Positions 1 to 64,000 of a stretch of 64,000 nt of DNA are shown here, piece after piece. A program made the translations under genes and the position numbers. Below the pieces are notes generated by a model that ran no database searches, was not told where the DNA came from, and was given only the letters and a program-made list of their open reading frames with translations. The first letter of the stretch is position 1; the number at the start of each line of letters is the position of its first letter. Location: the NCBI GenBank assembly GCA_964035015.1, contig OZ036013.1:7582051-7646050 (forward strand). The letters are read 5' to 3'. The DNA is from Corallium rubrum (lineage: Eukaryota > Cnidaria > Anthozoa > Scleralcyonacea > Coralliidae).

Positions 1-44
1 AGGCGAAGTGTCAGTGTTTAAAGTTATCACAACAATTTAAAGAA

Positions 45-707
45 ATGCAAGAAGACATTAAAGATCTTCAACACAGAATTAGCATTGAGAAAGATATGCA
101 AATGAATCATAATCGATTGCTTCCCAACACTCAGTCAATTTTGGAAGATGAAAACAACAGATTGAGAATAGAACTCGAGGAGGCAAAACGTTGCATAAGT
201 GAAATGAAAAGTACAATATTTGACCTCAAGGATGAAAAAGCTAGCTACAAACGTAATTCTTCGAGAAAACAAAAGCGTAAATCGGTAATTATTCTTGGCG
301 ATTCAATTGTCAAGAACATAAACCCGAAGAAGCTGTCTATCGAAGAACTTGATGTCCATGTCAAATCTTTCTCTGGTTGTACTGTAGATGACATGAATCA
401 TTATGTACAACCTACAATCGCCAAATCAGCTGATCATGTTATTATCCATGTGGGAACTAATGACTTGAATAATTCCTCTCCAAGAAGTATTGCTGAAAAT
501 GTCGTAAATTTAGCAAGAAAGATAGATGCAGAGGCTTCTAACATCAATTTGGCGATATCTGGGCTTACTCAACGTGACGACGATCAAAACCTTTCCAAAA
601 AAGTGGAAAAAACCAACAAGCTGATCAATAATTTTTCAAAAAGCTATAACTGGTCGTTTGTAAATAACAGGAGCATAGATCGAAGTTGCCTAAACGGAGG
701 TGGTTAA
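45..707 (+). CDS. LINE ORF1: coiled coil plus SGNH/GDSL esterase-like domain
   Basis: This 220-aa open frame has a charged, Leu-spaced N-terminal half (about residues 1-75) compatible with a coiled coil. A basic stretch (about 70-82) leads into a SGNH hydrolase-like fold. The fold shows block I GDSIVKN (about 86-92) and the GTND block (about 136-139). Esterase-like ORF1 proteins are known from CR1/L2-type LINEs, where they are thought to bind element RNA; the esterase substrate is not established. The expected C-terminal DxxH block is replaced by NRSIDRS and the frame stops soon after, so the domain is probably truncated. It lies just upstream of the endonuclease of the same element. The start used is the first ATG in frame; the true start may be upstream of the window. 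Confidence 0.75.
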   Translation: MQEDIKDLQHRISIEKDMQMNHNRLLPNTQSILEDENNRLRIELEEAKRCISEMKSTIFDLKDEKASYKRNSSRKQKRKSVIILGDSIVKNINPKKLSIEELDVHVKSFSGCTVDDMNHYVQPTIAKSADHVIIHVGTNDLNNSSPRSIAENVVNLARKIDAEASNINLAISGLTQRDDDQNLSKKVEKTNKLINNFSKSYNWSFVNNRSIDRSCLNGGG

Positions 708-859
708 CATCTTAACCGGAAAGGAACTGCAATATTAGCTAAGAACCTTATAAATCATATTAACGAATCATGAAATAATGTTGAAGGTGAGTCCATTGAT
801 AAAGAATCACATACTTATTTAAATTCAAATTCGTCTAAATGTTTACTTGATTTACCGAA

Positions 860-1735
860 GAATAGAGGTTTTAAATATGCATCGTCAAACATTACTAGTC
901 TTCCGAAATATACTGAAGAGCTTCAAGTATTACTAGTTGACAAACCACTAGACCTTTTAGCAATCAATGAAACAAGGCTAGATTCAAGTATTAGTGATGC
1001 TCAAGTAAAACTTATTGGTTATGATTTAGTACGAAAAGACAGGAACAGAGTTGGTGGCGGTGTCGCCATTTATATAAAGAATTCCATAAATTATACTATT
1101 CGTAAGGATTTGAATGTATATGACATTGAGTCATTAGCTTTAGAAATTAAAAAGCCTAGAAGCAAGCCTTTTATAGTTGTCGCGTGTTATAGACCTCCTA
1201 AATCAGATGGATTGTTTTTTGACCTATTTGAGAAAATTATCGCAGCAATTGATAAAGAACTAATCATTTAGGAGATTTAAACTCTGACCTTTTGTCATTA
1301 AAACCCGAACCTTGCACCAAACAACTGATAGATTTATGTTCATTATTTAATTTGACGCAATTAATAAAAGAGTGAACACATATTTTGAAATGCTCTGAAA
1401 CATTAATTGATGTTATTTTGACAAATGAACCTAACAAAATTATTGATGCTGGTGTTTGTCACATAGGGTTTTCTTACCACGCTATGATTTTTGCAACTCG
1501 AAAAGTGGCAATTCCATCTGATTTTAAACCAAAAGTTGTTAAAACTCGAAACTATCGAAATTTTAATGCAGACAATTTTACAAAGGGCTTGCAAGGTGTT
1601 AATTGGGATGTCATAAATGAGTATGATGACTCCAATCTTATGTGGAAAACATGGAAAAATCTTTTCTTATCTGTCGTTGACAAACATGCACCTTTGCGTT
1701 CCAAGAGAGTCCGATCCAAAAAGGCACCTGGGATG
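860..1735 (+). pseudogene. LINE ORF2 part 1: APE-type endonuclease, broken
   Basis: Translation of this stretch gives the hallmarks of the apurinic endonuclease domain of non-LTR elements, in order: NETRL (about 967), RVGGGVAIYIKN (about 1048), ACYRPPK (about 1182), GDLNSDL (about 1273) and LIDVILTN (about 1405). A frameshift or stop near 1270 separates YRPP from GDLN, and another break falls near 1380. The conserved catalytic S-D-H triplet reads SYH at about 1470, so the nucleophile-activating Asp is lost. The enzyme would have nicked target DNA for target-primed reverse transcription; this copy is dead. Confidence 0.8.
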
Positions 1736-2405
1736 GGTCATACTAATTACCAACAAAAACCGACAAAAGCCGACAAAAACCGACAAAAGACCGACAAAAA
1801 TCGCCATAGCACAACGAAGCACCTGATTTGAAGAAATCTAAAGCTCGCAAACGCTTGGTCGACTATAAAAGAGTACTTTCCACTGCATTTTCCACTGGTA
1901 CTTTCACACAATTACGCTACGGGTTAAATTTACACAGAAACATATTGCAACAATCACTCAACTGACCACTCACATTTTATAGGAATATATAGCTCACACT
2001 CACATAAAAGTCATCACAACCAGTTTGAAATCGCCAAGGTTTCTCTTCTTCAGCTTACCAAATATTTCAGCTAACAAAACATTCCAACCTGAACGAACCT
2101 CATTTCGAACAAAAAATGTCAAAAATAAAGAAACAGAGCAAACGCGCCCGCGATTTTTGGTCAGTTAGTCTTCAAAGGGCCTGGTACTATTAATGGCGGC
2201 GTTCAATTTTCCTCGCATTTTTGGCCCCGATGCCCCCTCTAGTACTTATATTATGATCTCTATGGAGCATACCCCCGGAAATTGGACAGTCTATACTGCT
2301 CCCCTGACTAAAGAATCCTGCCTATGGCCCTATTTGTCGGTCTTTTGTCGGTTTTTGTCGGCTTTTGACGGTTCTTGTCGGTTTTTGTCGGTAATTAGTA
2401 TGACC
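1736..2405. mobile_element. MITE with inverted repeats, inserted in the LINE
   Basis: A 670-bp block interrupts the LINE ORF2. Its ends are inverted repeats beginning GGTCATACTAATTACC and ending GGTAATTAGTATGACC. Inside each end lies a run of a CCGACAAAA-type 9-mer (left 1752-1802, right the complement at 2334-2392), giving arms of about 65 bp. The centre (1850-2330) has no convincing coding frame. I could not identify a target-site duplication; left and right LINE flanks do not rejoin cleanly, so some target may have been lost. Confidence 0.65.
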
Positions 2406-3856
2406 GCCTTGGATAAGTTCAAACCAAAACCCAAGAAGATTGGGTTAAGTATAAATCTGCTAGGAACGAAGCAAATAACATAATTAAAAAAGCCAAAGAA
2501 TTGTATTATAAAAAACAAATTGAGGGTAATGTAGGCAATAGTAAGCTAATATGGAAAACAATAAATAACGTCATGTCACGCAAAGACAAAAATTATTCTA
2601 TCCAAAGTATTAGACCAAGATCTGGTAATATAGTGTTATCTAAACCCGATGCAATTGCGGAGTTCTTAAATACACACTTTACCGATGTTGGGCCTAATTT
2701 AGCAAGTCAAATTCCTTCAGATGATGATTTGCCCTCATTTGAAGACTATATTCCTCCAGTCGGCTCTACGTTTTCAATTGAGAAAGCTACTGTAGAGAAA
2801 ATTTTCAATTTACTAAATTCTTTGAAATTAGGCAAAGCTACAGGACTAGACAATATCCCGGCCAAGTTACTTAAAGTAGGCGCAGCTACACTATCTAGCT
2901 CTTTGTGTAACATTTTTAATAAATCAGTAGACACAGGAATATTTCCCACTGATTTGAAATGTGCAAAAGTATTTCCATTGCACAAAAGTGACGACAAGGA
3001 ATCAGAAAATAATTATAGGCCGATTTCGGTTACTTCTGTCGTTGCAAAAGTTTTTGAACGGGTTATTCATACTCAGTTATTGAATTATCTAACTTTTAAT
3101 AATCTATTGACAAAATACCAGTCAGGTTTTCGTCCTTTACATTCAACTATTACTGCTTTATTGGAAGCAACGACTGAATGGTATTTAAATATTGATGATG
3201 ATCTCTTAAATGTCATTGTGTTCTTGGACTTAACCAAGGCATTTGACACAGTCGATCATTCAATATTGCTGAAAACGCTTGAATTATATGGCGTTAATGG
3301 TATATCTCTGACTTGGTTCGAGTCTTATCTTTTCGAGCGTAAACAATGCTGTTTTGTAAATGGTCACTTATCAAAATGTAGTATTATAAAGTGCGGAATA
3401 CCACAGGGTTCAATTCTTGGCCCACTGTTATTCCTCATCTATATTAATGACCTTCCTTGTTGCATAAAGAACTCGAAACCAAGGTTGTTTGCAGACGATA
3501 CCAATTTAAGTAAAGCAGCGGAATCTATAAAGACTATATAGTTGTCTATAAATTCTGACCTAGATAATGTCAGAAAATGGTTAATTGTCAATAGATTAAG
3601 CATTAATTTAAAGAAAACTGAATACATGTTAATGGGTTCTAAGTATAAATTAAATCAGTTGGTTAAAACACCAGAAATCAGATTGGGTGAGAACCTGATA
3701 AAAAGGGTGGTCAAGAGGAAATCTCTTGGCGTGACGTTTGATGATGCCCTTTCTTGGTCAGCACAAATTGAATGTATTACGAAAAAGGTGAATTCGGCTA
3801 TTAATGGCATTAAACGAATACGTTCCTTTGTTCAACCTTTGGTATATAACGTTTAA
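2406..3856 (+). pseudogene. LINE ORF2 part 2: reverse transcriptase, broken
   Basis: The 346-aa frame at 2501-3541 and its continuation at 3542-3856 encode a non-LTR reverse transcriptase. Visible blocks in order: KATGLDNIPAKLL (block 1/2), NYRPISV (block 2), YQSGFRP, FLDLTKAFDTVDH (A), IPQGSILGPLLFLIYINDL (B) and LFADDTN (C, the catalytic DD). A TAG at 3539-3541 separates these from the thumb-side block that contains LSINLKKTEYM and KSLGVTFDD. The C-terminal tail is missing. The upstream connection to the endonuclease is cut by the MITE and by a frameshift near 2420. Confidence 0.85.
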
Positions 3857-4165
3857 TAAATAGCGTTCGAAGCTTTTTTGCTGATGTTATCAATATGTTC
3901 ATCCCATTTTAATTTTTCATCAATTACCCCTAAGCTTTTAGTGGAACGTACACTTTTAATATTCTGCCCGATACTATTAATACTAGGATCTTCTATTATC
4001 TTCGATAAATAATGTCGAGACCAAATGACCATGTACTCTGTTTTTGAAATGTTGAATGCCAGTTCGTTAGATACAAGCCATGTGTGTATTTTTGATAAAT
4101 CCGAGTTCAGTTTTTATTTCTGAGCTATTGCCTGCAAACGGTAATATATGTATCATCTGCAAACA
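3857..4165 (-). pseudogene. Second LINE reverse transcriptase fragment, inverted
   Basis: Reading the minus strand gives the same domain section that ends at 3856 on the plus strand: ADDT, then a SDLSKIHTWL-like stretch, LAFNISKTEYMVI, RSTKSLGVIDEKLKWD and EHIDNISKKAS. It is a different LINE copy, because residue identity with the plus-strand partner is only partial. The two fragments meet tail to tail at 3856/3857. It is truncated at both ends and has frame breaks near 4120. Confidence 0.7.
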
Positions 4166-4429
4166 TTGAAGAACTTTTACAAATCTTCCCGAGGCAAAGG
4201 GGAAAATCAATCGCTAATTTCCTGAAAAGTCATGTTATTAGTTTGTAATATTATGATCGCGGAGGAAAACTTTGAGAATCTTTACCAACAGGAAATTTAT
4301 ACGGTTGATAAGAGAAGTTGCATCCAATTTTCCCGTGGATGTTGATGAGGGAAAATATATGCAAGCGGGAAATTTAGAAGAAGACAAAGGATGTCTTTGT
4401 CTTCTAATTTTCCCTCATCAACATCACTG

Positions 4430-5250
4430 TTATTTCCGAGGAGTTAAAATAACTCGGCCAATGGAGTTAAATTAACTCCTCCGGATGGAGTTATTTCGGT
4501 AGAGTTATTTTAACTCCGATATTGGAGTTAATAAGACTCCTCGATCGAGTTAAAATAACTCCTCCATGACTAAGAGTTATTTTAACTCCCACACCAGAGT
4601 TAAAATAACTCTTCTCGCATAGTTAAATCAACTCTGGCATCATCTGGAGTTATTTTAACTCTGTCACTGGAGTTAAAATAACTCTTATACGAGTCAATAG
4701 AACTCTATAATAACGGGTCATTCTAACTCCAACGGGAGAGTTAAATTAACTCTTTTAGCTTAGTTACTTTAACTTTCATAATGGAGTTAAAATAACTCTC
4801 ATCATACAGTTGAAATAACTCGGGCATTATTAGAAGTCAAAATAACTCTATAATAACGGGTTAATATAATCCAACGAGAGAGTTAAATTAACTTCATCAA
4901 GTGAAGTTAAAATAACTCTATAATAACGGGTTAATATAATCCAACGAGAGAGTTAAATTAACTTCATCAAGTGGAATTAAAATAACTCTATAATAACGGG
5001 TTATTATAATCCAACGAGAGTTAAATTAACTTCATCACAGTTAAAATAACTCTATAATAACGGGTTATTATAATCCAACGAGAGTTAAATTAACTTTATC
5101 AAGTGGAGTTAAAATAACTCTGTAATAAAGGGTTATTATAATCCAACGAGAGAGTTAAATTAACTTCATCAAGTGGAGTTATAATCACTCTCATCATATA
5201 GTTGAAATAACTCGAGCATTATTATGAGTTGAAATAACTCCATTCCTGGA
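4430..5250. repeat. Palindromic GAGTTAAAATAACTC repeat array
   Basis: About 820 bp built from the near-palindrome GGAGTTAAAATAACTCC with variable short spacers. From about 4840 to 5180 the spacing becomes regular: at least five tandem units of about 65-70 bp, each with AACTCTATAATAACGGGTTA, a TATAATCCAACGAGAG block and GTTAAATTAACTTCATCAAG. No coding capacity. A short inverted copy occurs at 8880-8985. Confidence 0.85.
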
Positions 5251-5554
5251 GTCAAATGGGAGCAGAGAATCATTGATCATCTGTATTATTATACAGTATA
5301 AACATAATACTTTACTCACTATTACTGTACATGCTATAATTAACCACATATATAATGTGTAGTAAATTATTATATAAAGTATAAATAAATAAATAAAGTA
5401 TAAATAAATATTCACAGATTCTACTTCAAAAAATTAATAACATGACCATCAGTAATTTATAAGTAAAGGTAATTACATAATTTTCTCAAAGTGACCAATA
5501 TTAATATTTACAGTACGTTATGCACGATCAACAAGATGTGGGTTTCTTAATAAA
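5251..5554. other. Non-coding spacer
   Basis: AT-rich sequence between the palindromic array and the C-terminal exon of the zinc-finger gene. It contains short TATAAATAAATA repeats at 5380-5410. I see no gene; it probably includes the 3' flank of the minus-strand gene. Confidence 0.4.
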
Positions 5555-5897
5555 TTAACTGCATGTCCCAAGTTCTACTCGCATACAAACATATTTTGAC
5601 CTAGTTCTGAGCCCGGTGGGTTTGCTAATACTATGCGGCCTGAAGTATGTAAAATTTCTGTGACACACAATCTTCAATTGTTGCCCAAGTGTGGGTGCGA
5701 CTTCATAGCTTTGAAAGTGGACATTAAACTCAACGGTAAGCTTTCCTGACACTACAAATTTAATATCAGAAACATTCTTGTCAACTACATAGATCTTCAA
5801 GATTTCCCAAAATTTAGGAAAATCATTGTCGTCATAGCCAATATGTAGAATAGCTCCAACTTTGTATTTGGTTCCACAAATGGTCACCCAACGGGCC
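5555..5897 (-). CDS. C-terminal exon of zinc-finger/uncharacterised multi-copy protein
   Basis: A minus-strand exon opens after a good acceptor (TATATTTTTAG at 5898-5908) and runs about 113 codons to a stop at 5555. Key pattern: W-V-T-x-C-G-T-KYKVGAILHIGYDDN, then FWEILKIYVV and VHFQSYEV. The KYKxGxxLxxGxDDxxPxF signature is one I associate with the C-terminal part of large uncharacterised multi-copy proteins in cnidarians and fishes that begin with C2H2 fingers. It therefore probably belongs to the gene whose first exon is 6875-7420 on the same strand. The central several hundred residues expected in the family are not visible in between, so the copy is probably internally deleted. Family assignment is from memory and tentative. 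Confidence 0.5.
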
Positions 5898-6277
5898 CTA
5901 AAAATATATAAAGTATGGTTAATTGTGTACTTTCAAATACCTAATGGTATATTAAATAAAAAATATGAAACTTTTCCTGAAGATGCATGTTAGGAATTAA
6001 GAAGACCCCATAGTATAATACTGTATAACAATAACACAGCCAAAAATCAAACTAAAGATAATTATAGCCTGCAGCCCCAACTGCCATAAAAAGTGTATAA
6101 TATACAATAATTGTTTTCATAATTAATACTATTGATACTATTTGATTTTTACTTAATTGAAGATTCATTATCTCTCCTATACCTTAATTCACCTTCAAAA
6201 AGCTAACTTACATGTGTTCATAAATAATTTCAAAATAAACTGCACCTTCACGGTTACAACCACTTTTATAAAGTATA

Positions 6278-6552
<275 letters not shown>

Positions 6553-6564
6553 CACGATTGAGTC

Positions 6565-6824
6565 GATTTTCTTTGATGTGCCGCGGGATATATACAGGTT
6601 ATATCCCGTGAATAAATAATTAGATAAAACTTGTGGATATAACTCGAAAAATCTTGATCGAAACTCTTCGAAATTGACGAAACCTTGTTCGAAAACCTCC
6701 TCAATCGTGATATAAGTCGGTTATATACCTCGAACTTGGGATATAAGTCATATATTGACCCTCGGGACCTTCGGCCCCTCGGGTCAATATATGACTTATA
6801 TCCCGCGTTCTCGGTATATAACCT

Positions 6825-6826
<2 letters not shown>
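6565..6826. repeat. Hairpin-ended MITE-like repeat (TATATCCCG family)
   Basis: The right half is a strong hairpin. The arm 6717-6762 (GGTTATATACCTCGAACTTG to TATTGACCC) is repeated inverted at 6781-6826, around a loop rich in TCGGGACCTTCGGCCCC. A related motif (GGGATATATACAGGTTATAT) lies at 6585-6605. The terminal sequence TATCCCGCGTTCTCGGTATATAACC recurs at 60668-60692, so it is a dispersed family. No coding frame is credible. Confidence 0.6.
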
Positions 6827-6874
<48 letters not shown>

Positions 6875-6877
<3 letters not shown>

Positions 6878-7420
6878 TTCTTCGAATAATTCGCCGAGTC
6901 CTGGAATTGTGTCAAAGTCTAATCCTGCTGCCTGTAGCTTGGCTTTGACCCCACGTTTTATAGCACCGATGCTATTCTGCACAATATGTATAGTGTTTTT
7001 CACAAATGAATTAACAACAGTTTGTGGAACACGGCCTTCCTCTTTGAATTTGAGAATACAGGTTGCATTTGATCTGGCCATTTCTTGTTTTTCTTTTTCA
7101 CAATCAAAGACAGCAAAGTATTGGTGATCACACGCAGCGTTTAAACCATCTGGCTGTGCGTGTACCAAATCCAAGCCCTCTTCTATATGTCCGTCTGTAT
7201 CTGGAACAGCATCTTCGTTAATATTGAAGAGATCAGCGTGTTTGTTGACAACGTGATTTCTAAACGAATAAAAACTTCTGTATGTCCTTGCACAACCATT
7301 AATTCCACAGAGAAGATGAAAGTTTGGGTCATTCCAATGATTGCGACAGAGATGGTTTAACAATAAACGCAGAGAAACAGCCAGAAATCCAACACATAAG
7401 TTGCACCGGTACACAGTCAT
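6875..7420 (-). CDS. N-terminal exon, C2H2 zinc-finger protein
   Basis: The 181-aa frame starts with a C2H2-type pattern: CNLC (6-9) with H23/H27, then CGINGCARTYRSFYSFRNH with a closing H (38-60), i.e. two fingers. An acidic linker follows. A helical segment then reads ARSNATCILKFKEEGRVPQT, VVNSFVKNT and AAGLDFDTIPGLGELFEE. That last block (FLLKL.EE..LPQ...., then LDFD.IPGL.E.F.E) is a signature I recognise from large uncharacterised C2H2-headed multi-copy proteins. The frame stops exactly where a (TA)n tract (6827-6872) begins, with no splice donor, so the rest of the exon has been lost. It is divergent to the SAM-like gene at 7879; the 458 bp between them would be a shared promoter. A transposon-borne origin is possible. 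Confidence 0.6.
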
Positions 7421-7762
7421 GCTGGAATGGAATTATATATAGCACTTTTCTGGTCCAAAAGCATTGTGGCAAAGCAGGCCACAAAGATGTGGCAAAGCAG
7501 GCCACAAAGAACTGTGATTGCATGAATATTTTTACTTCCGTTTTCAACGAAAATACTTACTTAGTAGGGGTAGGGTTGTGTGCGTCTGAAATACTTTTTC
7601 CTGATTTTAAAAACAATGATAATTATTTATTGGTATGAGACTTTATTGCTAATCCAGAACTTATTTTTCTTCATTATTTTGTCGCTTGCTACGTATAAAT
7701 ATTAATTTTTGTCATACCAAGTGTTTCCAAGTGTGGGTCCCTTGGTCGAATTTTGTCTTTTA

Positions 7763-7778
7763 TGACGTCAGGCACGTG
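7763..7778. promoter_or_regulatory. CRE and E-box in the divergent intergenic region
   Basis: TGACGTCA (7763-7770, a perfect CRE/ATF site) is followed by CACGTG (7773-7778, E-box). Both lie in the 458-bp gap between the divergent starts at 7420 (minus) and 7879 (plus). The position fits a bidirectional promoter. Function is inferred from the motifs alone. Confidence 0.35.
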
Positions 7779-7878
7779 ATAGACAAGAGCGCGTGATTTG
7801 ATTTGGGTTCATTTCATTTTCACTGACAAAGAAGGGTTCGTGTTTGACGTTTGGCAAGTTTATTTCAAAGTTCTAAGA

Positions 7879-8866
7879 ATGGATGTATCTACGGTAATTA
7901 TCTCACTTACAGTAACACATGCAATAGTAAATGATAGTGTTATTGAACTTAATATCGTGGAAAATTAAAGGCAGGATGTGCTTTCTACTCTACACAGACG
8001 TTTTTGAAAAAGAAAATTATTTATGTGCGAAGTAGTTCAATAGAGATCTATTATCGTATCTTACAATCTACCTTATCTTAAATACATTTACTTGTATTAA
8101 CGTTAGCTTTTATTTACTGTTAAGCCAAGGTATTTGGTTCTGAGTTGTTCGAGGCTTTGTCCAAGGCAGGAGTTCGAGAAGAAACGCTAAGGTGTCTAGA
8201 GGAAGAAGAGGTATAAAGACCATGCCGTTTATTCTTTGTCCTTGCCAATTTAAAAGCTAGAAAGTATTTGAATATCACTTCTTATACCCAAAGAATCTGG
8301 TAACATTCCCCCTCGTGATTTGTTTGATTAAATCAATAAAATATGTTTATAATTGTGCTTTTAATCGGATTTATTTCCATAATTTGCGTATAACTGGAAT
8401 AATGCTTGCCAATTTTCAAGATGGCGGCTGCTTCTTTAACCATGTGGTCCATGTGGACCGGTAGAGTGGTAGACGCAGGTTGATGGATATAATGCTACTG
8501 ACTACTCAAGTAGCAGGGTGGATGTTTCATAATGTATTTATACAGTTTGTATTTTGATAAACAACCGTTTTCCAGATATTAGTTAATAAATAACAGTTTT
8601 CTAATATTAAAGAAAGTCCTTGACACCATGGATTGTAAAAGAACTTTGGTCTTTTTACTATCCATGTTGACACTCAGGACGTCTTTAGAGCTGAATGACA
8701 GGTATATGCCATTAATAAGTGTTTTTTGTGGGGTTTTTTCCAGATTATAGATTTTGGACTGTTGGAGATGACAAGTGATGAGTTACTAAGAGCTATGGGG
8801 ATAAAGGGTGGACAAATAATCCGCTTACGGAAAGGAGTGGCTGCTTTTAAATCTGAACCATCTCAG
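7879..8866 (+). CDS. SAM-like domain gene, first three exons (7879-7893, 8130-8210, 8744-8866)
   Basis: Three exons splice in phase 0. Exon 1 has ATG at 7879 and donor GTAATT. Exon 2 is 27 codons, acceptor CCAAG, donor GTATAA. Exon 3 is 41 codons, acceptor TTTTTTCCAG, donor GTAAAG. The joined 73 residues form a SAM-domain-like set of helices: FEALSKAGV, EETLRCLEEEEI, DFGLLEMTSDELLRAMGI and GGQIIRLRKGV. The L..MT.DDL...GI..G...+++ pattern is the usual SAM core. SAM domains mediate self-association or protein docking. No further exon is visible, because downstream of the third donor the palindromic array starts; the gene is cut or continues beyond other insertions. It is divergently paired with the zinc-finger gene. 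The exon 2 acceptor is weak. Confidence 0.55.
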
Positions 8867-8879
8867 GTAAAGTTAAATA

Positions 8880-9105
8880 GGAGTCTATGGAGTTAAAATT
8901 GGGTGAGTTAAAATAACTCTGAAAAATTGGGGCGTTTTGAACCTTTTTTTAACTCCATTTTTGGAGTTAAAATAACTCCCTAGAAATAACAGTGATGCAC
9001 GGGAAAATTAGAAGACAAAGGAAAAATTTCCCTCTTGCACGAGCAATGAGGGAAATACGAGGTTTACATTCCCTCGGAGAACAAGAGAATCCGAGGCGAT
9101 CATGG
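8880..9105. repeat. Right copy of the palindromic/AGAAGACAAAG repeat
   Basis: GGAGTTAAAATAACTCC units at 8890-8985 are followed by AACAGTGATG, GGGAAAATTAGAAGACAAAG and TGAGGGAAA. The end is CCGAGGCGATCAT near 9105. These match 4250-4440 in reverse orientation, making the outer inverted repeats of the 4.25-9.1 kb block. Confidence 0.65.
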
Positions 9106-9467
9106 TATTATGGTATTATATATAGTAAAAACTAAAAAAGGTAGTGAGCCTAAATTCGAATCTGGCGGCACACCACATTTGACACTCTCATAGTAGAAGT
9201 AATATTAACTTTACAAAAGTTCTTGTTGAATACCATCTTGTTTATTTTCAGTGCCCAGGGTAATTAATCCGCTCATTTCCCAATGCAAAACCGGGGTTGT
9301 CTCTGGGGGAGGCGGATATGGGGGAATGCGTTCAATCTTGTGTGAGACGCAGCTTTTGTGAAAAAAGAGCATACTGGAGGTACTTCATTTTGGAACTGAA
9401 AATAGTATGGACGAAATATTCATTTACAGTGCAGTCTTTATAATATTTTTATAAATTTCATGTTTAG

Positions 9468-9721
9468 GGAACGCTGGGAATTCACTTAAACATCAAAATG
9501 GAATGAAATTTAGTACCAAAGACGCGGACAATGATCTGACAGGCGGCAATTGTGCAGTGGTATAAAAAGGAGCTTGGTGGTACCAGATATGCCATGACTC
9601 CAATCTGAATGGCTTGTACCATAATGGTCCACACACATCGTTTGCTGATGGCGTTAACTGGAAAGGATATTATTATTCTTTACAGAAAACTGAGATGAAA
9701 GTGCGTCCCCATCTATTCTAA
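9468..9721 (+). pseudogene. Broken duplicate of the last FReD exon
   Basis: After an intact acceptor (ATGTTTAG, ending 9467) the plus strand encodes the C-terminal third of a fibrinogen-related domain: [69 protein letters not shown] and a stop. A TAA at 9569-9571 replaces the Tyr codon of the [10 protein letters not shown] motif, and three codons are missing near VNW compared with the intact exon at 18908-19170. Similarity continues through the 3' flank to about 10010 and upstream into intron sequence. It is therefore a DNA-level inverted duplication and not a retrocopy. Confidence 0.85.
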
Positions 9722-10184
9722 ACTGTCGTCAATCAATAGAATGTTGTCACTCGCAAACTCGTAAAATGCGAATGAACTTTTGGCTTTGCGTATATTTTAG
9801 CGAATAGAACATTTCACTGTAGTAACTATATGATTTCAGTCGGCAAGATTTTGTCGTTGCATGTAAATAATGCAATTCGTTTGACTAGTCTGAACATAAA
9901 AAATGAACAAGGCTGAGAAGACCCTTTGCAAGAACGCACTTGGCAAGCTGGTGAAGCATTTGTGTATGATATATTTAGGGTTTTGAGAATTTTATTGATT
10001 TTATATAATATTAGTCAACAGTCCGAGCGATAAATATTGAAATCTTGCACTCCAACAAAATCAATTAAAGTTTTATTGTGGTGTCTATTTTGCCAGAGAG
10101 TTTGGAATATTTAAACCAAAACTTTTAAAATAAAACTAAAACTTTTGAACTAAAACTTTTAAACTTCAACTCAACCTAAAACAA

Positions 10185-10622
10185 AATCTAGTACTAAACT
10201 AAACTAAACTAACCTAAACTAAACTAAACTAACGAATCTAAACCAAAACCCAACAAACACCCAACCTAAACCAAAAACCAAAAACCAAACACCAAACACC
10301 AAACACCAAACACCAAACACCAAACACCAAACACCAAACACCAAACACAAAACACCAAACACCAAACACCAAACACCAAACACCAAACACCAAACACCAA
10401 ACACCAAACACCAAACACCAAACACCAAACACCAAACACCAAACACCAAACACCAAACACCAAAAACCAAAAACCAAAAACCAAAAACCAAAAACCAAAA
10501 ACCAAAAACCAAAAACCAAAAACCAAAAACCAAAAACCAAAAACCAAAAACTAAAAACTAAAAACTAAAACTAAAACTGAACTGAACCGAACCGAACTAA
10601 ACCGAACTAAACTAAGCTAAAA
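10185..10622. repeat. Heptamer minisatellite (CACCAAA/AACCAAA) with flanking variants
   Basis: The array is graded. CTAAA-type units (10185-10235) give way to CACCAAA heptamers (about 10285-10460), then AACCAAA heptamers (about 10460-10550), then ACTAAAA units, and finally degenerate AACCGAACTA (to 10622). Because the unit is 7 bp, all three minus frames stay open, giving artefact ORFs. It is not the TTAGGG telomere repeat. Confidence 0.9.
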
Positions 10623-13229
10623 CTAATCAAATCATTGAAAAGTAGTTAGACAAAAATAGAAGGGTTTCTTTTTGTAAATACTTGACACTGGTGGTGTATA
10701 TAGTGACTGTAACAGTTACTTATTTTTCAGTAACTACTTACAGTTGCAGAAATTGAATTAGTTCCCGGTAAAAGTTACAACAAAAATTAGACACACAATA
10801 TCGGCATGTGTCCACTGACGTATTTGAGAAACTCAGGACTAGATAATTATAGATAACCTCGTGTGCAAAACAAAAGATAAAGTTACTGACATCTTCAATA
10901 ATCATTTCGTAGTTGAGCTACTGTACTGTAATTAGTTTCAAATTGTTCCAAGAGCAAATACAGATATCAACTTATCGTTTCAGTTTGAATTAAGCATGAT
11001 GAGTAAAGATTAGACAACTTCTTTCATTAAAAACGTAAAATAAGACTTTTATTATATACAACAATCTGAATTCTCTCCAATTTTAACTAAAAATGTTCCA
11101 TTGTATATATCAGACATATCACACATGAAGAGGAATGCTAATAGAGACTTCCAAACCACCAACATATGACATGGTACATGTATTGATTTCCTTTGTTTCC
11201 CTTCTAGTAAGTTTACTTTTAATTCTTCCATGTAAATTCCATTCATTACATTGCGAAACTGCGCAGGGACTGGTAACCAACAACGTAGCACTATAATCGG
11301 CATATGCCGATTAATCGGCCACCAAATAATCGGCTTCAGTAATCGGCACTTTTCATAATCGGCCCATCTTATTTGACATGGAGGTAGAGTTACCAAAGAG
11401 TAAAAAGATAATTTGTGTTTACATGGAAGAAGGGTAACTAAGAGCTATACTATTTGAGGGGTCACTTATACAAGGGTCAAAAGACAATGTCTGTTGATAT
11501 AGAAGTAGAATAATCCTACTTCAAGAGTTAAAAACTAATGCATGTTTACATGAGGAAAGGGTATAATACAATAGTTAAGGGTAATTACATTGCAGGGATT
11601 GCTAAATTGCAAGCAAGATTTTTGAAATATAACAGTAATGTTTCGTGATGATTCGTTTTGCGTGTTTTGAGAATCAATTTCGGTATACGCTACGCTATTA
11701 TCAGAGAAGAATTGCAATAAAAAGTCAAAAAACGAGACAAATCTTTGTAATACAACAATTGTTATAGTATTTAATATTAGTTTATAAAACAGTAAACAGT
11801 GTACTCAATTCTGACACACACACATTGCAAAACCATTAAATTAATAATCAAAGTTCAATTTTGGCAAATTCTGATGTAAAAACAAGATATTATCCGCTTT
11901 GTGCGGTGCTGTGCGGTGCCAAAAATTATATACCCATACGTTAGGTATTTCATATATAGGGGACATACATGCAGCTAAAAAGAATACATTTACTGTATGG
12001 TTTTTCAGTTTTTGCCATCTTAATTTAGTCTGCAAAGAGTATATAAATCACTCTAAGTCCAGACTAGAACAATGAAAAACATGTACAATGAAAAACATGT
12101 ACGCGCGGTGAAGATTGTGACGCACTGGAGACAAGTAATATATTCTTGACAAAAAGACTGTAGAAAGGAGTTTTGGGGATACGTACATTCATTTCAAAAG
12201 AACAGAAACAAATCAACGTCGTGACTAAAGGAAACCCGTCAAACCGAACCTCGAAAGAGGGAAAAAGAGATAGTCAAAATAGAAAACCAACGAAGATGAA
12301 GGCCGAAAAGTTTAAGCCACGGTAAAAATATAGAGCAGTCGCTCTCAGTAATCACGAACACTTAGTAGCAAAACTGTTCGAGTTTCCCTGTTTACATCTA
12401 TCACTGTTAATTTTGTTTTATATTTTGACATTTTGTGTGTCCTTGAAGTCAGTTTTAAACGTATCATATCCATTGCTTGTTTTTCCTTGCCAATGCCCGT
12501 ATTTTTTACCTGTGGCAGCTGTCTTATCTTCTTTTAAATAGTTTTCTTTTTGTAAAACTACTTAATATGACTTAGCGGTTGTTTATAATTTAGCATAAAA
12601 AATGGGAAGGAGCATTTTTTTCTTTTGTAAAACGTACAAATGCTGTTGAAATATTTATTAAGGCCCATTAACATGTATGTGAAAACATTTTCAGCCATTC
12701 AGATTTCGAAATGAAAAACTGTTTTTGTTATATTTGTTTAAATAAATTTAAAATGTCATAAATAAATACCAGCCAGGCAGTTTGAGTAGTTTTCAAAATG
12801 CAAATATTTTTAGATACCAAGCAATATTCTTTGTAGACATGGGAAGAAAGAACTGTAAAATACCGAGGGAGATATTTCTCTATACGGACCGACCAAAACG
12901 GTAAATAACATATTTATTTTTTTTATTAATCGTACGATTTATAATTTTCATAATTAGGTAAATTAACATAATTGAATTGCGTAATCGAGATGACATTCAC
13001 GTGATATTCAAAAGTCCAAAGTTTATCGTTCGACAGTAAACAACTGCCGACATGCAGTCTGACAGGGAAGCTTGGAACCTTTTTGGGATAAAAAAACAGT
13101 TAAAACTTGAAGAGTCAAGACTTGAAGATCTAGTGTTTTTAAAGTTTAGTTGATGAAGATTCTTCGTCGTTCTTCTTCGTCACTTGCTCGTTTTTGGCTG
13201 TTCGCTTGGAAAATCGCTTTCAATACTCC
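10623..13229. other. Intergenic, no supported gene
   Basis: AT-rich sequence with only short frames. Features seen: six ATCGGC boxes in alternating orientation at 11298-11366; a direct 17-bp doublet around AATGAAAAACATGTAC at 12070-12102; and a 33-codon frame at about 13051-13152 with no recognisable product. A 114-aa minus frame at 11052-11396 overlaps the ATCGGC boxes and has no family features. Confidence 0.5.
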
Positions 13230-13237
13230 GGCTGACT

Positions 13238-14214
13238 CATAGAAATAATATACCTAGAATGCGGGCTCCTATCCCCTGTCAGTCAAAAAATTGTCGCCAC
13301 AAAATGGCGGATTTATAAGGGCAAAAGGAACTCGCCCTAGGACTTTTTTACAGTTTTTGACACGGCCGCGGTTGACCGGTGTGGAGTGGACGATGGATGT
13401 TTTTTAGCACTGAATTTCTTTGTTTTTTACGCCGGGAAATTTACTGGATTAGTGAATTTAACGATAAAGGCATGTGAAGTGCAATAACCTTCGCCAAAAC
13501 ATTTCGAACATCAAACTCTGGCTGTAGAAATGGCGACGATAACGGCCTTTGAATACGAATGGTTTTAGTGTTTTTACTGTTTTACATTATATTTGAATGA
13601 TTCCCACTTGCCCATCTGTATGCGATTTATATTGAATGTGGGTGGAGGATTAATCCAGGAGACAGTAAGTGTTTTGTTCTTTTTTATCCAATCTAATAGG
13701 GATTTCTAGCTTGTGATTTTTGAAATATAAAATATGTTTATGCACCTGTCATACATCAGTCTTTTCGACATCTATTTATATTGACATTTTAAATCCGTGT
13801 TTTTCTTAAGATTTTCTCATAGTTTCCATTACGTATTTGATTAGTTTCTTTTCTTTTTGGTTTTTCTGAGTTTCAAGTTTAGCATGAGCCTATCTTTTTG
13901 TTGCTTTTTGTAATTGTGGTGAATTGATCGAAATATAATTTTGAACTTATAGTTTTTAGTACGTTTAATAAAGCAAGTGTCTTGCAAATTGTTTTATTTT
14001 ATGCTGTGTATGTGGCTGATTTGTTGTCACGCATGTATCCAATTTATCCCTATGAAACGTCCTCCAATTCTTTATTTTGAGAGGCGATCATTGTTGTATA
14101 TTTATCCCACCCCTTTGCAGAATTCAAAATGGCGGATCTATAAGGGCAAAATAAAATTTAATTTGGACACCTCTCACGTGACAGAGCACGCATTCTAGGT
14201 CTATTATTTCTATG
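13238..14214. mobile_element. hAT-like non-autonomous DNA transposon, 8-bp TSD
   Basis: The left end CATAGAAATAATATACCTAG (13238) is matched by an inverted right end (TAGGTCTATTATTTCTATG, to 14214), with the similarity extending about 27 bp. The 977-bp element is flanked by an exact 8-bp duplication GGCTGACT (13230-13237 and 14215-14222). An 8-bp duplication with ends CA...TG fits the hAT superfamily. A direct internal repeat, AAAATGGCGGATTTATAAGG, occurs near both ends (13303 and 14127). No transposase frame is present. Confidence 0.8.
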
Positions 14215-14899
14215 GGCTGACTGCATGGAAATTGAAAGTGGGTCGTTCGAGTTTGAAGACGAAAATGCTTGTAGTAAGCCATTTGAAACTTCTATCAAAG
14301 ATATGGGACGATGAGGTTGGACGTGGAAAATATTTGACTAAAGGGTAAAGATTGTAGCAGTTTTGTTGAGTATAGTTGGACAACAGAAGAATGACAGCTT
14401 AGCATCAAAAGGTTTCAGCTTTTCTGTCCTTCTCGTGGTATGTTTGTTTTATATATACTTCTATATAGTTTCATTTAGTGATTCAAAATACTGTGTTTAC
14501 AAGTTTATGTATGTTTTGCCTATTGTTTTAAACTGTTTTCATACGTCGTTGAGCAATAATACTTTAAAACTTTATAAATGTCGCTCGCTGAAATTTTGCT
14601 TTTTCACAGTTTTCTCGCTTTCTTTCAAAATTCGCTGTTTTGACATGAATTTGTCAAAGCCATTTGGATAATAAAACTCATTTGCATCCCCGTAGCTGTC
14701 TGTTGAGTATCTTTTTTCTGTGGCAAGCGAAATAGTTATGAAAATCGATCAATTTTACGGCCTATAAAACACATTAAAAAAATAATCTCAAGCGGTCCGT
14801 GCGGGCTCATATGGACCGCTCGTTGACCAATCAGAAAGCAGGATTTGGTAGGATACGACCCGAAAAAAAATAAAACACTAATATTTTGTTAAAATTCTG

Positions 14900-15215
14900 A
14901 CGTCTGCTTCGGTAGTGTGGTGGTAACATCGTCAGCTTGCACGCGAACGAGGTCGAGTTCAAAACCTGGTATGCGACATGCAATTTTTTTCATCTCAATA
15001 TATTTTACGAAATATCATCTTTGTTCTTTGTTGCATTTTTCTTCAAAAAAATAGAGTTTTTGTTTTTTATTTCAAATATTCCACCAGAACTAAAACTATA
15101 TTTTCATTCCGACAGGAGTAGCTATTTCCAGGCCTCCAATTAAAAAAGAGTGTAAGGGGGGTTGCTGTAAAAGCGGGCGAGGGGTTATTCCATTTATGTA
15201 TTTCTAGTTAGAAGT
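14900..15215 (+). repeat. tRNA-derived SINE (family 2)
   Basis: The head has pol III-like boxes: A-box-like TAGTGTGGTGG near 14913 and B-box-like GAGTTCAAAACC near 14955. A shared body follows (TTTTACGAAATATCATC, AACTAAAACTATATTTT, GGCTATTTCCAG-type) and the tail AAAGCGGGCGAGGGGTT ... ATGTATTTCTAG. A second copy lies inverted at 21905-22290, and tail-only pieces occur at 23530-23640 and 23940-24050. It is not a functional tRNA gene. Confidence 0.65.
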
Positions 15216-15589
15216 ATATAAACTCATACAGTGAGTTAACATTAAAACTTACTTTTTTAGCGAAGCCTGTATGCAACTAAGGTCGGTCCTGACGAACCAA
15301 ATTATTCATCTCGCGTTGCCGGTCAGTTGTTTCCCTTTCCTTCGTGCCATTCTGATCACAACCAATGTTATGTCATGAGATAGAGTAGCAGGATTTATGC
15401 CATGGTACAATTATTCGTTTCTTTCTAACAATGGTAACAGTTTAAAAGGCAAGAAAACAAGCCGAAAGTTTACAACCACAATTTTTGATCTACAAGGAGT
15501 GAGCCCACTATTTCACGGTTAGCGCTGTAGCTGTAGATATTGCATAAGTACGTCATTTAGCGTACATATAGTGTATCGATGCCAATAAC

Positions 15590-15950
15590 ACTGCGTTTGC
15601 GGTCTCTACGCGGAAACTGAAATAGGTTTCCTGTAGAGGCTGCGAATCGGAACGCAAAAGCTTGTTCTGGTTACGTGGGTTTCCCCAAGAATGTGGGGAA
15701 AGAATCTGATTTTAAAAACACTTTTAAAAGCTTCTCCTTGCAGTGTAGCAGCATCGATACACGCCATCTTGCTTTTGTCTTTGGGCACATTGGCATTCCT
15801 TAGCAAAATATTTGCATAAATTGCAAATAACTAATCAGGTTCTTTCCCCACATTCTTGAGGAAATCCACGTGACCAGAACAAGCTTTTGCGTTCCGATTC
15901 GCAGTCTCTACAGAAAACCTATTCCGTTTCCGCGTAGACTGCACGCAGGC
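15590..15950. repeat. Foldback MITE, about 105-bp arms
   Basis: The arm 15607-15710 (CTACGCGGAAAC ... GAATCGGAACGCAAAAGC ... TGTGGGGAAAGAA) recurs inverted at 15836-15942 with about 90% identity by eye, around a 125-bp centre. Ends are TGCGTTTGCGGTCTCTACG and its partner near 15950. No coding capacity. Confidence 0.75.
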
Positions 15951-16899
15951 TACAATTGACATGGTTATGTTTTCAACCCTGTTTATCTGTTTGTCACCAT
16001 GATATTTCAAAAAATACCGCACAGGTTTTCATGGACGTTTATGGAAAGATTGATCATAGATCAAAGACCAAACCTGTCAAGTTTGATTGAATTTGGTTGA
16101 GATTTGGATGAGAAATTAATAAAAATCTGACAAGATTCTCCGTGTAGAAGAAATGCTCGATTGCGTTCATTATCCTTATTTTTGCAAACATTTTTGCATC
16201 ATTTTGGTATGAGTGCAATCAAGAATTTTATTCATGCATACATGTGTTGGTCTCGTGAGCAAGCCTGGTTAGTGGGATGGCCCGTTTTCTTTTTAAAATC
16301 TCTAATAAACCCGCTGGTGGAGGTATATGCAATCTCTGCACAGTGCTCGCTTGTTTAGTATGCTTCTGACTAATCAGACCTTGTTAATTCTTGGTTTTCA
16401 TCTGACGTCACGGCGGCCATATTGGTGCACAGAAACAATGAAATGGCGGCCATGTTGGTGCACAACCTTTATCCTATGGGAATTTCACTCTATTCTTCTT
16501 CAAACATTTCGTATTTTTGCACCATCCCAACGGGGCCACCGATCACGTGAGTGAAAACCGAGAATAGAACACGCATAGATATGGTTTATGAAAATTTGTG
16601 CAACTTTACGGTTTTGTATTTTCTGTATCATGAAGCAGTGGGGTTTAATTCGCCATTTCCCAAAAGAGTTGAAGACTGGTAAAGCGCTGGTGTTCTTGGG
16701 GTTGTCAAGAGACTGGTTTTACTGAGGAGGAAAACCGGAAAATCCGGAGAAAAACCCTTGAGTAGTACACCATCGTCTGCAGCACTCAAGCCTTTCTAAT
16801 TTCAATTCCTTACGAAAAATTTTTTACTACACAGAAATGTATAGCAACAACAATTAAAACTTAAAGAAAGATATATACTGTATATAATATTTCATAAAC

Positions 16900-17195
16900 G
16901 AGTATTTTACCAGTGGTTACAAACACGAGAGGACAATAAAAGTCACGAGGACGTTAATCGAGCAATTTTCATTTTTCTCGAGTGTTTATAAAACATAAAA
17001 GAATAATAAATTTTTTTTATTATTTTCATAATTAAAATCACGAGGCTGCAGAGCGAGTGATTTTTATTATTTTCGAATGTTTTACAAACACGAGGAAACA
17101 ATACTACGAGGTAATAGGCCGAGTGATTTTTGTTGTTCTCGAGTGTTTTAACCCCTGGTAAAACACGATACACGAGTTTATGAAATAGCTTCTCA
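16900..17195. repeat. Palindromic repeat with CACGAG/CGAGTG boxes
   Basis: Successive blocks of ACAAACACGAGG and TTCTCGAGTGTTT alternate in opposite orientation, ending TAAAACACGATACACGAGTT. It is related in design, but not in stem sequence, to the palindromes at 38583, 40313, 40960, 43085, 44920 and 51585. Confidence 0.5.
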
Positions 17196-17199
17196 ATCG

Positions 17200-18055
17200 T
17201 CTATTATAGACGACCGGCCAAGGCTTCAAAATATTACTTTTGATGGCATTTTTTGTTACAAGAAGGTAACCGTGATAAATCATATCGGATAGTGTATATT
17301 TTGAAGGTAAGGGGGGTTACCAGTCATAATTATTGATTTATATTCTAAAATTTGTAGCTTTTTAAAAGCACAATGTGATGAATGGGATATCTGTAAAGTG
17401 CTGGCTAATACGTTTGTGTTTTATTTGGATTGGCTAAATTCAGAATGCTATCCAATCGGCGTGCCTGAAGTTCTGATTATTCTAATTCACATAACTCACA
17501 ATCATAAACAAACAAGAAACAGTACTGTAGTACAAAAGCTCAGCTTTATAACAGTGGATACATGGCGGTATCGGCAAATTACCAAAATAAAACGAAGTAA
17601 TTTACGAATATGAGATTTCTCTGTATCTACCAGATCAAATAAATTTCTAATTCTTGGCAAGCTTACGTTGTTGTGGCTTTTCTTCGAAGTGTTATATTTA
17701 AGTGTATTCACGGCATATTTCTTGTTTGTTTATGATTGTGAGTTATGCGAATTATGTTAACCAGAACTGGAGGCACGCTGATTGGATAACGCTCTGAAGC
17801 GACTCTTTCGAAATAAAACACCCACGTATAGTTTGCATCACTCCATAAAAATCCCATTATCTCAGTGTGCCTTTAAAAAACCCCAAATTTTGGTATATAA
17901 ATTTAAAATTATGGCTGGTAACCCCCCACACCTTCAAAATATACACAATCCGATACTATCCGGCAGGGTTACCTGCTTGTAACAAAAAATGCCATCAACG
18001 ATGTTTTTGAGACACTTTTATCGAGGTTGGCCGGCCGTCTATTATACTAGAATTC
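17200..18055. mobile_element. Long foldback element (about 850 bp)
   Basis: The outer arms match in inverted orientation (CTATTATAGACG, CGGCCAA, TTTTTTGTTACAAG-AGGTAACC, ATATTTTGAAGGT-GGGGGGTTACCAG at the left, 17204-17330; complements at 17905-18052). An inner arm pair also matches (CCAATCGGCGTGCCT ... AACTCACAATCATAAACAAACAAG at 17450-17517; complement at 17722-17785). The whole segment could fold on itself. No transposase frame is visible and I found no clear target duplication. Confidence 0.65.
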
Positions 18056-18907
18056 GCAATCCAATGCTCTCATGTTGAATTTATAATTAGAAATGCGGTA
18101 ATAAACAGTTCTTTGTTTGTGCCGTTTATTATCTGATTTCTTAATTATGAATTCAGTTAGCGCGACCTTTACCGGGTTTCAAAACTCATACACATGACCA
18201 AATATTTTTCTTTGATTGGCTAATTAGCTGATGAATTATTAATGAGTTTGAGATATATTACATATAACACGATCAGTAGTAAACTTTTTAAAACTTTATT
18301 TCGACGTTTCAATCAATCCGTTGAGATTTAGAAGACAAAGATACGGCGGCCATGTTGGAGGAAAACATACTCCAAATACAATAGCTGCTAATGAGATTCT
18401 TTTGTTAAAGTTCCTCCAACATGGCCGCCATGACGTCAAGTGCAAAACAAGAGTTGGTGAATAAAGAAAGAAGTCTTAATTGCTGTATAATAACGAATAT
18501 TTTTACAGGATAAAGGATGCTTCAACAAAGGATTGCTGTTATCAACGTCTGTCATGTACAGAAATAGGATAATGATTATAGAATATCTAAAACAAAAACA
18601 AAAACAACTATATCTAAAATCAATAAAATGCTCAAAACTCTAAATATATCATACACAAATGCTTCACCGTGCAGCTTGCCAAGTGCGTTCTTGCAAAGGG
18701 TCTTCTCAGCCTTGTTCATTTTTTATGTTCAGACTAGTCAAACGAATTGCATTATTTACATGCAACGACAAAATCTTGCCGACTAAAATCATAGTTGCAT
18801 AGCGTTGCAACAGTGAAATGTTCTATTATTCGCTATATACGCAAAGCCAAAAGTTCACTCGTATCTTACGAGTTTGCGAGTGACAACATTCTATTGATTG
18901 AGACAGT

Positions 18908-19170
18908 TTAGAATAGACGAGGACGCACTTTCATCTCAGTTTTCTTTAAAGAATAATAATATCCTTTCCAATCATACCAGTTAACGCCATCAGCATTCGA
19001 TGTATGAGGACCAGCATGGTACAAACCATTCAGATTGGAGCGATGGCATCCTCGATACCACCAAGCTCCTTTGTATGTCACTGCACAATTGGCGCCTGAC
19101 AGATCGTTGTCAGCATTCTTGGTGGTAAATTCCATTCCATTTTGAAGCGTAAGTGAGTCGCCTGCGTTTC
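18908..19170 (-). CDS. PAN-FReD gene exon 5: C-terminal third of FReD
   Basis: It opens [15 protein letters not shown], contains the calcium-loop-like [11 protein letters not shown], then [24 protein letters not shown] and [20 protein letters not shown], with stop at 18908-18910. A damaged inverted duplicate lies at 9468-9721. Confidence 0.95.
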
Positions 19171-22100
19171 CTAAATTTAAAATTAAAAAAATATATATAT
19201 ATTAATAGACATAAAATAAATTTTCAGAAGCAAATAGCATTCTGCAATTAAAACATTACACATTGCAAAATAGGTGTAAGATATAATCCGGGGGGACTAC
19301 TGTCGTATATAGCGGATTAGGGATTTATTTTATTTTATTTATTTATTTTAAAAAATTTGCCAAGAGGCAGGTGCAACTACAAAAGGACACGAGGTCCCAT
19401 ACTAGATAGTACACCTAATCATCACTCAAAATAAAAATAAAATAACCTAATACATGATAATAATGACATTATATTACACAAAATGTATAATTAACAAGAA
19501 CAAACAGACATAACATTTATACGACGACATTTAGGACACACAAGTTTATAAGTACGAATATTGTCCCCATCAAATAACGAATTTAGTCTTTCAACATAAA
19601 AAGCCTTAAGTTGCTTTTTAAAACTTGAAATTGTCTCACAAGTTTGAATAGTGCTGGGGATAGCATTCCACAAATGGACTATTCTATTAAAGTATGAATC
19701 ACGATAGAGTGATGTTTTACAGTGTTTAACGTTTAAAGCTAAACCAGTTTTACCTCGACGAGTACGAGTATTACAATAATATAAGTAATCATCTAAATTC
19801 ATCAAAATTAGGCCTAATTTACATTTAAAAAAAAAAACAAGATCTAAGAATTCTAACCAATAATTTATAGGCAATAACTTTAAATAATACGGGAATATGC
19901 TCTATAGGGTATGGTATATATTCAAGCTTCGGTGTCTGAGATAAATATGGTGCCTATTTTGGTCTGCATGAGATAAGGGATGCCGATCACGCTCGCGACG
20001 ATGCACGACAGGACAGACTATGACTTTTTCAAATCCATGTGTCGTTCAGCGGAGGCTAGTAAATCACTAAAGCCTGGTTCTCATATGTCGCCGATCGTCG
20101 CTGACCCATGATTTAGATGCATGTTAAGTAAAAGAATAAAAGCACTGCTTTTCTGCATTGTTCTTTATTACTTAACATGCTGCTGCACTTCCCATTTTAA
20201 CATGCATCTAAATCACAAATCGCCGACGATCGGCGACCATCGGCGACATATGAGAACCAGGCTTTATATAACATTACTGCACGGTTAAAGTTTAACTTGT
20301 AGGTCTTGGATAGGGTATTGATTTTTGAGCTTAGGTCTGGGTTAGGATATGAAAAATTGGCCTTTTAAGTCTGGAATAGGGTCAGGATTTTGAGGTCACG
20401 GCGGCACACCCCTACCCAAAAAATGCCTATCCCGGGGAGATAATCAAACAAAATAACTTGCGTTTTCTGTATAAAAATACGGTATTGAAAGGACTTAGTG
20501 TAGTAGAAAAATCTTCTTGATCATTTATAATGAATTTAATTCCGAAAAATGTTGTTCACTTCAATAAAAAGGAAGAAAACACAAAATAAATCAGTTCCAT
20601 GTCCGTGGTTTAAATAAAAAATATAAAAATATAAAATAAAATATCCTCCTGATTTACAAACTTTAGCTTTGATTTTCTCAGGTTAGCCAACGTTATTTTT
20701 CAAAATTACTACGCTAAATAACTTACCAAATGGATAGTTTTTGAAGTCACTCAAAACATACGCAGTATATACGTGCTTCAACAGATCTAAAACACTCGGA
20801 TATCGCCACGAAGGGCCTTTGCTCGTAACGTCAGACTGCCACGTTCTCTGTTTTGGCAGAATATTTAACAATTATTCACCGAAGTGGAGGTGAATAGTGC
20901 TGGATATTCACTGAGCCGCTTCGGCGAGGTGAATATCCAGCACTATTCACCGACACTGAGGTGAATAATTGTTTTAGCATATACCTCATAAATGAAATAA
21001 CAAGTTTAACATTCTTAACTTATATTTTTCGGTATTTTATACAACACACGGCCGCTAGCAACTTGGACACTTGGCGTACTCGATATTTGTCAACAAAACA
21101 GTTTTTTAATATAACTTTTGAATATATTAATGGCTAGAAAATTGTAAAGAAACATACCTGTGGACACTCTTCTACTTAATTTTGTTGACTTTTCTCGTTA
21201 TTCTACAAGATGAGCCTTGTTTATCAACAAAACCTCCTGATTCAGTAAACAAAGCAAAACTGTCCGCCATTTTGTTTTGCCCGCAGGTGAATAGTGCAGG
21301 ATATCCCGAGCTAGAGGAACCAATCAGATTGCGTGAAAAGCACTATTCACCTGCGAGGTATATGCTAACAAACCTTACACAATATTTTGATTGTTGTTTC
21401 AACACTGTCTACGCAGCACGCTACTTGTACTAAACCCTAAAGGTCGATTGCAGAAATACGTGAGCTCAAACACAAACCAAGATGCACTTACCAGTGTAGT
21501 CACCAATAGCCAGTTTGTAATTTTCTGCTTCGTCCGAGACACTAAAGCTATCGTAAACGGCGTTACGTGTATTGCCTTGAAAATCTTCCAAATCCACTCT
21601 CAATAGATCTTGGTCACTCATTGATAATTTGTTAATCTTATCCAGCCCAAGCCAAAACTCGCCGTCCAGATTTCCAAAACCATTTTTATACTCGGCCCAG
21701 CCAAGATAGAAGTTTACACTTCCGTCCATTCGTCTTTGAAAGACAGTCCATCCACCTCCTGCAGTTGTCATGTCACACCTTACATCAAACGCTTCTTGCC
21801 CATCTGGGTTAATTGTATAGACTCCATCTTGTCTTGCTCCTTTTTCGTAGAAAACAGCACAACTTTGCTCTGCAGGATAAAATCTCAATACTATATACTT
21901 TTTACTAGAAATACATAAACGCAATATAACACTTCGCCCGCTTTTACATGAATTTTTGTAAATACCCCCTGATTAAAAAACATTAATGCACCTCCCCCCC
22001 CCCCCCCCCCTTGCGCTCCTTTTTAGTGGGGGCTGGAAATAGCCACTCGTGACGGAACGATCAAAATATAGTTTTAATTCTAATAGAATATTAGGGGAAA

Positions 22101-22627
22101 AAACCTGTTTAACTCTATTTAATTAAAGAAAAAGGTAACGAGGAACAAAGGAAAATTTAAGGATGATATTTCGTAAAAAATATTGAGATGAGTAAAATTC
22201 ATCGGTTTTAACTCAATCGCGTTCGCATGCCAACCGACGATGTTACCACCAGGCTACTGAAGCAAGTGTTAAAACTTTAACAAAATATTTTGCAGTTCTT
22301 TCTTTCTATTTCTTTCCAATGTTCTTTACAAAGAACTGCCATTTCTAGAGCATCTAAAAAATATTTGCGTTTTCCAAAGGCATTGAAAACTACTCAAACA
22401 ACGGCTTGGCTTGTTGTCACGGCTATATATTCATTTATGGCATTTCAAATTCCGTATACATAGAGGTTGATTTGTTTCTGTGGGATATACGTATCCCAAG
22501 AACTCATTTCTCAAGTCTTTTTGTCAAGAATATATTCTCCGACGGAGCCCGGTGAGGGTGCTAATCTCGACATGCGTGTGGTCCACTTTACACGCGTGTA
22601 GAAAAAGGGAGGGAGACGAAATCTGGG

Positions 22628-22720
<93 letters not shown>

Positions 22721-25700
22721 GTTTGGTACGGTGTCACGCGGTAAGAATAGTTGGACACTGGTGACTGGCGACGAAGAAAACTATAAACTCTCAAACAAAT
22801 AGTATTTTGCTTTCGTTTATTAAAACGAAACGAAATGGAGCACGAAGAAATGAAGGATACAAACAACCCGTATAATATATCTTGAAGAGAAACCAGAGAA
22901 CTTGAAGAAACCAAACGCCGTATGGTAAACAAAAACTCGATCTGAATTGCAGCATGCGGTCACTCTGTAACGGTAGGATTCTTGTTGTTTTCAAGCTTTC
23001 GCTTAACCTAAACAATATACAGCTTCACGTTTTCGTGCTTTCCCTTTGCTCGTCCAAAGCATAAATCACCTTAACTAAAGCTATTAAAACACTACCTTAA
23101 TTAGACTTTATGTGGACGTGATGTTTTTCATTGGCATTACATGCACCTTTTATTAAACACTCATGGGCTTTGGCGATTTTTTTGGCTGTAATTCCAAATT
23201 TTCGACTGAAGCGTTGTCTGTTTAATACTTCTTTCTAGAATCCGATTCTACCGAATTGTTTTTATTCAGCTCTTTTTTTTGAGCTGTTGACTTTTAATTC
23301 TGTCTTTGCAATTAAACATACATAGGGAATCAATTTAAAGCTTGTTAAAAATAATCCCTTTTGAAACCTCTCCAAAACATATTTTGTACAACCAGAATTT
23401 AATGATGAAATATAAGTTTTGCTTTGATATGTTAAATCAGTTTAGTCATCTTATCCATAAATTATAGAATTATCTTGAGGATTATCATTTGTTTTTATAT
23501 CTGTTTGTTTTTATATTGGCTGTATATCAGGTGTGCTTATCTTAATCAAGGTGGGTGGGTGGTGGTGTTTCAAAAAAGCATTTAATAAAAGCGGATGAGG
23601 GGTTGTTGCATTCATGTATTTCTAGTATGTTGTTTAATAGTGGAAATCTTTTTGTCAAGAACTATATTGTTCCCAGTGCCACACAATCTTCACCGCGTAT
23701 GTCCGTCCACACATATATACAAATATTCAGGTCACTCAAACTCTACGCATGTCCATGCAGATTAGCACCCTCACCGGGCTCCGGATCTTCGAACCTAGAG
23801 ATTTTTGCGTGCTACCAAAACATAGTCAGTTTCTGTGGTGCCGCCATCTTGGTATTCCAAATTGGTCATTCCAATGGCTTCATTTTTGGAGCCGCGGATG
23901 AGCAGGCCAGTTATATTGAGGTGCGTTGACAATTATTATAGATATAACTAGAAATACATGAACGCAACAACCCCTCGCCCGCTTTTACATGCTTTTTTGA
24001 AACACCCCCAACCCCCTGGTTAAAATAAGCACTCCTGATATACAGCCAATATAAAAACAAACAAGATATAAAAACAACTGATATTAAATCCTTTGGTATA
24101 TTAAATTATAGAATTTATGGATAGCTCGATAGGATGACAAAACTGATTTAAATCATTTAATGAAAGTTGAACATATCAAAGCAAAACTTAGATTTCATTA
24201 TTAAATTCTGGTTGTAAAAAATATATTGTTTTCAGGAGGTCTCAAAAGGGATGGGATTATTTTTAGCAAGCCATTAAATGGCTTCTCTATGCATGTACAT
24301 TTTGCAAAGGCAGAATTAAAAGTTAATAGCTCAAAAATTACATTTATAATAGAATCTGAGATGAAAACAATTCAGTAGAATCGGATTCCAGAAAACGTTT
24401 CAGTCGAAAATTTGGAAACACAAGGACAAAATACAAATCCCCTACTGAGTGACCACAAACACTACAATTCAGATCGAGTTTTTGTTTACCATACGGCGTT
24501 TGGTCTCTTCAAGTTCTCTGGTTTCGCTTCAAGATATATTAAACCGGCTGTTTGTATCCTTTCCTTCGTTGTTCTCTTTTAATTTAAGTAGAGCAGGCTC
24601 CATTTCGTGGCATAAAGTGGCTCCACACAGTTTATTGAAAATGGAAAATATAAGTTTGAGAGTCCAAAACACGTGCATAAACAATTCGGAAAAAGAATAA
24701 AACTAAATGTTATGCATAGTTAAACAGTCTGACAATCAAAAACTGTCACCAAATAAATAGCAATAGTTGTTGCTATGGCAACAATGACGTTTCAAAATGG
24801 TTGCCAATTACCCTTCAAACTAATTTAATTCGAAAAATACTTTGGTGACCCCCAATTTTTTTTTCATTTTAAAACTTTTCTTGAAGTATGAGTAATCAGT
24901 AGCCCGATTTAAAAAAAATTCGATAGAACGAATAATTTTTTCCCCGGAAAAATCATGTTTGTTAATTTTTTAAAAATTTCGTTCCACGCATGTCGAGATT
25001 AGCACCCTCACCGGTCTCCGGGCCTTCGGCCCTACGCCCCGGCTCGGGGATAATTTCAATTGCTTACCATGATTTACTTCAGTAAGTGAAGGATAAAGAT
25101 TATTCATTGTTGTCTAAAATATTGAGAAAAAAAAACACAAAAAGAATATGTCACGCAAGTTGATGCAAAACTACATGTATAATAAAATGTCGCATAAGTT
25201 CAAGTTTAATGGAATAGACGGGTCTGTATCAAGCAAGCAATTCAGTAACGTTTCTCTTCATATTTTATCTATCAATGTCCCTTGTTAGAGCTATTTAGCT
25301 ACATTAGCTTTGCTAATTTTATAGTTAAATATAAAGTTAGAGTTTCTATAACAAATCCTTCAATTCATTAGCTCTTACAGGAGTTATTATTAGCCGAGAG
25401 ACATCTCTGGCGATAAACCAACAAAAAGCCTTCTTTAACTAAAGCGAAAAATCACAAAACGCGAATTGTATAATCAGCTTCAAAAACTCATTAATCAGTA
25501 ATTCATGAGGAAAACACAAAAGAAAATCATGACCGTATCGTGTCTTTATATGTGATAAAGATACCTCCTGATATACATAAAATTTAGCTTTGATTTTCTC
25601 GGCTTAGACAAGGTTACTACGCCAATGAACTTACCAAGTGGTTCGGTTTTGAAGCCGTTCAATAAACTCGCAGTTCGTATTTTATCAGATATAAAAACAC

Positions 25701-26281
25701 TCGGCTTCGCCTCGTGTCTTTTTATCTGATAAAAACACTCCTGCTCGTTTATTAAACAGTACATAACGCCATACAGTATATATTATATATATATTAAACA
25801 GTACATAACGCCATGCAGTATATTATATATACATATATATATAGTGTAATAAAAGTAGTGGTGCTGCGTAGGCAGTGTTGAAACAACAATCGAAATATGG
25901 TATAGTAGGTTAATACTGCCGAAACAGAGAACGTAAGTGGTCTAACGTTTCGAGCGAAGGCCCTTCGTCAGAGAGAAACGTGGCTACTCCGGGATTTTGG
26001 CTATACAGACACGTGTTTCGCTGTACTACAGCTCATCAGTGTAGCTTGGAACAATCTGAATGAATTTCATCAATTACTTATACACATGCGATCGTCGGTG
26101 ACAACCGCATGTGGGACAGCATCGGTGAAGTACATTCAGATAGCGTGACGTGCGCATGGGCCCAGAGTGCTCAAACTTCCACAAGGGTAGTGAGCGTTGC
26201 ATTATTGCCAATAGGTACCCACGGCAACATCACAGAGTGCTCAACAACACCGAAGTGAAGGAGCGTACATATATATAGAGC

Positions 26282-26337
<56 letters not shown>

Positions 26338-28361
26338 CACTCTGTGATGTTGCCGTGGGTACCTATTAGCGATAATGCAACGCTCACTACCCTTGTGGAC
26401 GTTTGAGCACTCTGGGCCCATGCGCACGTCACGCTATCTGAATGTACTTCACCGACGCTGTCCCACATGCGGTTGCCACCGACGATCGCATGTGTATAAG
26501 TAATTGATGAAATTCATTCAGATTGTTCCAAGCTGCACTGATGAGCTGTAGTACAGCGAAACACGTGTCTGTAGATTGAACTATATATATATATATATAA
26601 ATATTACCAGGGTTAAGTCACGTTGGCCTGAAAAACAGAGAAAAATCGTCTCGACGTTTCGAGCGAAGGCCCTTCGTCAGGAGAAATTAGTAAACAACTC
26701 ACATGTGGTCACGCGTATTTATAGCAGAGCTACAATGGGAATCACGTGAACACATGTAAGCCAATAAAAACAAAGTAAACAAATAAATTAATATGTAATT
26801 TTAGCCCGTGTGCAGGTGCTGACCCTGCATGTTAAGCAACGACAATAGCCAAAATCCCGGAGTAGCCAAATGACACTAATAAGAAATTGAACATTCGATC
26901 ACGTACACTAAGCAATTAGTTTTAAATAAAACATTATAACATTTGCTCAAACTATTGGCAAATGAATTTTGTGGTGTAAGCTATATGCAGGCCGAAAATT
27001 TTGCTTACCTCAAGTGGTTCGAAATAGTCGAAATTCGTATTCACAATGAGTTTGTCAAGTTTGTTGGCCTTCGTGTTGTTGTTCAGTTGGCATTTTATTT
27101 TCCTTTCATCACACTTCCGTGCAATCTTTTCAACGTTTATAGATTTACATCGCAAATGTTCCAACAAACATAAGTGTGCACAGTCGGTCACGCTTTCAAC
27201 TTCTGCCTGATAGATTAAAGATTCTTTCAAGCAATGATCTGTTCAAACAAAAAAATATACAGAATTGTTTGACATAAGTGCGTTTTTCAAAGGATTAAGA
27301 AGTCTATGATTTGACAACAAATATATGACTAACGCGGACATTTATATATCTTCGCGTTTCGCGTATAATCAAGGGATTAGGGACTTGAGATGTTTGCTAG
27401 GGCGACAACCACGGTTAAAAAGCAACATAAATTTTATAGGTGATATTGGGCATTTCACTCGATTGCATAGTATGTTCTAATGATTTTGGGTGAAGGAAAA
27501 TTCGAGCGTAGAATATATACATTTTTAAGACCAAACCGGGACCAGTTGCGAAAAATGCAACTACACAGGCCTTCCGGCAGTAATTGAACCCACGACCTTG
27601 CGATTCTAGTGCAATGCTCTGACCACTGAGCCACGGAAGGCGTTGCCGAGAGCTTGATCGCGAGTTCTGTTATATATAATAAGGTGGTAATGCCAGGAGA
27701 GAATTGGGTATATTATAAGTGATATTGGGCATTTCACTCGATTGCATAGTATGTTGTAATGATTTTGGGTGAAGGAAAATTCGAGTGTAGAATATATATA
27801 TTTTTAAGACCAAACCGGGACCAGTTGCGAAAAATGCAACTACACAGGCCTTCCGGCAGGAATTGAACCCACGACCTTCCGATTCTAGTGCAATGCTCTG
27901 ACCACTGAGTCACGGAGGGCGTTGCCTGGAGCTTGATCGCGAGTTCTGTGTATATAATAAAGTGGTAATGCCAGGAGAGAGTTGGGTATATTATAAGTGA
28001 TATTATGCAACATAGAGAGAAGAAGAAGAAGAAGAAGAAGAAGAAGAAGAAGAAGAAGAAGAAGAAGAAGAAGAAGAAGAAGAAGAAGAAGAAGAAGAAG
28101 AAGAAGAAGAAGAAGAAGAAGAAGAAGAAGAAGAAGAAGAAGAAGAAGAAGAAGAAGAAGAAGAAGAAGAAGAAGAAGAAGAAGAAGAAGAAGAAGAAGA
28201 AGAAGAAGAAGAAGAAGAAGAAGAAGAAGAAGAAGAAGAAGAAGAAGAAGAAGAAGAAGAAGAAGAAGAAGAAGAAGAAGAAGAAGAAGAAGAAGAAGAA
28301 GAAGAAGAAGAAGAAGAAGAAGAAGAAGAAGAAGAAGAAGAAGAAGAAGAAGAAGAAGAAG

Positions 28362-28392
<31 letters not shown>

Positions 28393-28605
28393 CAAGCATC
28401 AGGTACTATAGAGACCGAATTTAGGGACCAAATGGTTGTTCACGTTTGAAAGAAATATTTCACCGTGTTTAGAAGGAAAGACGAAAGGAACTGAAGTTCG
28501 CTTACCTCGAGCTACAGCAAGGAATGCTGTGCTTAATTGCATCATCTGAACGGTACCAAAAGTCATGGTGACAACAACAAATATCAATTTCCAAACTAGA
28601 TACAT
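18908..28605 (-). CDS. Secreted PAN-fibrinogen domain lectin, five exons
   Basis: The exons, read on the minus strand, are 28605-28506, 27238-27009, 25113-25068, 21869-21492 and 19170-18908. All have AG/GT borders and compatible phases (1, 0, 1, 1). The joined length is 1017 nt, encoding 338 aa and a stop. Residues 1 to about 22 are a hydrophobic signal peptide. Residues 34-110 form a PAN/apple-like domain (CLKES ... [19 protein letters not shown] ... KCQLNN). Residues 111-125 are a linker. Residues 127-338 are a fibrinogen-related domain with [45 protein letters not shown]-type calcium loop (NADNDL), [18 protein letters not shown] and EMKVRP. Four Cys remain for two disulfides. Such proteins are secreted carbohydrate- or acetyl-binding recognition lectins in marine invertebrates; the ligand here is unknown. 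Introns hold LINE, SINE, MITE and Penelope insertions. The gene appears intact. Confidence 0.9.
19310..19900 (-). pseudogene. LINE 3' end fragment in FReD intron 4
   Basis: The minus frame at 19491-19874 ends with the RT tail typical of CR1/L2-like LINEs: [32 protein letters not shown] and [11 protein letters not shown]. The 3' UTR-like segment runs to about 19310, ending in TTTATTT repeats. It is 5'-truncated and has the same strand as the host gene. Confidence 0.75.
20070..20264. mobile_element. MITE, 195 bp, TA target duplication
   Basis: Inverted ends AAGCCTGGTTCTCATATGTC and its complement are flanked by TA on both sides (20068-20069, 20265-20266). The centre folds (ACATGCATCTAAATC type inverted repeats). 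Length and first bases (AAGCCT-GTT) match the MITE at 35133-35329. Confidence 0.75.
20640..20870 (-). repeat. Dispersed repeat, copy also at 25560-25770
   Basis: CCTCCTGAT-TACA-AA and TTTAGCTTTGATTTTCTC with following ACTTACCAA-TGG are shared with 25565-25640. The region holds only accidental short frames. Part of the second copy carries the palindrome ATCAGATATAAAAACACTCG around 25680-25740. Confidence 0.5.
20866..21371. mobile_element. Palindrome-headed foldback element
   Basis: A hairpin head (20866-20976) has arms ACAATTATTCACC ... GAATATCCAGCACTATTCACC around GAGCCGCTTCGGCGAGG. The body then begins TTAGCATATACCTC and ends with the inverted GAGGTATATGCTAA at about 21371, with CCAATCAGATTGCG near the right end. 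The same layout recurs at 43085-43791, 51585-51895 and 38583-39020. Confidence 0.6.
21373..21430 (+). repeat. Penelope family C 3'-end remnant
   Basis: TTTGATTGTTGTTTCAACAC and TACGCAGCACGCTACTT match the outer 3' end of the family C copies at 25850 and 44000. Only the tail is left. Confidence 0.55.
21492..21869 (-). CDS. PAN-FReD gene exon 4: N-terminal two thirds of FReD
   Basis: After acceptor TATCCTGCAG the exon reads [54 protein letters not shown] and LAIGDYTG. It ends at donor ACTG|GTAAGT in phase 1, the intron position preceding the conserved GNAGDS motif. Confidence 0.95.
21905..22290 (-). repeat. tRNA-derived SINE (family 2), inverted copy
   Basis: On the minus strand: GTGGTAACATCGTCGGTTGG, GCGATTGAGTTAAAACC, TTTTTACGAAATATCATCC and AATTAAAACTATATTTTGAT, with the tail AAAGCGGGCGAAGTG ... 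TATGTATTTCTAG. It is collinear with 14900-15215. An 18-bp poly-C tract (21993-22010) lies inside it. Confidence 0.65.
22535..25045. repeat. Nested inverted-repeat cluster
   Basis: Arms of about 780 bp face each other: 22860-23640 and 23940-24545. They share, inverted, TACGGCGTTTGG, GATCGAGTTTTTGTTTACCA, TCGGATTC, CAAAGCAAAACTTA and the SINE-2 tail. The motif GGTGAGGGTGCTAATCTCGA occurs at 22548 (plus) and, inverted, at about 23763 and 25000, marking element ends. A (TA)n tract lies at 22637-22711. No coding sequence. Confidence 0.6.
25068..25113 (-). CDS. PAN-FReD gene exon 3: linker
   Basis: A 46-nt mini-exon between acceptor ATATTTTAG and donor CATG|GTAAGC, encoding [15 protein letters not shown]. 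It converts phase 0 from exon 2 into the phase 1 needed by exon 4. This is the reason to accept so short an exon. Confidence 0.75.
25850..25985 (-). mobile_element. Penelope family C 3' end
   Basis: TGCTGCGTAGGCAGTGTTGA, ACAATCGAAATATGGTATAG, CTGCCGAAACAGAGAACGT and a hammerhead motif on the minus strand match 43797-44030. It is fused at about 25985 to a family D Penelope end. Confidence 0.7.
25939..25975 (-). ncRNA. Hammerhead ribozyme motif, Penelope family C
   Basis: On the minus strand: CTGACGA, stem II GGGC-CTTC-GCTC, GAAA, self-complementary stem III ACGT and cleavage residue T, then AGACC. Stem I is short (TCT/AGA). The core is complete. Confidence 0.65.
26001..26047 (-). ncRNA. Hammerhead ribozyme motif, family D (left arm)
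   Basis: Minus strand: stem I AGCTACA / TGTATAGC, core CTGATGA, stem II GCTGTA-GTACAGC, GAAA, then the self-complementary ACACGTGT as stem III and C as the cleavage residue. All conserved core bases are present. Confidence 0.8.
26530..26577 (+). ncRNA. Hammerhead ribozyme motif, family D (right arm)
   Basis: Plus strand: stem I AGCTGCA / TGTAGAT, CTGATGA, stem II GCTGTAGTACAGC, GAAA, stem III ACACGTGT, C. It mirrors the motif at 26001-26047. Confidence 0.8.
26590..26850 (-). mobile_element. Penelope family B solo 3' end
   Basis: It matches 55823-56060: AATATTACCAGGGTTAAGTC, the hammerhead at 26649-26686, AACTCACATGTGGTCACGCG and TGCAGGTGCTGACCC. It is truncated at about 26850 and preceded by a short (TA)n at 26583-26599. 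Confidence 0.75.
26649..26686 (-). ncRNA. Hammerhead ribozyme motif, family B
   Basis: Minus strand: CTGACGA, stem II GGGC-CTTC-GCTC with one extra A, GAAA, stem III ACGT, cleavage residue C. Stem I TTTCTC is matched by GAGACGA, shorter than in other family B copies. Confidence 0.65.
27009..27238 (-). CDS. PAN-FReD gene exon 2: PAN/apple-like domain
   Basis: It follows acceptor TTTGTTTGAACAG, starts in phase 1 (joins to give DHCLKES) and ends in phase 0 at TTGAG|GTAAGC. The Cys pattern C..ESL, DCAHLC, RC and KC with LNNNTKAN fits a PAN domain, usually a protein- or sugar-binding module. Confidence 0.85.
27440..27660 (-). repeat. tRNA-derived SINE (family 1), copy 1
   Basis: On the minus strand the head has A-box TGGCTCAGTGG and B-box GGGTTCAATTACT within a tRNA-like segment (27573-27650). 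The body contains TGCATTTTTCGCAACTGGTC and ends near TTTCACTCG. It is followed at a period of about 281 bp by copy 2. Confidence 0.8.
27715..27938 (-). repeat. tRNA-derived SINE (family 1), copy 2
   Basis: It is collinear with copy 1, with B-box GGGTTCAATTCCT. The two copies and the linker TGGTAATGCCAGGAGAG form a direct tandem pair. Plus-strand pairs with the same linker occur at 38104-38582. It is adjacent to the (AAG)n array. Confidence 0.8.
28018..28391. repeat. (AAG)n microsatellite, about 125 uninterrupted units
   Basis: About 374 bp of perfect GAA/AAG trinucleotide with no visible interruption. It lies in intron 1 of the PAN-FReD gene, 115 bp from exon 1. All frames are open, giving artefact poly-Lys, poly-Arg, poly-Phe and poly-Ser ORFs. 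Confidence 0.97.
28506..28605 (-). CDS. PAN-FReD gene exon 1: signal peptide
   Basis: ATG at 28605 opens [17 protein letters not shown], a hydrophobic secretion signal. The exon encodes 33 codons plus one base and ends at donor CGAG|GTAAGC. An upstream in-frame ATG at 28692 exists but would bury the signal; the start at 28605 is preferred. Confidence 0.85.
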
Positions 28606-28754
28606 CTGTAGTTTAGATAATTTCAACGCTATTCCTTCTTGTGTGACATGTTTTGTGAAAGCCATCATCACAACTAGCATAAAACAATTCAAAATTAGAC
28701 ATATACTCGCTACCCTAACTAGTATAAAAAGTTAGTGTTCCAACAAATGTTCCA

Positions 28755-28800
28755 TAAGATCCAACGTTTCGACACGTGTCTTCATCAAAAGCAGGTTATA
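28755..28800 (-). ncRNA. Degenerate hammerhead-like motif
   Basis: Minus strand: TTGATGA (the first core base is T, not C), stem II GAC-ACGT-GTC, GAAA, ACGT, T. Stem I pairing is not visible. Probably a decayed Penelope end. Confidence 0.3.
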
Positions 28801-29127
28801 TACTCTTGATCGTAGAATTACTGATGGCGTTATCTATCCACAAGATGCGGCACACCTAGCCGGTTTTGAAAAGTAATCGCGCGGTATTCAATGCATATTC
28901 ACTGTATATAAACAGAGTTCAAGCAAATTATAGGAAATACAGCCTTCGTCATAAAGGAGCAATTGTGTAGAATACATGAACAAGATGAAAACCTTTAAAC
29001 ATTGCCATTGAAATCCTAAAATTTAAACGAATGTCCAAATTATTCTTCATATTGAGTCATATTTGTAATAATTTGAAATTAGTTCTTTGCTTCTATTTGC
29101 ATGTCATTCTTAGGTATAATTAATTTA

Positions 29128-29817
29128 GGGGCTGTTTAAATGGCGGGACGGGACGTTTGCTGGGACTGGACGTTAAGCGGGATCGAATCGCTATTATATT
29201 TTCCCTTTATTTATCTCATTTCGCTTATATGAAGAATGTGTTTGCCGGGACGTTCTTGTCCGGTTTGAGAGGAACAATTTTCGCCATACAAACGCTCTGT
29301 CCCGCCTAACCGGGACGATATGACTTATACCGTTTCGAGTCTTAAGCTATTTACTCGATACAAATGAGTGATAACAGCTACTAGGAGGACAGCAGCTCTT
29401 TATAATAAGTCAAATTCTATTTATTTCTCTCTGTTATTCTATGCTTTTTATAACTTTCCAGCTGTGTTGTGAAACGCCCCGGTCGGCTGGTCTTTTAAGC
29501 ACAACACAACCTCATAGCCGTTTAGTTTCTTATGAAACTTAACCTGCTTTCTAACCGCCGTCGCGTCCTAGCATCTTAAAGTCCCTTATATGAGAGGAGG
29601 CGTTGTCAGTATGCATAACCTACAAACTGGATTCGGTATATGGGGACTTTCTCCACCGCTCAGTATACACTAAGGATGACACAACGGTTTTGGAACACTC
29701 TAATTGTGAAATTCCTGTTTTTGTCAGTCCTTGAACGAACTGCTTCGGTCGCAATTGTCCCGCCTGAAAACAATCATATAAACCCAGGATGAAAAAACAC
29801 CCATGCGAACAGCCCCC
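29128..29817. mobile_element. Candidate MITE with GGGGGCTGTT ends
   Basis: The left end GGGGCTGTTTAAATGG is loosely matched inverted by CCATGCGAACAGCCCC at the right. Internal CGGGAC boxes are frequent near the left end (29142-29185, 29238-29312). No coding frame; target duplication not seen. Confidence 0.35.
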
Positions 29818-29837
29818 AAAAGCTATCGTATCTTATG

Positions 29838-29955
<118 letters not shown>

Positions 29956-30000
29956 AATAATATAAATAAGTTTTGTGGAAACACCACGTAAAATATTTCT

Positions 30001-30045
30001 TTGCTAAGCTTTCGGCCTGTTGACTCAGGCCTTCATCAGAGCAAT
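30001..30045 (-). ncRNA. Hammerhead ribozyme motif, family A (native 3' end)
   Basis: Minus strand: stem I TTGCT / AGCAA (5 bp), core CTGATGA, stem II GGCCTG-AGTCAA-CAGGCC, GAAA, self-complementary stem III AGCT, cleavage residue T. One unpaired A precedes stem II. Confidence 0.85.
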
Positions 30046-30153
30046 GACAACAAGTTGTTGGCTCACGTCATTTATAAACTAAGCAACTGATCAATTAAAT
30101 CACGTAAGAATACAATGGCGTATCACGTTAATTTTATTAATTAGAAAACAAAA

Positions 30154-31383
30154 TCAAGAAAGTTCTCCGAATAGGGCACGCCACGTGCTATTTAATGGCT
30201 GTCCCTCCTGAGAAATAGTGTGATGTTTGGCGATCTCAATGGATTCTCTAGTTCTTCGCGTGAAGTATTGCTTGTCGCTGGCTAAGAGTGATGACTCTTC
30301 CCACTTAACACGATGGTCATACGTCCAAGCGTGTTTGGCAACAGCAGACTTTTCTTGTTGCGCTTTTATGCAAGATGTCTTGTGTTCCTTCAGGCGAGTT
30401 GAGAGATTCCTTCCCGTTTCTCCGATGTACACCAAGCCACACTCACAAGGAATGCGATACACTCCAGGCTTAGATAAGCTATCCACTTCATCTTTATGTG
30501 TGAAAAGTACCTTGAACAATTTGTGTTGACTACTGTGAAATACCTTCATACCAGCACGATTTAGAATCCTCTCAATCTTGTGAGATGCTGGTCCGATATA
30601 CGGAAGAGAAACTGAAGGTGGTTCTTGCTGGGGCTGTGTATTCGGCTCTGGATGTACCGAAGGAGTCATAGAAGCTTGAATCATCTTCCCAGGAAAACCG
30701 TTGTTAGTTAAAACCAACTTAAGGTGATCTAATTCTTCCTGAAGATGTTCTTCGTCACAAATTGTTCGCGCTCGATGAACGAGAGTTTTGCACACAGATG
30801 ATTTAATACTTGGATGATGGAATGAAGTGTAGTTAAGGTATCTGTCAGTGTGTGTTGGTTTTCGATACACAGTATGACTTAAAGTCCCATCTGATTTAAC
30901 GGAAAGCCAAACGTCCAAGAATGGGATAGATTTGTCTTGATTTTGTAATTCCATAGTGAATTTGATTGAAGGATGTATGCTGTTAAGGTGGTCAAGAAAA
31001 TTAGACAAAGCATTCAAACCGTGTGACCAGGTACTTAGCGTATCATCAACATAACGTTTCCACATACCTGGTTTTAACAGGGCAGTTGCAAGAGCCTTCT
31101 TCTCAAATTCCTCCATGTATAGGTTAGCCATGATTGGAGACAAAGGGGAACCCATTGCTGCTCCAGTAGTTTGTTCGAAAAATCTGTTCCGCCATTGAAA
31201 ACAAGTTGAATTTAGGCAAAGCGTTAACAGTTCATAGACCTGATCTGCAGAAAGATTCGTTCTTGTAGCGAGCGTTTTATCTATTAGAAGTCTTTCTTTT
31301 GCAATCAGGCACGCTTCGTCAATGGGAACATTCGTAAACAAACTAACAACATCAAAACTAACTAATATCTCATCATTAGCCAA
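30154..31383 (-). CDS. Penelope reverse transcriptase with GIY-YIG endonuclease (partial)
   Basis: The 409-aa frame is open further upstream to about 31447 (VGKSIHHVLNSKEFV). It shows the palm motifs VSFDVVSLFTNVP (A), GAAMGSPLSPIMANLYME (B), KRYVDDTL (C, catalytic DD) and FLDVWL (D). After a Pro-rich linker comes a GIY-YIG nuclease: GVYRIPCECGLVYIGETGRN with the conserved Arg, and KEHK. RT copies the element RNA and the GIY-YIG domain nicks target DNA. The N-terminal part of the RT, including the fingers, is missing because the copy is 5'-truncated. The C-terminus is FGELS and stop. All visible catalytic residues are kept, so truncation was recent. Confidence 0.9.
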   Translation of the reverse strand: MANDEILVSFDVVSLFTNVPIDEACLIAKERLLIDKTLATRTNLSADQVYELLTLCLNSTCFQWRNRFFEQTTGAAMGSPLSPIMANLYMEEFEKKALATALLKPGMWKRYVDDTLSTWSHGLNALSNFLDHLNSIHPSIKFTMELQNQDKSIPFLDVWLSVKSDGTLSHTVYRKPTHTDRYLNYTSFHHPSIKSSVCKTLVHRARTICDEEHLQEELDHLKLVLTNNGFPGKMIQASMTPSVHPEPNTQPQQEPPSVSLPYIGPASHKIERILNRAGMKVFHSSQHKLFKVLFTHKDEVDSLSKPGVYRIPCECGLVYIGETGRNLSTRLKEHKTSCIKAQQEKSAVAKHAWTYDHRVKWEESSLLASDKQYFTRRTRESIEIAKHHTISQEGQPLNSTWRALFGELS

Positions 31384-31629
31384 CTTAAGTGTCTTAATTT
31401 CAGAGACAAATTCCTTAGAATTTAATACATGGTGAATGGACTTACCAACATCACACTATTTCTCAGGAGGGACAGCCATTAAATAGCACGTGGCGTGCCC
31501 TATTCGGAGAACTTTCTTGATTTTGTTTTCTAATTAATAAAATTAACGTGATACGCCATTGTATTCTTACGTGATTTAATTGATCAGTTGCTTAGTTTAT
31601 AAATGACGTGAGCCAACAACTTGTTGTCA

Positions 31630-31673
31630 TTGCTCTGATGAAGGCCTGAGTCAACAGGCCGAAAGCTTAGCAA
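31630..31673 (+). ncRNA. Hammerhead ribozyme motif, family A (inverted arm)
   Basis: It mirrors 30001-30045 exactly: TTGCT, CTGATGA, GGCCTG/CAGGCC, GAAA, AGCT, T, AGCAA. Confidence 0.85.
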
Positions 31674-31764
31674 AGAAATATTTTACGTGGTGTTTCCACA
31701 AAACTTATTTATATTACTTTATCGCCATGAAAACGTTCAAAGAATTAAGAACAATAATAATAAC

Positions 31765-31811
<47 letters not shown>

Positions 31812-31813
<2 letters not shown>

Positions 31814-32150
31814 CCGTCTTTATTAATTGGATTTGATAAAATACATATACTTGTTGGTCTGCGGTGGTATACTGCTCCTCGCACGCATCCTATATAGATA
31901 TATGATGCAGGTGTTGTATTGCATTTGAAAACGTGTTTCATCGGCATCGGCATCGGCATTCGGCAAACCGCGGTACTACATATAAGACCATCAATACAAC
32001 GGGGTTCAGCTGCTACTCTAGCCTGCGTGTAAGCCTACTGTCGTAATTTTAATAGTCGCAAATCGAAAATTAGTTACCTTTAACAAACGCCTATGCATGT
32101 ACAAGCTGTTCCGCATCTTTTCTAGATGTGCTCAGGCTACGCTAACTTAC
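31812..32150. other. Spacer, no supported feature
   Basis: Contains only short frames and a CATCGGCATCGGCATCGG triplet-like repeat near 31940. Nothing else recognisable. Confidence 0.4.
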
Positions 32151-32653
32151 GCCGTGTTTACACGGCCAAAATTTAAGCACGCTTAAGTTAAGCGTGCTTA
32201 AAATGCGCCACCTTGGTGCGTTTACACGGTCATTTAATAATCCCTTACTAAAACACGTACACCATTATTCAACATGGCAGACGAGCTATATTTTTGGTTT
32301 TGGAAGCTTCGTATGGGTAGCGTGCGTTAAAGAACAACGGAAGACACCGGTACACGACAAAAAGTAATAGCTAAAAGAAAGAAAGGAACAAAGAATAGCG
32401 AAATGGAAGCTTCTACAGCAGGGCAAATAAATGCATTTTATCGTATTAATAGCAAGCGTGTTTCAATCCCGTTGCGTTTACACGGCCAAGTTAAGCGCGA
32501 TTAACTGATCGTGCTCAGTTTGCACCACCTCCTTGAGGTGGTGCAAACTAATCGCGATTAATTTACGCCGATCTGTTTACACGGACATTTTAAGCCCGCT
32601 TAAAGTCAGATGTGGCTCAGATCCCGCTTAAATTTTGACCGTGTAAACACGGC
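32151..32653. mobile_element. MITE with GCCGTGTTTACACGG ends
   Basis: TIRs of about 28 bp (GCCGTGTTTACACGG-CAAAATTTAAGC) bound 503 bp. Internal palindromes repeat the terminal theme: AAGCACGCTTAAGTTAAGCG (32194), GCGTTTACACGGCCAAG (32473) and TTTGCACCACCTCC-GGAGG type (32518-32550). No target duplication could be fixed. Confidence 0.7.
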
Positions 32654-34227
32654 TTTAGTTATTATACTTTTAAAACTCACATAAAACAAATTCGCAAGGG
32701 AAAATTGGTTTAGTTTTGATGTACACGAATCCTAGCGATGAGTAAAATCTCCCCTGGCAACCGCGGAGGAATTAACAAATTCGATTCGTGAAAGGAACTA
32801 GCCGGCCGTGGCTCACATAAAAAGGTCCTTGGTCACTTGGTTAATCTTTGGAGAATGTTTGAAGTTCCAACTTCTCCAATAACATGCCAATCTGTTAAGA
32901 GTCCAATAAAGATTCGGAAGGCAACCTGCTGTCTGTGTTGTGGCATAATCGCTTTTGATTTCAGTAATAAAAGATCTCGCTGATAAAGTGGCAAGACCCT
33001 TGCGCAGCAGAACAAGTCGGACTGTATACAATATAAGCCATCGTAATAGTATGACACTCAACTTCTTAGGGTTGTATCTCGTAAGGTATATAGTTGTACT
33101 CTTAGTGTTATTAAAAGTTCCCCATTACTCTCTCTAAAGATACGTAATTCTTTTCAAAAGTCGAACGGAAAATATATGGCAAATCAATCTTTTTCAAGTT
33201 TATTTGTTATACATATACAGTTACATATTTAAAAGATGCATGTGCGACCTTAGCAAATGCTACTTCAGTTGAATACCAGCGGTTTTATATTTTTTATATG
33301 ATTGGAAAAGTGCAGGTGCAATTGTATTTTTTTAATAAAGTCTGAATTGAGCCCTTTAATTCGGTTCACTGTATATGAATGGACATTTGAATGTGTTGTA
33401 TAAAAACAATTTACCTTGAACAAATTTGTGGAAAACGCTAGTTAAAATGAAGTTGTAATTTCTTATTACTTCATTTGTTTACGAAACCGGGAAATTTTAC
33501 TTCGCTCAGTTTCCGCCTTGCATATATGAACACAGAGCTTTTAATATAGTGCGAAAGTTTATAAATTCTTATCACAATAGAACGTTATATATGCAATCTT
33601 ACCTGTCCAATCTCTAAATTACTCTCTGTCTTCTTAATTTTTGAAACTAGATCTTTGAGAAAATATACAGTATCTAGTGTAACTTCTCCCACTATATCGC
33701 ATGCTTCAAGTTAATCGACAGCTGGTAGAATGAATTCTTTATATACTAAAACCTTTTCGCACAGCTAGCATGCAGCGAATACTCATGTGTCGTTTTTGAT
33801 TGGGTGTTTATATATGTATATATAAGTTTATTATTACATAAGTTTAATTAAACAAAGTTAACGATATTGTTGGCCGACAAGAGCGCTAGGTGTTGCATCA
33901 CGACACGATATATGAAGGAAATATTATTCTCATCACTCATGTATTATTATTCATGTAGCAAAGTACTTTTCACGATCTCGTAAATTTTACAGATAATAAG
34001 TAATAGTTCTTTTTTTGCACAGCATCACATACTCGAGTTGCATTCGCTTGTTGCATTGGTCTATATTATATATATATACATATACATACATGACAAGACA
34101 ACACAACAACAGCAGCTGATTTCATTTCCAATATCATATGTATGTACTACACTAATTTTTACTGCACACAATTTGCGACAAGATTTAGGTTGGTTGCCTG
34201 ACTGTACTGTCCTATCACTCCTATATG
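32654..34227. other. Intergenic, no supported gene
   Basis: AT-rich. Overlapping short frames at 32813-33137 on both strands have no family features. I see no repeat structure beyond short TATATA runs near 33815 and 34065. Confidence 0.45.
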
Positions 34228-34461
34228 CTGTGCTGTACCGTACACCGTACCGTACCGTACTGTACTCACTGTACTGTACTGTACTGTACTGTACTGTACT
34301 GTACTGTACTGTACTGTACTGTACTGTACTGTACTGTACTGTACTGTACTGTACTGTACTGTACTGTACTGTACTGTACTGTACTGTACTGTACTGTACT
34401 GTACTGTACTGTACTGTACTGTACTGTACTGTACTGTACTGTACTGTACTGTACTGTACTG
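34228..34461. repeat. (GTACT)n pentanucleotide microsatellite
   Basis: About 38 perfect CTGTA units follow a variant CCGTA segment (34238-34258). GTAC in every unit makes it locally self-complementary. Confidence 0.95.
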
Positions 34462-34879
34462 AACTTAGCAAGAGTTCAATATTAACTAACCTATCTTAGA
34501 TGCAAAGAGCTGCAGCATGCTGTAATAAAGTTTACCGTACCTTCAGTCTACATCTATTGTTAGGAAAATATCGAAAAAAAACCCCATGATAAATAATATC
34601 TCAAACGAGGAAAAATTGTTCATCTGTAAGCAACAAATATTTTAAAATAATTGGTCGGTGGGAGGTCTAGGAACAAGATAGGAAACTATTCGATTCCCAA
34701 GTTCGAAGACTCTATGTCCCAAATTGTTCTTTCAACTTTTATTTGGACCAAGAGAGAGAGAAAAAAAAGTATAAAATTACAAGTCCAAATTCGGCGAGCA
34801 CGAACGAGAAAAGTCCCATGCAAGGTGCTCATCGTAAAATTAAAATAAAATAAAAAGTATAATAATTAATGTTATATAC

Positions 34880-36240
34880 ATAGATCTATCGAAGATTAAG
34901 TTGGACTAGACATGACAGGAACAATTCCTGCATATGGAATAGGAACAAGCGAATCTGGGTCAAAGGTAGAGTTCATGAGTTCAGTGTAAGTTAGGCGTAG
35001 ATAGGACTTAAACCTATAGTTAAAGAAAAAAATATATCAGATGGTGCATGCTTAAGTAAATAGTTCCAGGGTTTAACTATTCTATTAAAGTAAGATCCTT
35101 GAAAGGTACTAATTTTACATTGTGGGGTTTTAAAGCCTAGTTTACATGGGCAATTTTTCTTTGGCAATTTTCAACTTGACAAGTTTCATTTGCCCGTGTG
35201 TATGAGGAAACATGGCAAGTTCTTCCTCGACAAGTCTCCCTTTTGAAAAGCTGGCATGCCAGTTTTTCAACAAGGAGACTTGTCAAGGAAAAACTTGTCA
35301 AGGAAAAATTGCTCGTGTAAACTAGGCTTTAGAAGTGAGGACGAGCCAGATCGGGTGTTACAATTATGTACAGGATTAAAGTAGTCGACGTTTAGATTTA
35401 CATTTGTAATAAAAGATCAAGTCACGGACTTCACGGTCGTAGGCTGGTGGCAAAAGGTTTAAGATTTTTAGACGTCCAGAGTACGTCAGTTCTCCTCGTT
35501 TCTTCTTCAGAATCCATAACGTAGCTCTCCTTTGAACACCTTCCACCCTCTTCATCCAGGTATTACTTTGAGCCGACCAGATCTCGGAACCATATGAAAG
35601 TTGGCTTTTGACAAATGAGAGATATAATGTCCTCCTAACACGAGTATCCGGTGTCACGGTCTCAGCGATCCCCCAGTCTGAATTATCCCCTAAAACCAAC
35701 TGCGCAGTTATCCCCTGCTTTTCTGCATTGATATTGTCGTTATTCTAACTCAAAAAATTCGTATAATCATGGAAACCATACTTTTATCACGCTCTTTTAA
35801 AAATTTGGTCGCAAGGTAATCAATACATCGTAATTATAAATATAAAACGTCTGTGATTATTATGGACGGATAGAAACAGGTTCGTTTCAAGAGACCAAGC
35901 ATCCTGTTACTCTTAGCAATAATATTCATTATATGGGCGACCCATTTCAAGTCAGTGGAGATTGTAATGCCCAGGTCTAACTCGACATCCGTACAGGAAA
36001 GTTCTAGGTCGTACAATGTGTAATTATAAATTACTGGACTTGGTCTCTTTGTAATCCGTAGAATCTTACATTTGTCAGTGTTAAATTTCATTTTGCTTTC
36101 GGAGCTCCATAGTTCTAAAGAGTGTAGATTATCTTGTATAGTTTGACAGTCGTTCAAGGTTTTTACGTGTCTGTGTAACTTTGTGTCGTCGGCGTACAGA
36201 GCAACGTCAGTGTTCAAATTGCCTTTGAAGTAAGCGCTAT
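34880..36240 (-). pseudogene. LINE reverse transcriptase C-terminal half, interrupted
   Basis: Minus strand, in order: ALYADDTKLHR (motif C) and FNTDKCKIL, with VELDLGITISTDLKW (36217-35834), a 150-200 bp disrupted stretch, and RRTLYLSFVKSQLSYGSEIW with RRATLWILKKKRG (35640-35376). Then a MITE at 35133-35329, and the tail GSYFNRIVKPWNYL (35115-35050). The 3' UTR runs to about 34880. This is the same broad class as the other LINE pieces. Confidence 0.8.
35133..35329. mobile_element. MITE, 197 bp, TA duplication, inside a LINE
   Basis: Ends AAGCCTAGTTTACATGGGC and the inverted CTCGTGTAAACTAGGCTT are flanked by TA (35131-35132, 35330-35331). Internal ACTTGTCAAGG and TTGACAAGT repeats give a second inverted pair. 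Removal restores continuity of the LINE frame region. Confidence 0.8.
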
Positions 36241-36289
36241 TTAATTGTTAGTGTTGCTAGTCGGTCAACATTTGATAATTATATGTTGC

Positions 36290-36530
36290 AGGGATTTTTG
36301 TGAGAAAAAATTTCGAGTGTAAGAATATATACATTTTAAAACAAAATCAGGACCAGTGCAGGAAATAAAGACTAAGCGTCTGCAAGCAGGCTAAAAGCAG
36401 TTGCAAATATGCGAACATCAAGGCCCTCCAGCTAAAAATCAAACCCACGACTCTGCGATTCTAGTGCAGTGCTTTGACCACTGAGCGACAGGTATACAGA
36501 GGCCGCCCGTGGTGAAGAGTCTGCATGCCT
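36290..36530 (-). repeat. tRNA-derived SINE (family 1), divergent
   Basis: Minus strand: CGCTCAGTGGTCAAAGCACTG (head, one box weak), CGCAGAGTCGTGGGTTTGAT, TTGCACTGGTC-type body and TTCGAGTGTAAG. More diverged than the copies at 27.5 and 38.2 kb. A body-only relic lies at 36940-37060. Confidence 0.6.
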
Positions 36531-36540
36531 CCTAAAGAGT

Positions 36541-36705
36541 TCAGTATATTATAACTTATTGGATTCACCTAAGCCCGATATGGCAAAATATTTAAGTCGA
36601 AAATTCAATATTGGGCTAGACCGAAGGTCGAGTCTAATATTAAAATTTGAGACTTAAATATTTTCCATATCGGGCGAAGATGAATCCAATAGGTGTTTTA
36701 TTACA
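36541..36705. repeat. Palindrome with GACCGAAGGTC loop
   Basis: Arms CTTATTGGATTCA-CTAAGCCCGATATGG ... AAATATTTAAGTC and their inverted copies at 36645-36700 surround CTAGACCGAAGGTCGAGTCTA. Same design as the other CGAG-loop palindromes. Confidence 0.6.
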
Positions 36706-37059
36706 TCGAACAAATAATCGTGCAATCGACAAGTAAATATACCTTGTGCACCTGTCCAAAGGTTGCTGCCCAATATGTAGTTGTCCTACATCGTAAAATA
36801 TTGGGCTGGCACGTGACGCTAATGTAGACATTTGATTGGACGATTATTTGTGAGGGTATAATAAATGTAATTGTTGTAATGCCAAGGGAAATATTAGGCG
36901 TAATACAAGTAATATTTGGCATTTCAATCAATTGAAATTCATGCTGTAGGAAATTTAGGTGAAAGAAAATTTCGAGTGTAAGCTTCTTACACTGAAAATT
37001 CTCCTTCATATAAAATCCCTACAACATGCAATATAATTGAATGAACTGGCAAATATTAC

Positions 37060-38022
37060 TTATAATGATAGTTGATCAATTGAATCACTATAACAGTTTG
37101 TTACTACAGAATCATTATATCAAGCCGACCAAAGTGTGCCCTGTTGTAAAAGTGTTTCAAGTTAGCTATTGACAGCCGGGCCTGCGCTGAACGACTCCAA
37201 TCGACTCCCACTATCAAATAAACGTCCCTCTCCAATAGATGCCCCGTCTACTAATAAAAATATTTAATAAACGGCCTCCTCCAATAAACGCCCCCTCCTA
37301 AGACTAAACTACTTTATAATAGCAAACATGCCTATTTTGGCATAAGGCCATATACCACATACACTGTACTTTGCAAATTTACATTCATCTACATTATATA
37401 ACCCCAGTTAGCTAAAGGCGAAGAAATCATGTATATAAATTTTAAAAACGTTGCACGAATAACACTCTCCACAATTTTTTCATAATTATTTTATAAAACT
37501 AAACAAAGACACAATAGATCTACTATACATAACGATATATATCGAAACTCCTATTAAAGATAGTTGATGCATTCGATACAGCCTTGCTAGGCCACGAAAT
37601 ACACGGAATTACTGATTTTATTGCGAGAAAAGCATGTTTTGGCACCAAAGTCAAAAATTCAACTAGAATTTTCGGTTGAAACGAAGAGAAATAGGCAATT
37701 ATAGACATGAGATAGATATCTTTGATATAGCTGTCTGACCTAAAAACTCTTGCTTGTTTAGTGCGGCTTTAAAAAAACAAGACTTTAAATGCCAAACTTT
37801 GAGAATAAGTGTGATAAGGATTGACCAACCGAACGTGTTCCCAGTCGTATTACATGTAAACACCATGTAGACTGACGTAGTATATCATGCATATGACATA
37901 TAGTGTACGTCTATATACGTTGATATATATGTATATTTGTATGTGTACAATTACACTCGACTACTCGGATAAGAAAGTGTTTCAAAACAATACTAAGAAA
38001 TTAGCGATTTAAAAAAAAGACA
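37060..38022. other. Intergenic, no supported gene
   Basis: Only short frames, AT-rich, no recognisable element apart from a TATATGTATAT tract near 37925. Confidence 0.4.
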
Positions 38023-38103
38023 TTGTTAAGGCTACAAATATCAAATACATACATACATACAAATGTGCATCAAATACATACAAATGTACATCAAATACAT
38101 ACG

Positions 38104-38318
38104 GCAACGGCCTCCGTGGCTCAGTGGTCAGAGCATTGCACTAGAATCGCAAGGTCGTGGGTTGAATTCCTGCCAGAAGGCCTGTGTAGTTGCATTTTTC
38201 GCAACTGGTCCCGGTTTGATCTTAAGCTGTATATATTCTACACTCGAATTTTCCTTCACCAAAAATCCCTAGAACATGCTATGTAATCGAGTGAAATGCC
38301 CAATATTACTTCTAATAA
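38104..38318 (+). repeat. tRNA-derived SINE (family 1), copy 3
   Basis: Head GCCTCCGTGGCTCAGTGG, then GGTCGTGGGTTGAATTCCTG, GCATTTTTCGCAACTGGTC and a tail ending AGTGAAATGCCCAATATTA. It is preceded by an ACAT-rich simple repeat at 38043-38102. Confidence 0.8.
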
Positions 38319-38372
38319 ACCCAATTCTCTCCTGGCATTACCACCTTAATATATACAGAACTCGCGACTCGG

Positions 38373-38582
38373 CAACGGCCTCCGTGGCTCAGTGGTCAGA
38401 GCATTGCACTGGAATCGCAAGGTCGTGGGTTCAATTCCTGCCGGAAGGCCTGTATAGTTGCATTTTTTGCAACTGGTCCCGGTTTGGTCTTAAAGTGTAT
38501 ATATTCTACACTCGAATTTTCCTTCACCAAAAATCCCTAGAACATGCTATGTTATCGAGTGAAATGCCCAATATTACTTCAT
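38373..38582 (+). repeat. tRNA-derived SINE (family 1), copy 4
   Basis: Near-identical to copy 3, about 270 bp downstream, with the same CTCTCCTGGCATTACCACC linker in between. The linker also occurs between the minus-strand pair at 27.4-27.9 kb, so the dimer itself appears to be dispersed. Confidence 0.8.
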
Positions 38583-39020
38583 GTAATATATCAACAACGA
38601 GTTTGAGTGTTTCATCAGGGGATCTAAACCCGAGAAAACATGATGAAAGCACGAGGCCGAAGGCCGAGTGGTTTTATTGTTTTCGAGTGTTTGGATTCCC
38701 CTGATGAAACACGATAAACGAGTTGTTGATATGGCATCTCAATCGAGTGATTTCAATTGAAAAATACAATTAAAATAAACCCTCATGAGATTTTATTCAT
38801 GAGTGTGTGTAAAATTTATTCATACAGCAACTTGTTTGTTTTGCATCGATAATTAAGATCTTAAGAATTAGATGAAAACCGGCTTTCATCTAATATCTGG
38901 AGTGGTATACAATTTTAGCGTGTTTTCCTGGCGTATCCAACGTCAATCAGGTGATTGAATGGACTATTGTAATTGGCTGATTATCTCATGAATTATTAAT
39001 GAGTTTGAGATGCATATATA
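38583..39020. mobile_element. Palindrome-headed foldback element
   Basis: Head 38583-38735: arms ATCAACAACGAGTTTGAGTG ... TCATCAGGGG with the loop GCACGAGGCCGAAGGCCGAG. Body from about 38735 (ATATGGCATCTCAA) to about 39015 (the inverted TTGAGATGCATAT), with ATTGGCTGATTA near the right end. Confidence 0.55.
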
Positions 39021-39682
39021 CACTATGGGTATCGCAATTTTCTCAATAAAATAAGATAGAATACGCATTCTCTGAAACCAGTCAATACTGATCTAGTAAA
39101 TATAATCGACTTGAATAAATCGAGTTTTGTACGTGGGTATTTAAGAAGACTATATATCCATGCACCTACAGTGTCCTTGGAAAATATACGCATGGATTTT
39201 GGAAAAATCAATAGTTCTTCGAAACAAGCCCCCATAGCATCTTCGCTGTTTATAAAGAATACAGCCTCTACATTTCTACATGTCGATGCAGCACTATAAC
39301 GCACATGTGCAACGTTGTAATGCACATTCATAACAGAAACAGCCAATTGCATGTATTGTATATAAAATACAATGACTTCTCTTAAATTCCAAGCAAAGAT
39401 TACGCTAAAACATAGACCATAGTCCAGAAGTTCTCCACGAACGCCTCTGTTTCTCGCGCCCCAACTTTCGTTGCAAACATGCAAGAAAGAGATCTTGCTC
39501 CAAGAATAATCAATATAATGTCAGGTCTATAGGCTGTATAACGTCATAGTTCAAAATTGCGTTCAAATAACATCTACAACCGCGCCAAAGTTCTTATTGC
39601 TAAAATTTCAGTCCTAAAATTTCCTAAATCAAAGAATCTTTATAAAAAAACCCATCCTTATTAGAACGTATTATACGCTTAG

Positions 39683-40017
39683 ACCCCGGCGTTTACACGA
39701 TGCCGGTACAAAAATGACCGGCAAATGAAGACGGGCTCCTTAATTGACGGCATGAAAAGAAAATGGAACACTCATGCCGTGTAAACGCCCGTGCCGTAAC
39801 AGTTTGATGACGGTAATCACAATATATAGGACCACAGTATTCGGGTCAGCAGTATTCACAAAGTCTTCTCAATTCTCATTGGAAGAGAATAGTCACATGC
39901 TAATCCGTCATTATATTATACCGGCACCGTGTAAACGCAAGACTTTCTGGCCTGTATTTACACACCGGCATGATTTTGTTCCGTTTTTAAATTGTACCAG
40001 CATCGTGTAAACGGGGT
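39683..40017. mobile_element. MITE with GTTTACACGATGC ends
   Basis: The left CCCCGGCGTTTACACGATGC pairs with the inverted CATCGTGTAAACGGGG at the right. Internal GCCGTGTAAACGCC (39776) and CACCGTGTAAACGC (39925) repeat the terminal motif. Related in style to 32151-32653. Confidence 0.6.
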
Positions 40018-40312
40018 TTTATATGTAAAGACATCTGGCGCCATTTAATTACATGCAGACACGTCATGGGACAACTTGCATGTATTCGGCATAATAATAG
40101 TCTCAAACTACTATAAAAAGAAGTGCTTTTTGTCATGTTATATAAATTGACAGTCAGCAAGATCAGAAGGACCTGAAGTAAGCCAAGTAAGAAATAATAT
40201 ACGTGGAAGGTGAGATTATAAAACTATTTTATATAGATACACAGTAAATTTTTAGAACTTGATAACTTGCAAAAAAGAATGGCTTTACGCTTCACGAAAG
40301 CAGATTCTACTT

Positions 40313-40452
40313 AATAACCGAGAGTGAGGTCTTCATGGTAAACTATCAAACCGAGGTCTTGTTGTATTGACCGAGCGATAGCGAGGTTAATACGTTCAAG
40401 ACCAAGGTTTAATATTTTACCGTAAAGACCGAACGGTCGAGGTTATTAAGTA
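40313..40452. repeat. Palindrome with GACCGAGCGATAGCGAGG loop
   Basis: Arms TAATAACCGAGAGTGAGGTC ... CCGAGGTCTTG and the inverted CAAGACCAAGG ... CGGTCGAGGTTATTA bracket the loop. Confidence 0.55.
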
Positions 40453-40959
40453 GTTTATTATATGGCACTTTTTATTTCAAAATCAATCTTGTATTTCTTG
40501 GTTTTTACTCGTCCAATAATTGATAATTGTCTGTTGCCATATGTACATCGCCAGCAAAGGAATCACTAAACTGTAAATTATAGACGTTATCGTCCACTGA
40601 AATCGTTTCTAGAAAATCAGTTAATGATAAAAAACGCTTTTTAATAAAATTATACTTATATACAAGTATAAAGTCTATTTCCAGCAAACAGTACAGTATT
40701 TAAGCAAGATGAATCCCAGGTTGTGATATATTTTTCATTGAATATGTATTATTGCATGAGTCAATGACATGGCTACGCATTGTTTATCAGCTTTTTAAAA
40801 TACTCATTAATAATTCATGAAGAAAACACAAAAGAAATCATGACCGTGAAGGAGGTTGTATATCTGATACAAACACGTGTGGTATAAAACATTGAAATTG
40901 AGCTTTTTCTGAATTTATCTGAACAAATGTTACTCATATTAACATAAAAGAGTCGGAGT

Positions 40960-41085
40960 ATTTTAAGCTATTTACAATATATTCGTGTCCGTGTTGTATT
41001 GGATATGCCAAGCTCTCGCCTTCGGCTCGAGCTTGTATATCCAATACAACACGGCCACTCATATTGTAAATAGTATTTGTCTAAG
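40960..41085. repeat. Palindrome with CTCGCCTTCGGCTCGAG loop
   Basis: Arms TATTTACAATATA-CGTG-CGTGTTGTATTGGATAT and inverted ATATCCAATACAACACGGCC-ATATTGTAAATA around the loop. Confidence 0.65.
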
Positions 41086-41930
41086 TAAACCGCGGTATTG
41101 CCTTGACTAAAATCAGCATAATTTGTTTTCCTTGGATCAATTAAGTCATATTACAGTGTAGGCCTTGAATTTTCCTCAACATCATTTGCCATTCTCAACA
41201 GGAGTGGAACATGCATGTTGAAGCAGACGATAATTTAAAGTGTCACTGAGACGAAAAATCGACCACAAAGTTTGGCGAAAATTTAACTTCCACGAACTTT
41301 ATTGAGATATAAATACCCGTGTACAAAATTTGAACCAATATAAACAAATAGGTTTAAAGTTATAAACGTTTGAAATGCTGAAAATTGCGTCCGGCATTAA
41401 AAGTGAATATTGATACCTGAGAAGGGTTGTGACGCCATAGTCTTAACCCAAACCAGGGTTGCCAGTTTGACTTTTTTAAGCCAAATTTCTCTAATTTGGC
41501 TTGTTTTTACAAGGTTTGGCTTGGAAAAAGTTCATTTGGCTTATAACTATTTTTTGGCTTATTTTTGGCTTTTTTTCTAAAAAATGGAAAGTCGTCGGTC
41601 TTTTCACCATATTTCAGTTTTTCATCGGTTAAAATTTGCCGCTTTGTTGTTTAGAAAGACTAATTGCTAAATCTCGGTATAGAGCAGTAGGGATTACCCG
41701 ATCCAAGAATTGGATAACCATGGGATAACTATCAACCAATCAGAGACGAATTCTTAATTTAGAACATCATCACTCATGCCACTGTCTCCGCAGAGGTCCG
41801 AGCGCATAATTTTTCAAGTTTCAACCAATCATAATTCAAGAATTTTGATCCGTTTAAAACTTCAGCAGTTTACTAAGATGAACTTCTCTTCTTAACCGAG
41901 TTTTAAACTGAATACTTGCATGACAGACTA

Positions 41931-41933
<3 letters not shown>

Positions 41934-42005
<72 letters not shown>
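41934..42005. repeat. (TA)n microsatellite
   Basis: Uninterrupted TA repeats directly before the Penelope B mini-palindrome. A matching (TA)n (42247-42309) lies on its other side. Confidence 0.9.
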
Positions 42006-42009
<4 letters not shown>

Positions 42010-42103
42010 AGTTAAAGGCTTCTAGGACAGCGTAGGCCACGGTTGAAATCCAAATATTACCAGGGTTAAGTCACGTTGGCCTGAAAAACAGGGAAAAAAA
42101 ATC

Positions 42104-42142
42104 TTCTCGACGTTTCGAGCGAAGGCCCTTCGTCAGGAGAAA
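42104..42142 (-). ncRNA. Hammerhead ribozyme motif, family B mini-palindrome, left
   Basis: Minus strand: stem I TTCTC / GAGAA, CTGACGA, GGGC-CTTC-GCTC, GAAA, ACGT, C. Confidence 0.75.
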
Positions 42143-42153
42143 TTAGTAAACCA

Positions 42154-42194
42154 ATTTCTCCTGACGAAGGGCCTTCGCTCGAAACGTCGAGAAG
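42154..42194 (+). ncRNA. Hammerhead ribozyme motif, family B mini-palindrome, right
   Basis: Plus strand: TTTCTC, CTGACGA, GGGC-CTTC-GCTC, GAAA, ACGT, C, GAGAAG. Stem I is 5 bp. Confidence 0.75.
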
Positions 42195-42242
42195 ATTTTT
42201 TTTCTCTGTTTTTCAGGCCAACGTGACTTAACCCTGGTAATA

Positions 42243-42310
<68 letters not shown>

Positions 42311-43084
42311 CACGAAATATTGTTAAGTGGGATATTCTATTTACTGATAAACCGGCCGAAAGATACTTTTTTTAGCATAATAATCCAGATATAATATTTT
42401 TTTTATTAATAACCATTATCATTTCAAAAATAGTCAGCCATATTTCGCTTTTGGAAAATTGGGTAAATTCTGAGCTTCCATGTCCTCACACTAGTCACTG
42501 TGGCTTGGAATTATTCATGCCAGAACACGGCGCTGATATGCGAGCTGATTATGAACAATAGCTGTATTTGGCTTGCATTTTTACAGGCCAGTTTTAATAC
42601 AATGACCTGTAGAAATAGTAAAATTCGTCACAACACCTTGATATGATCCTTTGGCTTGAATTTCTTTAAGCCATAAATCTATTCAGATATTTAAACATGT
42701 TTCTCTATAGCAAACCAACAAAAAGCAACAACCTGCCTTAGTTTGCAACACTTCCTTGGTGTGATTTTTTCAAGCCAACTCAATATTAACATAAATTTAT
42801 GTCTGGTAATAAAAAATACTGGTTATCTAATTAGTTTACAAGAACCGGGAAATAACGCCTTAATGGTTTTAATATTTCAAGCCATAATTCTATTCAAAGA
42901 ATCAAAAGGAATTTTGTTTAGCAAAACAACAAAAATTATTCTGTATATATAATTCTAGACTGATGCAACAATATACTGTACACATTTCTCCAGCAAAACA
43001 GCACATTTTAGTTTAATATATATATATATAGTACCTCATACACATATACAAAAAATGACTTGGACTTATTCATTACAAGTCAAC

Positions 43085-43791
43085 TATATGTATAGGTAAT
43101 CATATGATAGCGAGTGCAATTAATGATTTTACACTACGAGTGATATTTGAAAATTGATCCAAAATTGCACGAGCCGTAGGCGAGTGCAATTTGGCTCAAT
43201 TTTCAAATATCACGAGTAGTGTAAAATCATTAATTGCATGAGCACAATCATATGATTACTTGTTTATTATATGCATGACAAAATTACGATATCTACCTTA
43301 ATTACAGTCAAAAATTTTTGTCTTAATTTGAATGTTTATTGGCCATACAACCACAGACAATCTTAAAACGTTATTCAAAGCAGTGAATTAATTTTTCTTT
43401 CTGGCAACTAACTATAAGTAATCACAAACTTCAAAACCAATTTACAATTACCTGAAGTGTCAATCCTTGTCGTACGCTTCGTAGTAATTCGCGCGTTTGA
43501 AAACATCTTGTTTCGTTACAACTGGACAACAAACAGTTTCACTTATGGTGAGCAGATGTTACCTGTATTGATCTTCAAATATTTACATGAAATTTTCAGT
43601 TGAAAGTGTTCCACAAGTCGTTGGAAAAGTCAAAATCTTTCAATTTGAAAATACGCCGCCATTTTGAATTTTATTTTTTACCACTGTTACCATGGTAACA
43701 TTAATTTGCACTCCGGAGAATGCAATTAACGATATAATTGCACTCCTCTTAGCCAATCAGATTGCAGTAATTTTGTCATGCATATAATAAG
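43085..43791. mobile_element. Palindrome-headed foldback element
   Basis: Head 43095-43258: arms GTAATCATATGA-AGCGAGTGCAATTAATGATT ... around TGCACGAGCCGTAGGCGAGTGCA. Body: TTATTATATGCATGACAAAATTAC at 43264 and its inverse at about 43791, with AGCCAATCAGATTGCAG near the right end. A partial relative is at 54664-54830. Confidence 0.65.
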
Positions 43792-43796
43792 AAGAA

Positions 43797-44030
43797 ATAA
43801 CAATCGAAATATGGTATAGTAGGTTAGTACTGCCGAAACAAAGAACGTGAGTGGTCTAACGTTTCGAGCGAAGGCCCTTCGTCAGAGAGAAACGTGGGGC
43901 CTTCGCTCGAAACGTTAGACCACTCACGTTCTCTGTTTCGGCAGTACTAACCTACTATACCATATTTCGATTGTTGTTTCAACACTTCCTACGCAGCACA
44001 CTACTTTTATTACACTATTTATATAAAAAA
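43797..44030. mobile_element. Penelope family C mini-palindrome
   Basis: Inverted copies of the family C end (CAATCGAAATATGGTATAGT, CTGCCGAAAC, AACGTGAGTGGTC) meet near 43890-43898. The left arm holds a full hammerhead; the right arm lacks the CTGACGA box. The tail on the right continues TGTTTCAACAC, TACGCAGCACACTAC. Confidence 0.75.
43853..43889 (-). ncRNA. Hammerhead ribozyme motif, family C
   Basis: Minus strand: TCTCT, CTGACGA, GGGC-CTTC-GCTC, GAAA, ACGT, T, AGACC. Complete core, short stem I. Confidence 0.65.
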
Positions 44031-44919
44031 ATATTGCCTGTCAAAAACAACTAGCCTAATACCTGGAAGTTATTGAAGTCATAGCTTAGTTCTACAGTAT
44101 ACTGTACAAAACAAACACTTAATTCTAGTTTGTCCAGCAATTGCCACACACCTAAACACTTTAGTATAAAGGATTGAAAAGCATTGGTTTGCATTTTTTA
44201 ACATGCTTCAAGCCATAATTCTTGCATTGATCTGACATACTGTACTAAATTTCATTGAACACTTAAACATGAAAATAAAGTGATAAAAGGTAATCTGAAC
44301 TATATACAGTAAATTAACTTGTTTCTGCTGATGCAGACCGTCTTCCATGGTTACACTCTTTTAGCTAATTTGACACAATCTTACTTAGTCAGGAAAGCCT
44401 ACAGCATACTGTATCAGCAAAAATAGTAAGTCCAAATTGGGCACAATAGCAATGCCATTGCTTTTGTCTCCAAGTGGCATCACAAGTACAATATATACAT
44501 GTAGTTTAATTGTTATAATTATAGTTGTTTTCATGCATTTTCACTTTAAAGTTAAATTGCATGTAGAGTGAATGGACTCATTCCTGCGCAGACCACATGT
44601 CCTTGACAATTACAGTAATACACTAAAGAATAGATTTATTAAGATACTTTAATTCATTCTTGCCTACTAGACAACTTCTTCCCAAAATTGCAAAATGCAA
44701 ATAAAATCTCTATGCATTAACTAGAGCAAAATTAAAAAGGAACTCAAGTTAATTACTGAAACCTGCCTAGATGATATTACCCAATGTAAAAGGTTAACTG
44801 GACAGGAATAAGTTAATATGACAGCAAGCTTACAGCTGTTGTACTGTAGCTTACTATTGACTATTATAAATTATAAAATAACATGTATACTACGTGAGCC
44901 CTGATTGGTCAATTGCTGT

Positions 44920-45195
44920 GTTTGGATCAGAGTATCCAAACATGGAAAATTCCTGCCAAAACGATTGTTTGAAAATGTTGGACACTATATCATATTCACT
45001 TGTGATTATTTTATAAAAGAAATACCAAATTTTTTTTCCGTGTTTGGAAACTCTTATCCAAACACTCGGGAAATTGCTTAAACTTTCGAAAAGCTAAAAA
45101 CACTCGCCTACAGCTCGTGTTTTGTTATGCTTTTCTCCAGTCTCGCAATTTCCCGCGTGTTTGGATCAGAGTATCCAAACACAGAAAACCATATG
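44920..45195. repeat. Long imperfect palindrome (TATCCAAACA family)
   Basis: GTGTTTGGATCAGAGTATCC at 44927 recurs inside the inverted right arm (45157). The loop contains AACACTCGCCTACAGCTCGTG (45100-45120). A related inverted pair with AAACACTCGAATGAGTTTG and inverse lies at 45345-45470. Confidence 0.55.
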
Positions 45196-45905
45196 GTATT
45201 TCTTTAACAGGTTGCATGTGTCTTACGCACGCTGTGATTAGTAAGTTACCATGTTAATATCAGGCTATGCAGACATGGTTGTGATGTCATGGCACATTTC
45301 TTAGTCTTATTTCATAAAAGAAATTAAAAATGGATGCCCTGTGTTTATACGTGGTGCAAACACTCGAATGAGTTTGGGAGAATTCAAAACTTATGTAAAC
45401 CCTCAGCTATACCTTGGGTTCACATAAATTTTTGAATTCTTTCAACTCACTCTTTTGTTTGTATCAGGCTATATAAACATGGCTATCCATTTTCTATTTA
45501 TTTAACAAGTATAAAATTGCTTGCATGTCTCTGTAATGTGGTCCAAACATGCACAGATGATGTTACTTCCACCGGAAAAAATGCTTAGTGGAAACAAGAG
45601 GTGCAGCCAAGTGTTTTCACGCATTTTTTCCAGTTGAAATTGCATCATTTGTGTCGGAATCACAGTGAAGAGTCACAAAAGCTATTTTCTATTTGTTTTA
45701 TAAAATAACCATTTTACAGCATACAACCCAAGGAGAAGCCACCGAAGTGATCAAGACTCAAATGACAAATGATGGTGTGATCAAATAATTGTGCCAAGTG
45801 ATTATCTAAGACATATTTAACCAAAAAAAGCATGCATTGTACAATAAAAGATGAAAATTAAGTCAAACAGGTCTCTGTACTCTGATTGAATTTGGCCTTG
45901 TCCAA

Positions 45906-46297
45906 TCAGAGCGAGCGTAGGACACCTGTTATTTTATAATTCCTAATCAATTTATTGATATTGAGCATAAAATTCCCTAATCCGTTTTTTTGTGCTGGCC
46001 TGGTCAGCTTATCACTATCATTTAGCTGAAATGCTGCAAGTAAAACACACTCTTTTGGTAGTTCATCTATCCAAGGATTACCACTTTCATGAAGCCATGG
46101 TACCCACTTTTTGTTCCAACTCCCTTTCCAATAATGCATTTTAAATGTAGTGGTTTCTTTCTCAACAACTTTCCCAATGACAGGAACATTGTCATAATTT
46201 TCAAGTCTTACTGCCACAAATTCACCAATTTTGACATGCTCCCAAATATCATCCACTAAAATTGCTGCTGATTTCCTGTAAGGATCAGTGTAAACCT
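45906..46297 (-). CDS. C-terminal exon, unknown protein with W-rich Tudor/PWWP-like domain
   Basis: It opens after acceptor ATTTATTTTTAG and reads VYTDPYRKSAAILVDDIWEH, then VKIGEFVAVRLENYD-VPVIGKVVE, FKMHYWKGSWNKKWVPW, WIDELPKECVLLAAFQLN and a stop at 45906. The GE/D-FVAVR ... IGKVVE ... W-x-GSW start looks like a small beta-barrel (Tudor/PWWP-like) followed by a P-E-C-V/ILL-x-F-x-L motif that I associate with mobile-element-linked cnidarian proteins. No function can be assigned. It is most likely the last exon of the minus-strand gene that starts at 49347. Confidence 0.5.
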
Positions 46298-47224
46298 AAA
46301 AATAAATTCATGTAAAAACCACTGTTGTACGTTCTACAATATTGTTTTTATATACATGTAATTAGTTTATTGGAACAATCATTATGTCACTTTGTTGATT
46401 TTTTTGTTTATGGATATACATGTGTAGTAATATTTGTTATTAAGTACATTTTGCGTGCATTTAAAGGTACATTTGAAGAAAACTACCTTCTTTTTTGAAA
46501 CTTTTGAAGTTATGAAGATTGGTCTTTACTGCTCTTGCTAAACTACCTTACTTCAGTTGTCATGAATTCCTTTTTGCAAACCCATGAATGTCTCTGATGT
46601 TATCCAACAAAGTTACTTAAAACGTAAGCAGGTGTATGTATTTATTAACACTATAAACCAGCAAAGCTTTCAAAGATTTAATGGATAATCACAAAGATAT
46701 ACTTCGTTTTCTAATACAGTAACTCATTATGCAATGTGAAGTAAGCAGTGAAATTGTTTACATATCAAACAAATCTCTGTCTCAAGAGCAGTGAGATACC
46801 CGACAGTTGTAAAGACCAATTTTTTATAACATACAAAGTTCTTACCAGAGAGAACATTTCTTTCAAGTCTATTTTTTATTAAATAAACATTATTTTTTTT
46901 CACCAAGAACATTTTCACAGATTATTTTTATTTAATATATTTTTACTTTAATTATTGCATACTATTCTGGACAAAAATTTATATTGTTTAACAGCACCAA
47001 TGTTCAGGTATCAAACAAAACAATGATAATTTTTGCTGGATGTTTCTAATTATGACAATGTATCATGGATAGTCTGTGGACCTACATGTAGTTAATCAAT
47101 TTTTTGTGAAATTATACTACATCCTCAATTAATTAATTAATTAATTAATTAATTAATTAATTAGTATATGTTTTGCCAACCACTGTTTCACATACATAAA
47201 TTTTTTGTCAGCCCTATTACTAGT

Positions 47225-47622
47225 TTATGTTAATAGTTCTGTCTGTTCAAAGGCATTGTCAAATATCTCATTGATTTTGACAACTTTAATACCTAATTTA
47301 AGTGCCTGTTCGATACAGTTCAAATAATTTGTTGTGCCATATTTACAACAGCTTGTTGCTATCATTGACATTGAACGATTATTTCTTGAAAATGTTTTTG
47401 TCAGTTTCAAGGGTTTTTTCTTGACATCCTGATCAATTAACAAGTGTGTCACATCCCTGTACAGAAACAAGCTGATATATTAGCCACACGCTTTAGCAAC
47501 ATTTGTTCTATGGTTTTAATAGTACCATCTGTCCACTTCTGGGTTAGGTGTAGAAAAAAAGAACATACCTTGCAAGGACTCGCTTTGCCCAGCATCTTGG
47601 TCTTTGTTAAAACTTTTTTTCT
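47225..47622 (-). CDS. Middle exons of the minus-strand gene (47622-47569 and 47538-47225)
   Basis: Exon 47622-47569 (acceptor AATTGCAG, donor CAAG|GTATGT, 18 codons) joins in phase 0 to a block starting 47538 (acceptor ACCTAACCCAG): KWTDGTIKTIEQMLLKRVAN ISACFCTG. A one-base shift near 47457 then leads into DVTHLLIDQDVKKKPLK, MSMIATSCCKYGTTNYLN and IEQALKLGIKVVKINEIFDN, stopping at 47225. The succession (helix, then VTHLL, then a LGIKVV-I-EI strand-helix) faintly resembles a BRCT or Dbf4 motif-N fold. That is a guess. The frame break suggests decay or a sequencing error. Confidence 0.35.
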
Positions 47623-47742
47623 CTGCAATTACAAAAAATTAATTAATATTATGGTCACTCCCAAGTCTAAGATCTTCTTACGAATATTTTTTTTAAAGAA
47701 CAGAGAATTCTGTGAAATATAGTATAAAGAACATAGATGTCT

Positions 47743-47870
47743 AACGTTTCAAGCGAAAACCCTTTGCTCGAAACGTTAGACATCTAGTATCTACGTACGC
47801 CAACCTTACTTTCTTTCAATTTGTATTTCAGTACTACCTAAGCGGCACCCTACTTTTTATTTGCTTCGCT
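47743..47870. repeat. Penelope family C remnant
   Basis: Inverted TCTAACGTTTC-AGCGAAAACC and GGGT-TTTGCTCGAAACGTTAGA are followed by the tail TATTTCAGTACTACCTAAGC. No CTGANGA core survives. Confidence 0.5.
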
Positions 47871-47979
47871 AATTGTTTGAGGAGGGCTGTGTCTATTTGA
47901 ATAGACTTGAATCCTGATTGAGTTCGAATTTCATAGTCGTTGAGATTTTACAGTTGATTTCATATTATTTTACCGCCGT

Positions 47980-48205
47980 GGTTTGCCAAGTTCGTTGGGA
48001 AGTTCCCAGTTCCGAAGTTCGTGGGGAACTGCGGAATTTTTAATACGTTGTCAAGGTTGACAAATTATCCAATCAAACTGCGAGGTTTGGATCAGAGCTC
48101 ATTTAATATGACTGGATAATTTGTCAACCTTGGCAACATAATTCCGAAGTTGCGAACGAACATCGGACTCCCAACGAATTTCGCAAACACGGGGAAAGTA
48201 AAATC
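47980..48205. repeat. Foldback MITE
   Basis: Arms TTGCCAAGTTCGTTGGGA ... GTTGTCAAGGTTGACAAATT and the inverse at 48117-48195 surround CCAATCAAACTGCGAGGTTT. About 225 bp, no coding. Confidence 0.6.
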
Positions 48206-48611
48206 TAATGTAAGCAGGTGGATGATAAAACCGCCAAACCGGTATAATGCTTGCCAATAGCGACACGCATAGTTACTATTTAAAGGCTAAAAATCAGACA
48301 AACAAATCGAAATTGCTCCTAGCTTCCACACTTTATATTTTCAAATAAGAAAATGAGCCCTTTTATAGTTTTTTCTTTGACTTTAAATGCAAAACGTGAT
48401 TTCCTGGGTCCTCTAGCCCAAACGGATACCCTAAATTGTAACAGCAACATTTACCGCCCAGCTTTATATACACACAAACCTAACCCGACCAGTGAGTACG
48501 CTAAATTACAAACTAAACTGCACTCACTGGTGTACTTTAAAATTTTGACTGAACTTTATCAAAAAAAAATTAAATCTGGAAAGAAAACCATAAATATATA
48601 GATCTATATAG

Positions 48612-48735
48612 AGATGTCAAAGTAGTGTGCTGCGTAGGCAGTGTTTAACACACAAATCGAAATATAGAAAGGTTGCAGTGTACTGCAGGCGAAACATGGA
48701 ACGTAGGGCTAAGTAAACGTTTCTCGAGAGAAACA
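48612..48735. repeat. Penelope-like end, degenerate
   Basis: GTGTGCTGCGTAGGCAGTGTT and ATCGAAATATAGAAAGG resemble family C; CGTTTCTCGAGAGAAAC replaces the hammerhead region. Confidence 0.45.
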
Positions 48736-48936
48736 ACTAGTCTAGAGAAGTTCGTTTACAGGCCCGCAAATATAGCTACGGCCTATTTTGTTTGCCGCGT
48801 GATCCGCCATGTTCGTTATCTAATTACAGAATATAGACCACCTTGTTTATTCTGCCAAAATGTTTACGCGCGGATAAAACAGAGCAATTTAATTGGTAGA
48901 ATTACTTAGTATGTTGTACGACAATATAATAGTTAC

Positions 48937-49347
48937 CTTCTTCCTCGTGACTGTCGCTGCTAGAGTAAGAAATTGGATAGCATCCAATGTCGCTGTCGTG
49001 GTCGGTATCTGAGTGTAACAATGTAGAATGGCCGACAGGCGACCCACAACTCAGCGATGCATGGTGATAAATCTGAATGTGCAGCCCGTTTTATTCCAAT
49101 GTTCGGAGAACTATCGCTTACTGTGCTGAGAAGAGAATCGTAAAAATCGGCGGCGTCCTGTTCTAAATAATTTGTTCTACTGCAAAAGATTTCTCTCGTA
49201 TCTGACGCTGGGCTAGTTATAGAATCGGCATCGTCCTGTTCTAAATCACTTCTTCTACATGAAAAAACTTCTCTCGCATCTGACGCCGGGCTAGTTATCG
49301 AATCGGCGCCGTACGGGCTCCTCCAATTCACTCGTGTTTAAATCCAT
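48937..49347 (-). CDS. First exon, acidic repeat-containing protein, frame-broken
   Basis: ATG at 49347 gives MDLNTSELEEPVR. Coding-like sequence then moves to a second frame (GADSITSPASDAREVFSC ... DADSITSPASDTREIFCS, a 26-residue tandem duplication, then DSLLSTVSDSSPNIG). Near 49075 it moves to a third frame (SCGSPVGHSTLLHSDTDHDS ... SSSDSHEEE), ending at donor GAAG|GTAACT. The Ser/Asp/Glu-rich composition is that of a disordered N-terminus. Either two indels have broken it or the sequence has errors. It starts 654 bp from the divergent gene at 50002. Confidence 0.45.
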
Positions 49348-50001
49348 AAGCCATTAAATACCAACAATGGAAAATCACGTTTAAGCGATGCGCAACAAAA
49401 AACTGAATCAAACTTCAGACAATGTTTTCCTTCATGCAGAACATCCTTGCCAGGTGCGCGATCAAACTAACGAATTCTCGAGCGTTATGCTTTTTTGCTT
49501 GATTTTGATTGGCTCGCATAATTTAGCCCTTTAACATGAGTGGTCCACCCTTGATGTTATTGCTTACTGCCAAGCTGTTTTCTAATAAAGCGTTCTCAAA
49601 TTGCCTAAACCGAGTAGGGGCAGAAAGGCTACACATGCATGCCCTGAAGGGCAAAACAGAGAAAAATTATTATGTTTGTAGACTGGCAAAACTGCGCTTG
49701 CCAAGTCTTTAAATCAGGCACGAACAAAAAAAACCCCACAAACACAGGTTAGCTAGTTACGTTAGCCTTCAGGAATGTGGACCAAGGTGGTAGATAATGA
49801 GTTAACAGGAAATATTTATGCTATCTATCACCAAGTGACAAATTGAGAACAAAGAAAGTAGCTAAGAAAGACCAGCCGCTTGAATACAATTGGATTAAAA
49901 ACTGACACAATGCTTTCTCGTTCAACAAACGATGGTGTCGGTATTCATCAGATCGTTTCTTTTCGTTGGACCACTTGAAGTTTTCAATCGCATAGTCGAA
50001 A
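49348..50001. promoter_or_regulatory. Divergent intergenic region of the 13.2-kb element
   Basis: 654 bp between the two divergent ATGs; the presumed bidirectional promoter. It contains ATTGGCTCGCATAATT (inverted CCAAT-type) near 49510 but no TATA box at a convincing distance. Assigned by position only. Confidence 0.3.
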
Positions 50002-50184
50002 ATGGAGTGTGGTGCCGGTAACCGAAGCTCGAAAGAAAGGTTCGATCGAGCAAAATGGTGGTTTAAACGTGACTTGTCGAAGATTTATGTAGAAAGAGGA
50101 ATTGGTAGAGCAACAAGCGGTGGAAACTTGTTGTTGGATGTAGTCAACATTCAAGCAAGTGAAAAGAAACCAGACGCGTTAAAG
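50002..50184 (+). CDS. Unknown gene, exon 1
   Basis: A 61-codon exon from ATG at 50002 to donor TTAAAG|GTTAGC: MECGAGNRSSKERFDRAKWW ... RDLSKIYVERGIGRATSGGN, LLLDVVNIQASEKKPDALK. Basic, with no domain I recognise. It splices in phase 0 to the exon at 50326. It is the plus-strand partner of the divergent pair in the 13.2-kb TIR element. Confidence 0.5.
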
Positions 50185-50325
50185 GTTAGCAAGCATTCCA
50201 GTGCTCACATGCATTCTAGCATGTAAAACTTTTTAAATATTGGCCTTTTCTTAACCTAGCTCTCTATCTTTAATATAGAAGTCTTTTTATGGTATGAACA
50301 ATGATTTTTTCTCTATTCGTTGTAG

Positions 50326-50894
50326 ATTCAGTTCCGCGATAAACAAATGCAAATGGTGTTCAAGCTCACGTTGTTCGATTTTACCGGTAACAATTTCTCG
50401 CGAAATTTTGAGCCCTTTGTAAAATCAAGCAAAAGTTTTACCGCTAGAGTGAATGAGGTGATCAGTAAACTCGACAACACAAAAACTGCCGTCGCTAGTG
50501 CCAAATTTCATCTCGAGTGTCGGAGCTACTAGTAAGTCCAATCCAAAGCTCATCTCGAGTGTTGGAGCTAAGTCCAACCAAAAGCTCATCTGGAGAGTCA
50601 GAGTTATGCCGTTCAGAGACGCCGTTGTCAAAACTCGAGGGAAGCCACGAAACATCTGCGTCAGATCCGCCGTCACCACATGCTGTGGATACACCCGAAG
50701 GACGAAAAGTAGAAAACCAAACAACTGCTCGACGAAAAACTAGACTTTTAAACAGAGTTTCCGTCGTGGATCCCGACCAGACGAAGTGAACATGAATGAA
50801 AGGTCCAAGAGAGCAAAAGTTGATAATCTGGTGCCAGTGGTGGACGACAACGTCTTTCACGAAACCATAATGAAAAACTTTTCAATTAAAGAAG
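50326..50894 (+). CDS. Unknown gene, exon 2 (three reading frames)
   Basis: Acceptor TTCGTTGTAG is followed by IQFRDKQMQMVFKLTLFDFT ... DNTKTAVASA in frame with exon 1. Near 50500 the coding-like frame shifts to SSRVSELLVSPIQ, SSRVLELSPTK and SSGESELCRSE (a short tandem repeat), then SDPPSPHAVDTPEGRKVENQ. Near 50780 it shifts again to DEVNMNERSKRAKVDNLVP and FHETIMKNFSIKE, ending at donor GAAG|GTATGT in phase 1. That phase matches the exon at 54225. Both shifts are in the same direction, so decay by two 1-base changes, or base-call errors, would explain them. Confidence 0.45.
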
Positions 50895-51584
50895 GTATGT
50901 GCCAAAGATATCATTGTGTTGTTTTGCATATGGTACTCTGATGAATGGCTTCATTCGAAACATCAGCACTACATTCTTAAAAATATTGGCAGTTTTGCTT
51001 TGTTGTTCTATATACTGTGCAATGGTTGACGTTTTTCTTGTGCTTTGGAAGTGCCCGTTTCCATCATCGAAGGCAGTATTTTTAGAACATCAATTAGATG
51101 TTTTCGCTTGTTGCATAGTCATAGAATTGTGCATAGAATTGTTTTTCTGTAACCGGCAAATTTCGGCAATCGGGTATTTGAGCAGATTTAAGTTGCGCGC
51201 CGCGGGAAAATCGAAGTTCGAGTGGTTCGACTGACATCCGCGTTGTTATCGTAGTTGTGAGCTAATGGTCGTTGTTTCTATTATTTCACAGCAAATTACA
51301 AATTTAGCACTTCCGAAATGTCGTCTTTTACCATCACAAATGCGAACTACTTAGCCACAAAACTAAAATCAAATGGCAGACGTTGTAATTTAACTCTGAG
51401 CCACACTCCGTGCCGACTTTTTCAATTTAATATTAAAGTCGATATCACTGTGGCAATATGGGTTTATATTCCCGTATTGTCATAGTGATATCTCCCGTTG
51501 CGTTTCACGCCAAAGCTCATGGATTAGGGTCGTTTCAATAATTCGGGGGAGAACAAGCTGCGGTTTGTTTAAACTATCAGTTAA

Positions 51585-51895
51585 CAATTATTCGCTGAAG
51601 GCGAGGTGAATATCGGTGTATAATAACCGAGACGAAGTCGAGGTTATTATTCACCGATATTCACCTCGCCTTCAGCGAATAATTGTTTTAGTATAATACA
51701 CATTTTTGTACTTTTAGGAAGAGCATTTTCTTTAAAATTGTTAATTTCCTTGTCTGTCGCATTGACAACTTTGGCTGGCGGCTATTTTGAATAAACGCTG
51801 TAGGTGATTATCGAGAATTAATCCGAAGTAGCTCGACCAATCAGCGCGCGTGATTTCCTATAATCACCTCTGTATTTATACTAATAACAGATAAT
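51585..51895. mobile_element. Palindrome-headed foldback element
   Basis: Head 51587-51690: arms AACAATTATTCGCTGAAGGC-GAGGTGAATATCGGTG around AATAACCGAGACGAAGTCGAGG. Body from TTAGTATAA to the inverted TTATACTAA near 51888, with GACCAATCAGCGCGCG inside the right end. Similar arms to 20866, so the two may be related. Confidence 0.6.
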
Positions 51896-52574
51896 CATGG
51901 TTTAAAGCTTTTAGACCCGAATAGCCATGATAAGAATAAAAGTCCACACAGGAAATTTTCATGATTTTCTAAGACGGCCGATATCAATAGGAAAATGCTG
52001 ACTAAAATGGGATTTTAAAAGGTACAAGTGCAAATCCCGCTCAAGTCAATATTTTGTCATTTTATTTTCATGTTTCTCAATTTGAGGATGATTGTCAATT
52101 AAAATCGAGACATGCAAATAGTTTAAGATATTATTATTAAAATTAGGCTGATGTGGTATTGAAAAAAAAAACGAATACCGATACCAGAAAAAAATACCGA
52201 TAATACCAATATATCGATATTTGTATTTTTCCACTAAACGACAAAAATGTCGCGGGTTTTCACAAAAAAGTTCGCTTTTATTCGTAGTATTTCGGATAAT
52301 ACAACCTGTTCCGCAGCCAGAAAAACCCGTGTTTTTCCGCTGCGGCAAAGTCTACAGAAATAACGTTTAACCACGCGCTGTCTTGAAAATGTTGCCTTCG
52401 CGGGAACTTGATAACGTGGCTCCACGACGCTTGAGTAAACGGAAAGACGCTGAGACGGTGGAGACACGCGGGGTGAAGAAGCTTGTTCTTTCTTTTTGTC
52501 TACGGAGCTGTATACCACGTATATCTTCGTACACAATATATTCAATAAAAATGAATAATTACATGGTTATAATA

Positions 52575-53835
52575 ACAACCCGATAGTTGAAGCGAAACAA
52601 CTTTACATATGTAGCGAAACAACTTTACGTATGTAGCGAAACGACTTTACGTATGTAGCGAAACGACTTTACGTATGTAGCGAAACGACTTTACGTATGT
52701 AGCGAAACGACTTTACGTATGTAGCCAAGGGAGCACGTTAGAATGTGATAGTTCTTGTATAAAATAAAATAAACTTTACTTACCTACGTTGTTGACGTTT
52801 TGTGCGAGGCGCCGAGTTCGATAAAACCGCTGACGATATGAGCCCCCGACGAGCGAGCCGAATACTCTCCGAAGATACGCGAGGGCGGAGCGGGAAGGGA
52901 AAAGAGAAGGGGAGTGCAACTACCGAGCACGTGATGGCTTTCAGCCAATAAAATGGTTCATTTAGAAATAGCTTTTCTCCGATGCTCGTAGCAACCTTTC
53001 TCGTAGCAGCAGATACTAGATCGAGCCAAATACACTAAAATTATCATATTCTACGACTCGTTAAGTAACTACTAACTACCCTATTAAAGTTCTTGTAAGA
53101 ATTTTATTAAAAACAATGAATAGTTTTAACACAAAAGGATCAGTACTCGTACTCGTACTGGTCGATCGTTCCACAAACTCGTCTCCTCTTCTTCTCGCAC
53201 GAACTCACGAAGGAAATAAATGAAACAAAAACTTCCCAAAATTTGAACGATTCAGTTGGTTGACCTTGCAATCTAACTCCTTTTGTATATGTTGTGGGCT
53301 TCTTCGGTATTGAGATCATACTCCTGGAGCGTCGACAAACAAACCCGCGATGGCGCGATTCTGACAATAAAAATTCAAAATGACTTATAACTTATTCATA
53401 AAAGCCAACGGTTTTCTCATCAGAGTCCAAATTGATAAATCATTAAACGAAAACAACTTACGTCCTGCTGTGAATATCACGAAGATCTGTTGTCTCGGTA
53501 TTCGTATATAATTGTTGTAAATAGCAACACTCTTTGTGCATAGCAACACTCTATGTGCATAGCAACGTGCTACGAGCATTGTCGAAAGAATCTTGTAAGT
53601 TGCACTCCCCTTCTCTTTTCCCTTCCCGCTCCGCCCTCGCGTATCTTCGGAGAGTATTCGGCTCGCTCGTCGGGGGCTCATATCGTCAGCGGTTTTATCG
53701 AACTCGGCGCCTCGCACAAAACGTCAACAACGTAGGTAAGTAAAGTTTATTTTATTTTATACAAGAACTATCACATTCTAACGTGCTCCCTTGATGTAGC
53801 GAAACGACTTTATATCGCGAAACGACTCTGTACCG
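52575..53835. mobile_element. TIR element with promoter-like arms
   Basis: Inverted arms of about 205 bp (52720-52925 and 53595-53797) share GGGAGCACGTTAGAATGTG, AAAATAAACTTTACTTACC, ACGTTGTTGACGTTTTGTGC, CGCCCTCGCGTATCTTCGG and GGGAGTGCAACT-type sequence. Outside the left arm are the 22-bp repeats. The arms are GC-rich and contain a splice-donor consensus (ACGTAG|GTAAGTAAAG) pointing outward, like a promoter plus first exon. No protein product is recognisable between the arms. Confidence 0.55.
52603..52724. repeat. 22-bp tandem repeat, about 5-6 units
   Basis: The unit GTAGCGAAACGACTTTACGT plus AT is repeated five to six times; the first two units carry CAAC for CGAC. One or two inexact units sit at the opposite end of the same element (53795-53830). 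TAGCGAAAC is also near 55368, inverted. Confidence 0.85.
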
Positions 53836-54224
53836 GTATATGCAGATTTCTTGGCACCGAAAAATTCCAAAGACTGCGTCTGCGATCGCACTTTGAATAG
53901 TCCTGCTGTGACAATGGTTTTTAAACAAACAGTGTTTCACAAAACGCACGATTCCACTGGGAAATACAAACAAAAGATCATCGGTATGTAAAGAAATAAG
54001 GTTACATGACACGTCGAATACACGGGTCAATTTTAAGGACAATTTTTAAGGTGGCTCCATATGGTTTTTTGAAAAATGGAAAATACAAGTTTGAGAGTTC
54101 AAAACACGGGCATAAATAATTTGGAAAAAGAATAAAAGTAAATGTTAGTTGCTTTACTGGTAATTCATGAATGCACAAGTTGCCTTGTATTTCAAAATAT
54201 ATTTTTATCTTTTTATACTTGTAG

Positions 54225-54553
54225 ATAGTAATCACCTAACAAAGACAGTTTTGCCTTTTGTGGCTAGTCGAACTAGTCACAAGACTATTAAGGGATGTGA
54301 TATGTTTTCCATACCCAGTGAGCCATTCACCAAAGAAAAAGATAGTGGTGTCATTTACGAAAGACAAAAGCCTGTTGCTTTGTATTCTTCCTTGTTGGAA
54401 ATCTTTCATCCTGACAAGTTGTTACATGTCTTAGATTCCTGCAGTGGCGCAGGATCTTGTGCAGTTGCATGTTTAAATGCAGGACTAAAATGCCTTGTTT
54501 TAGAGAAAGATCTACTAAGAGCTAGACTTATAGAGCAAAGATTACAGTTTTAA
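54225..54553 (+). CDS. Last exon: methyltransferase-like Rossmann motif
   Basis: Acceptor TTTTTATACTTGTAG; phase 1, giving DSNHLTKTVLPFVAS when joined to 50894. Then PSEPFTKEKDSGVIYERQKP, HPDKLLHVLDSCSGAGSCAV, ACLNAGLKCLVLEKDLLRAR and LIEQRLQF with stop. D-S-C-S-G-A-G-S-x-A-V-A-C-L-x-A-G followed by a strand ending in E-K-D is the motif I/II layout of SAM-dependent (DNA amino-type) methyltransferases. The preceding KPVALYSSLLE resembles the conserved KP...L element found just upstream of motif I in such enzymes. A catalytic (D/N)PP(Y/F) motif is not visible in this exon, so activity is unproven. Confidence 0.55.
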
Positions 54554-54663
54554 TTTACATGTAAACATTTTTGGGGACATTCATCTGTTTTTTAAACATC
54601 GTGTTAAGTGATATTTTTGTTTTAAATTTCCTTTGGACTACTGAATATTTTGGGCCAAATATT

Positions 54664-54830
54664 AATATATGTAACCATATGACAGCGAGTGCAATTAAGG
54701 ATTAACACTAATAGTGATTTTTGAAAATTTAACTTTTTCAAATATCACGAGTAGTGTTAATCATTAATTGCACGAGCAAAATCATATGCTTACTTATTTA
54801 TAGTATTCGTGACAAAATTACAATGTTTTG
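54664..54830. repeat. Partial foldback repeat, relative of 43085
   Basis: AACCATATGACAGCGAGTGC ... TCAAATATCACGAGTAGTG ... CATATGCTTACTTATT ... GTGACAAAATTAC. It lacks the loop segment and the right end. Confidence 0.55.
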
Positions 54831-55663
54831 GCTATATTGTCGTATTACATATTTCTCTGTTTATTCTAAAAATGTTAATTCTTCTTTTATATTAGAATCA
54901 TATATTTATTTCATTGATTGACTTGAAATATTTCAGGTCAACAAGAGAAGTTGATTTGTTCTTGAGTGATATTTGGCTTGAAAAATTTCAAGACATATAA
55001 CTCATGTTAACTCATTAATCGAGTTGGAAAATATTGGGCTTGAAATTTTTCATGCCAAACATATCACCTTATTTTGGTGTTTGAGGTTATTTCATATGAT
55101 TTATTATAAGACATGGCATATTCAGCAGAATTGAGTAATCTCTACCTTCAATAACCGCGGTTTTAGATTAGACTTAAAAATTCGTCCTATTTTTAACACC
55201 GTATTTTTCTAAATAGAAATTATGTCCTATCAAATTAACGTTTAGCAATACATTTGCAAACATTTTTTCAATAAACTAACTATTTTTGATCAGTTTTATT
55301 TGTGTTTACCTGGGCTTTTTCTTATCTTGCTGTAACGTAATATTTTTTAAATAATATATATACGGTTAGTTTCGCTACACTTTAGGGAAATTGTTAATGA
55401 TTTTTACTTCCAGTTACCGGTTTGAACAAAGTAAAATAAAAGCGAATTTTTATCTAAAATGGAAGAAAAATTTTGGATAATAAACTATCGTTTCATTAAA
55501 TTTTTTCAATAATGTGCTAAATAGAATATCCCACTTAGAAATATTTCGTGTTATATATATATATATATATAAATTCAAGGATTTGATTTTCGTAGAACAG
55601 TGCTCAATACATAAAGTAGAGCGAAGTATATGTTGTGGGAGAAAAAAGACAAATAAATAATAT

Positions 55664-55815
<152 letters not shown>

Positions 55816-55869
55816 TAATATAAATATTACCAGGGTTAAGTCACGTTGGCCTGAAAAAAAGAGAAAAAT

Positions 55870-55909
55870 CTTCTCGACGTTTCGAGCGAAGGCCCTTCGT
55901 CAGGAGAAA
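55870..55909 (-). ncRNA. Hammerhead ribozyme motif, family B (element 2, left arm)
   Basis: Minus strand: TTTCTC, CTGACGA, GGGC-CTTC-GCTC, GAAA, ACGT, C, GAGAAG. Confidence 0.8.
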
Positions 55910-56158
55910 TTAGTAAACAACTCACATGTGGTCACGCGTATTTATAGCAGAGCTACAATGGGAATCACGTGAACACATGTAAGCCAATAAAAACAAAGTA
56001 AACAAATAAATTAATATGTAATTTTAGCCTGCGTGCAGGTGCTGACCCAATTTGTGGGTCAGCTACCTGCAAATAGGCAAAGAAACAGGTTATAAATTAC
56101 TATTTAAATCATCGGAAAAAGGTTAAGGAAAAGGTGTGGAATATGGTGGTGGAGTGAG

Positions 56159-56590
56159 CTAAATGAAAGAGAATCGCTCATTGAGGCCGTGAGGGTGAAT
56201 GGTACCAAGTTTGTAAATGAGACGCATTTCTTGTTTACGACGAGTATCGTTACAACCTGTGATGGGCTGAATGGCACAGATTTTCATGTTGGAAAAGGAG
56301 TGGTTGGCACTGTTGAAGTGCCTGGCAACAGGTTTGTTTTGCACATTGTATTTGACATCACGAAGGTGTTCAACAAACCTGTCACCTAAACGTCTTCCAG
56401 TTTCTCCGATGTAAAGCATGGGACATTTACTGCAAGAGATACAGTAAATGAGGTTGGAGGAAGTGCAAGTGAAACTGTGGGTTATGTTGAACCTACATTT
56501 TGGAGCCGAAATTGAAATTGAGGAGTCTAAATATTTACAGGTGTTGCACCTACCACGACAGCAAGAGCTGGTGCCAACATGTGATACCAA
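56159..56590 (-). pseudogene. Inverted duplicate of the element 2 GIY-YIG domain
   Basis: A 143-aa minus frame, identical over its length to the C-terminus of the 56732-57676 product (VSHVGTSSCCRGRCNTC ... LNERFSFI). It is part of the inverted arm; it lacks RT sequence and any start context, so it is a by-product of the palindrome. Confidence 0.85.
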
Positions 56591-56731
56591 GGCTTGCTGC
56601 AGTGAGCTGTGAACAACGTTTTCCCGGATGTTTTTGCTATGCCGAAAAGATACTAGGGGTTTCTCAGAGAAAATGGAAGATGTTTCTGGGTCATTTTTAA
56701 TGAGGTCGAAATTGCGGTTAATGAGACTAGT

Positions 56732-57676
56732 GTGTCGTTCTTAGATATTCTTGTCTCCATTAATGGTAATAAGCTGAGCACTTCTGTCTTTTACAAGACC
56801 ACTAACTCTCATAGCTACCTCCTCTTCTCCTCTCATCATCCTAAACACACCAAAACTTCCATTCCTTTCTCTCAATTTCTTCGTCTTCGCCGCCTCTGCA
56901 GTGAAGATGACGATTTCAATGCCAAATGTTTGGAAATGAGAAACTTTTTTGTTAATCGCGGTTATCCTTCCCACCTCTTAGACACTGCCTTACACAAGGT
57001 CTCCAACATTTCCCGTTCAGACACCTTAAGCGAACCTTTGGCTACCATTTCTAATGAAAAAGTACCTCTAGTTCTCACTTTTCATCCCTTCAATTTCAAA
57101 GTAAGGGACATCATTAACCGCAATTTCGACCTCATTAAAAATGACCCAGAAACATCTTCCATTTTCTCTGAGAAACCCCTAGTATCTTTTCGGCATAGCA
57201 AAAACATCCGGGAAAACGTTGTTCACAGCTCACTGCAGCAAGCCTTGGTATCACATGTTGGCACCAGCTCTTGCTGTCGTGGTAGGTGCAACACCTGTAA
57301 ATATTTAGACTCCTCAATTTCAATTTCGGCTCCAAAATGTAGGTTCAACATAACCCACAGTTTCACTTGCACTTCCTCCAACCTCATTTACTGTATCTCT
57401 TGCAGTAAATGTCCCATGCTTTACATCGGAGAAACTGGAAGACGTTTAGGTGACAGGTTTGTTGAACACCTTCGTGATGTCAAATACAATGTGCAAAACA
57501 AACCTGTTGCCAGGCACTTCAACAGTGCCAACCACTCCTTTTCCAACATGAAAATCTGTGCCATTCAGCCCATTACAGGTTGTAACGATACTCGTCGTAA
57601 ACAAGAAATGCGTCTCATTTACAAACTTGGTACCATTCACCCTCACGGCCTCAATGAGCGATTCTCTTTCATTTAG
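56732..57676 (+). CDS. Penelope RT C-terminus plus GIY-YIG endonuclease (partial)
   Basis: A 314-aa frame, open to about 56718. It begins at RT motif D (ETSVSFLDILV), then the thumb-like region (YKTTNSHSYLLFSSHHPKHT, FFVNRGYP). A Cys-rich linker CCRGRCNTCKYL follows, then the GIY-YIG nuclease: LIYCISCSKCPMLYIGETGR, FVEHLRDV, VARHFN and the QEMRLIYKLGT region. C-terminus FSFI, stop. Motifs A-C of the RT are missing, so it cannot reverse transcribe. The GIY-YIG residues are all present. The CxxxCxxC linker resembles those of Neptune-type elements. Confidence 0.9.
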   Translation: MSFLDILVSINGNKLSTSVFYKTTNSHSYLLFSSHHPKHTKTSIPFSQFLRLRRLCSEDDDFNAKCLEMRNFFVNRGYPSHLLDTALHKVSNISRSDTLSEPLATISNEKVPLVLTFHPFNFKVRDIINRNFDLIKNDPETSSIFSEKPLVSFRHSKNIRENVVHSSLQQALVSHVGTSSCCRGRCNTCKYLDSSISISAPKCRFNITHSFTCTSSNLIYCISCSKCPMLYIGETGRRLGDRFVEHLRDVKYNVQNKPVARHFNSANHSFSNMKICAIQPITGCNDTRRKQEMRLIYKLGTIHPHGLNERFSFI

Positions 57677-57924
57677 CTCACTCCACCACCATATTCCACA
57701 CCTTTTCCTTAACCTTTTTCCGATGATTTAAATAGTAATTTATAACCTGTTTCTTTGCCTATTTGCAGGTAGCTGACCCACAAATTGGGTCAGCACCTGC
57801 ACGCAGGCTAAAATTACATATTAATTTATTTGTTTACTTTGTTTTTATTGGCTTACATGTGTTCACGTGATTCCCATTGTAGCTCTGCTATAAATACGCG
57901 TGACCACATGTGAGTTGTTTACTA

Positions 57925-57966
57925 ATTTCTCCTGACGAAGGGCCTTCGCTCGAAACGTCGAGAAGA
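57925..57966 (+). ncRNA. Hammerhead ribozyme motif, family B (element 2, native end)
   Basis: Plus strand: stem I TTCTC / GAGAA (5 bp), CTGACGA, stem II GGGC-CTTC-GCTC (one G-U pair), GAAA, self-complementary ACGT, cleavage residue C. One extra A precedes stem II. Confidence 0.8.
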
Positions 57967-58071
57967 TTTTTCTCTTTTTTTCAGGCCAACGTGACTTAAC
58001 CCTGGTAATATTTGGATTTCAACCGTGGCCGACGCTGTCCTAGAAGCTATATATAATATATATATATATAT

Positions 58072-58373
58072 ATGAAAAGTTTATGAAAAGTTTATGATAA
58101 TTTATTACCCGCATCTCAGTTCCTTGAACTCTAGGAACGAACTATTGTCAGCCTGTAGACACAGAAAAAACTTCCTGCTATGCAACCAATAGCTAACCTA
58201 TGTAATACAACTCTGTAAATATAAACCAACATATAATTTCTATGACGTCAAACATGTATATATAATATCTCAAGTTTCCTAGGCATAACATCAAACGCGA
58301 TTTCACCTGATGAGTGTGGCGAGCTTTGCTTGCCATACGAAACAAATTTGTAGTGAATAAATGTTTAAATGAA

Positions 58374-58377
<4 letters not shown>
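58072..58377 (+). mobile_element. Penelope family E 3' fragment
   Basis: A short coding tail (LNSRNELLSACRHRKNFLLC at 58119-58182) corresponds to the C-terminus of element 3 ([19 protein letters not shown]). A 3' UTR follows, with a hammerhead at 58300-58358. (TA)n lies on both sides (58050-58071 and 58378-58516). Confidence 0.75.
58300..58358 (+). ncRNA. Hammerhead ribozyme motif, family E
   Basis: Stem I ATTTCAC / GTGAAT (at least 5 bp), CTGATGA, stem II GTGTGGC / GCCATAC (7 bp, one G-U) with an 11-nt loop, GAAA, self-complementary ACAAATTTGT as stem III, and A as the cleavage residue. Confidence 0.85.
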
Positions 58378-58439
<62 letters not shown>

Positions 58440-58447
58440 TATATATA

Positions 58448-58516
<69 letters not shown>
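58378..58516. repeat. (TA)n microsatellite
   Basis: TA repeats interrupted at 58433-58452 by TATTATATATATAAATAATA; borders the family E fragment. Confidence 0.9.
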
Positions 58517-58517
<1 letters not shown>

Positions 58518-59632
58518 TTGAACTATTTGAACTATATGAAATGTTTTGAAATGTGAAATGTGAGTGTATAGCTAAATAAATAATTTAAAAAAATAAGCAA
58601 ATTTTAAGTTTTTATGTCAGATAAAGTGATAAACCGATTATTTATGGCATACTTGCATAATTATTACTGCAATTAGCACTCGGGCCCAGTCCCCCGCCTT
58701 AATTTTAGAGTTTGGCTTTTTTTGGCTTATTTTGAACATGCGTTTGGCTTATTTTGGCCCAGAGGACCTGGCAACCCTGACCCAAACTTGCGTGACTAAG
58801 TAAGAAACAACGGGAGCGCATATAATTTGACAACAAAAATGTCGAATTTCATCATCATTTAGTTGTACTTCTGGCTATGGATCGAAACGGAATCATCCGT
58901 TATATGTTTGGAGTATATGGTAGCCCATTTTGACGAATCTGCTTTCGGAATTTGTCAAGACGATGACTGTATTGCTTCGGCTGACGAGATCGATAATCGC
59001 GCAATACGAACAAGATATTGTCGATGAAAAGTACAAAAAAAATTCTATATAGCAACATTTAAATTCTGACGTCGTGGTTTCTTCTTGAGAAAGAGTATTA
59101 GTCAGCTAGGGACACAGAAAGAAGTTTTTCATGATGCGTTCGTTTCGTTTGTATCTTTATGTGGTATGAATGTGGTATGAATGTGGTATGAATGTGGCTC
59201 TAGCTTGTACTTGATAGCATGAATGTCGCTGTAGATGCTGTTGGCACTACTACATAGAAATTCAAAAGTTCCGGAGCATTGTTGGAAATTATACAGTGAC
59301 AGAAAAGAGAAAGAAAACTAGTTGGCCTCAGTATATAATTTAAATTCTGTCAATTTCCAATGGCTTGTTGACGTGGCTCACAAAGGTAGCGCGTCACTAT
59401 AAGTATAACTTTAAAATACAGTGATCAATAATGTGCAGAACTGCTTCAGCTTGTAGAATTGATTGGTTAAATTTCTTAAGTTTTCTACTGCTAAAATATT
59501 TAGATTAGTATTTACGCTTTGTTGCTTCGTAAATCGACTGAATTAGTTATGCTATTTATTTTGTAACATCTATATAATTCTAATATCATTTTCTTTAAGT
59601 TTTAAAATACTAAATGAATTGCTAGTATATAC

Positions 59633-59931
59633 CATAGTCAATCGAGATATGGTCTGGAAACTCAGCTAAAGTCTTTGGTCTATCTTTTTGTTCGCCTTTA
59701 TGCATTTTTGTGCACGGTGCACGGTCACTGAACACATTGTATTTTAGTATAATGAACGAATTGTCCAATAGCAACGTTTCAGTTCAATCATTCAACCGTG
59801 CTATTTAAATATTAATAAACCTAAAAACAAAGGTTGTGCACGGTGTAAGGTACGGTTCAACATAAAATCACAACTCATTATAGGAGCTTTGAAGTTTGCC
59901 GAGTTTCCAGACCATATCTCGATTGACTATG
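59633..59931. mobile_element. MITE with 31-bp perfect TIRs
   Basis: CATAGTCAATCGAGATATGG then TCTGGAAACTC at the left, exact inverse at the right. Flanked by TATATAC on both sides (59626-59632, 59932-59938), a 7-bp match that may be a target duplication. Centre includes TGTGCACGGTG in both halves. hAT-like by ends CA...TG, uncertain. Confidence 0.75.
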
Positions 59932-60221
59932 TATATACATGTATTTTATATATCCAAGTACAGTACATCAAATTCAACCTTCGTTGTCGTTTGCTTTATC
60001 GTAGTGTAAGTGAGGTCGCTCTAAAAATCTTCATGGAAAATTGACTGCAACAAACTATGAATCAGATGGCTTATAAAATTGCGTGTCGGCGCGTTCCGAA
60101 CAAAGCTAACCCGGTTTGCTCACATGATTTGCAGAATAGTCTCATTCATTACTACAATCCTGTATAACTGTGTGCGTTGATGGAATGATGGAATATTCTA
60201 TTTTTTATTCAATGACAACTT

Positions 60222-60521
60222 GTAATTGTAATTGTAATTGTAATTGTAATTGTAATTGTAATTGTAATTGTAATTGTAATTGTAATTGTAATTGTAATTG
60301 TAATTGTAATTGCAATTGCAATTGCAATTGCAATTGTAATTGTAATTGTAATTGTAATTGTAATTGTAATTGTAATTGTAATTGTAATTGTAATTGTAAT
60401 TGTAATTGTAATTGTAATTGTAATTGTAATTGTAATTGTAATTGTAATTGTAATTGTAATTGTAATTGTAATTGTAATTGTAATTGTAATTGTAATTGTA
60501 ATTGTAATTGTAATTGTAATG
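60222..60521. repeat. (TTGTAA)n hexanucleotide microsatellite
   Basis: About 50 units of AATTGT/TTGTAA, with four or five consecutive TTGCAA variant units at 60310-60336. It gives artefact frames alternating Asn-Cys, Asn-Tyr and Leu-Gln. It lies near the right end of the TTAA element. Confidence 0.95.
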
Positions 60522-60694
60522 TGTAACTGGCAAAGCTAATAAAATAAAACAAAATAAAAAATAAATAAAAATGAGGTGAAAATTTCGTCTCAGTGACACT
60601 TTAAGTGAGGGACATCATCACTTCGTTCTTATTTTTGTATTGTTTTGCCAATCGTTTTAATGTTGTATATCCCGCGTTCTCGGTATATAACCAT

Positions 60695-60709
60695 AGAGAG
60701 AGAGAGAGG

Positions 60710-60801
<92 letters not shown>
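60695..60801. repeat. (GA)n microsatellite
   Basis: About 107 bp of GA, preceded by the dispersed TATCCCGCGTTCTCGGTATATAACC motif (60668-60692) and followed by the left arm of Penelope element 3. Confidence 0.95.
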
Positions 60802-60804
<3 letters not shown>

Positions 60805-61166
60805 AGAGAGTAAACACTCTTCAGATAAAATGGCCTATGTAATGACCTCTAGCTTATAACGAACTTTTAAAATATGTACAGATGGTAAAAATACTAATCA
60901 TATTACAGATCAATTATCACATGGTGTCACGGTAAATCATGTTACAAAGTTTTTAAGTAGGAATTTGTTGGCGTGTCTACAAGTGGAAACAAGTTCGTTG
61001 CGTCGGTTAAGTGTTGTCATATCCGGTTTACAGATAATAAAATATTTCTCCCAGAGACATAGGTTGCATCTCTTAGAAGCATTGCTATAAGATTTAGCTC
61101 GTTTTAAAATTTTCCAGTATATAGAGTAATTAGTGTTATTATGTTTAAGTTCCCAGACGTGTTTAC

Positions 61167-61639
61167 TTAATTCGGTAGATGCTTGTCAAGGCTTTTAAAT
61201 GAAGCTTTGTGATTGGTGTATCGCGTTTTGAATGTGTTCTCCGTCAGTCCAACATATGTTTGTGTGGGCCGGTTGTCATACGTTTTCACCGTGGCTTGGT
61301 AGATTACGGAGTTTACAAGACAATTGCCAGACATTGGGCATTCATTGGACTTCGACAGTTGCAATTTTTTTCGTTGGCGGTTTCAGAGCGGTTGGACAAT
61401 TTTGATTTATTATGTCCGTCGATGTTTTGTTTTAGATTGCTCATGCAACTGTAGCTAATCTTCACGGTATTTCGATTAAAGATCTTGTGTAAAATGTGGC
61501 CCGTAGGGAATTCCTCGTCAACGATTCTTAAGAAAGTCTGACCAATGTTTGTCGCAACATTTTTGCTAAACGGTGGGTTATACGAGGAATTCCCTACGGG
61601 CCACATTTTACACAAGATCTTTAATCGCAATACCGTCAA
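61167..61639 (-). pseudogene. Element 3 native ORF: RT C-terminus and GIY-YIG, frame-broken
   Basis: Minus strand: [51 protein letters not shown] and NCNCR, then a one-base shift near 61365 into [31 protein letters not shown] and RYTNHKASFK, then an early stop (61167). The NPPFSK-V-TN and [16 protein letters not shown] blocks are typical of the RT-to-EN linker of Penelope elements. The GIY-YIG core is present as VIYQA ... TYVG. Confidence 0.8.
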
Positions 61640-62162
61640 GATTAGCTACAGTTGCATGAGCAATCTAAAACAAAACATCGACGGACATAATAAATCAAAA
61701 TTGTCCAACCGCTCTGAAACCCCCAACGAAAAAAATTGCAACTGTCGAAAGTCCAATGAATGCCCAATGTCTGGCAATTGTCTTGTAAACTCCGTAATCT
61801 ACCAAGCCACGGTGAAAACGTATGACAACCGGCCCACACAAACATATGTTGGACTGACGGAGAACACATTCAAAACGCGATACACCAATCACAAAGTTTC
61901 ATTTAAAAGCTTTGACAAGCAAAACTCTACCGAATTAAGTAAACACGTCTGGGAACTTAAACATAATAACACTAATTACTCTATATACTGGAAAATTTTA
62001 AAACGAGCTAAATCTTATAGCAATGCTTCTAAGAGATGCAACCTATGTCTCTGGGAGAAATATTTTATTATCTGTAAACCGGATATGGCAACACTTAACC
62101 GACGCAACGAACTTGTTTCCACTTGTAGACACGCCAAAAAATTCCTACTTAAAAACTTGTAA
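61575..62162 (+). CDS. Element 3 inverted duplicate: intact linker and GIY-YIG domain
   Basis: The plus-strand frame is intact through the nuclease: [109 protein letters not shown]. It lacks an RT and a native start; the first residues come from antisense centre sequence. It preserves the uncorrupted C-terminus that the native left copy has lost. Confidence 0.75.
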
Positions 62163-62269
62163 CATGATTTCCCGTGACACCATGTGATAATTGATCTGTA
62201 ATATGATTAGTATTTTTACCATCTGTACATATTTTAAAAGTTATAAGCTAGAGGTCATTACATAGGCCA

Positions 62270-62325
62270 TTTTATCTGAAGAGTGCCACGTTATATGTGG
62301 TACGAAACTATATAGTAATAAATAT
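62270..62325 (+). ncRNA. Hammerhead ribozyme motif, family F
   Basis: Stem I TTTAT / ATAAA, core CTGAAGA (N = A), stem II GTGCCAC / GTGGTAC (7 bp, one G-U), GAAA, self-complementary ACTATATAGT as stem III, cleavage residue A. Confidence 0.8.
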
Positions 62326-62356
62326 GCCTAACAAAGCTTGCTGAGTTTTTGTGTTT

Positions 62357-62358
<2 letters not shown>

Positions 62359-62409
<51 letters not shown>
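62359..62409. repeat. (TA)n microsatellite
   Basis: About 51 bp of TA repeats after the right end of element 3. Confidence 0.9.
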
Positions 62410-62410
<1 letters not shown>

Positions 62411-62480
62411 GTGTGGGTTTTGGTCTACGAAACGTAAAGAGTGCTCGATAACATATAGTTAGAGCAAATATAGATTTTCG

Positions 62481-62583
62481 CTTACCTCAAAAGTCTGCAA
62501 CAGGCTGTTTCATCTAAAAAAGAATCTTCAGGCAGAAGATTCTTTTTTAGATGAAACAGCCTGTTGCAGACTTTTGAGGTAAG
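62481..62583. repeat. Perfect 49-bp hairpin
   Basis: The arm 62481-62529 (CTTACCTCAAAAGTCTGCAA ... AAAGAATCTTC) is followed by the 5-nt loop AGGCA and an exact inverse (62535-62583). The inner part (ATGAAACAGCCTGTTGCAGAC) looks like a Penelope end without the GAAA box. Confidence 0.9.
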
Positions 62584-62637
62584 ATATATATTTACATAAA
62601 AATATAAGATATCATCCAATTGAGTATATATCCCAAC

Positions 62638-63035
62638 AGGATAAATCTGCTGTTGCCAAACACGCTTGGAAGTATGACCATCGTGTTAAGTGGGAAGAGT
62701 CGTCACTCTTAGCCAGCGACAAGCAATATTTCACGCGAATAACAAGGGAGTCTATTGAGATTGCAAAACATCGAACTATTTCTCAGGAAGGACAGTCATT
62801 AAACAGCACGTGGTGTGCCCTATTCGGAGAACATTCTTGATTTTGTTTTCTAATTAATAAAATTAACGTGATACGCCATTGTATTCTTACGTGATTTAAT
62901 TGATCAGTTGCTTAGTTTATAAATGACGTGAGCCAACAACTTGTTGTCATTGCTCTGACGAAGGCCTGAGTCAACAGGCCGAAAGCTTAGCAAAGAAATA
63001 TTTTACGTGGTGTTTCCCCAAAACTTATTTATATC
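62638..63035 (+). mobile_element. Penelope element 1 relative, 5'-truncated
   Basis: Starts inside the GIY-YIG domain (DKSAVAKHAWKYDHRVKWEE, FTRITRESIEIAKHRTIS) and runs collinear with the 3' end of element 1 (TGGCGTATCAC inverse, GTGACGTGAGCC-like) through its hammerhead to CAAAACTTATTTATAT. No inverted arm here. Confidence 0.85.
62950..62993 (+). ncRNA. Hammerhead ribozyme motif, family A (truncated copy)
   Basis: TTGCT, CTGACGA (N7 = C, where the other family A copies have T), GGCCTG-AGTCAA-CAGGCC, GAAA, AGCT, T, AGCAA. Confidence 0.85.
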
Positions 63036-63396
63036 AATTAGCTATTTAATAACAATCTCTGTAAATAATTTATTCACTCTGAAGATGTTACTTGGCTAGT
63101 ATAAATGAAACGTCAGTATTAAAATTTTATGAAATACTATGTATTCGTTATGGCTTCCCTTAAAGTTATTTGCTGTGGCTATCATTTTTCTAACAAGACC
63201 ACCTTGATTAAATTGATTAATTCACCGACCAACCGACCGAGAAACTGACTAAGCGACGAACTGACTCACTGATTGGTTACCTGTACCCAATGTGTTCAAA
63301 TCAATTAACACATGGATAATACATGATCAGAACTACTTCTCATTTTCACGAGGTAGACCGGATATATACAGTGTCTTTGTAGACCAGTAAGTATAT

Positions 63397-63649
63397 GACT
63401 GACTGACTGACTGACTGACTGACTGACTGACTGACTGACTGACTGACTGACTGACTGACTGACTGACTGACTGACTGACTGACTGACTGACTGACTGACT
63501 GACTGACTGACTGACTGACTGACTGACTGACTGACTGACTGACTGACTGACTGACTGACTGACTGACTGACTGACTGACTGACTGACTGACTGACTGACT
63601 GACTGACTGACTGACTGACTGACTGACTGACTGACTGACTGACTGACTG
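63397..63649. repeat. (GACT)n tetranucleotide microsatellite
   Basis: About 63 perfect GACT units. A degenerate upstream area (63225-63275) has ACCGACCAACCGACCGAG and AACTGACTAAGCGACG, probably ancestral. Gives artefact Gln-Ser-Val frames on the minus strand. Confidence 0.95.
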
Positions 63650-64000
63650 AAGAATACGCTCAAATGATGCAAAACGACACACACTGGTCGCTTGAAGCGT
63701 GTAATTTCACACGGCTTTCTCAAATTACACAATTGTTGGAGTTTTTTTGCGAGGCAAAGTTCGCATCTTTTTTTAGTCATTTTGAAACGCAGATGCTCTG
63801 TCGATAGTTGAGGGTGATTGCATGGTGTTATTTCTGTTTCGTAGATTCCAGATGTTGAAAGTTGGGACAGTTCATTTTGTTTTCGTAGCGAAAAGAGTTT
63901 CGGTGTTTGTAAAGCAAATCTCTTTCAGGAGTGTTCTGTCAGTCCCATGTGATTTGAATTGATTTGTGTTGCTGTTGTCCGTGTCGTTTGTTACTTTAGC
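63650..64000. other. Terminal stretch, no supported feature
   Basis: Unique-looking sequence to the window edge; no convincing coding frame or repeat seen. Confidence 0.4.

Follow-up and report, generated by a model that had tools for sequence, protein, structure and literature searches.

The element described here, from the genome of Corallium rubrum, is very probably a non-autonomous derivative, arisen by internal deletion, of a giant cut-and-paste DNA transposon with a DUF7869 transposase. It occupies positions 42309-55552 of a 64,000-nucleotide stretch of contig OZ036013.1 (the window), and its inverted ends are 35 bp long and begin 5'-AACACG (Table 1). An initial annotation of the window, made from the sequence alone, had described ends matching at 37 of 39 bases; the ends are real, their exact extent being 35 bases with 33 matching, and the extra bases are flanking TATA. 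That they exceed chance is borne out by a search of 474 Mb with a 28-base pattern and up to three mismatches, which returned 42 matches, against none for the reversed pattern used as a control. As 34 of these matches form 17 facing pairs, 11-28 kb apart, MITEs or solo ends are rejected as the bulk of the family, a possibility which the annotation had raised. Its reading of a transposon bounded by TIRs and carrying two divergently oriented genes is upheld, the same ends recurring at several loci in 17 two-ended copies. Eight matches are without a partner (C8:35094563, C9:36185, C20:2084027, C128:75650, C1:19665021, C1:54211174, C12:15500411, and C75:9849).

The target duplication is short, as the annotation expected: one of 4 bp flanks all 17 two-ended copies, including every one of the 14 that lie outside pure (TA)n, versus 0 of 182 mispaired controls; the element therefore moves as a unit. 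The duplicated tetramers differ in all 14 copies outside pure (TA)n, i.e., there is no fixed motif. The annotation had treated (TA)n as a feature abutting the ends; however, 13 of the 17 complete copies sit in other sequence, with three (including the window copy) in pure (TA)n and one in TA-rich flanks. Hence, (TA)n is rejected as a component of the ends and is merely the target site of the window copy, outside the element proper. The 13.2-kb length of the window copy includes two private insertions (Table 1). Nested insertions are common in the element's family.

The genes of the element are dispersed repeats in the C. rubrum genome analysed, and its least divergent pair of copies, which lie on different contigs with different flanks, differ by 0.02%, suggesting very recent movement. 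In six of the seven B copies, the BRCT-like exon of the minus-strand gene is joined to one and the same nested, high-copy repeat, which points to these copies having spread after the gene was broken; the genome search for this exon was counted from a query without the fused repeat. Loci L046 and L047 cover just ~0.6 and ~0.25 kb of the element interior, respectively.

Table 1. Features of the window copy, by window position, and loci of the second family
Feature	Position	Strand	Remarks
Left 4-bp target site duplication, ATAT	42305..42308		within (TA)n, so that the exact length is ambiguous in the window copy
Left terminal inverted repeat	42309..42343	+	starts 5'-AACACGAAATATT...; 33/35 match to right end
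702-bp insertion	43090..43791		private to window copy among copies compared
C-terminal 'barrel' exon, predicted transposase gene	45909..46295	-	S1/CSD-TOTE-like Pfam match, E 0.0034, 17.3 bits, below cut-off 27
Site of missing transposase core	46323..47176		~850 bp here
BRCT-like exon remnant, predicted transposase gene	47177..47638	-	in-frame stops; 3 TAA in window copy
Candidate 5' exon region, minus gene	48963..49337	-	repeats; no domain found; frameshifts in many copies
Candidate 5' exon region, plus gene	50744..50938	+	no domain found; frameshifts in several copies
Foldback insertion, 1068 bp, 196-bp perfect inverted arms	52726..53793		private to window copy among copies compared
Last exon, methyltransferase-like gene, with some preceding intron	54197..54550	+	motif I SCSGAGS, EKD; N6_N4_Mtase E 0.005
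Right terminal inverted repeat	55518..55552	-	33/35 match to left end
Right 4-bp target site duplication, ATAT	55553..55556		
Second-family locus	C1:7.17-7.18 Mb		DUF7869 + barrel on -, methyltransferase on +
Second-family locus	C39:2.22-2.23 Mb		DUF7869 + barrel on -, methyltransferase on +

Neither gene had been taken for a known transposase in the initial annotation. The minus-strand gene, whose W-rich (barrel) exon is present as described, is nevertheless by its domain content very probably the transposase gene, the DUF7869 core of which is missing in the window copy. No transposase is recognizable there because this core is missing, and the 40 of the 50 window ORFs of at least 60 aa that were scanned gave no transposase match. 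The core is found in a copy of 28 kb that shares these ends (C20:12012458-12040906) and was read on either side of C20:12021801-12031499, the ~9.7 kb in its middle. Here, about 9 kb with DUF7869 exons separate the barrel and BRCT-like exons, and the ~850 bp at this site in the window copy have no match in the compared parts of the 28-kb copy. DUF7869 (PF25273) is matched in the latter by single exons (E 1.6e-37, 129 bits, and 8.7e-13, 49 bits) and, over predicted splices, at positions 2-192 of 192 (E 4.2e-69, 232 bits versus a cut-off of 26). The BRCT-like match in a B-type copy falls below the Pfam cut-off of 21.3 bits (E 0.0048 and 0.002; 17.5 and 18.8 bits). DUF7869 exons are absent from all 16 short copies, each compared at full length and the window copy among them; therefore, the short copies probably moved in trans.

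Two divergent DUF7869 proteins align at their second and third aspartates (DN, GHT..D), with the first one column off and aligning only with a gap placed by eye. AlphaFold2 gave no usable fold for a single-ORF DUF7869 relative (mean pLDDT 37.7) or for the barrel (mean pLDDT <42). A PDB sequence search with the BRCT-like ORF and one DUF7869 exon as queries returned nothing significant, scans of viral contigs found no relatives, and an NCBIfam search yielded weak matches only (E 0.011 or worse). The Pfam entry PF25273 assigns no function to DUF7869, and a full-text literature search for the domain by name found no mention; our observations give it a likely role, viz., as the core of the transposase in a TIR transposon that makes 4-bp target duplications.

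The plus-strand exon with SCSGAGS...EKD, initially described as the SAM-methyltransferase-like end of a gene, is likewise present, and this end resembles a beta-class N6/N4 DNA-methyltransferase-like domain that scores below the Pfam cut-off. The two exons preceding it in the 28-kb copy are absent from the window copy, which encodes no working transposase and no more than part of a methyltransferase domain. Against the PF01555 cut-off of 26.7 bits, the window exon scores 17.3, the three joined exons 17.6, and the version from a second, 43-46% identical family 24.5; the N6_N4_Mtase match of the relative L049 has an E-value of 2.9e-5. A genome-wide PF01555 search gave no matches, even at known methyltransferase exons, and is therefore uninformative on other loci. 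In the 28-kb copy, six ORFs of the plus-strand gene were scanned singly and joined, and none gave a ParB match. Between the two families the methyltransferase exon has a dN of 0.52 and a dS of 1.62 (dN/dS about 0.3), suggesting that it was under purifying selection; within the A/B copies, 10 of 27 variants are synonymous versus 25% expected (p 0.11), and some residual constraint may persist.

Whether this protein is an enzyme bears on its role. In beta-class N6/N4 methyltransferases, motif IV (DPPY/DPPW) precedes motif I, and the predicted motif IV of the 28-kb copy is DIPK. This, together with the scores under the Pfam cut-off, favours a DNA-binding relic that has kept the fold and the SAM-binding motif I and lost enzymatic activity, a reading to which we give substantial weight, a little short of an even chance. 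However, the DIPK lies at a predicted exon end where the splice join was placed by eye, and motif I with its preceding region is strongly conserved between the two families (TKEKDSG...RQK...D.CSG.GSC...LEK), as SAM binding would require.

The second family also bears on the origin of the genes, since at both of its loci the methyltransferase is encoded on the plus strand opposite DUF7869 and barrel on the minus strand; neither of these loci yielded a BRCT-like exon. This shared layout, together with the dN/dS value, indicates that the methyltransferase is a gene of the lineage and not random cargo, retained opposite the transposase while two families of the same nuclear genome diverged. It is very unlikely, then, that the element arose by Pack-type capture, with an unrelated transposase mobilizing the ends and the BRCT, barrel, and methyltransferase exons being pieces of host genes. 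Such capture would accord with the lack of transposase matches among the scanned window ORFs and with the short copies, in which synonymous and nonsynonymous changes are near neutral, frameshifts occur and no clear coding constraint is seen; yet, independent captures are not expected to repeat the layout, barrel and DUF7869 co-occur at further loci, and the methyltransferase exon shows the signature of purifying selection between families. Captured host genes as cargo are accordingly rejected on the matching layout of the second family.

At other loci the barrel exon follows DUF7869 on its 3' side, both sharing a strand. Matches in the full series BRCT-like, DUF7869, barrel, again on a single strand, recur at C20b, C20c, and C1:80.53-80.61 Mb, with DUF7869 and barrel together at C1:7.17 Mb, C39, C52, C2, and C232. 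This argues against the equally improbable view that DUF7869 belongs to another transposon nested inside the 28-kb copy, the native transposase being a different one, even though DUF7869 exons are missing from all 16 short copies and nested insertions are frequent in the family: in C20b, DUF7869 has the BRCT-like exon on one side and the barrel exon on the other, all on one strand. The three domains span 81 kb at C20c and 73 kb at C1:80.5 Mb, where they presumably belong to one element each. At C310, the matches to DUF7869 and to the methyltransferase share a strand; several DUF7869 loci are without a nearby methyltransferase match, and likewise several methyltransferase loci are without DUF7869.

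Returning to the preferred reading of a deletion derivative mobilized by a DUF7869 transposase, we propose that DUF7869 would be an RNase H-like DDD catalytic domain, supplied as protein by a longer copy. This protein would bind the 35-bp ends whether a copy is long or short and cut the target with a 4-bp stagger, moving the short copies in trans. With less certainty, an intact methyltransferase-like protein might modify the transposon's own DNA (N6A or N4C), and such methylation might help the transposon to be expressed, to transpose, or to evade silencing. The full proposal, namely that DUF7869 is the catalytic core of a lineage of giant eukaryotic transposons in which a bacterial-type DNA methyltransferase is retained on the strand opposite the transposase and places N6-methyladenine or N4-methylcytosine on the transposon's DNA, altering how the transposase or host chromatin deals with it, is tentative and, on balance, rather unlikely. 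If true, this would be a transposon writing its own epigenetic mark, and with copies 0.02% apart pointing to very recent movement, both activity and self-methylation are directly testable.

With regard to known systems, Polintons/Mavericks make a 6-bp target duplication and are ruled out by the 4-bp duplication seen here; 6-bp flank agreement occurs at three or four of the 17 copies (depending on end placement), all with (TA)n or TA-rich flanks. PiggyBac and Kolobok, with their TTAA duplication, are ruled out as the 14 copies show 14 tetramers, none of them TTAA. KolobokP is comparable in combining a DDD/E transposase with a second enzyme, but that enzyme is a homing endonuclease, and Kolobok duplicates TTAA (PMC9587614), a tetramer found in 0 of the 14 coral duplications outside pure (TA)n. 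The features (a putative DDD transposase, 4-bp duplication) fit the Sola superfamily as judged by published descriptions, and the element may belong to it. Sola TIRs range over 11-1124 bp (PMC10741241), and the element's 35-bp ends and 4-bp duplication agree with Sola in general, some members of which exceed 15 kb (PMC10741241, PMC3627910); the aspartates of DUF7869 may likewise correspond to those of a DDD transposase. A point of difference is that the duplications here, with 14 different tetramers in 14 copies, have no fixed motif. The claim of an undescribed family may hold at the family level; for the superfamily, the features fit Sola, and a brown-algal giant Sola1 with a methyltransferase gene on the opposite strand has been published (PMC12477816).

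That transposon, Sola1-1_Ec32 of the brown alga Ectocarpus, appears to be the closest known system. Its report describes, for brown-algal giant families in general, nested insertions that have become fixed among the copies, transposases reduced to pseudogenes, and mobilization in trans (PMC12477816). The accessory protein of Sola1-1_Ec32 has a ParB-like domain (PMC12477816), whereas none was detected in the coral-element exons scanned. Compared by description only, the two are alike as giant DNA transposons with a methyltransferase gene opposite the transposase: Sola1-1_Ec32 is 21.5 kb long, and its opposite-strand gene encodes an N4C/N6A-type DNA methyltransferase, a pairing with the transposase in which the authors of that report saw a possible new class of accessory proteins of transposons (PMC12477816).

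The inverted ends reported by the initial annotation are present in the window sequence at the positions claimed; its 39-base length described a genuine inverted match, but the true arms are 35 bp, the flanking TATA having been counted in. A 28-base end pattern, searched with up to 3 mismatches across the 474-Mb genome holding the window, recovers 42 sites (none for the reversed pattern used as control). The expected recurrence of the same ends at several loci is borne out by 17 facing pairs, 11-28 kb apart, comprising 34 of these sites, with the other eight unpaired. The two-ended copies include nine of a short type A (the window copy and eight of 11.3-12.3 kb), seven of a short type B (11.9-15.5 kb), and one of 28.4 kb (C20b). 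Divergence is 0.1-1.4% between A copies and 2.4-3.1% between A and B; the copies B_C1c and B_C8b, which occupy separate contigs and have unlike duplications, are 0.02% apart at the positions that they have in common with the window copy. The window copy itself has two insertions private among the copies compared.

With one A/T assigned to each end, an exact 4-bp direct repeat flanks 17/17 two-ended copies, a count leaving out the one-ended copies C20c, C8:35094563, C9, and C128 and four 2-mismatch ends. For three copies the flanks are pure (TA)n, leaving the duplication length ambiguous; in all 14 others, including B_C20a in TA-rich sequence, the flanks agree for 4 bp and never longer, with 14 different tetramers. 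None of 182 mispaired left and right flanks shares the 4 bp. The whole element therefore moves together, its target being cut with a stagger of 4 bp. The (TA)n earlier noted to abut the ends does so in the window copy, but the flank comparison identifies it as the target. Separately, three variant-type ends (AT[GC]AAGAGGGATATTC after ACACGAAATATT), 2 counted bases away from those of the window family, possibly represent a sister family. Ends at L048:564 and L046:613 (extracted loci) are identical or nearly so to those of the window family over 35-43 bp before entering unrelated sequence, and belong to truncated copies or another element type with the same ends.

The window has 50 ORFs at least 60 aa long; 40 of these were scanned, and none has a transposase match. 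In C20b, exons on the minus-gene strand, lying between BRCT-like and barrel exons, match Pfam DUF7869 (PF25273; E = 1.6e-37 and 8.7e-13), and when joined at splice sites placed by eye they cover positions 2-192 of 192 (E = 4.2e-69). These exons are absent from 16/16 short copies compared in full, and none of the 36 matches in a genome search with PF25273 falls within them. A single ancestral deletion is likely, because A and B have a common breakpoint on the BRCT side, the barrel-side borders being different. Matches in the order BRCT-like, DUF7869, barrel recur on one strand at the one-ended copy C20c, where they span 81 kb, and at C1:80.53-80.61 Mb, where they span 73 kb. Matches to DUF7869 followed by barrel recur at C1:7.17 Mb, C39:2.22 Mb, C52, C2, and C232. 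The motifs DN...NKN and GHT..D are common to two divergent DUF7869 proteins and their aspartates align; the first aspartate is one column off and falls into register only via a gap placed by eye; an AlphaFold2 model of a relative (pLDDT 37.7) did not confirm the fold.

Among short copies, 793/13,248 positions vary. Their ORFs show synonymous and non-synonymous variants in near-neutral proportions and common frameshifts, and 6/7 B copies share a nested repeat (over a hundred further genomic matches) fused to the BRCT-like exon; thus, the spread of copies postdates gene breakage, and mobilization in trans is the simplest account. In the methyltransferase exon 10/27 variants are synonymous against 25% expected (p = 0.11), so weak residual constraint may remain there. 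Relative to C20b, this exon has 2 synonymous and no other changes over 107 codons in the window copy, and 1 synonymous and 4 others in B_C8b; in the window barrel exon about 5 differences are synonymous and 25 are not, part of them within a shifted tail.

The plus (METHYLTRANSFERASE) gene matches PF01555 (N6_N4_Mtase) below the curated cut-off, both in its window exon (E = 0.005) and in the L049 relative of a second, divergent family (E = 2.9e-5). Two exons precede the last one in C20b, one predicted to end in ...IIFIDIPK and the second homologous to the exon before that of L049; all three joined give E = 0.0038, still limited to the last part. Both are missing from 9/9 A copies, including the window copy, whereas B copies retain the nearer in 7/7 and part of the farther in 5/7. 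In beta-class enzymes motif IV, typically DPPY, precedes helices and then motif I; the predicted C20b exons would follow this order, with DIPK replacing DPPY.

At the two second-family loci the methyltransferase exon, 99% alike between them and sharing 43-46% identity with that of the window family, is encoded opposite DUF7869 and barrel; a genome search for BRCT there found none. Comparison between families gives dN 0.52 with dS 1.62 in the last exon, and 0.54 with 3.5 (saturated) in the preceding one, indicating that these methyltransferase-like exons have been under purifying selection. Several observations count against a conserved pairing, the missing BRCT match among them: C310 has both genes on one strand, no DUF7869 was found near other, decayed methyltransferase copies (C151, C13:12.89 Mb, C8:26.9 and 6.07 Mb, C30, and C28), and no methyltransferase match was found at the DUF7869 loci C52, C2, C232, C1:80.6 Mb, and C13:15474950.

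Coordinates of features in the window and on contigs of the searched genome (G000)
Feature	Position	Strand	Remarks
Terminal arms	window 42309-42343, 55518-55552		match 33/35
Methyltransferase exon	window 54197-54550	+	
Foldback insertion	window 52726-53793		196-bp perfect inverted arms; private to window copy among copies compared
22-bp tandem repeat array	window, about 52588-52725		adjoins foldback insertion
Reverse transcriptase + GIY-YIG frame	window 30154-31455	-	Pfam matches; presumably Penelope-like
Frame with inverted partial duplicate of itself	window 56159-57676		GIY-YIG-like by eye; no Pfam match at 0.001
C20b	C20:12012458-12040906		both ends present
C20b BRCT-like exon	C20:12028167-12028628		
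C20b barrel exon	C20:12038204		
Probable second long copy	C20:1994303-2084058		~90 kb, part in L043; BRCT-like, DUF7869, barrel matches and left end; right end sought, not found
Second family, barrel	C1:7166965	-	
Second family, DUF7869	C1:7170080-7171332	-	
Second family, methyltransferase	C1:7183689	+	
Second family, barrel	C39:2221487	-	
Second family, DUF7869	C39:2227189-2228386	-	
Second family, methyltransferase	C39:2232428	+	
Divergent DUF7869 genes	C52:5323480-5325612, C2:268200-271544, C232:113356-116383		barrel 1-2 kb downstream
Divergent DUF7869 gene	C13:15474950 (L050)		uninterrupted 702-aa frame
Variant-type ends	C1:19665021, C12:15500411, C75:9849		

The window element is genuine: it has moved recently and is a non-autonomous derivative of a giant transposon that is Sola-like by its described features, and this lineage carries a conserved opposite-strand methyltransferase-like gene. 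Mobilization in trans has good support. The open-licence literature yielded no papers on DUF7869; for methyltransferases in DNA transposons, only the Ectocarpus paper has such an arrangement among the matches listed, going by titles and the starts of abstracts. That paper describes Sola1-1_Ec32 as a 21.5-kb element with a ParB-methyltransferase gene on the opposite strand, and cites green and red algal cases (PMC12477816); Sola elements are described as having a DDD transposase, a 4-bp duplication, and TIRs of 11-1124 bp (PMC10741241), with 4-bp duplications likewise given for Sola2 (PMC3627910). These described features fit the window family, a candidate Sola member.
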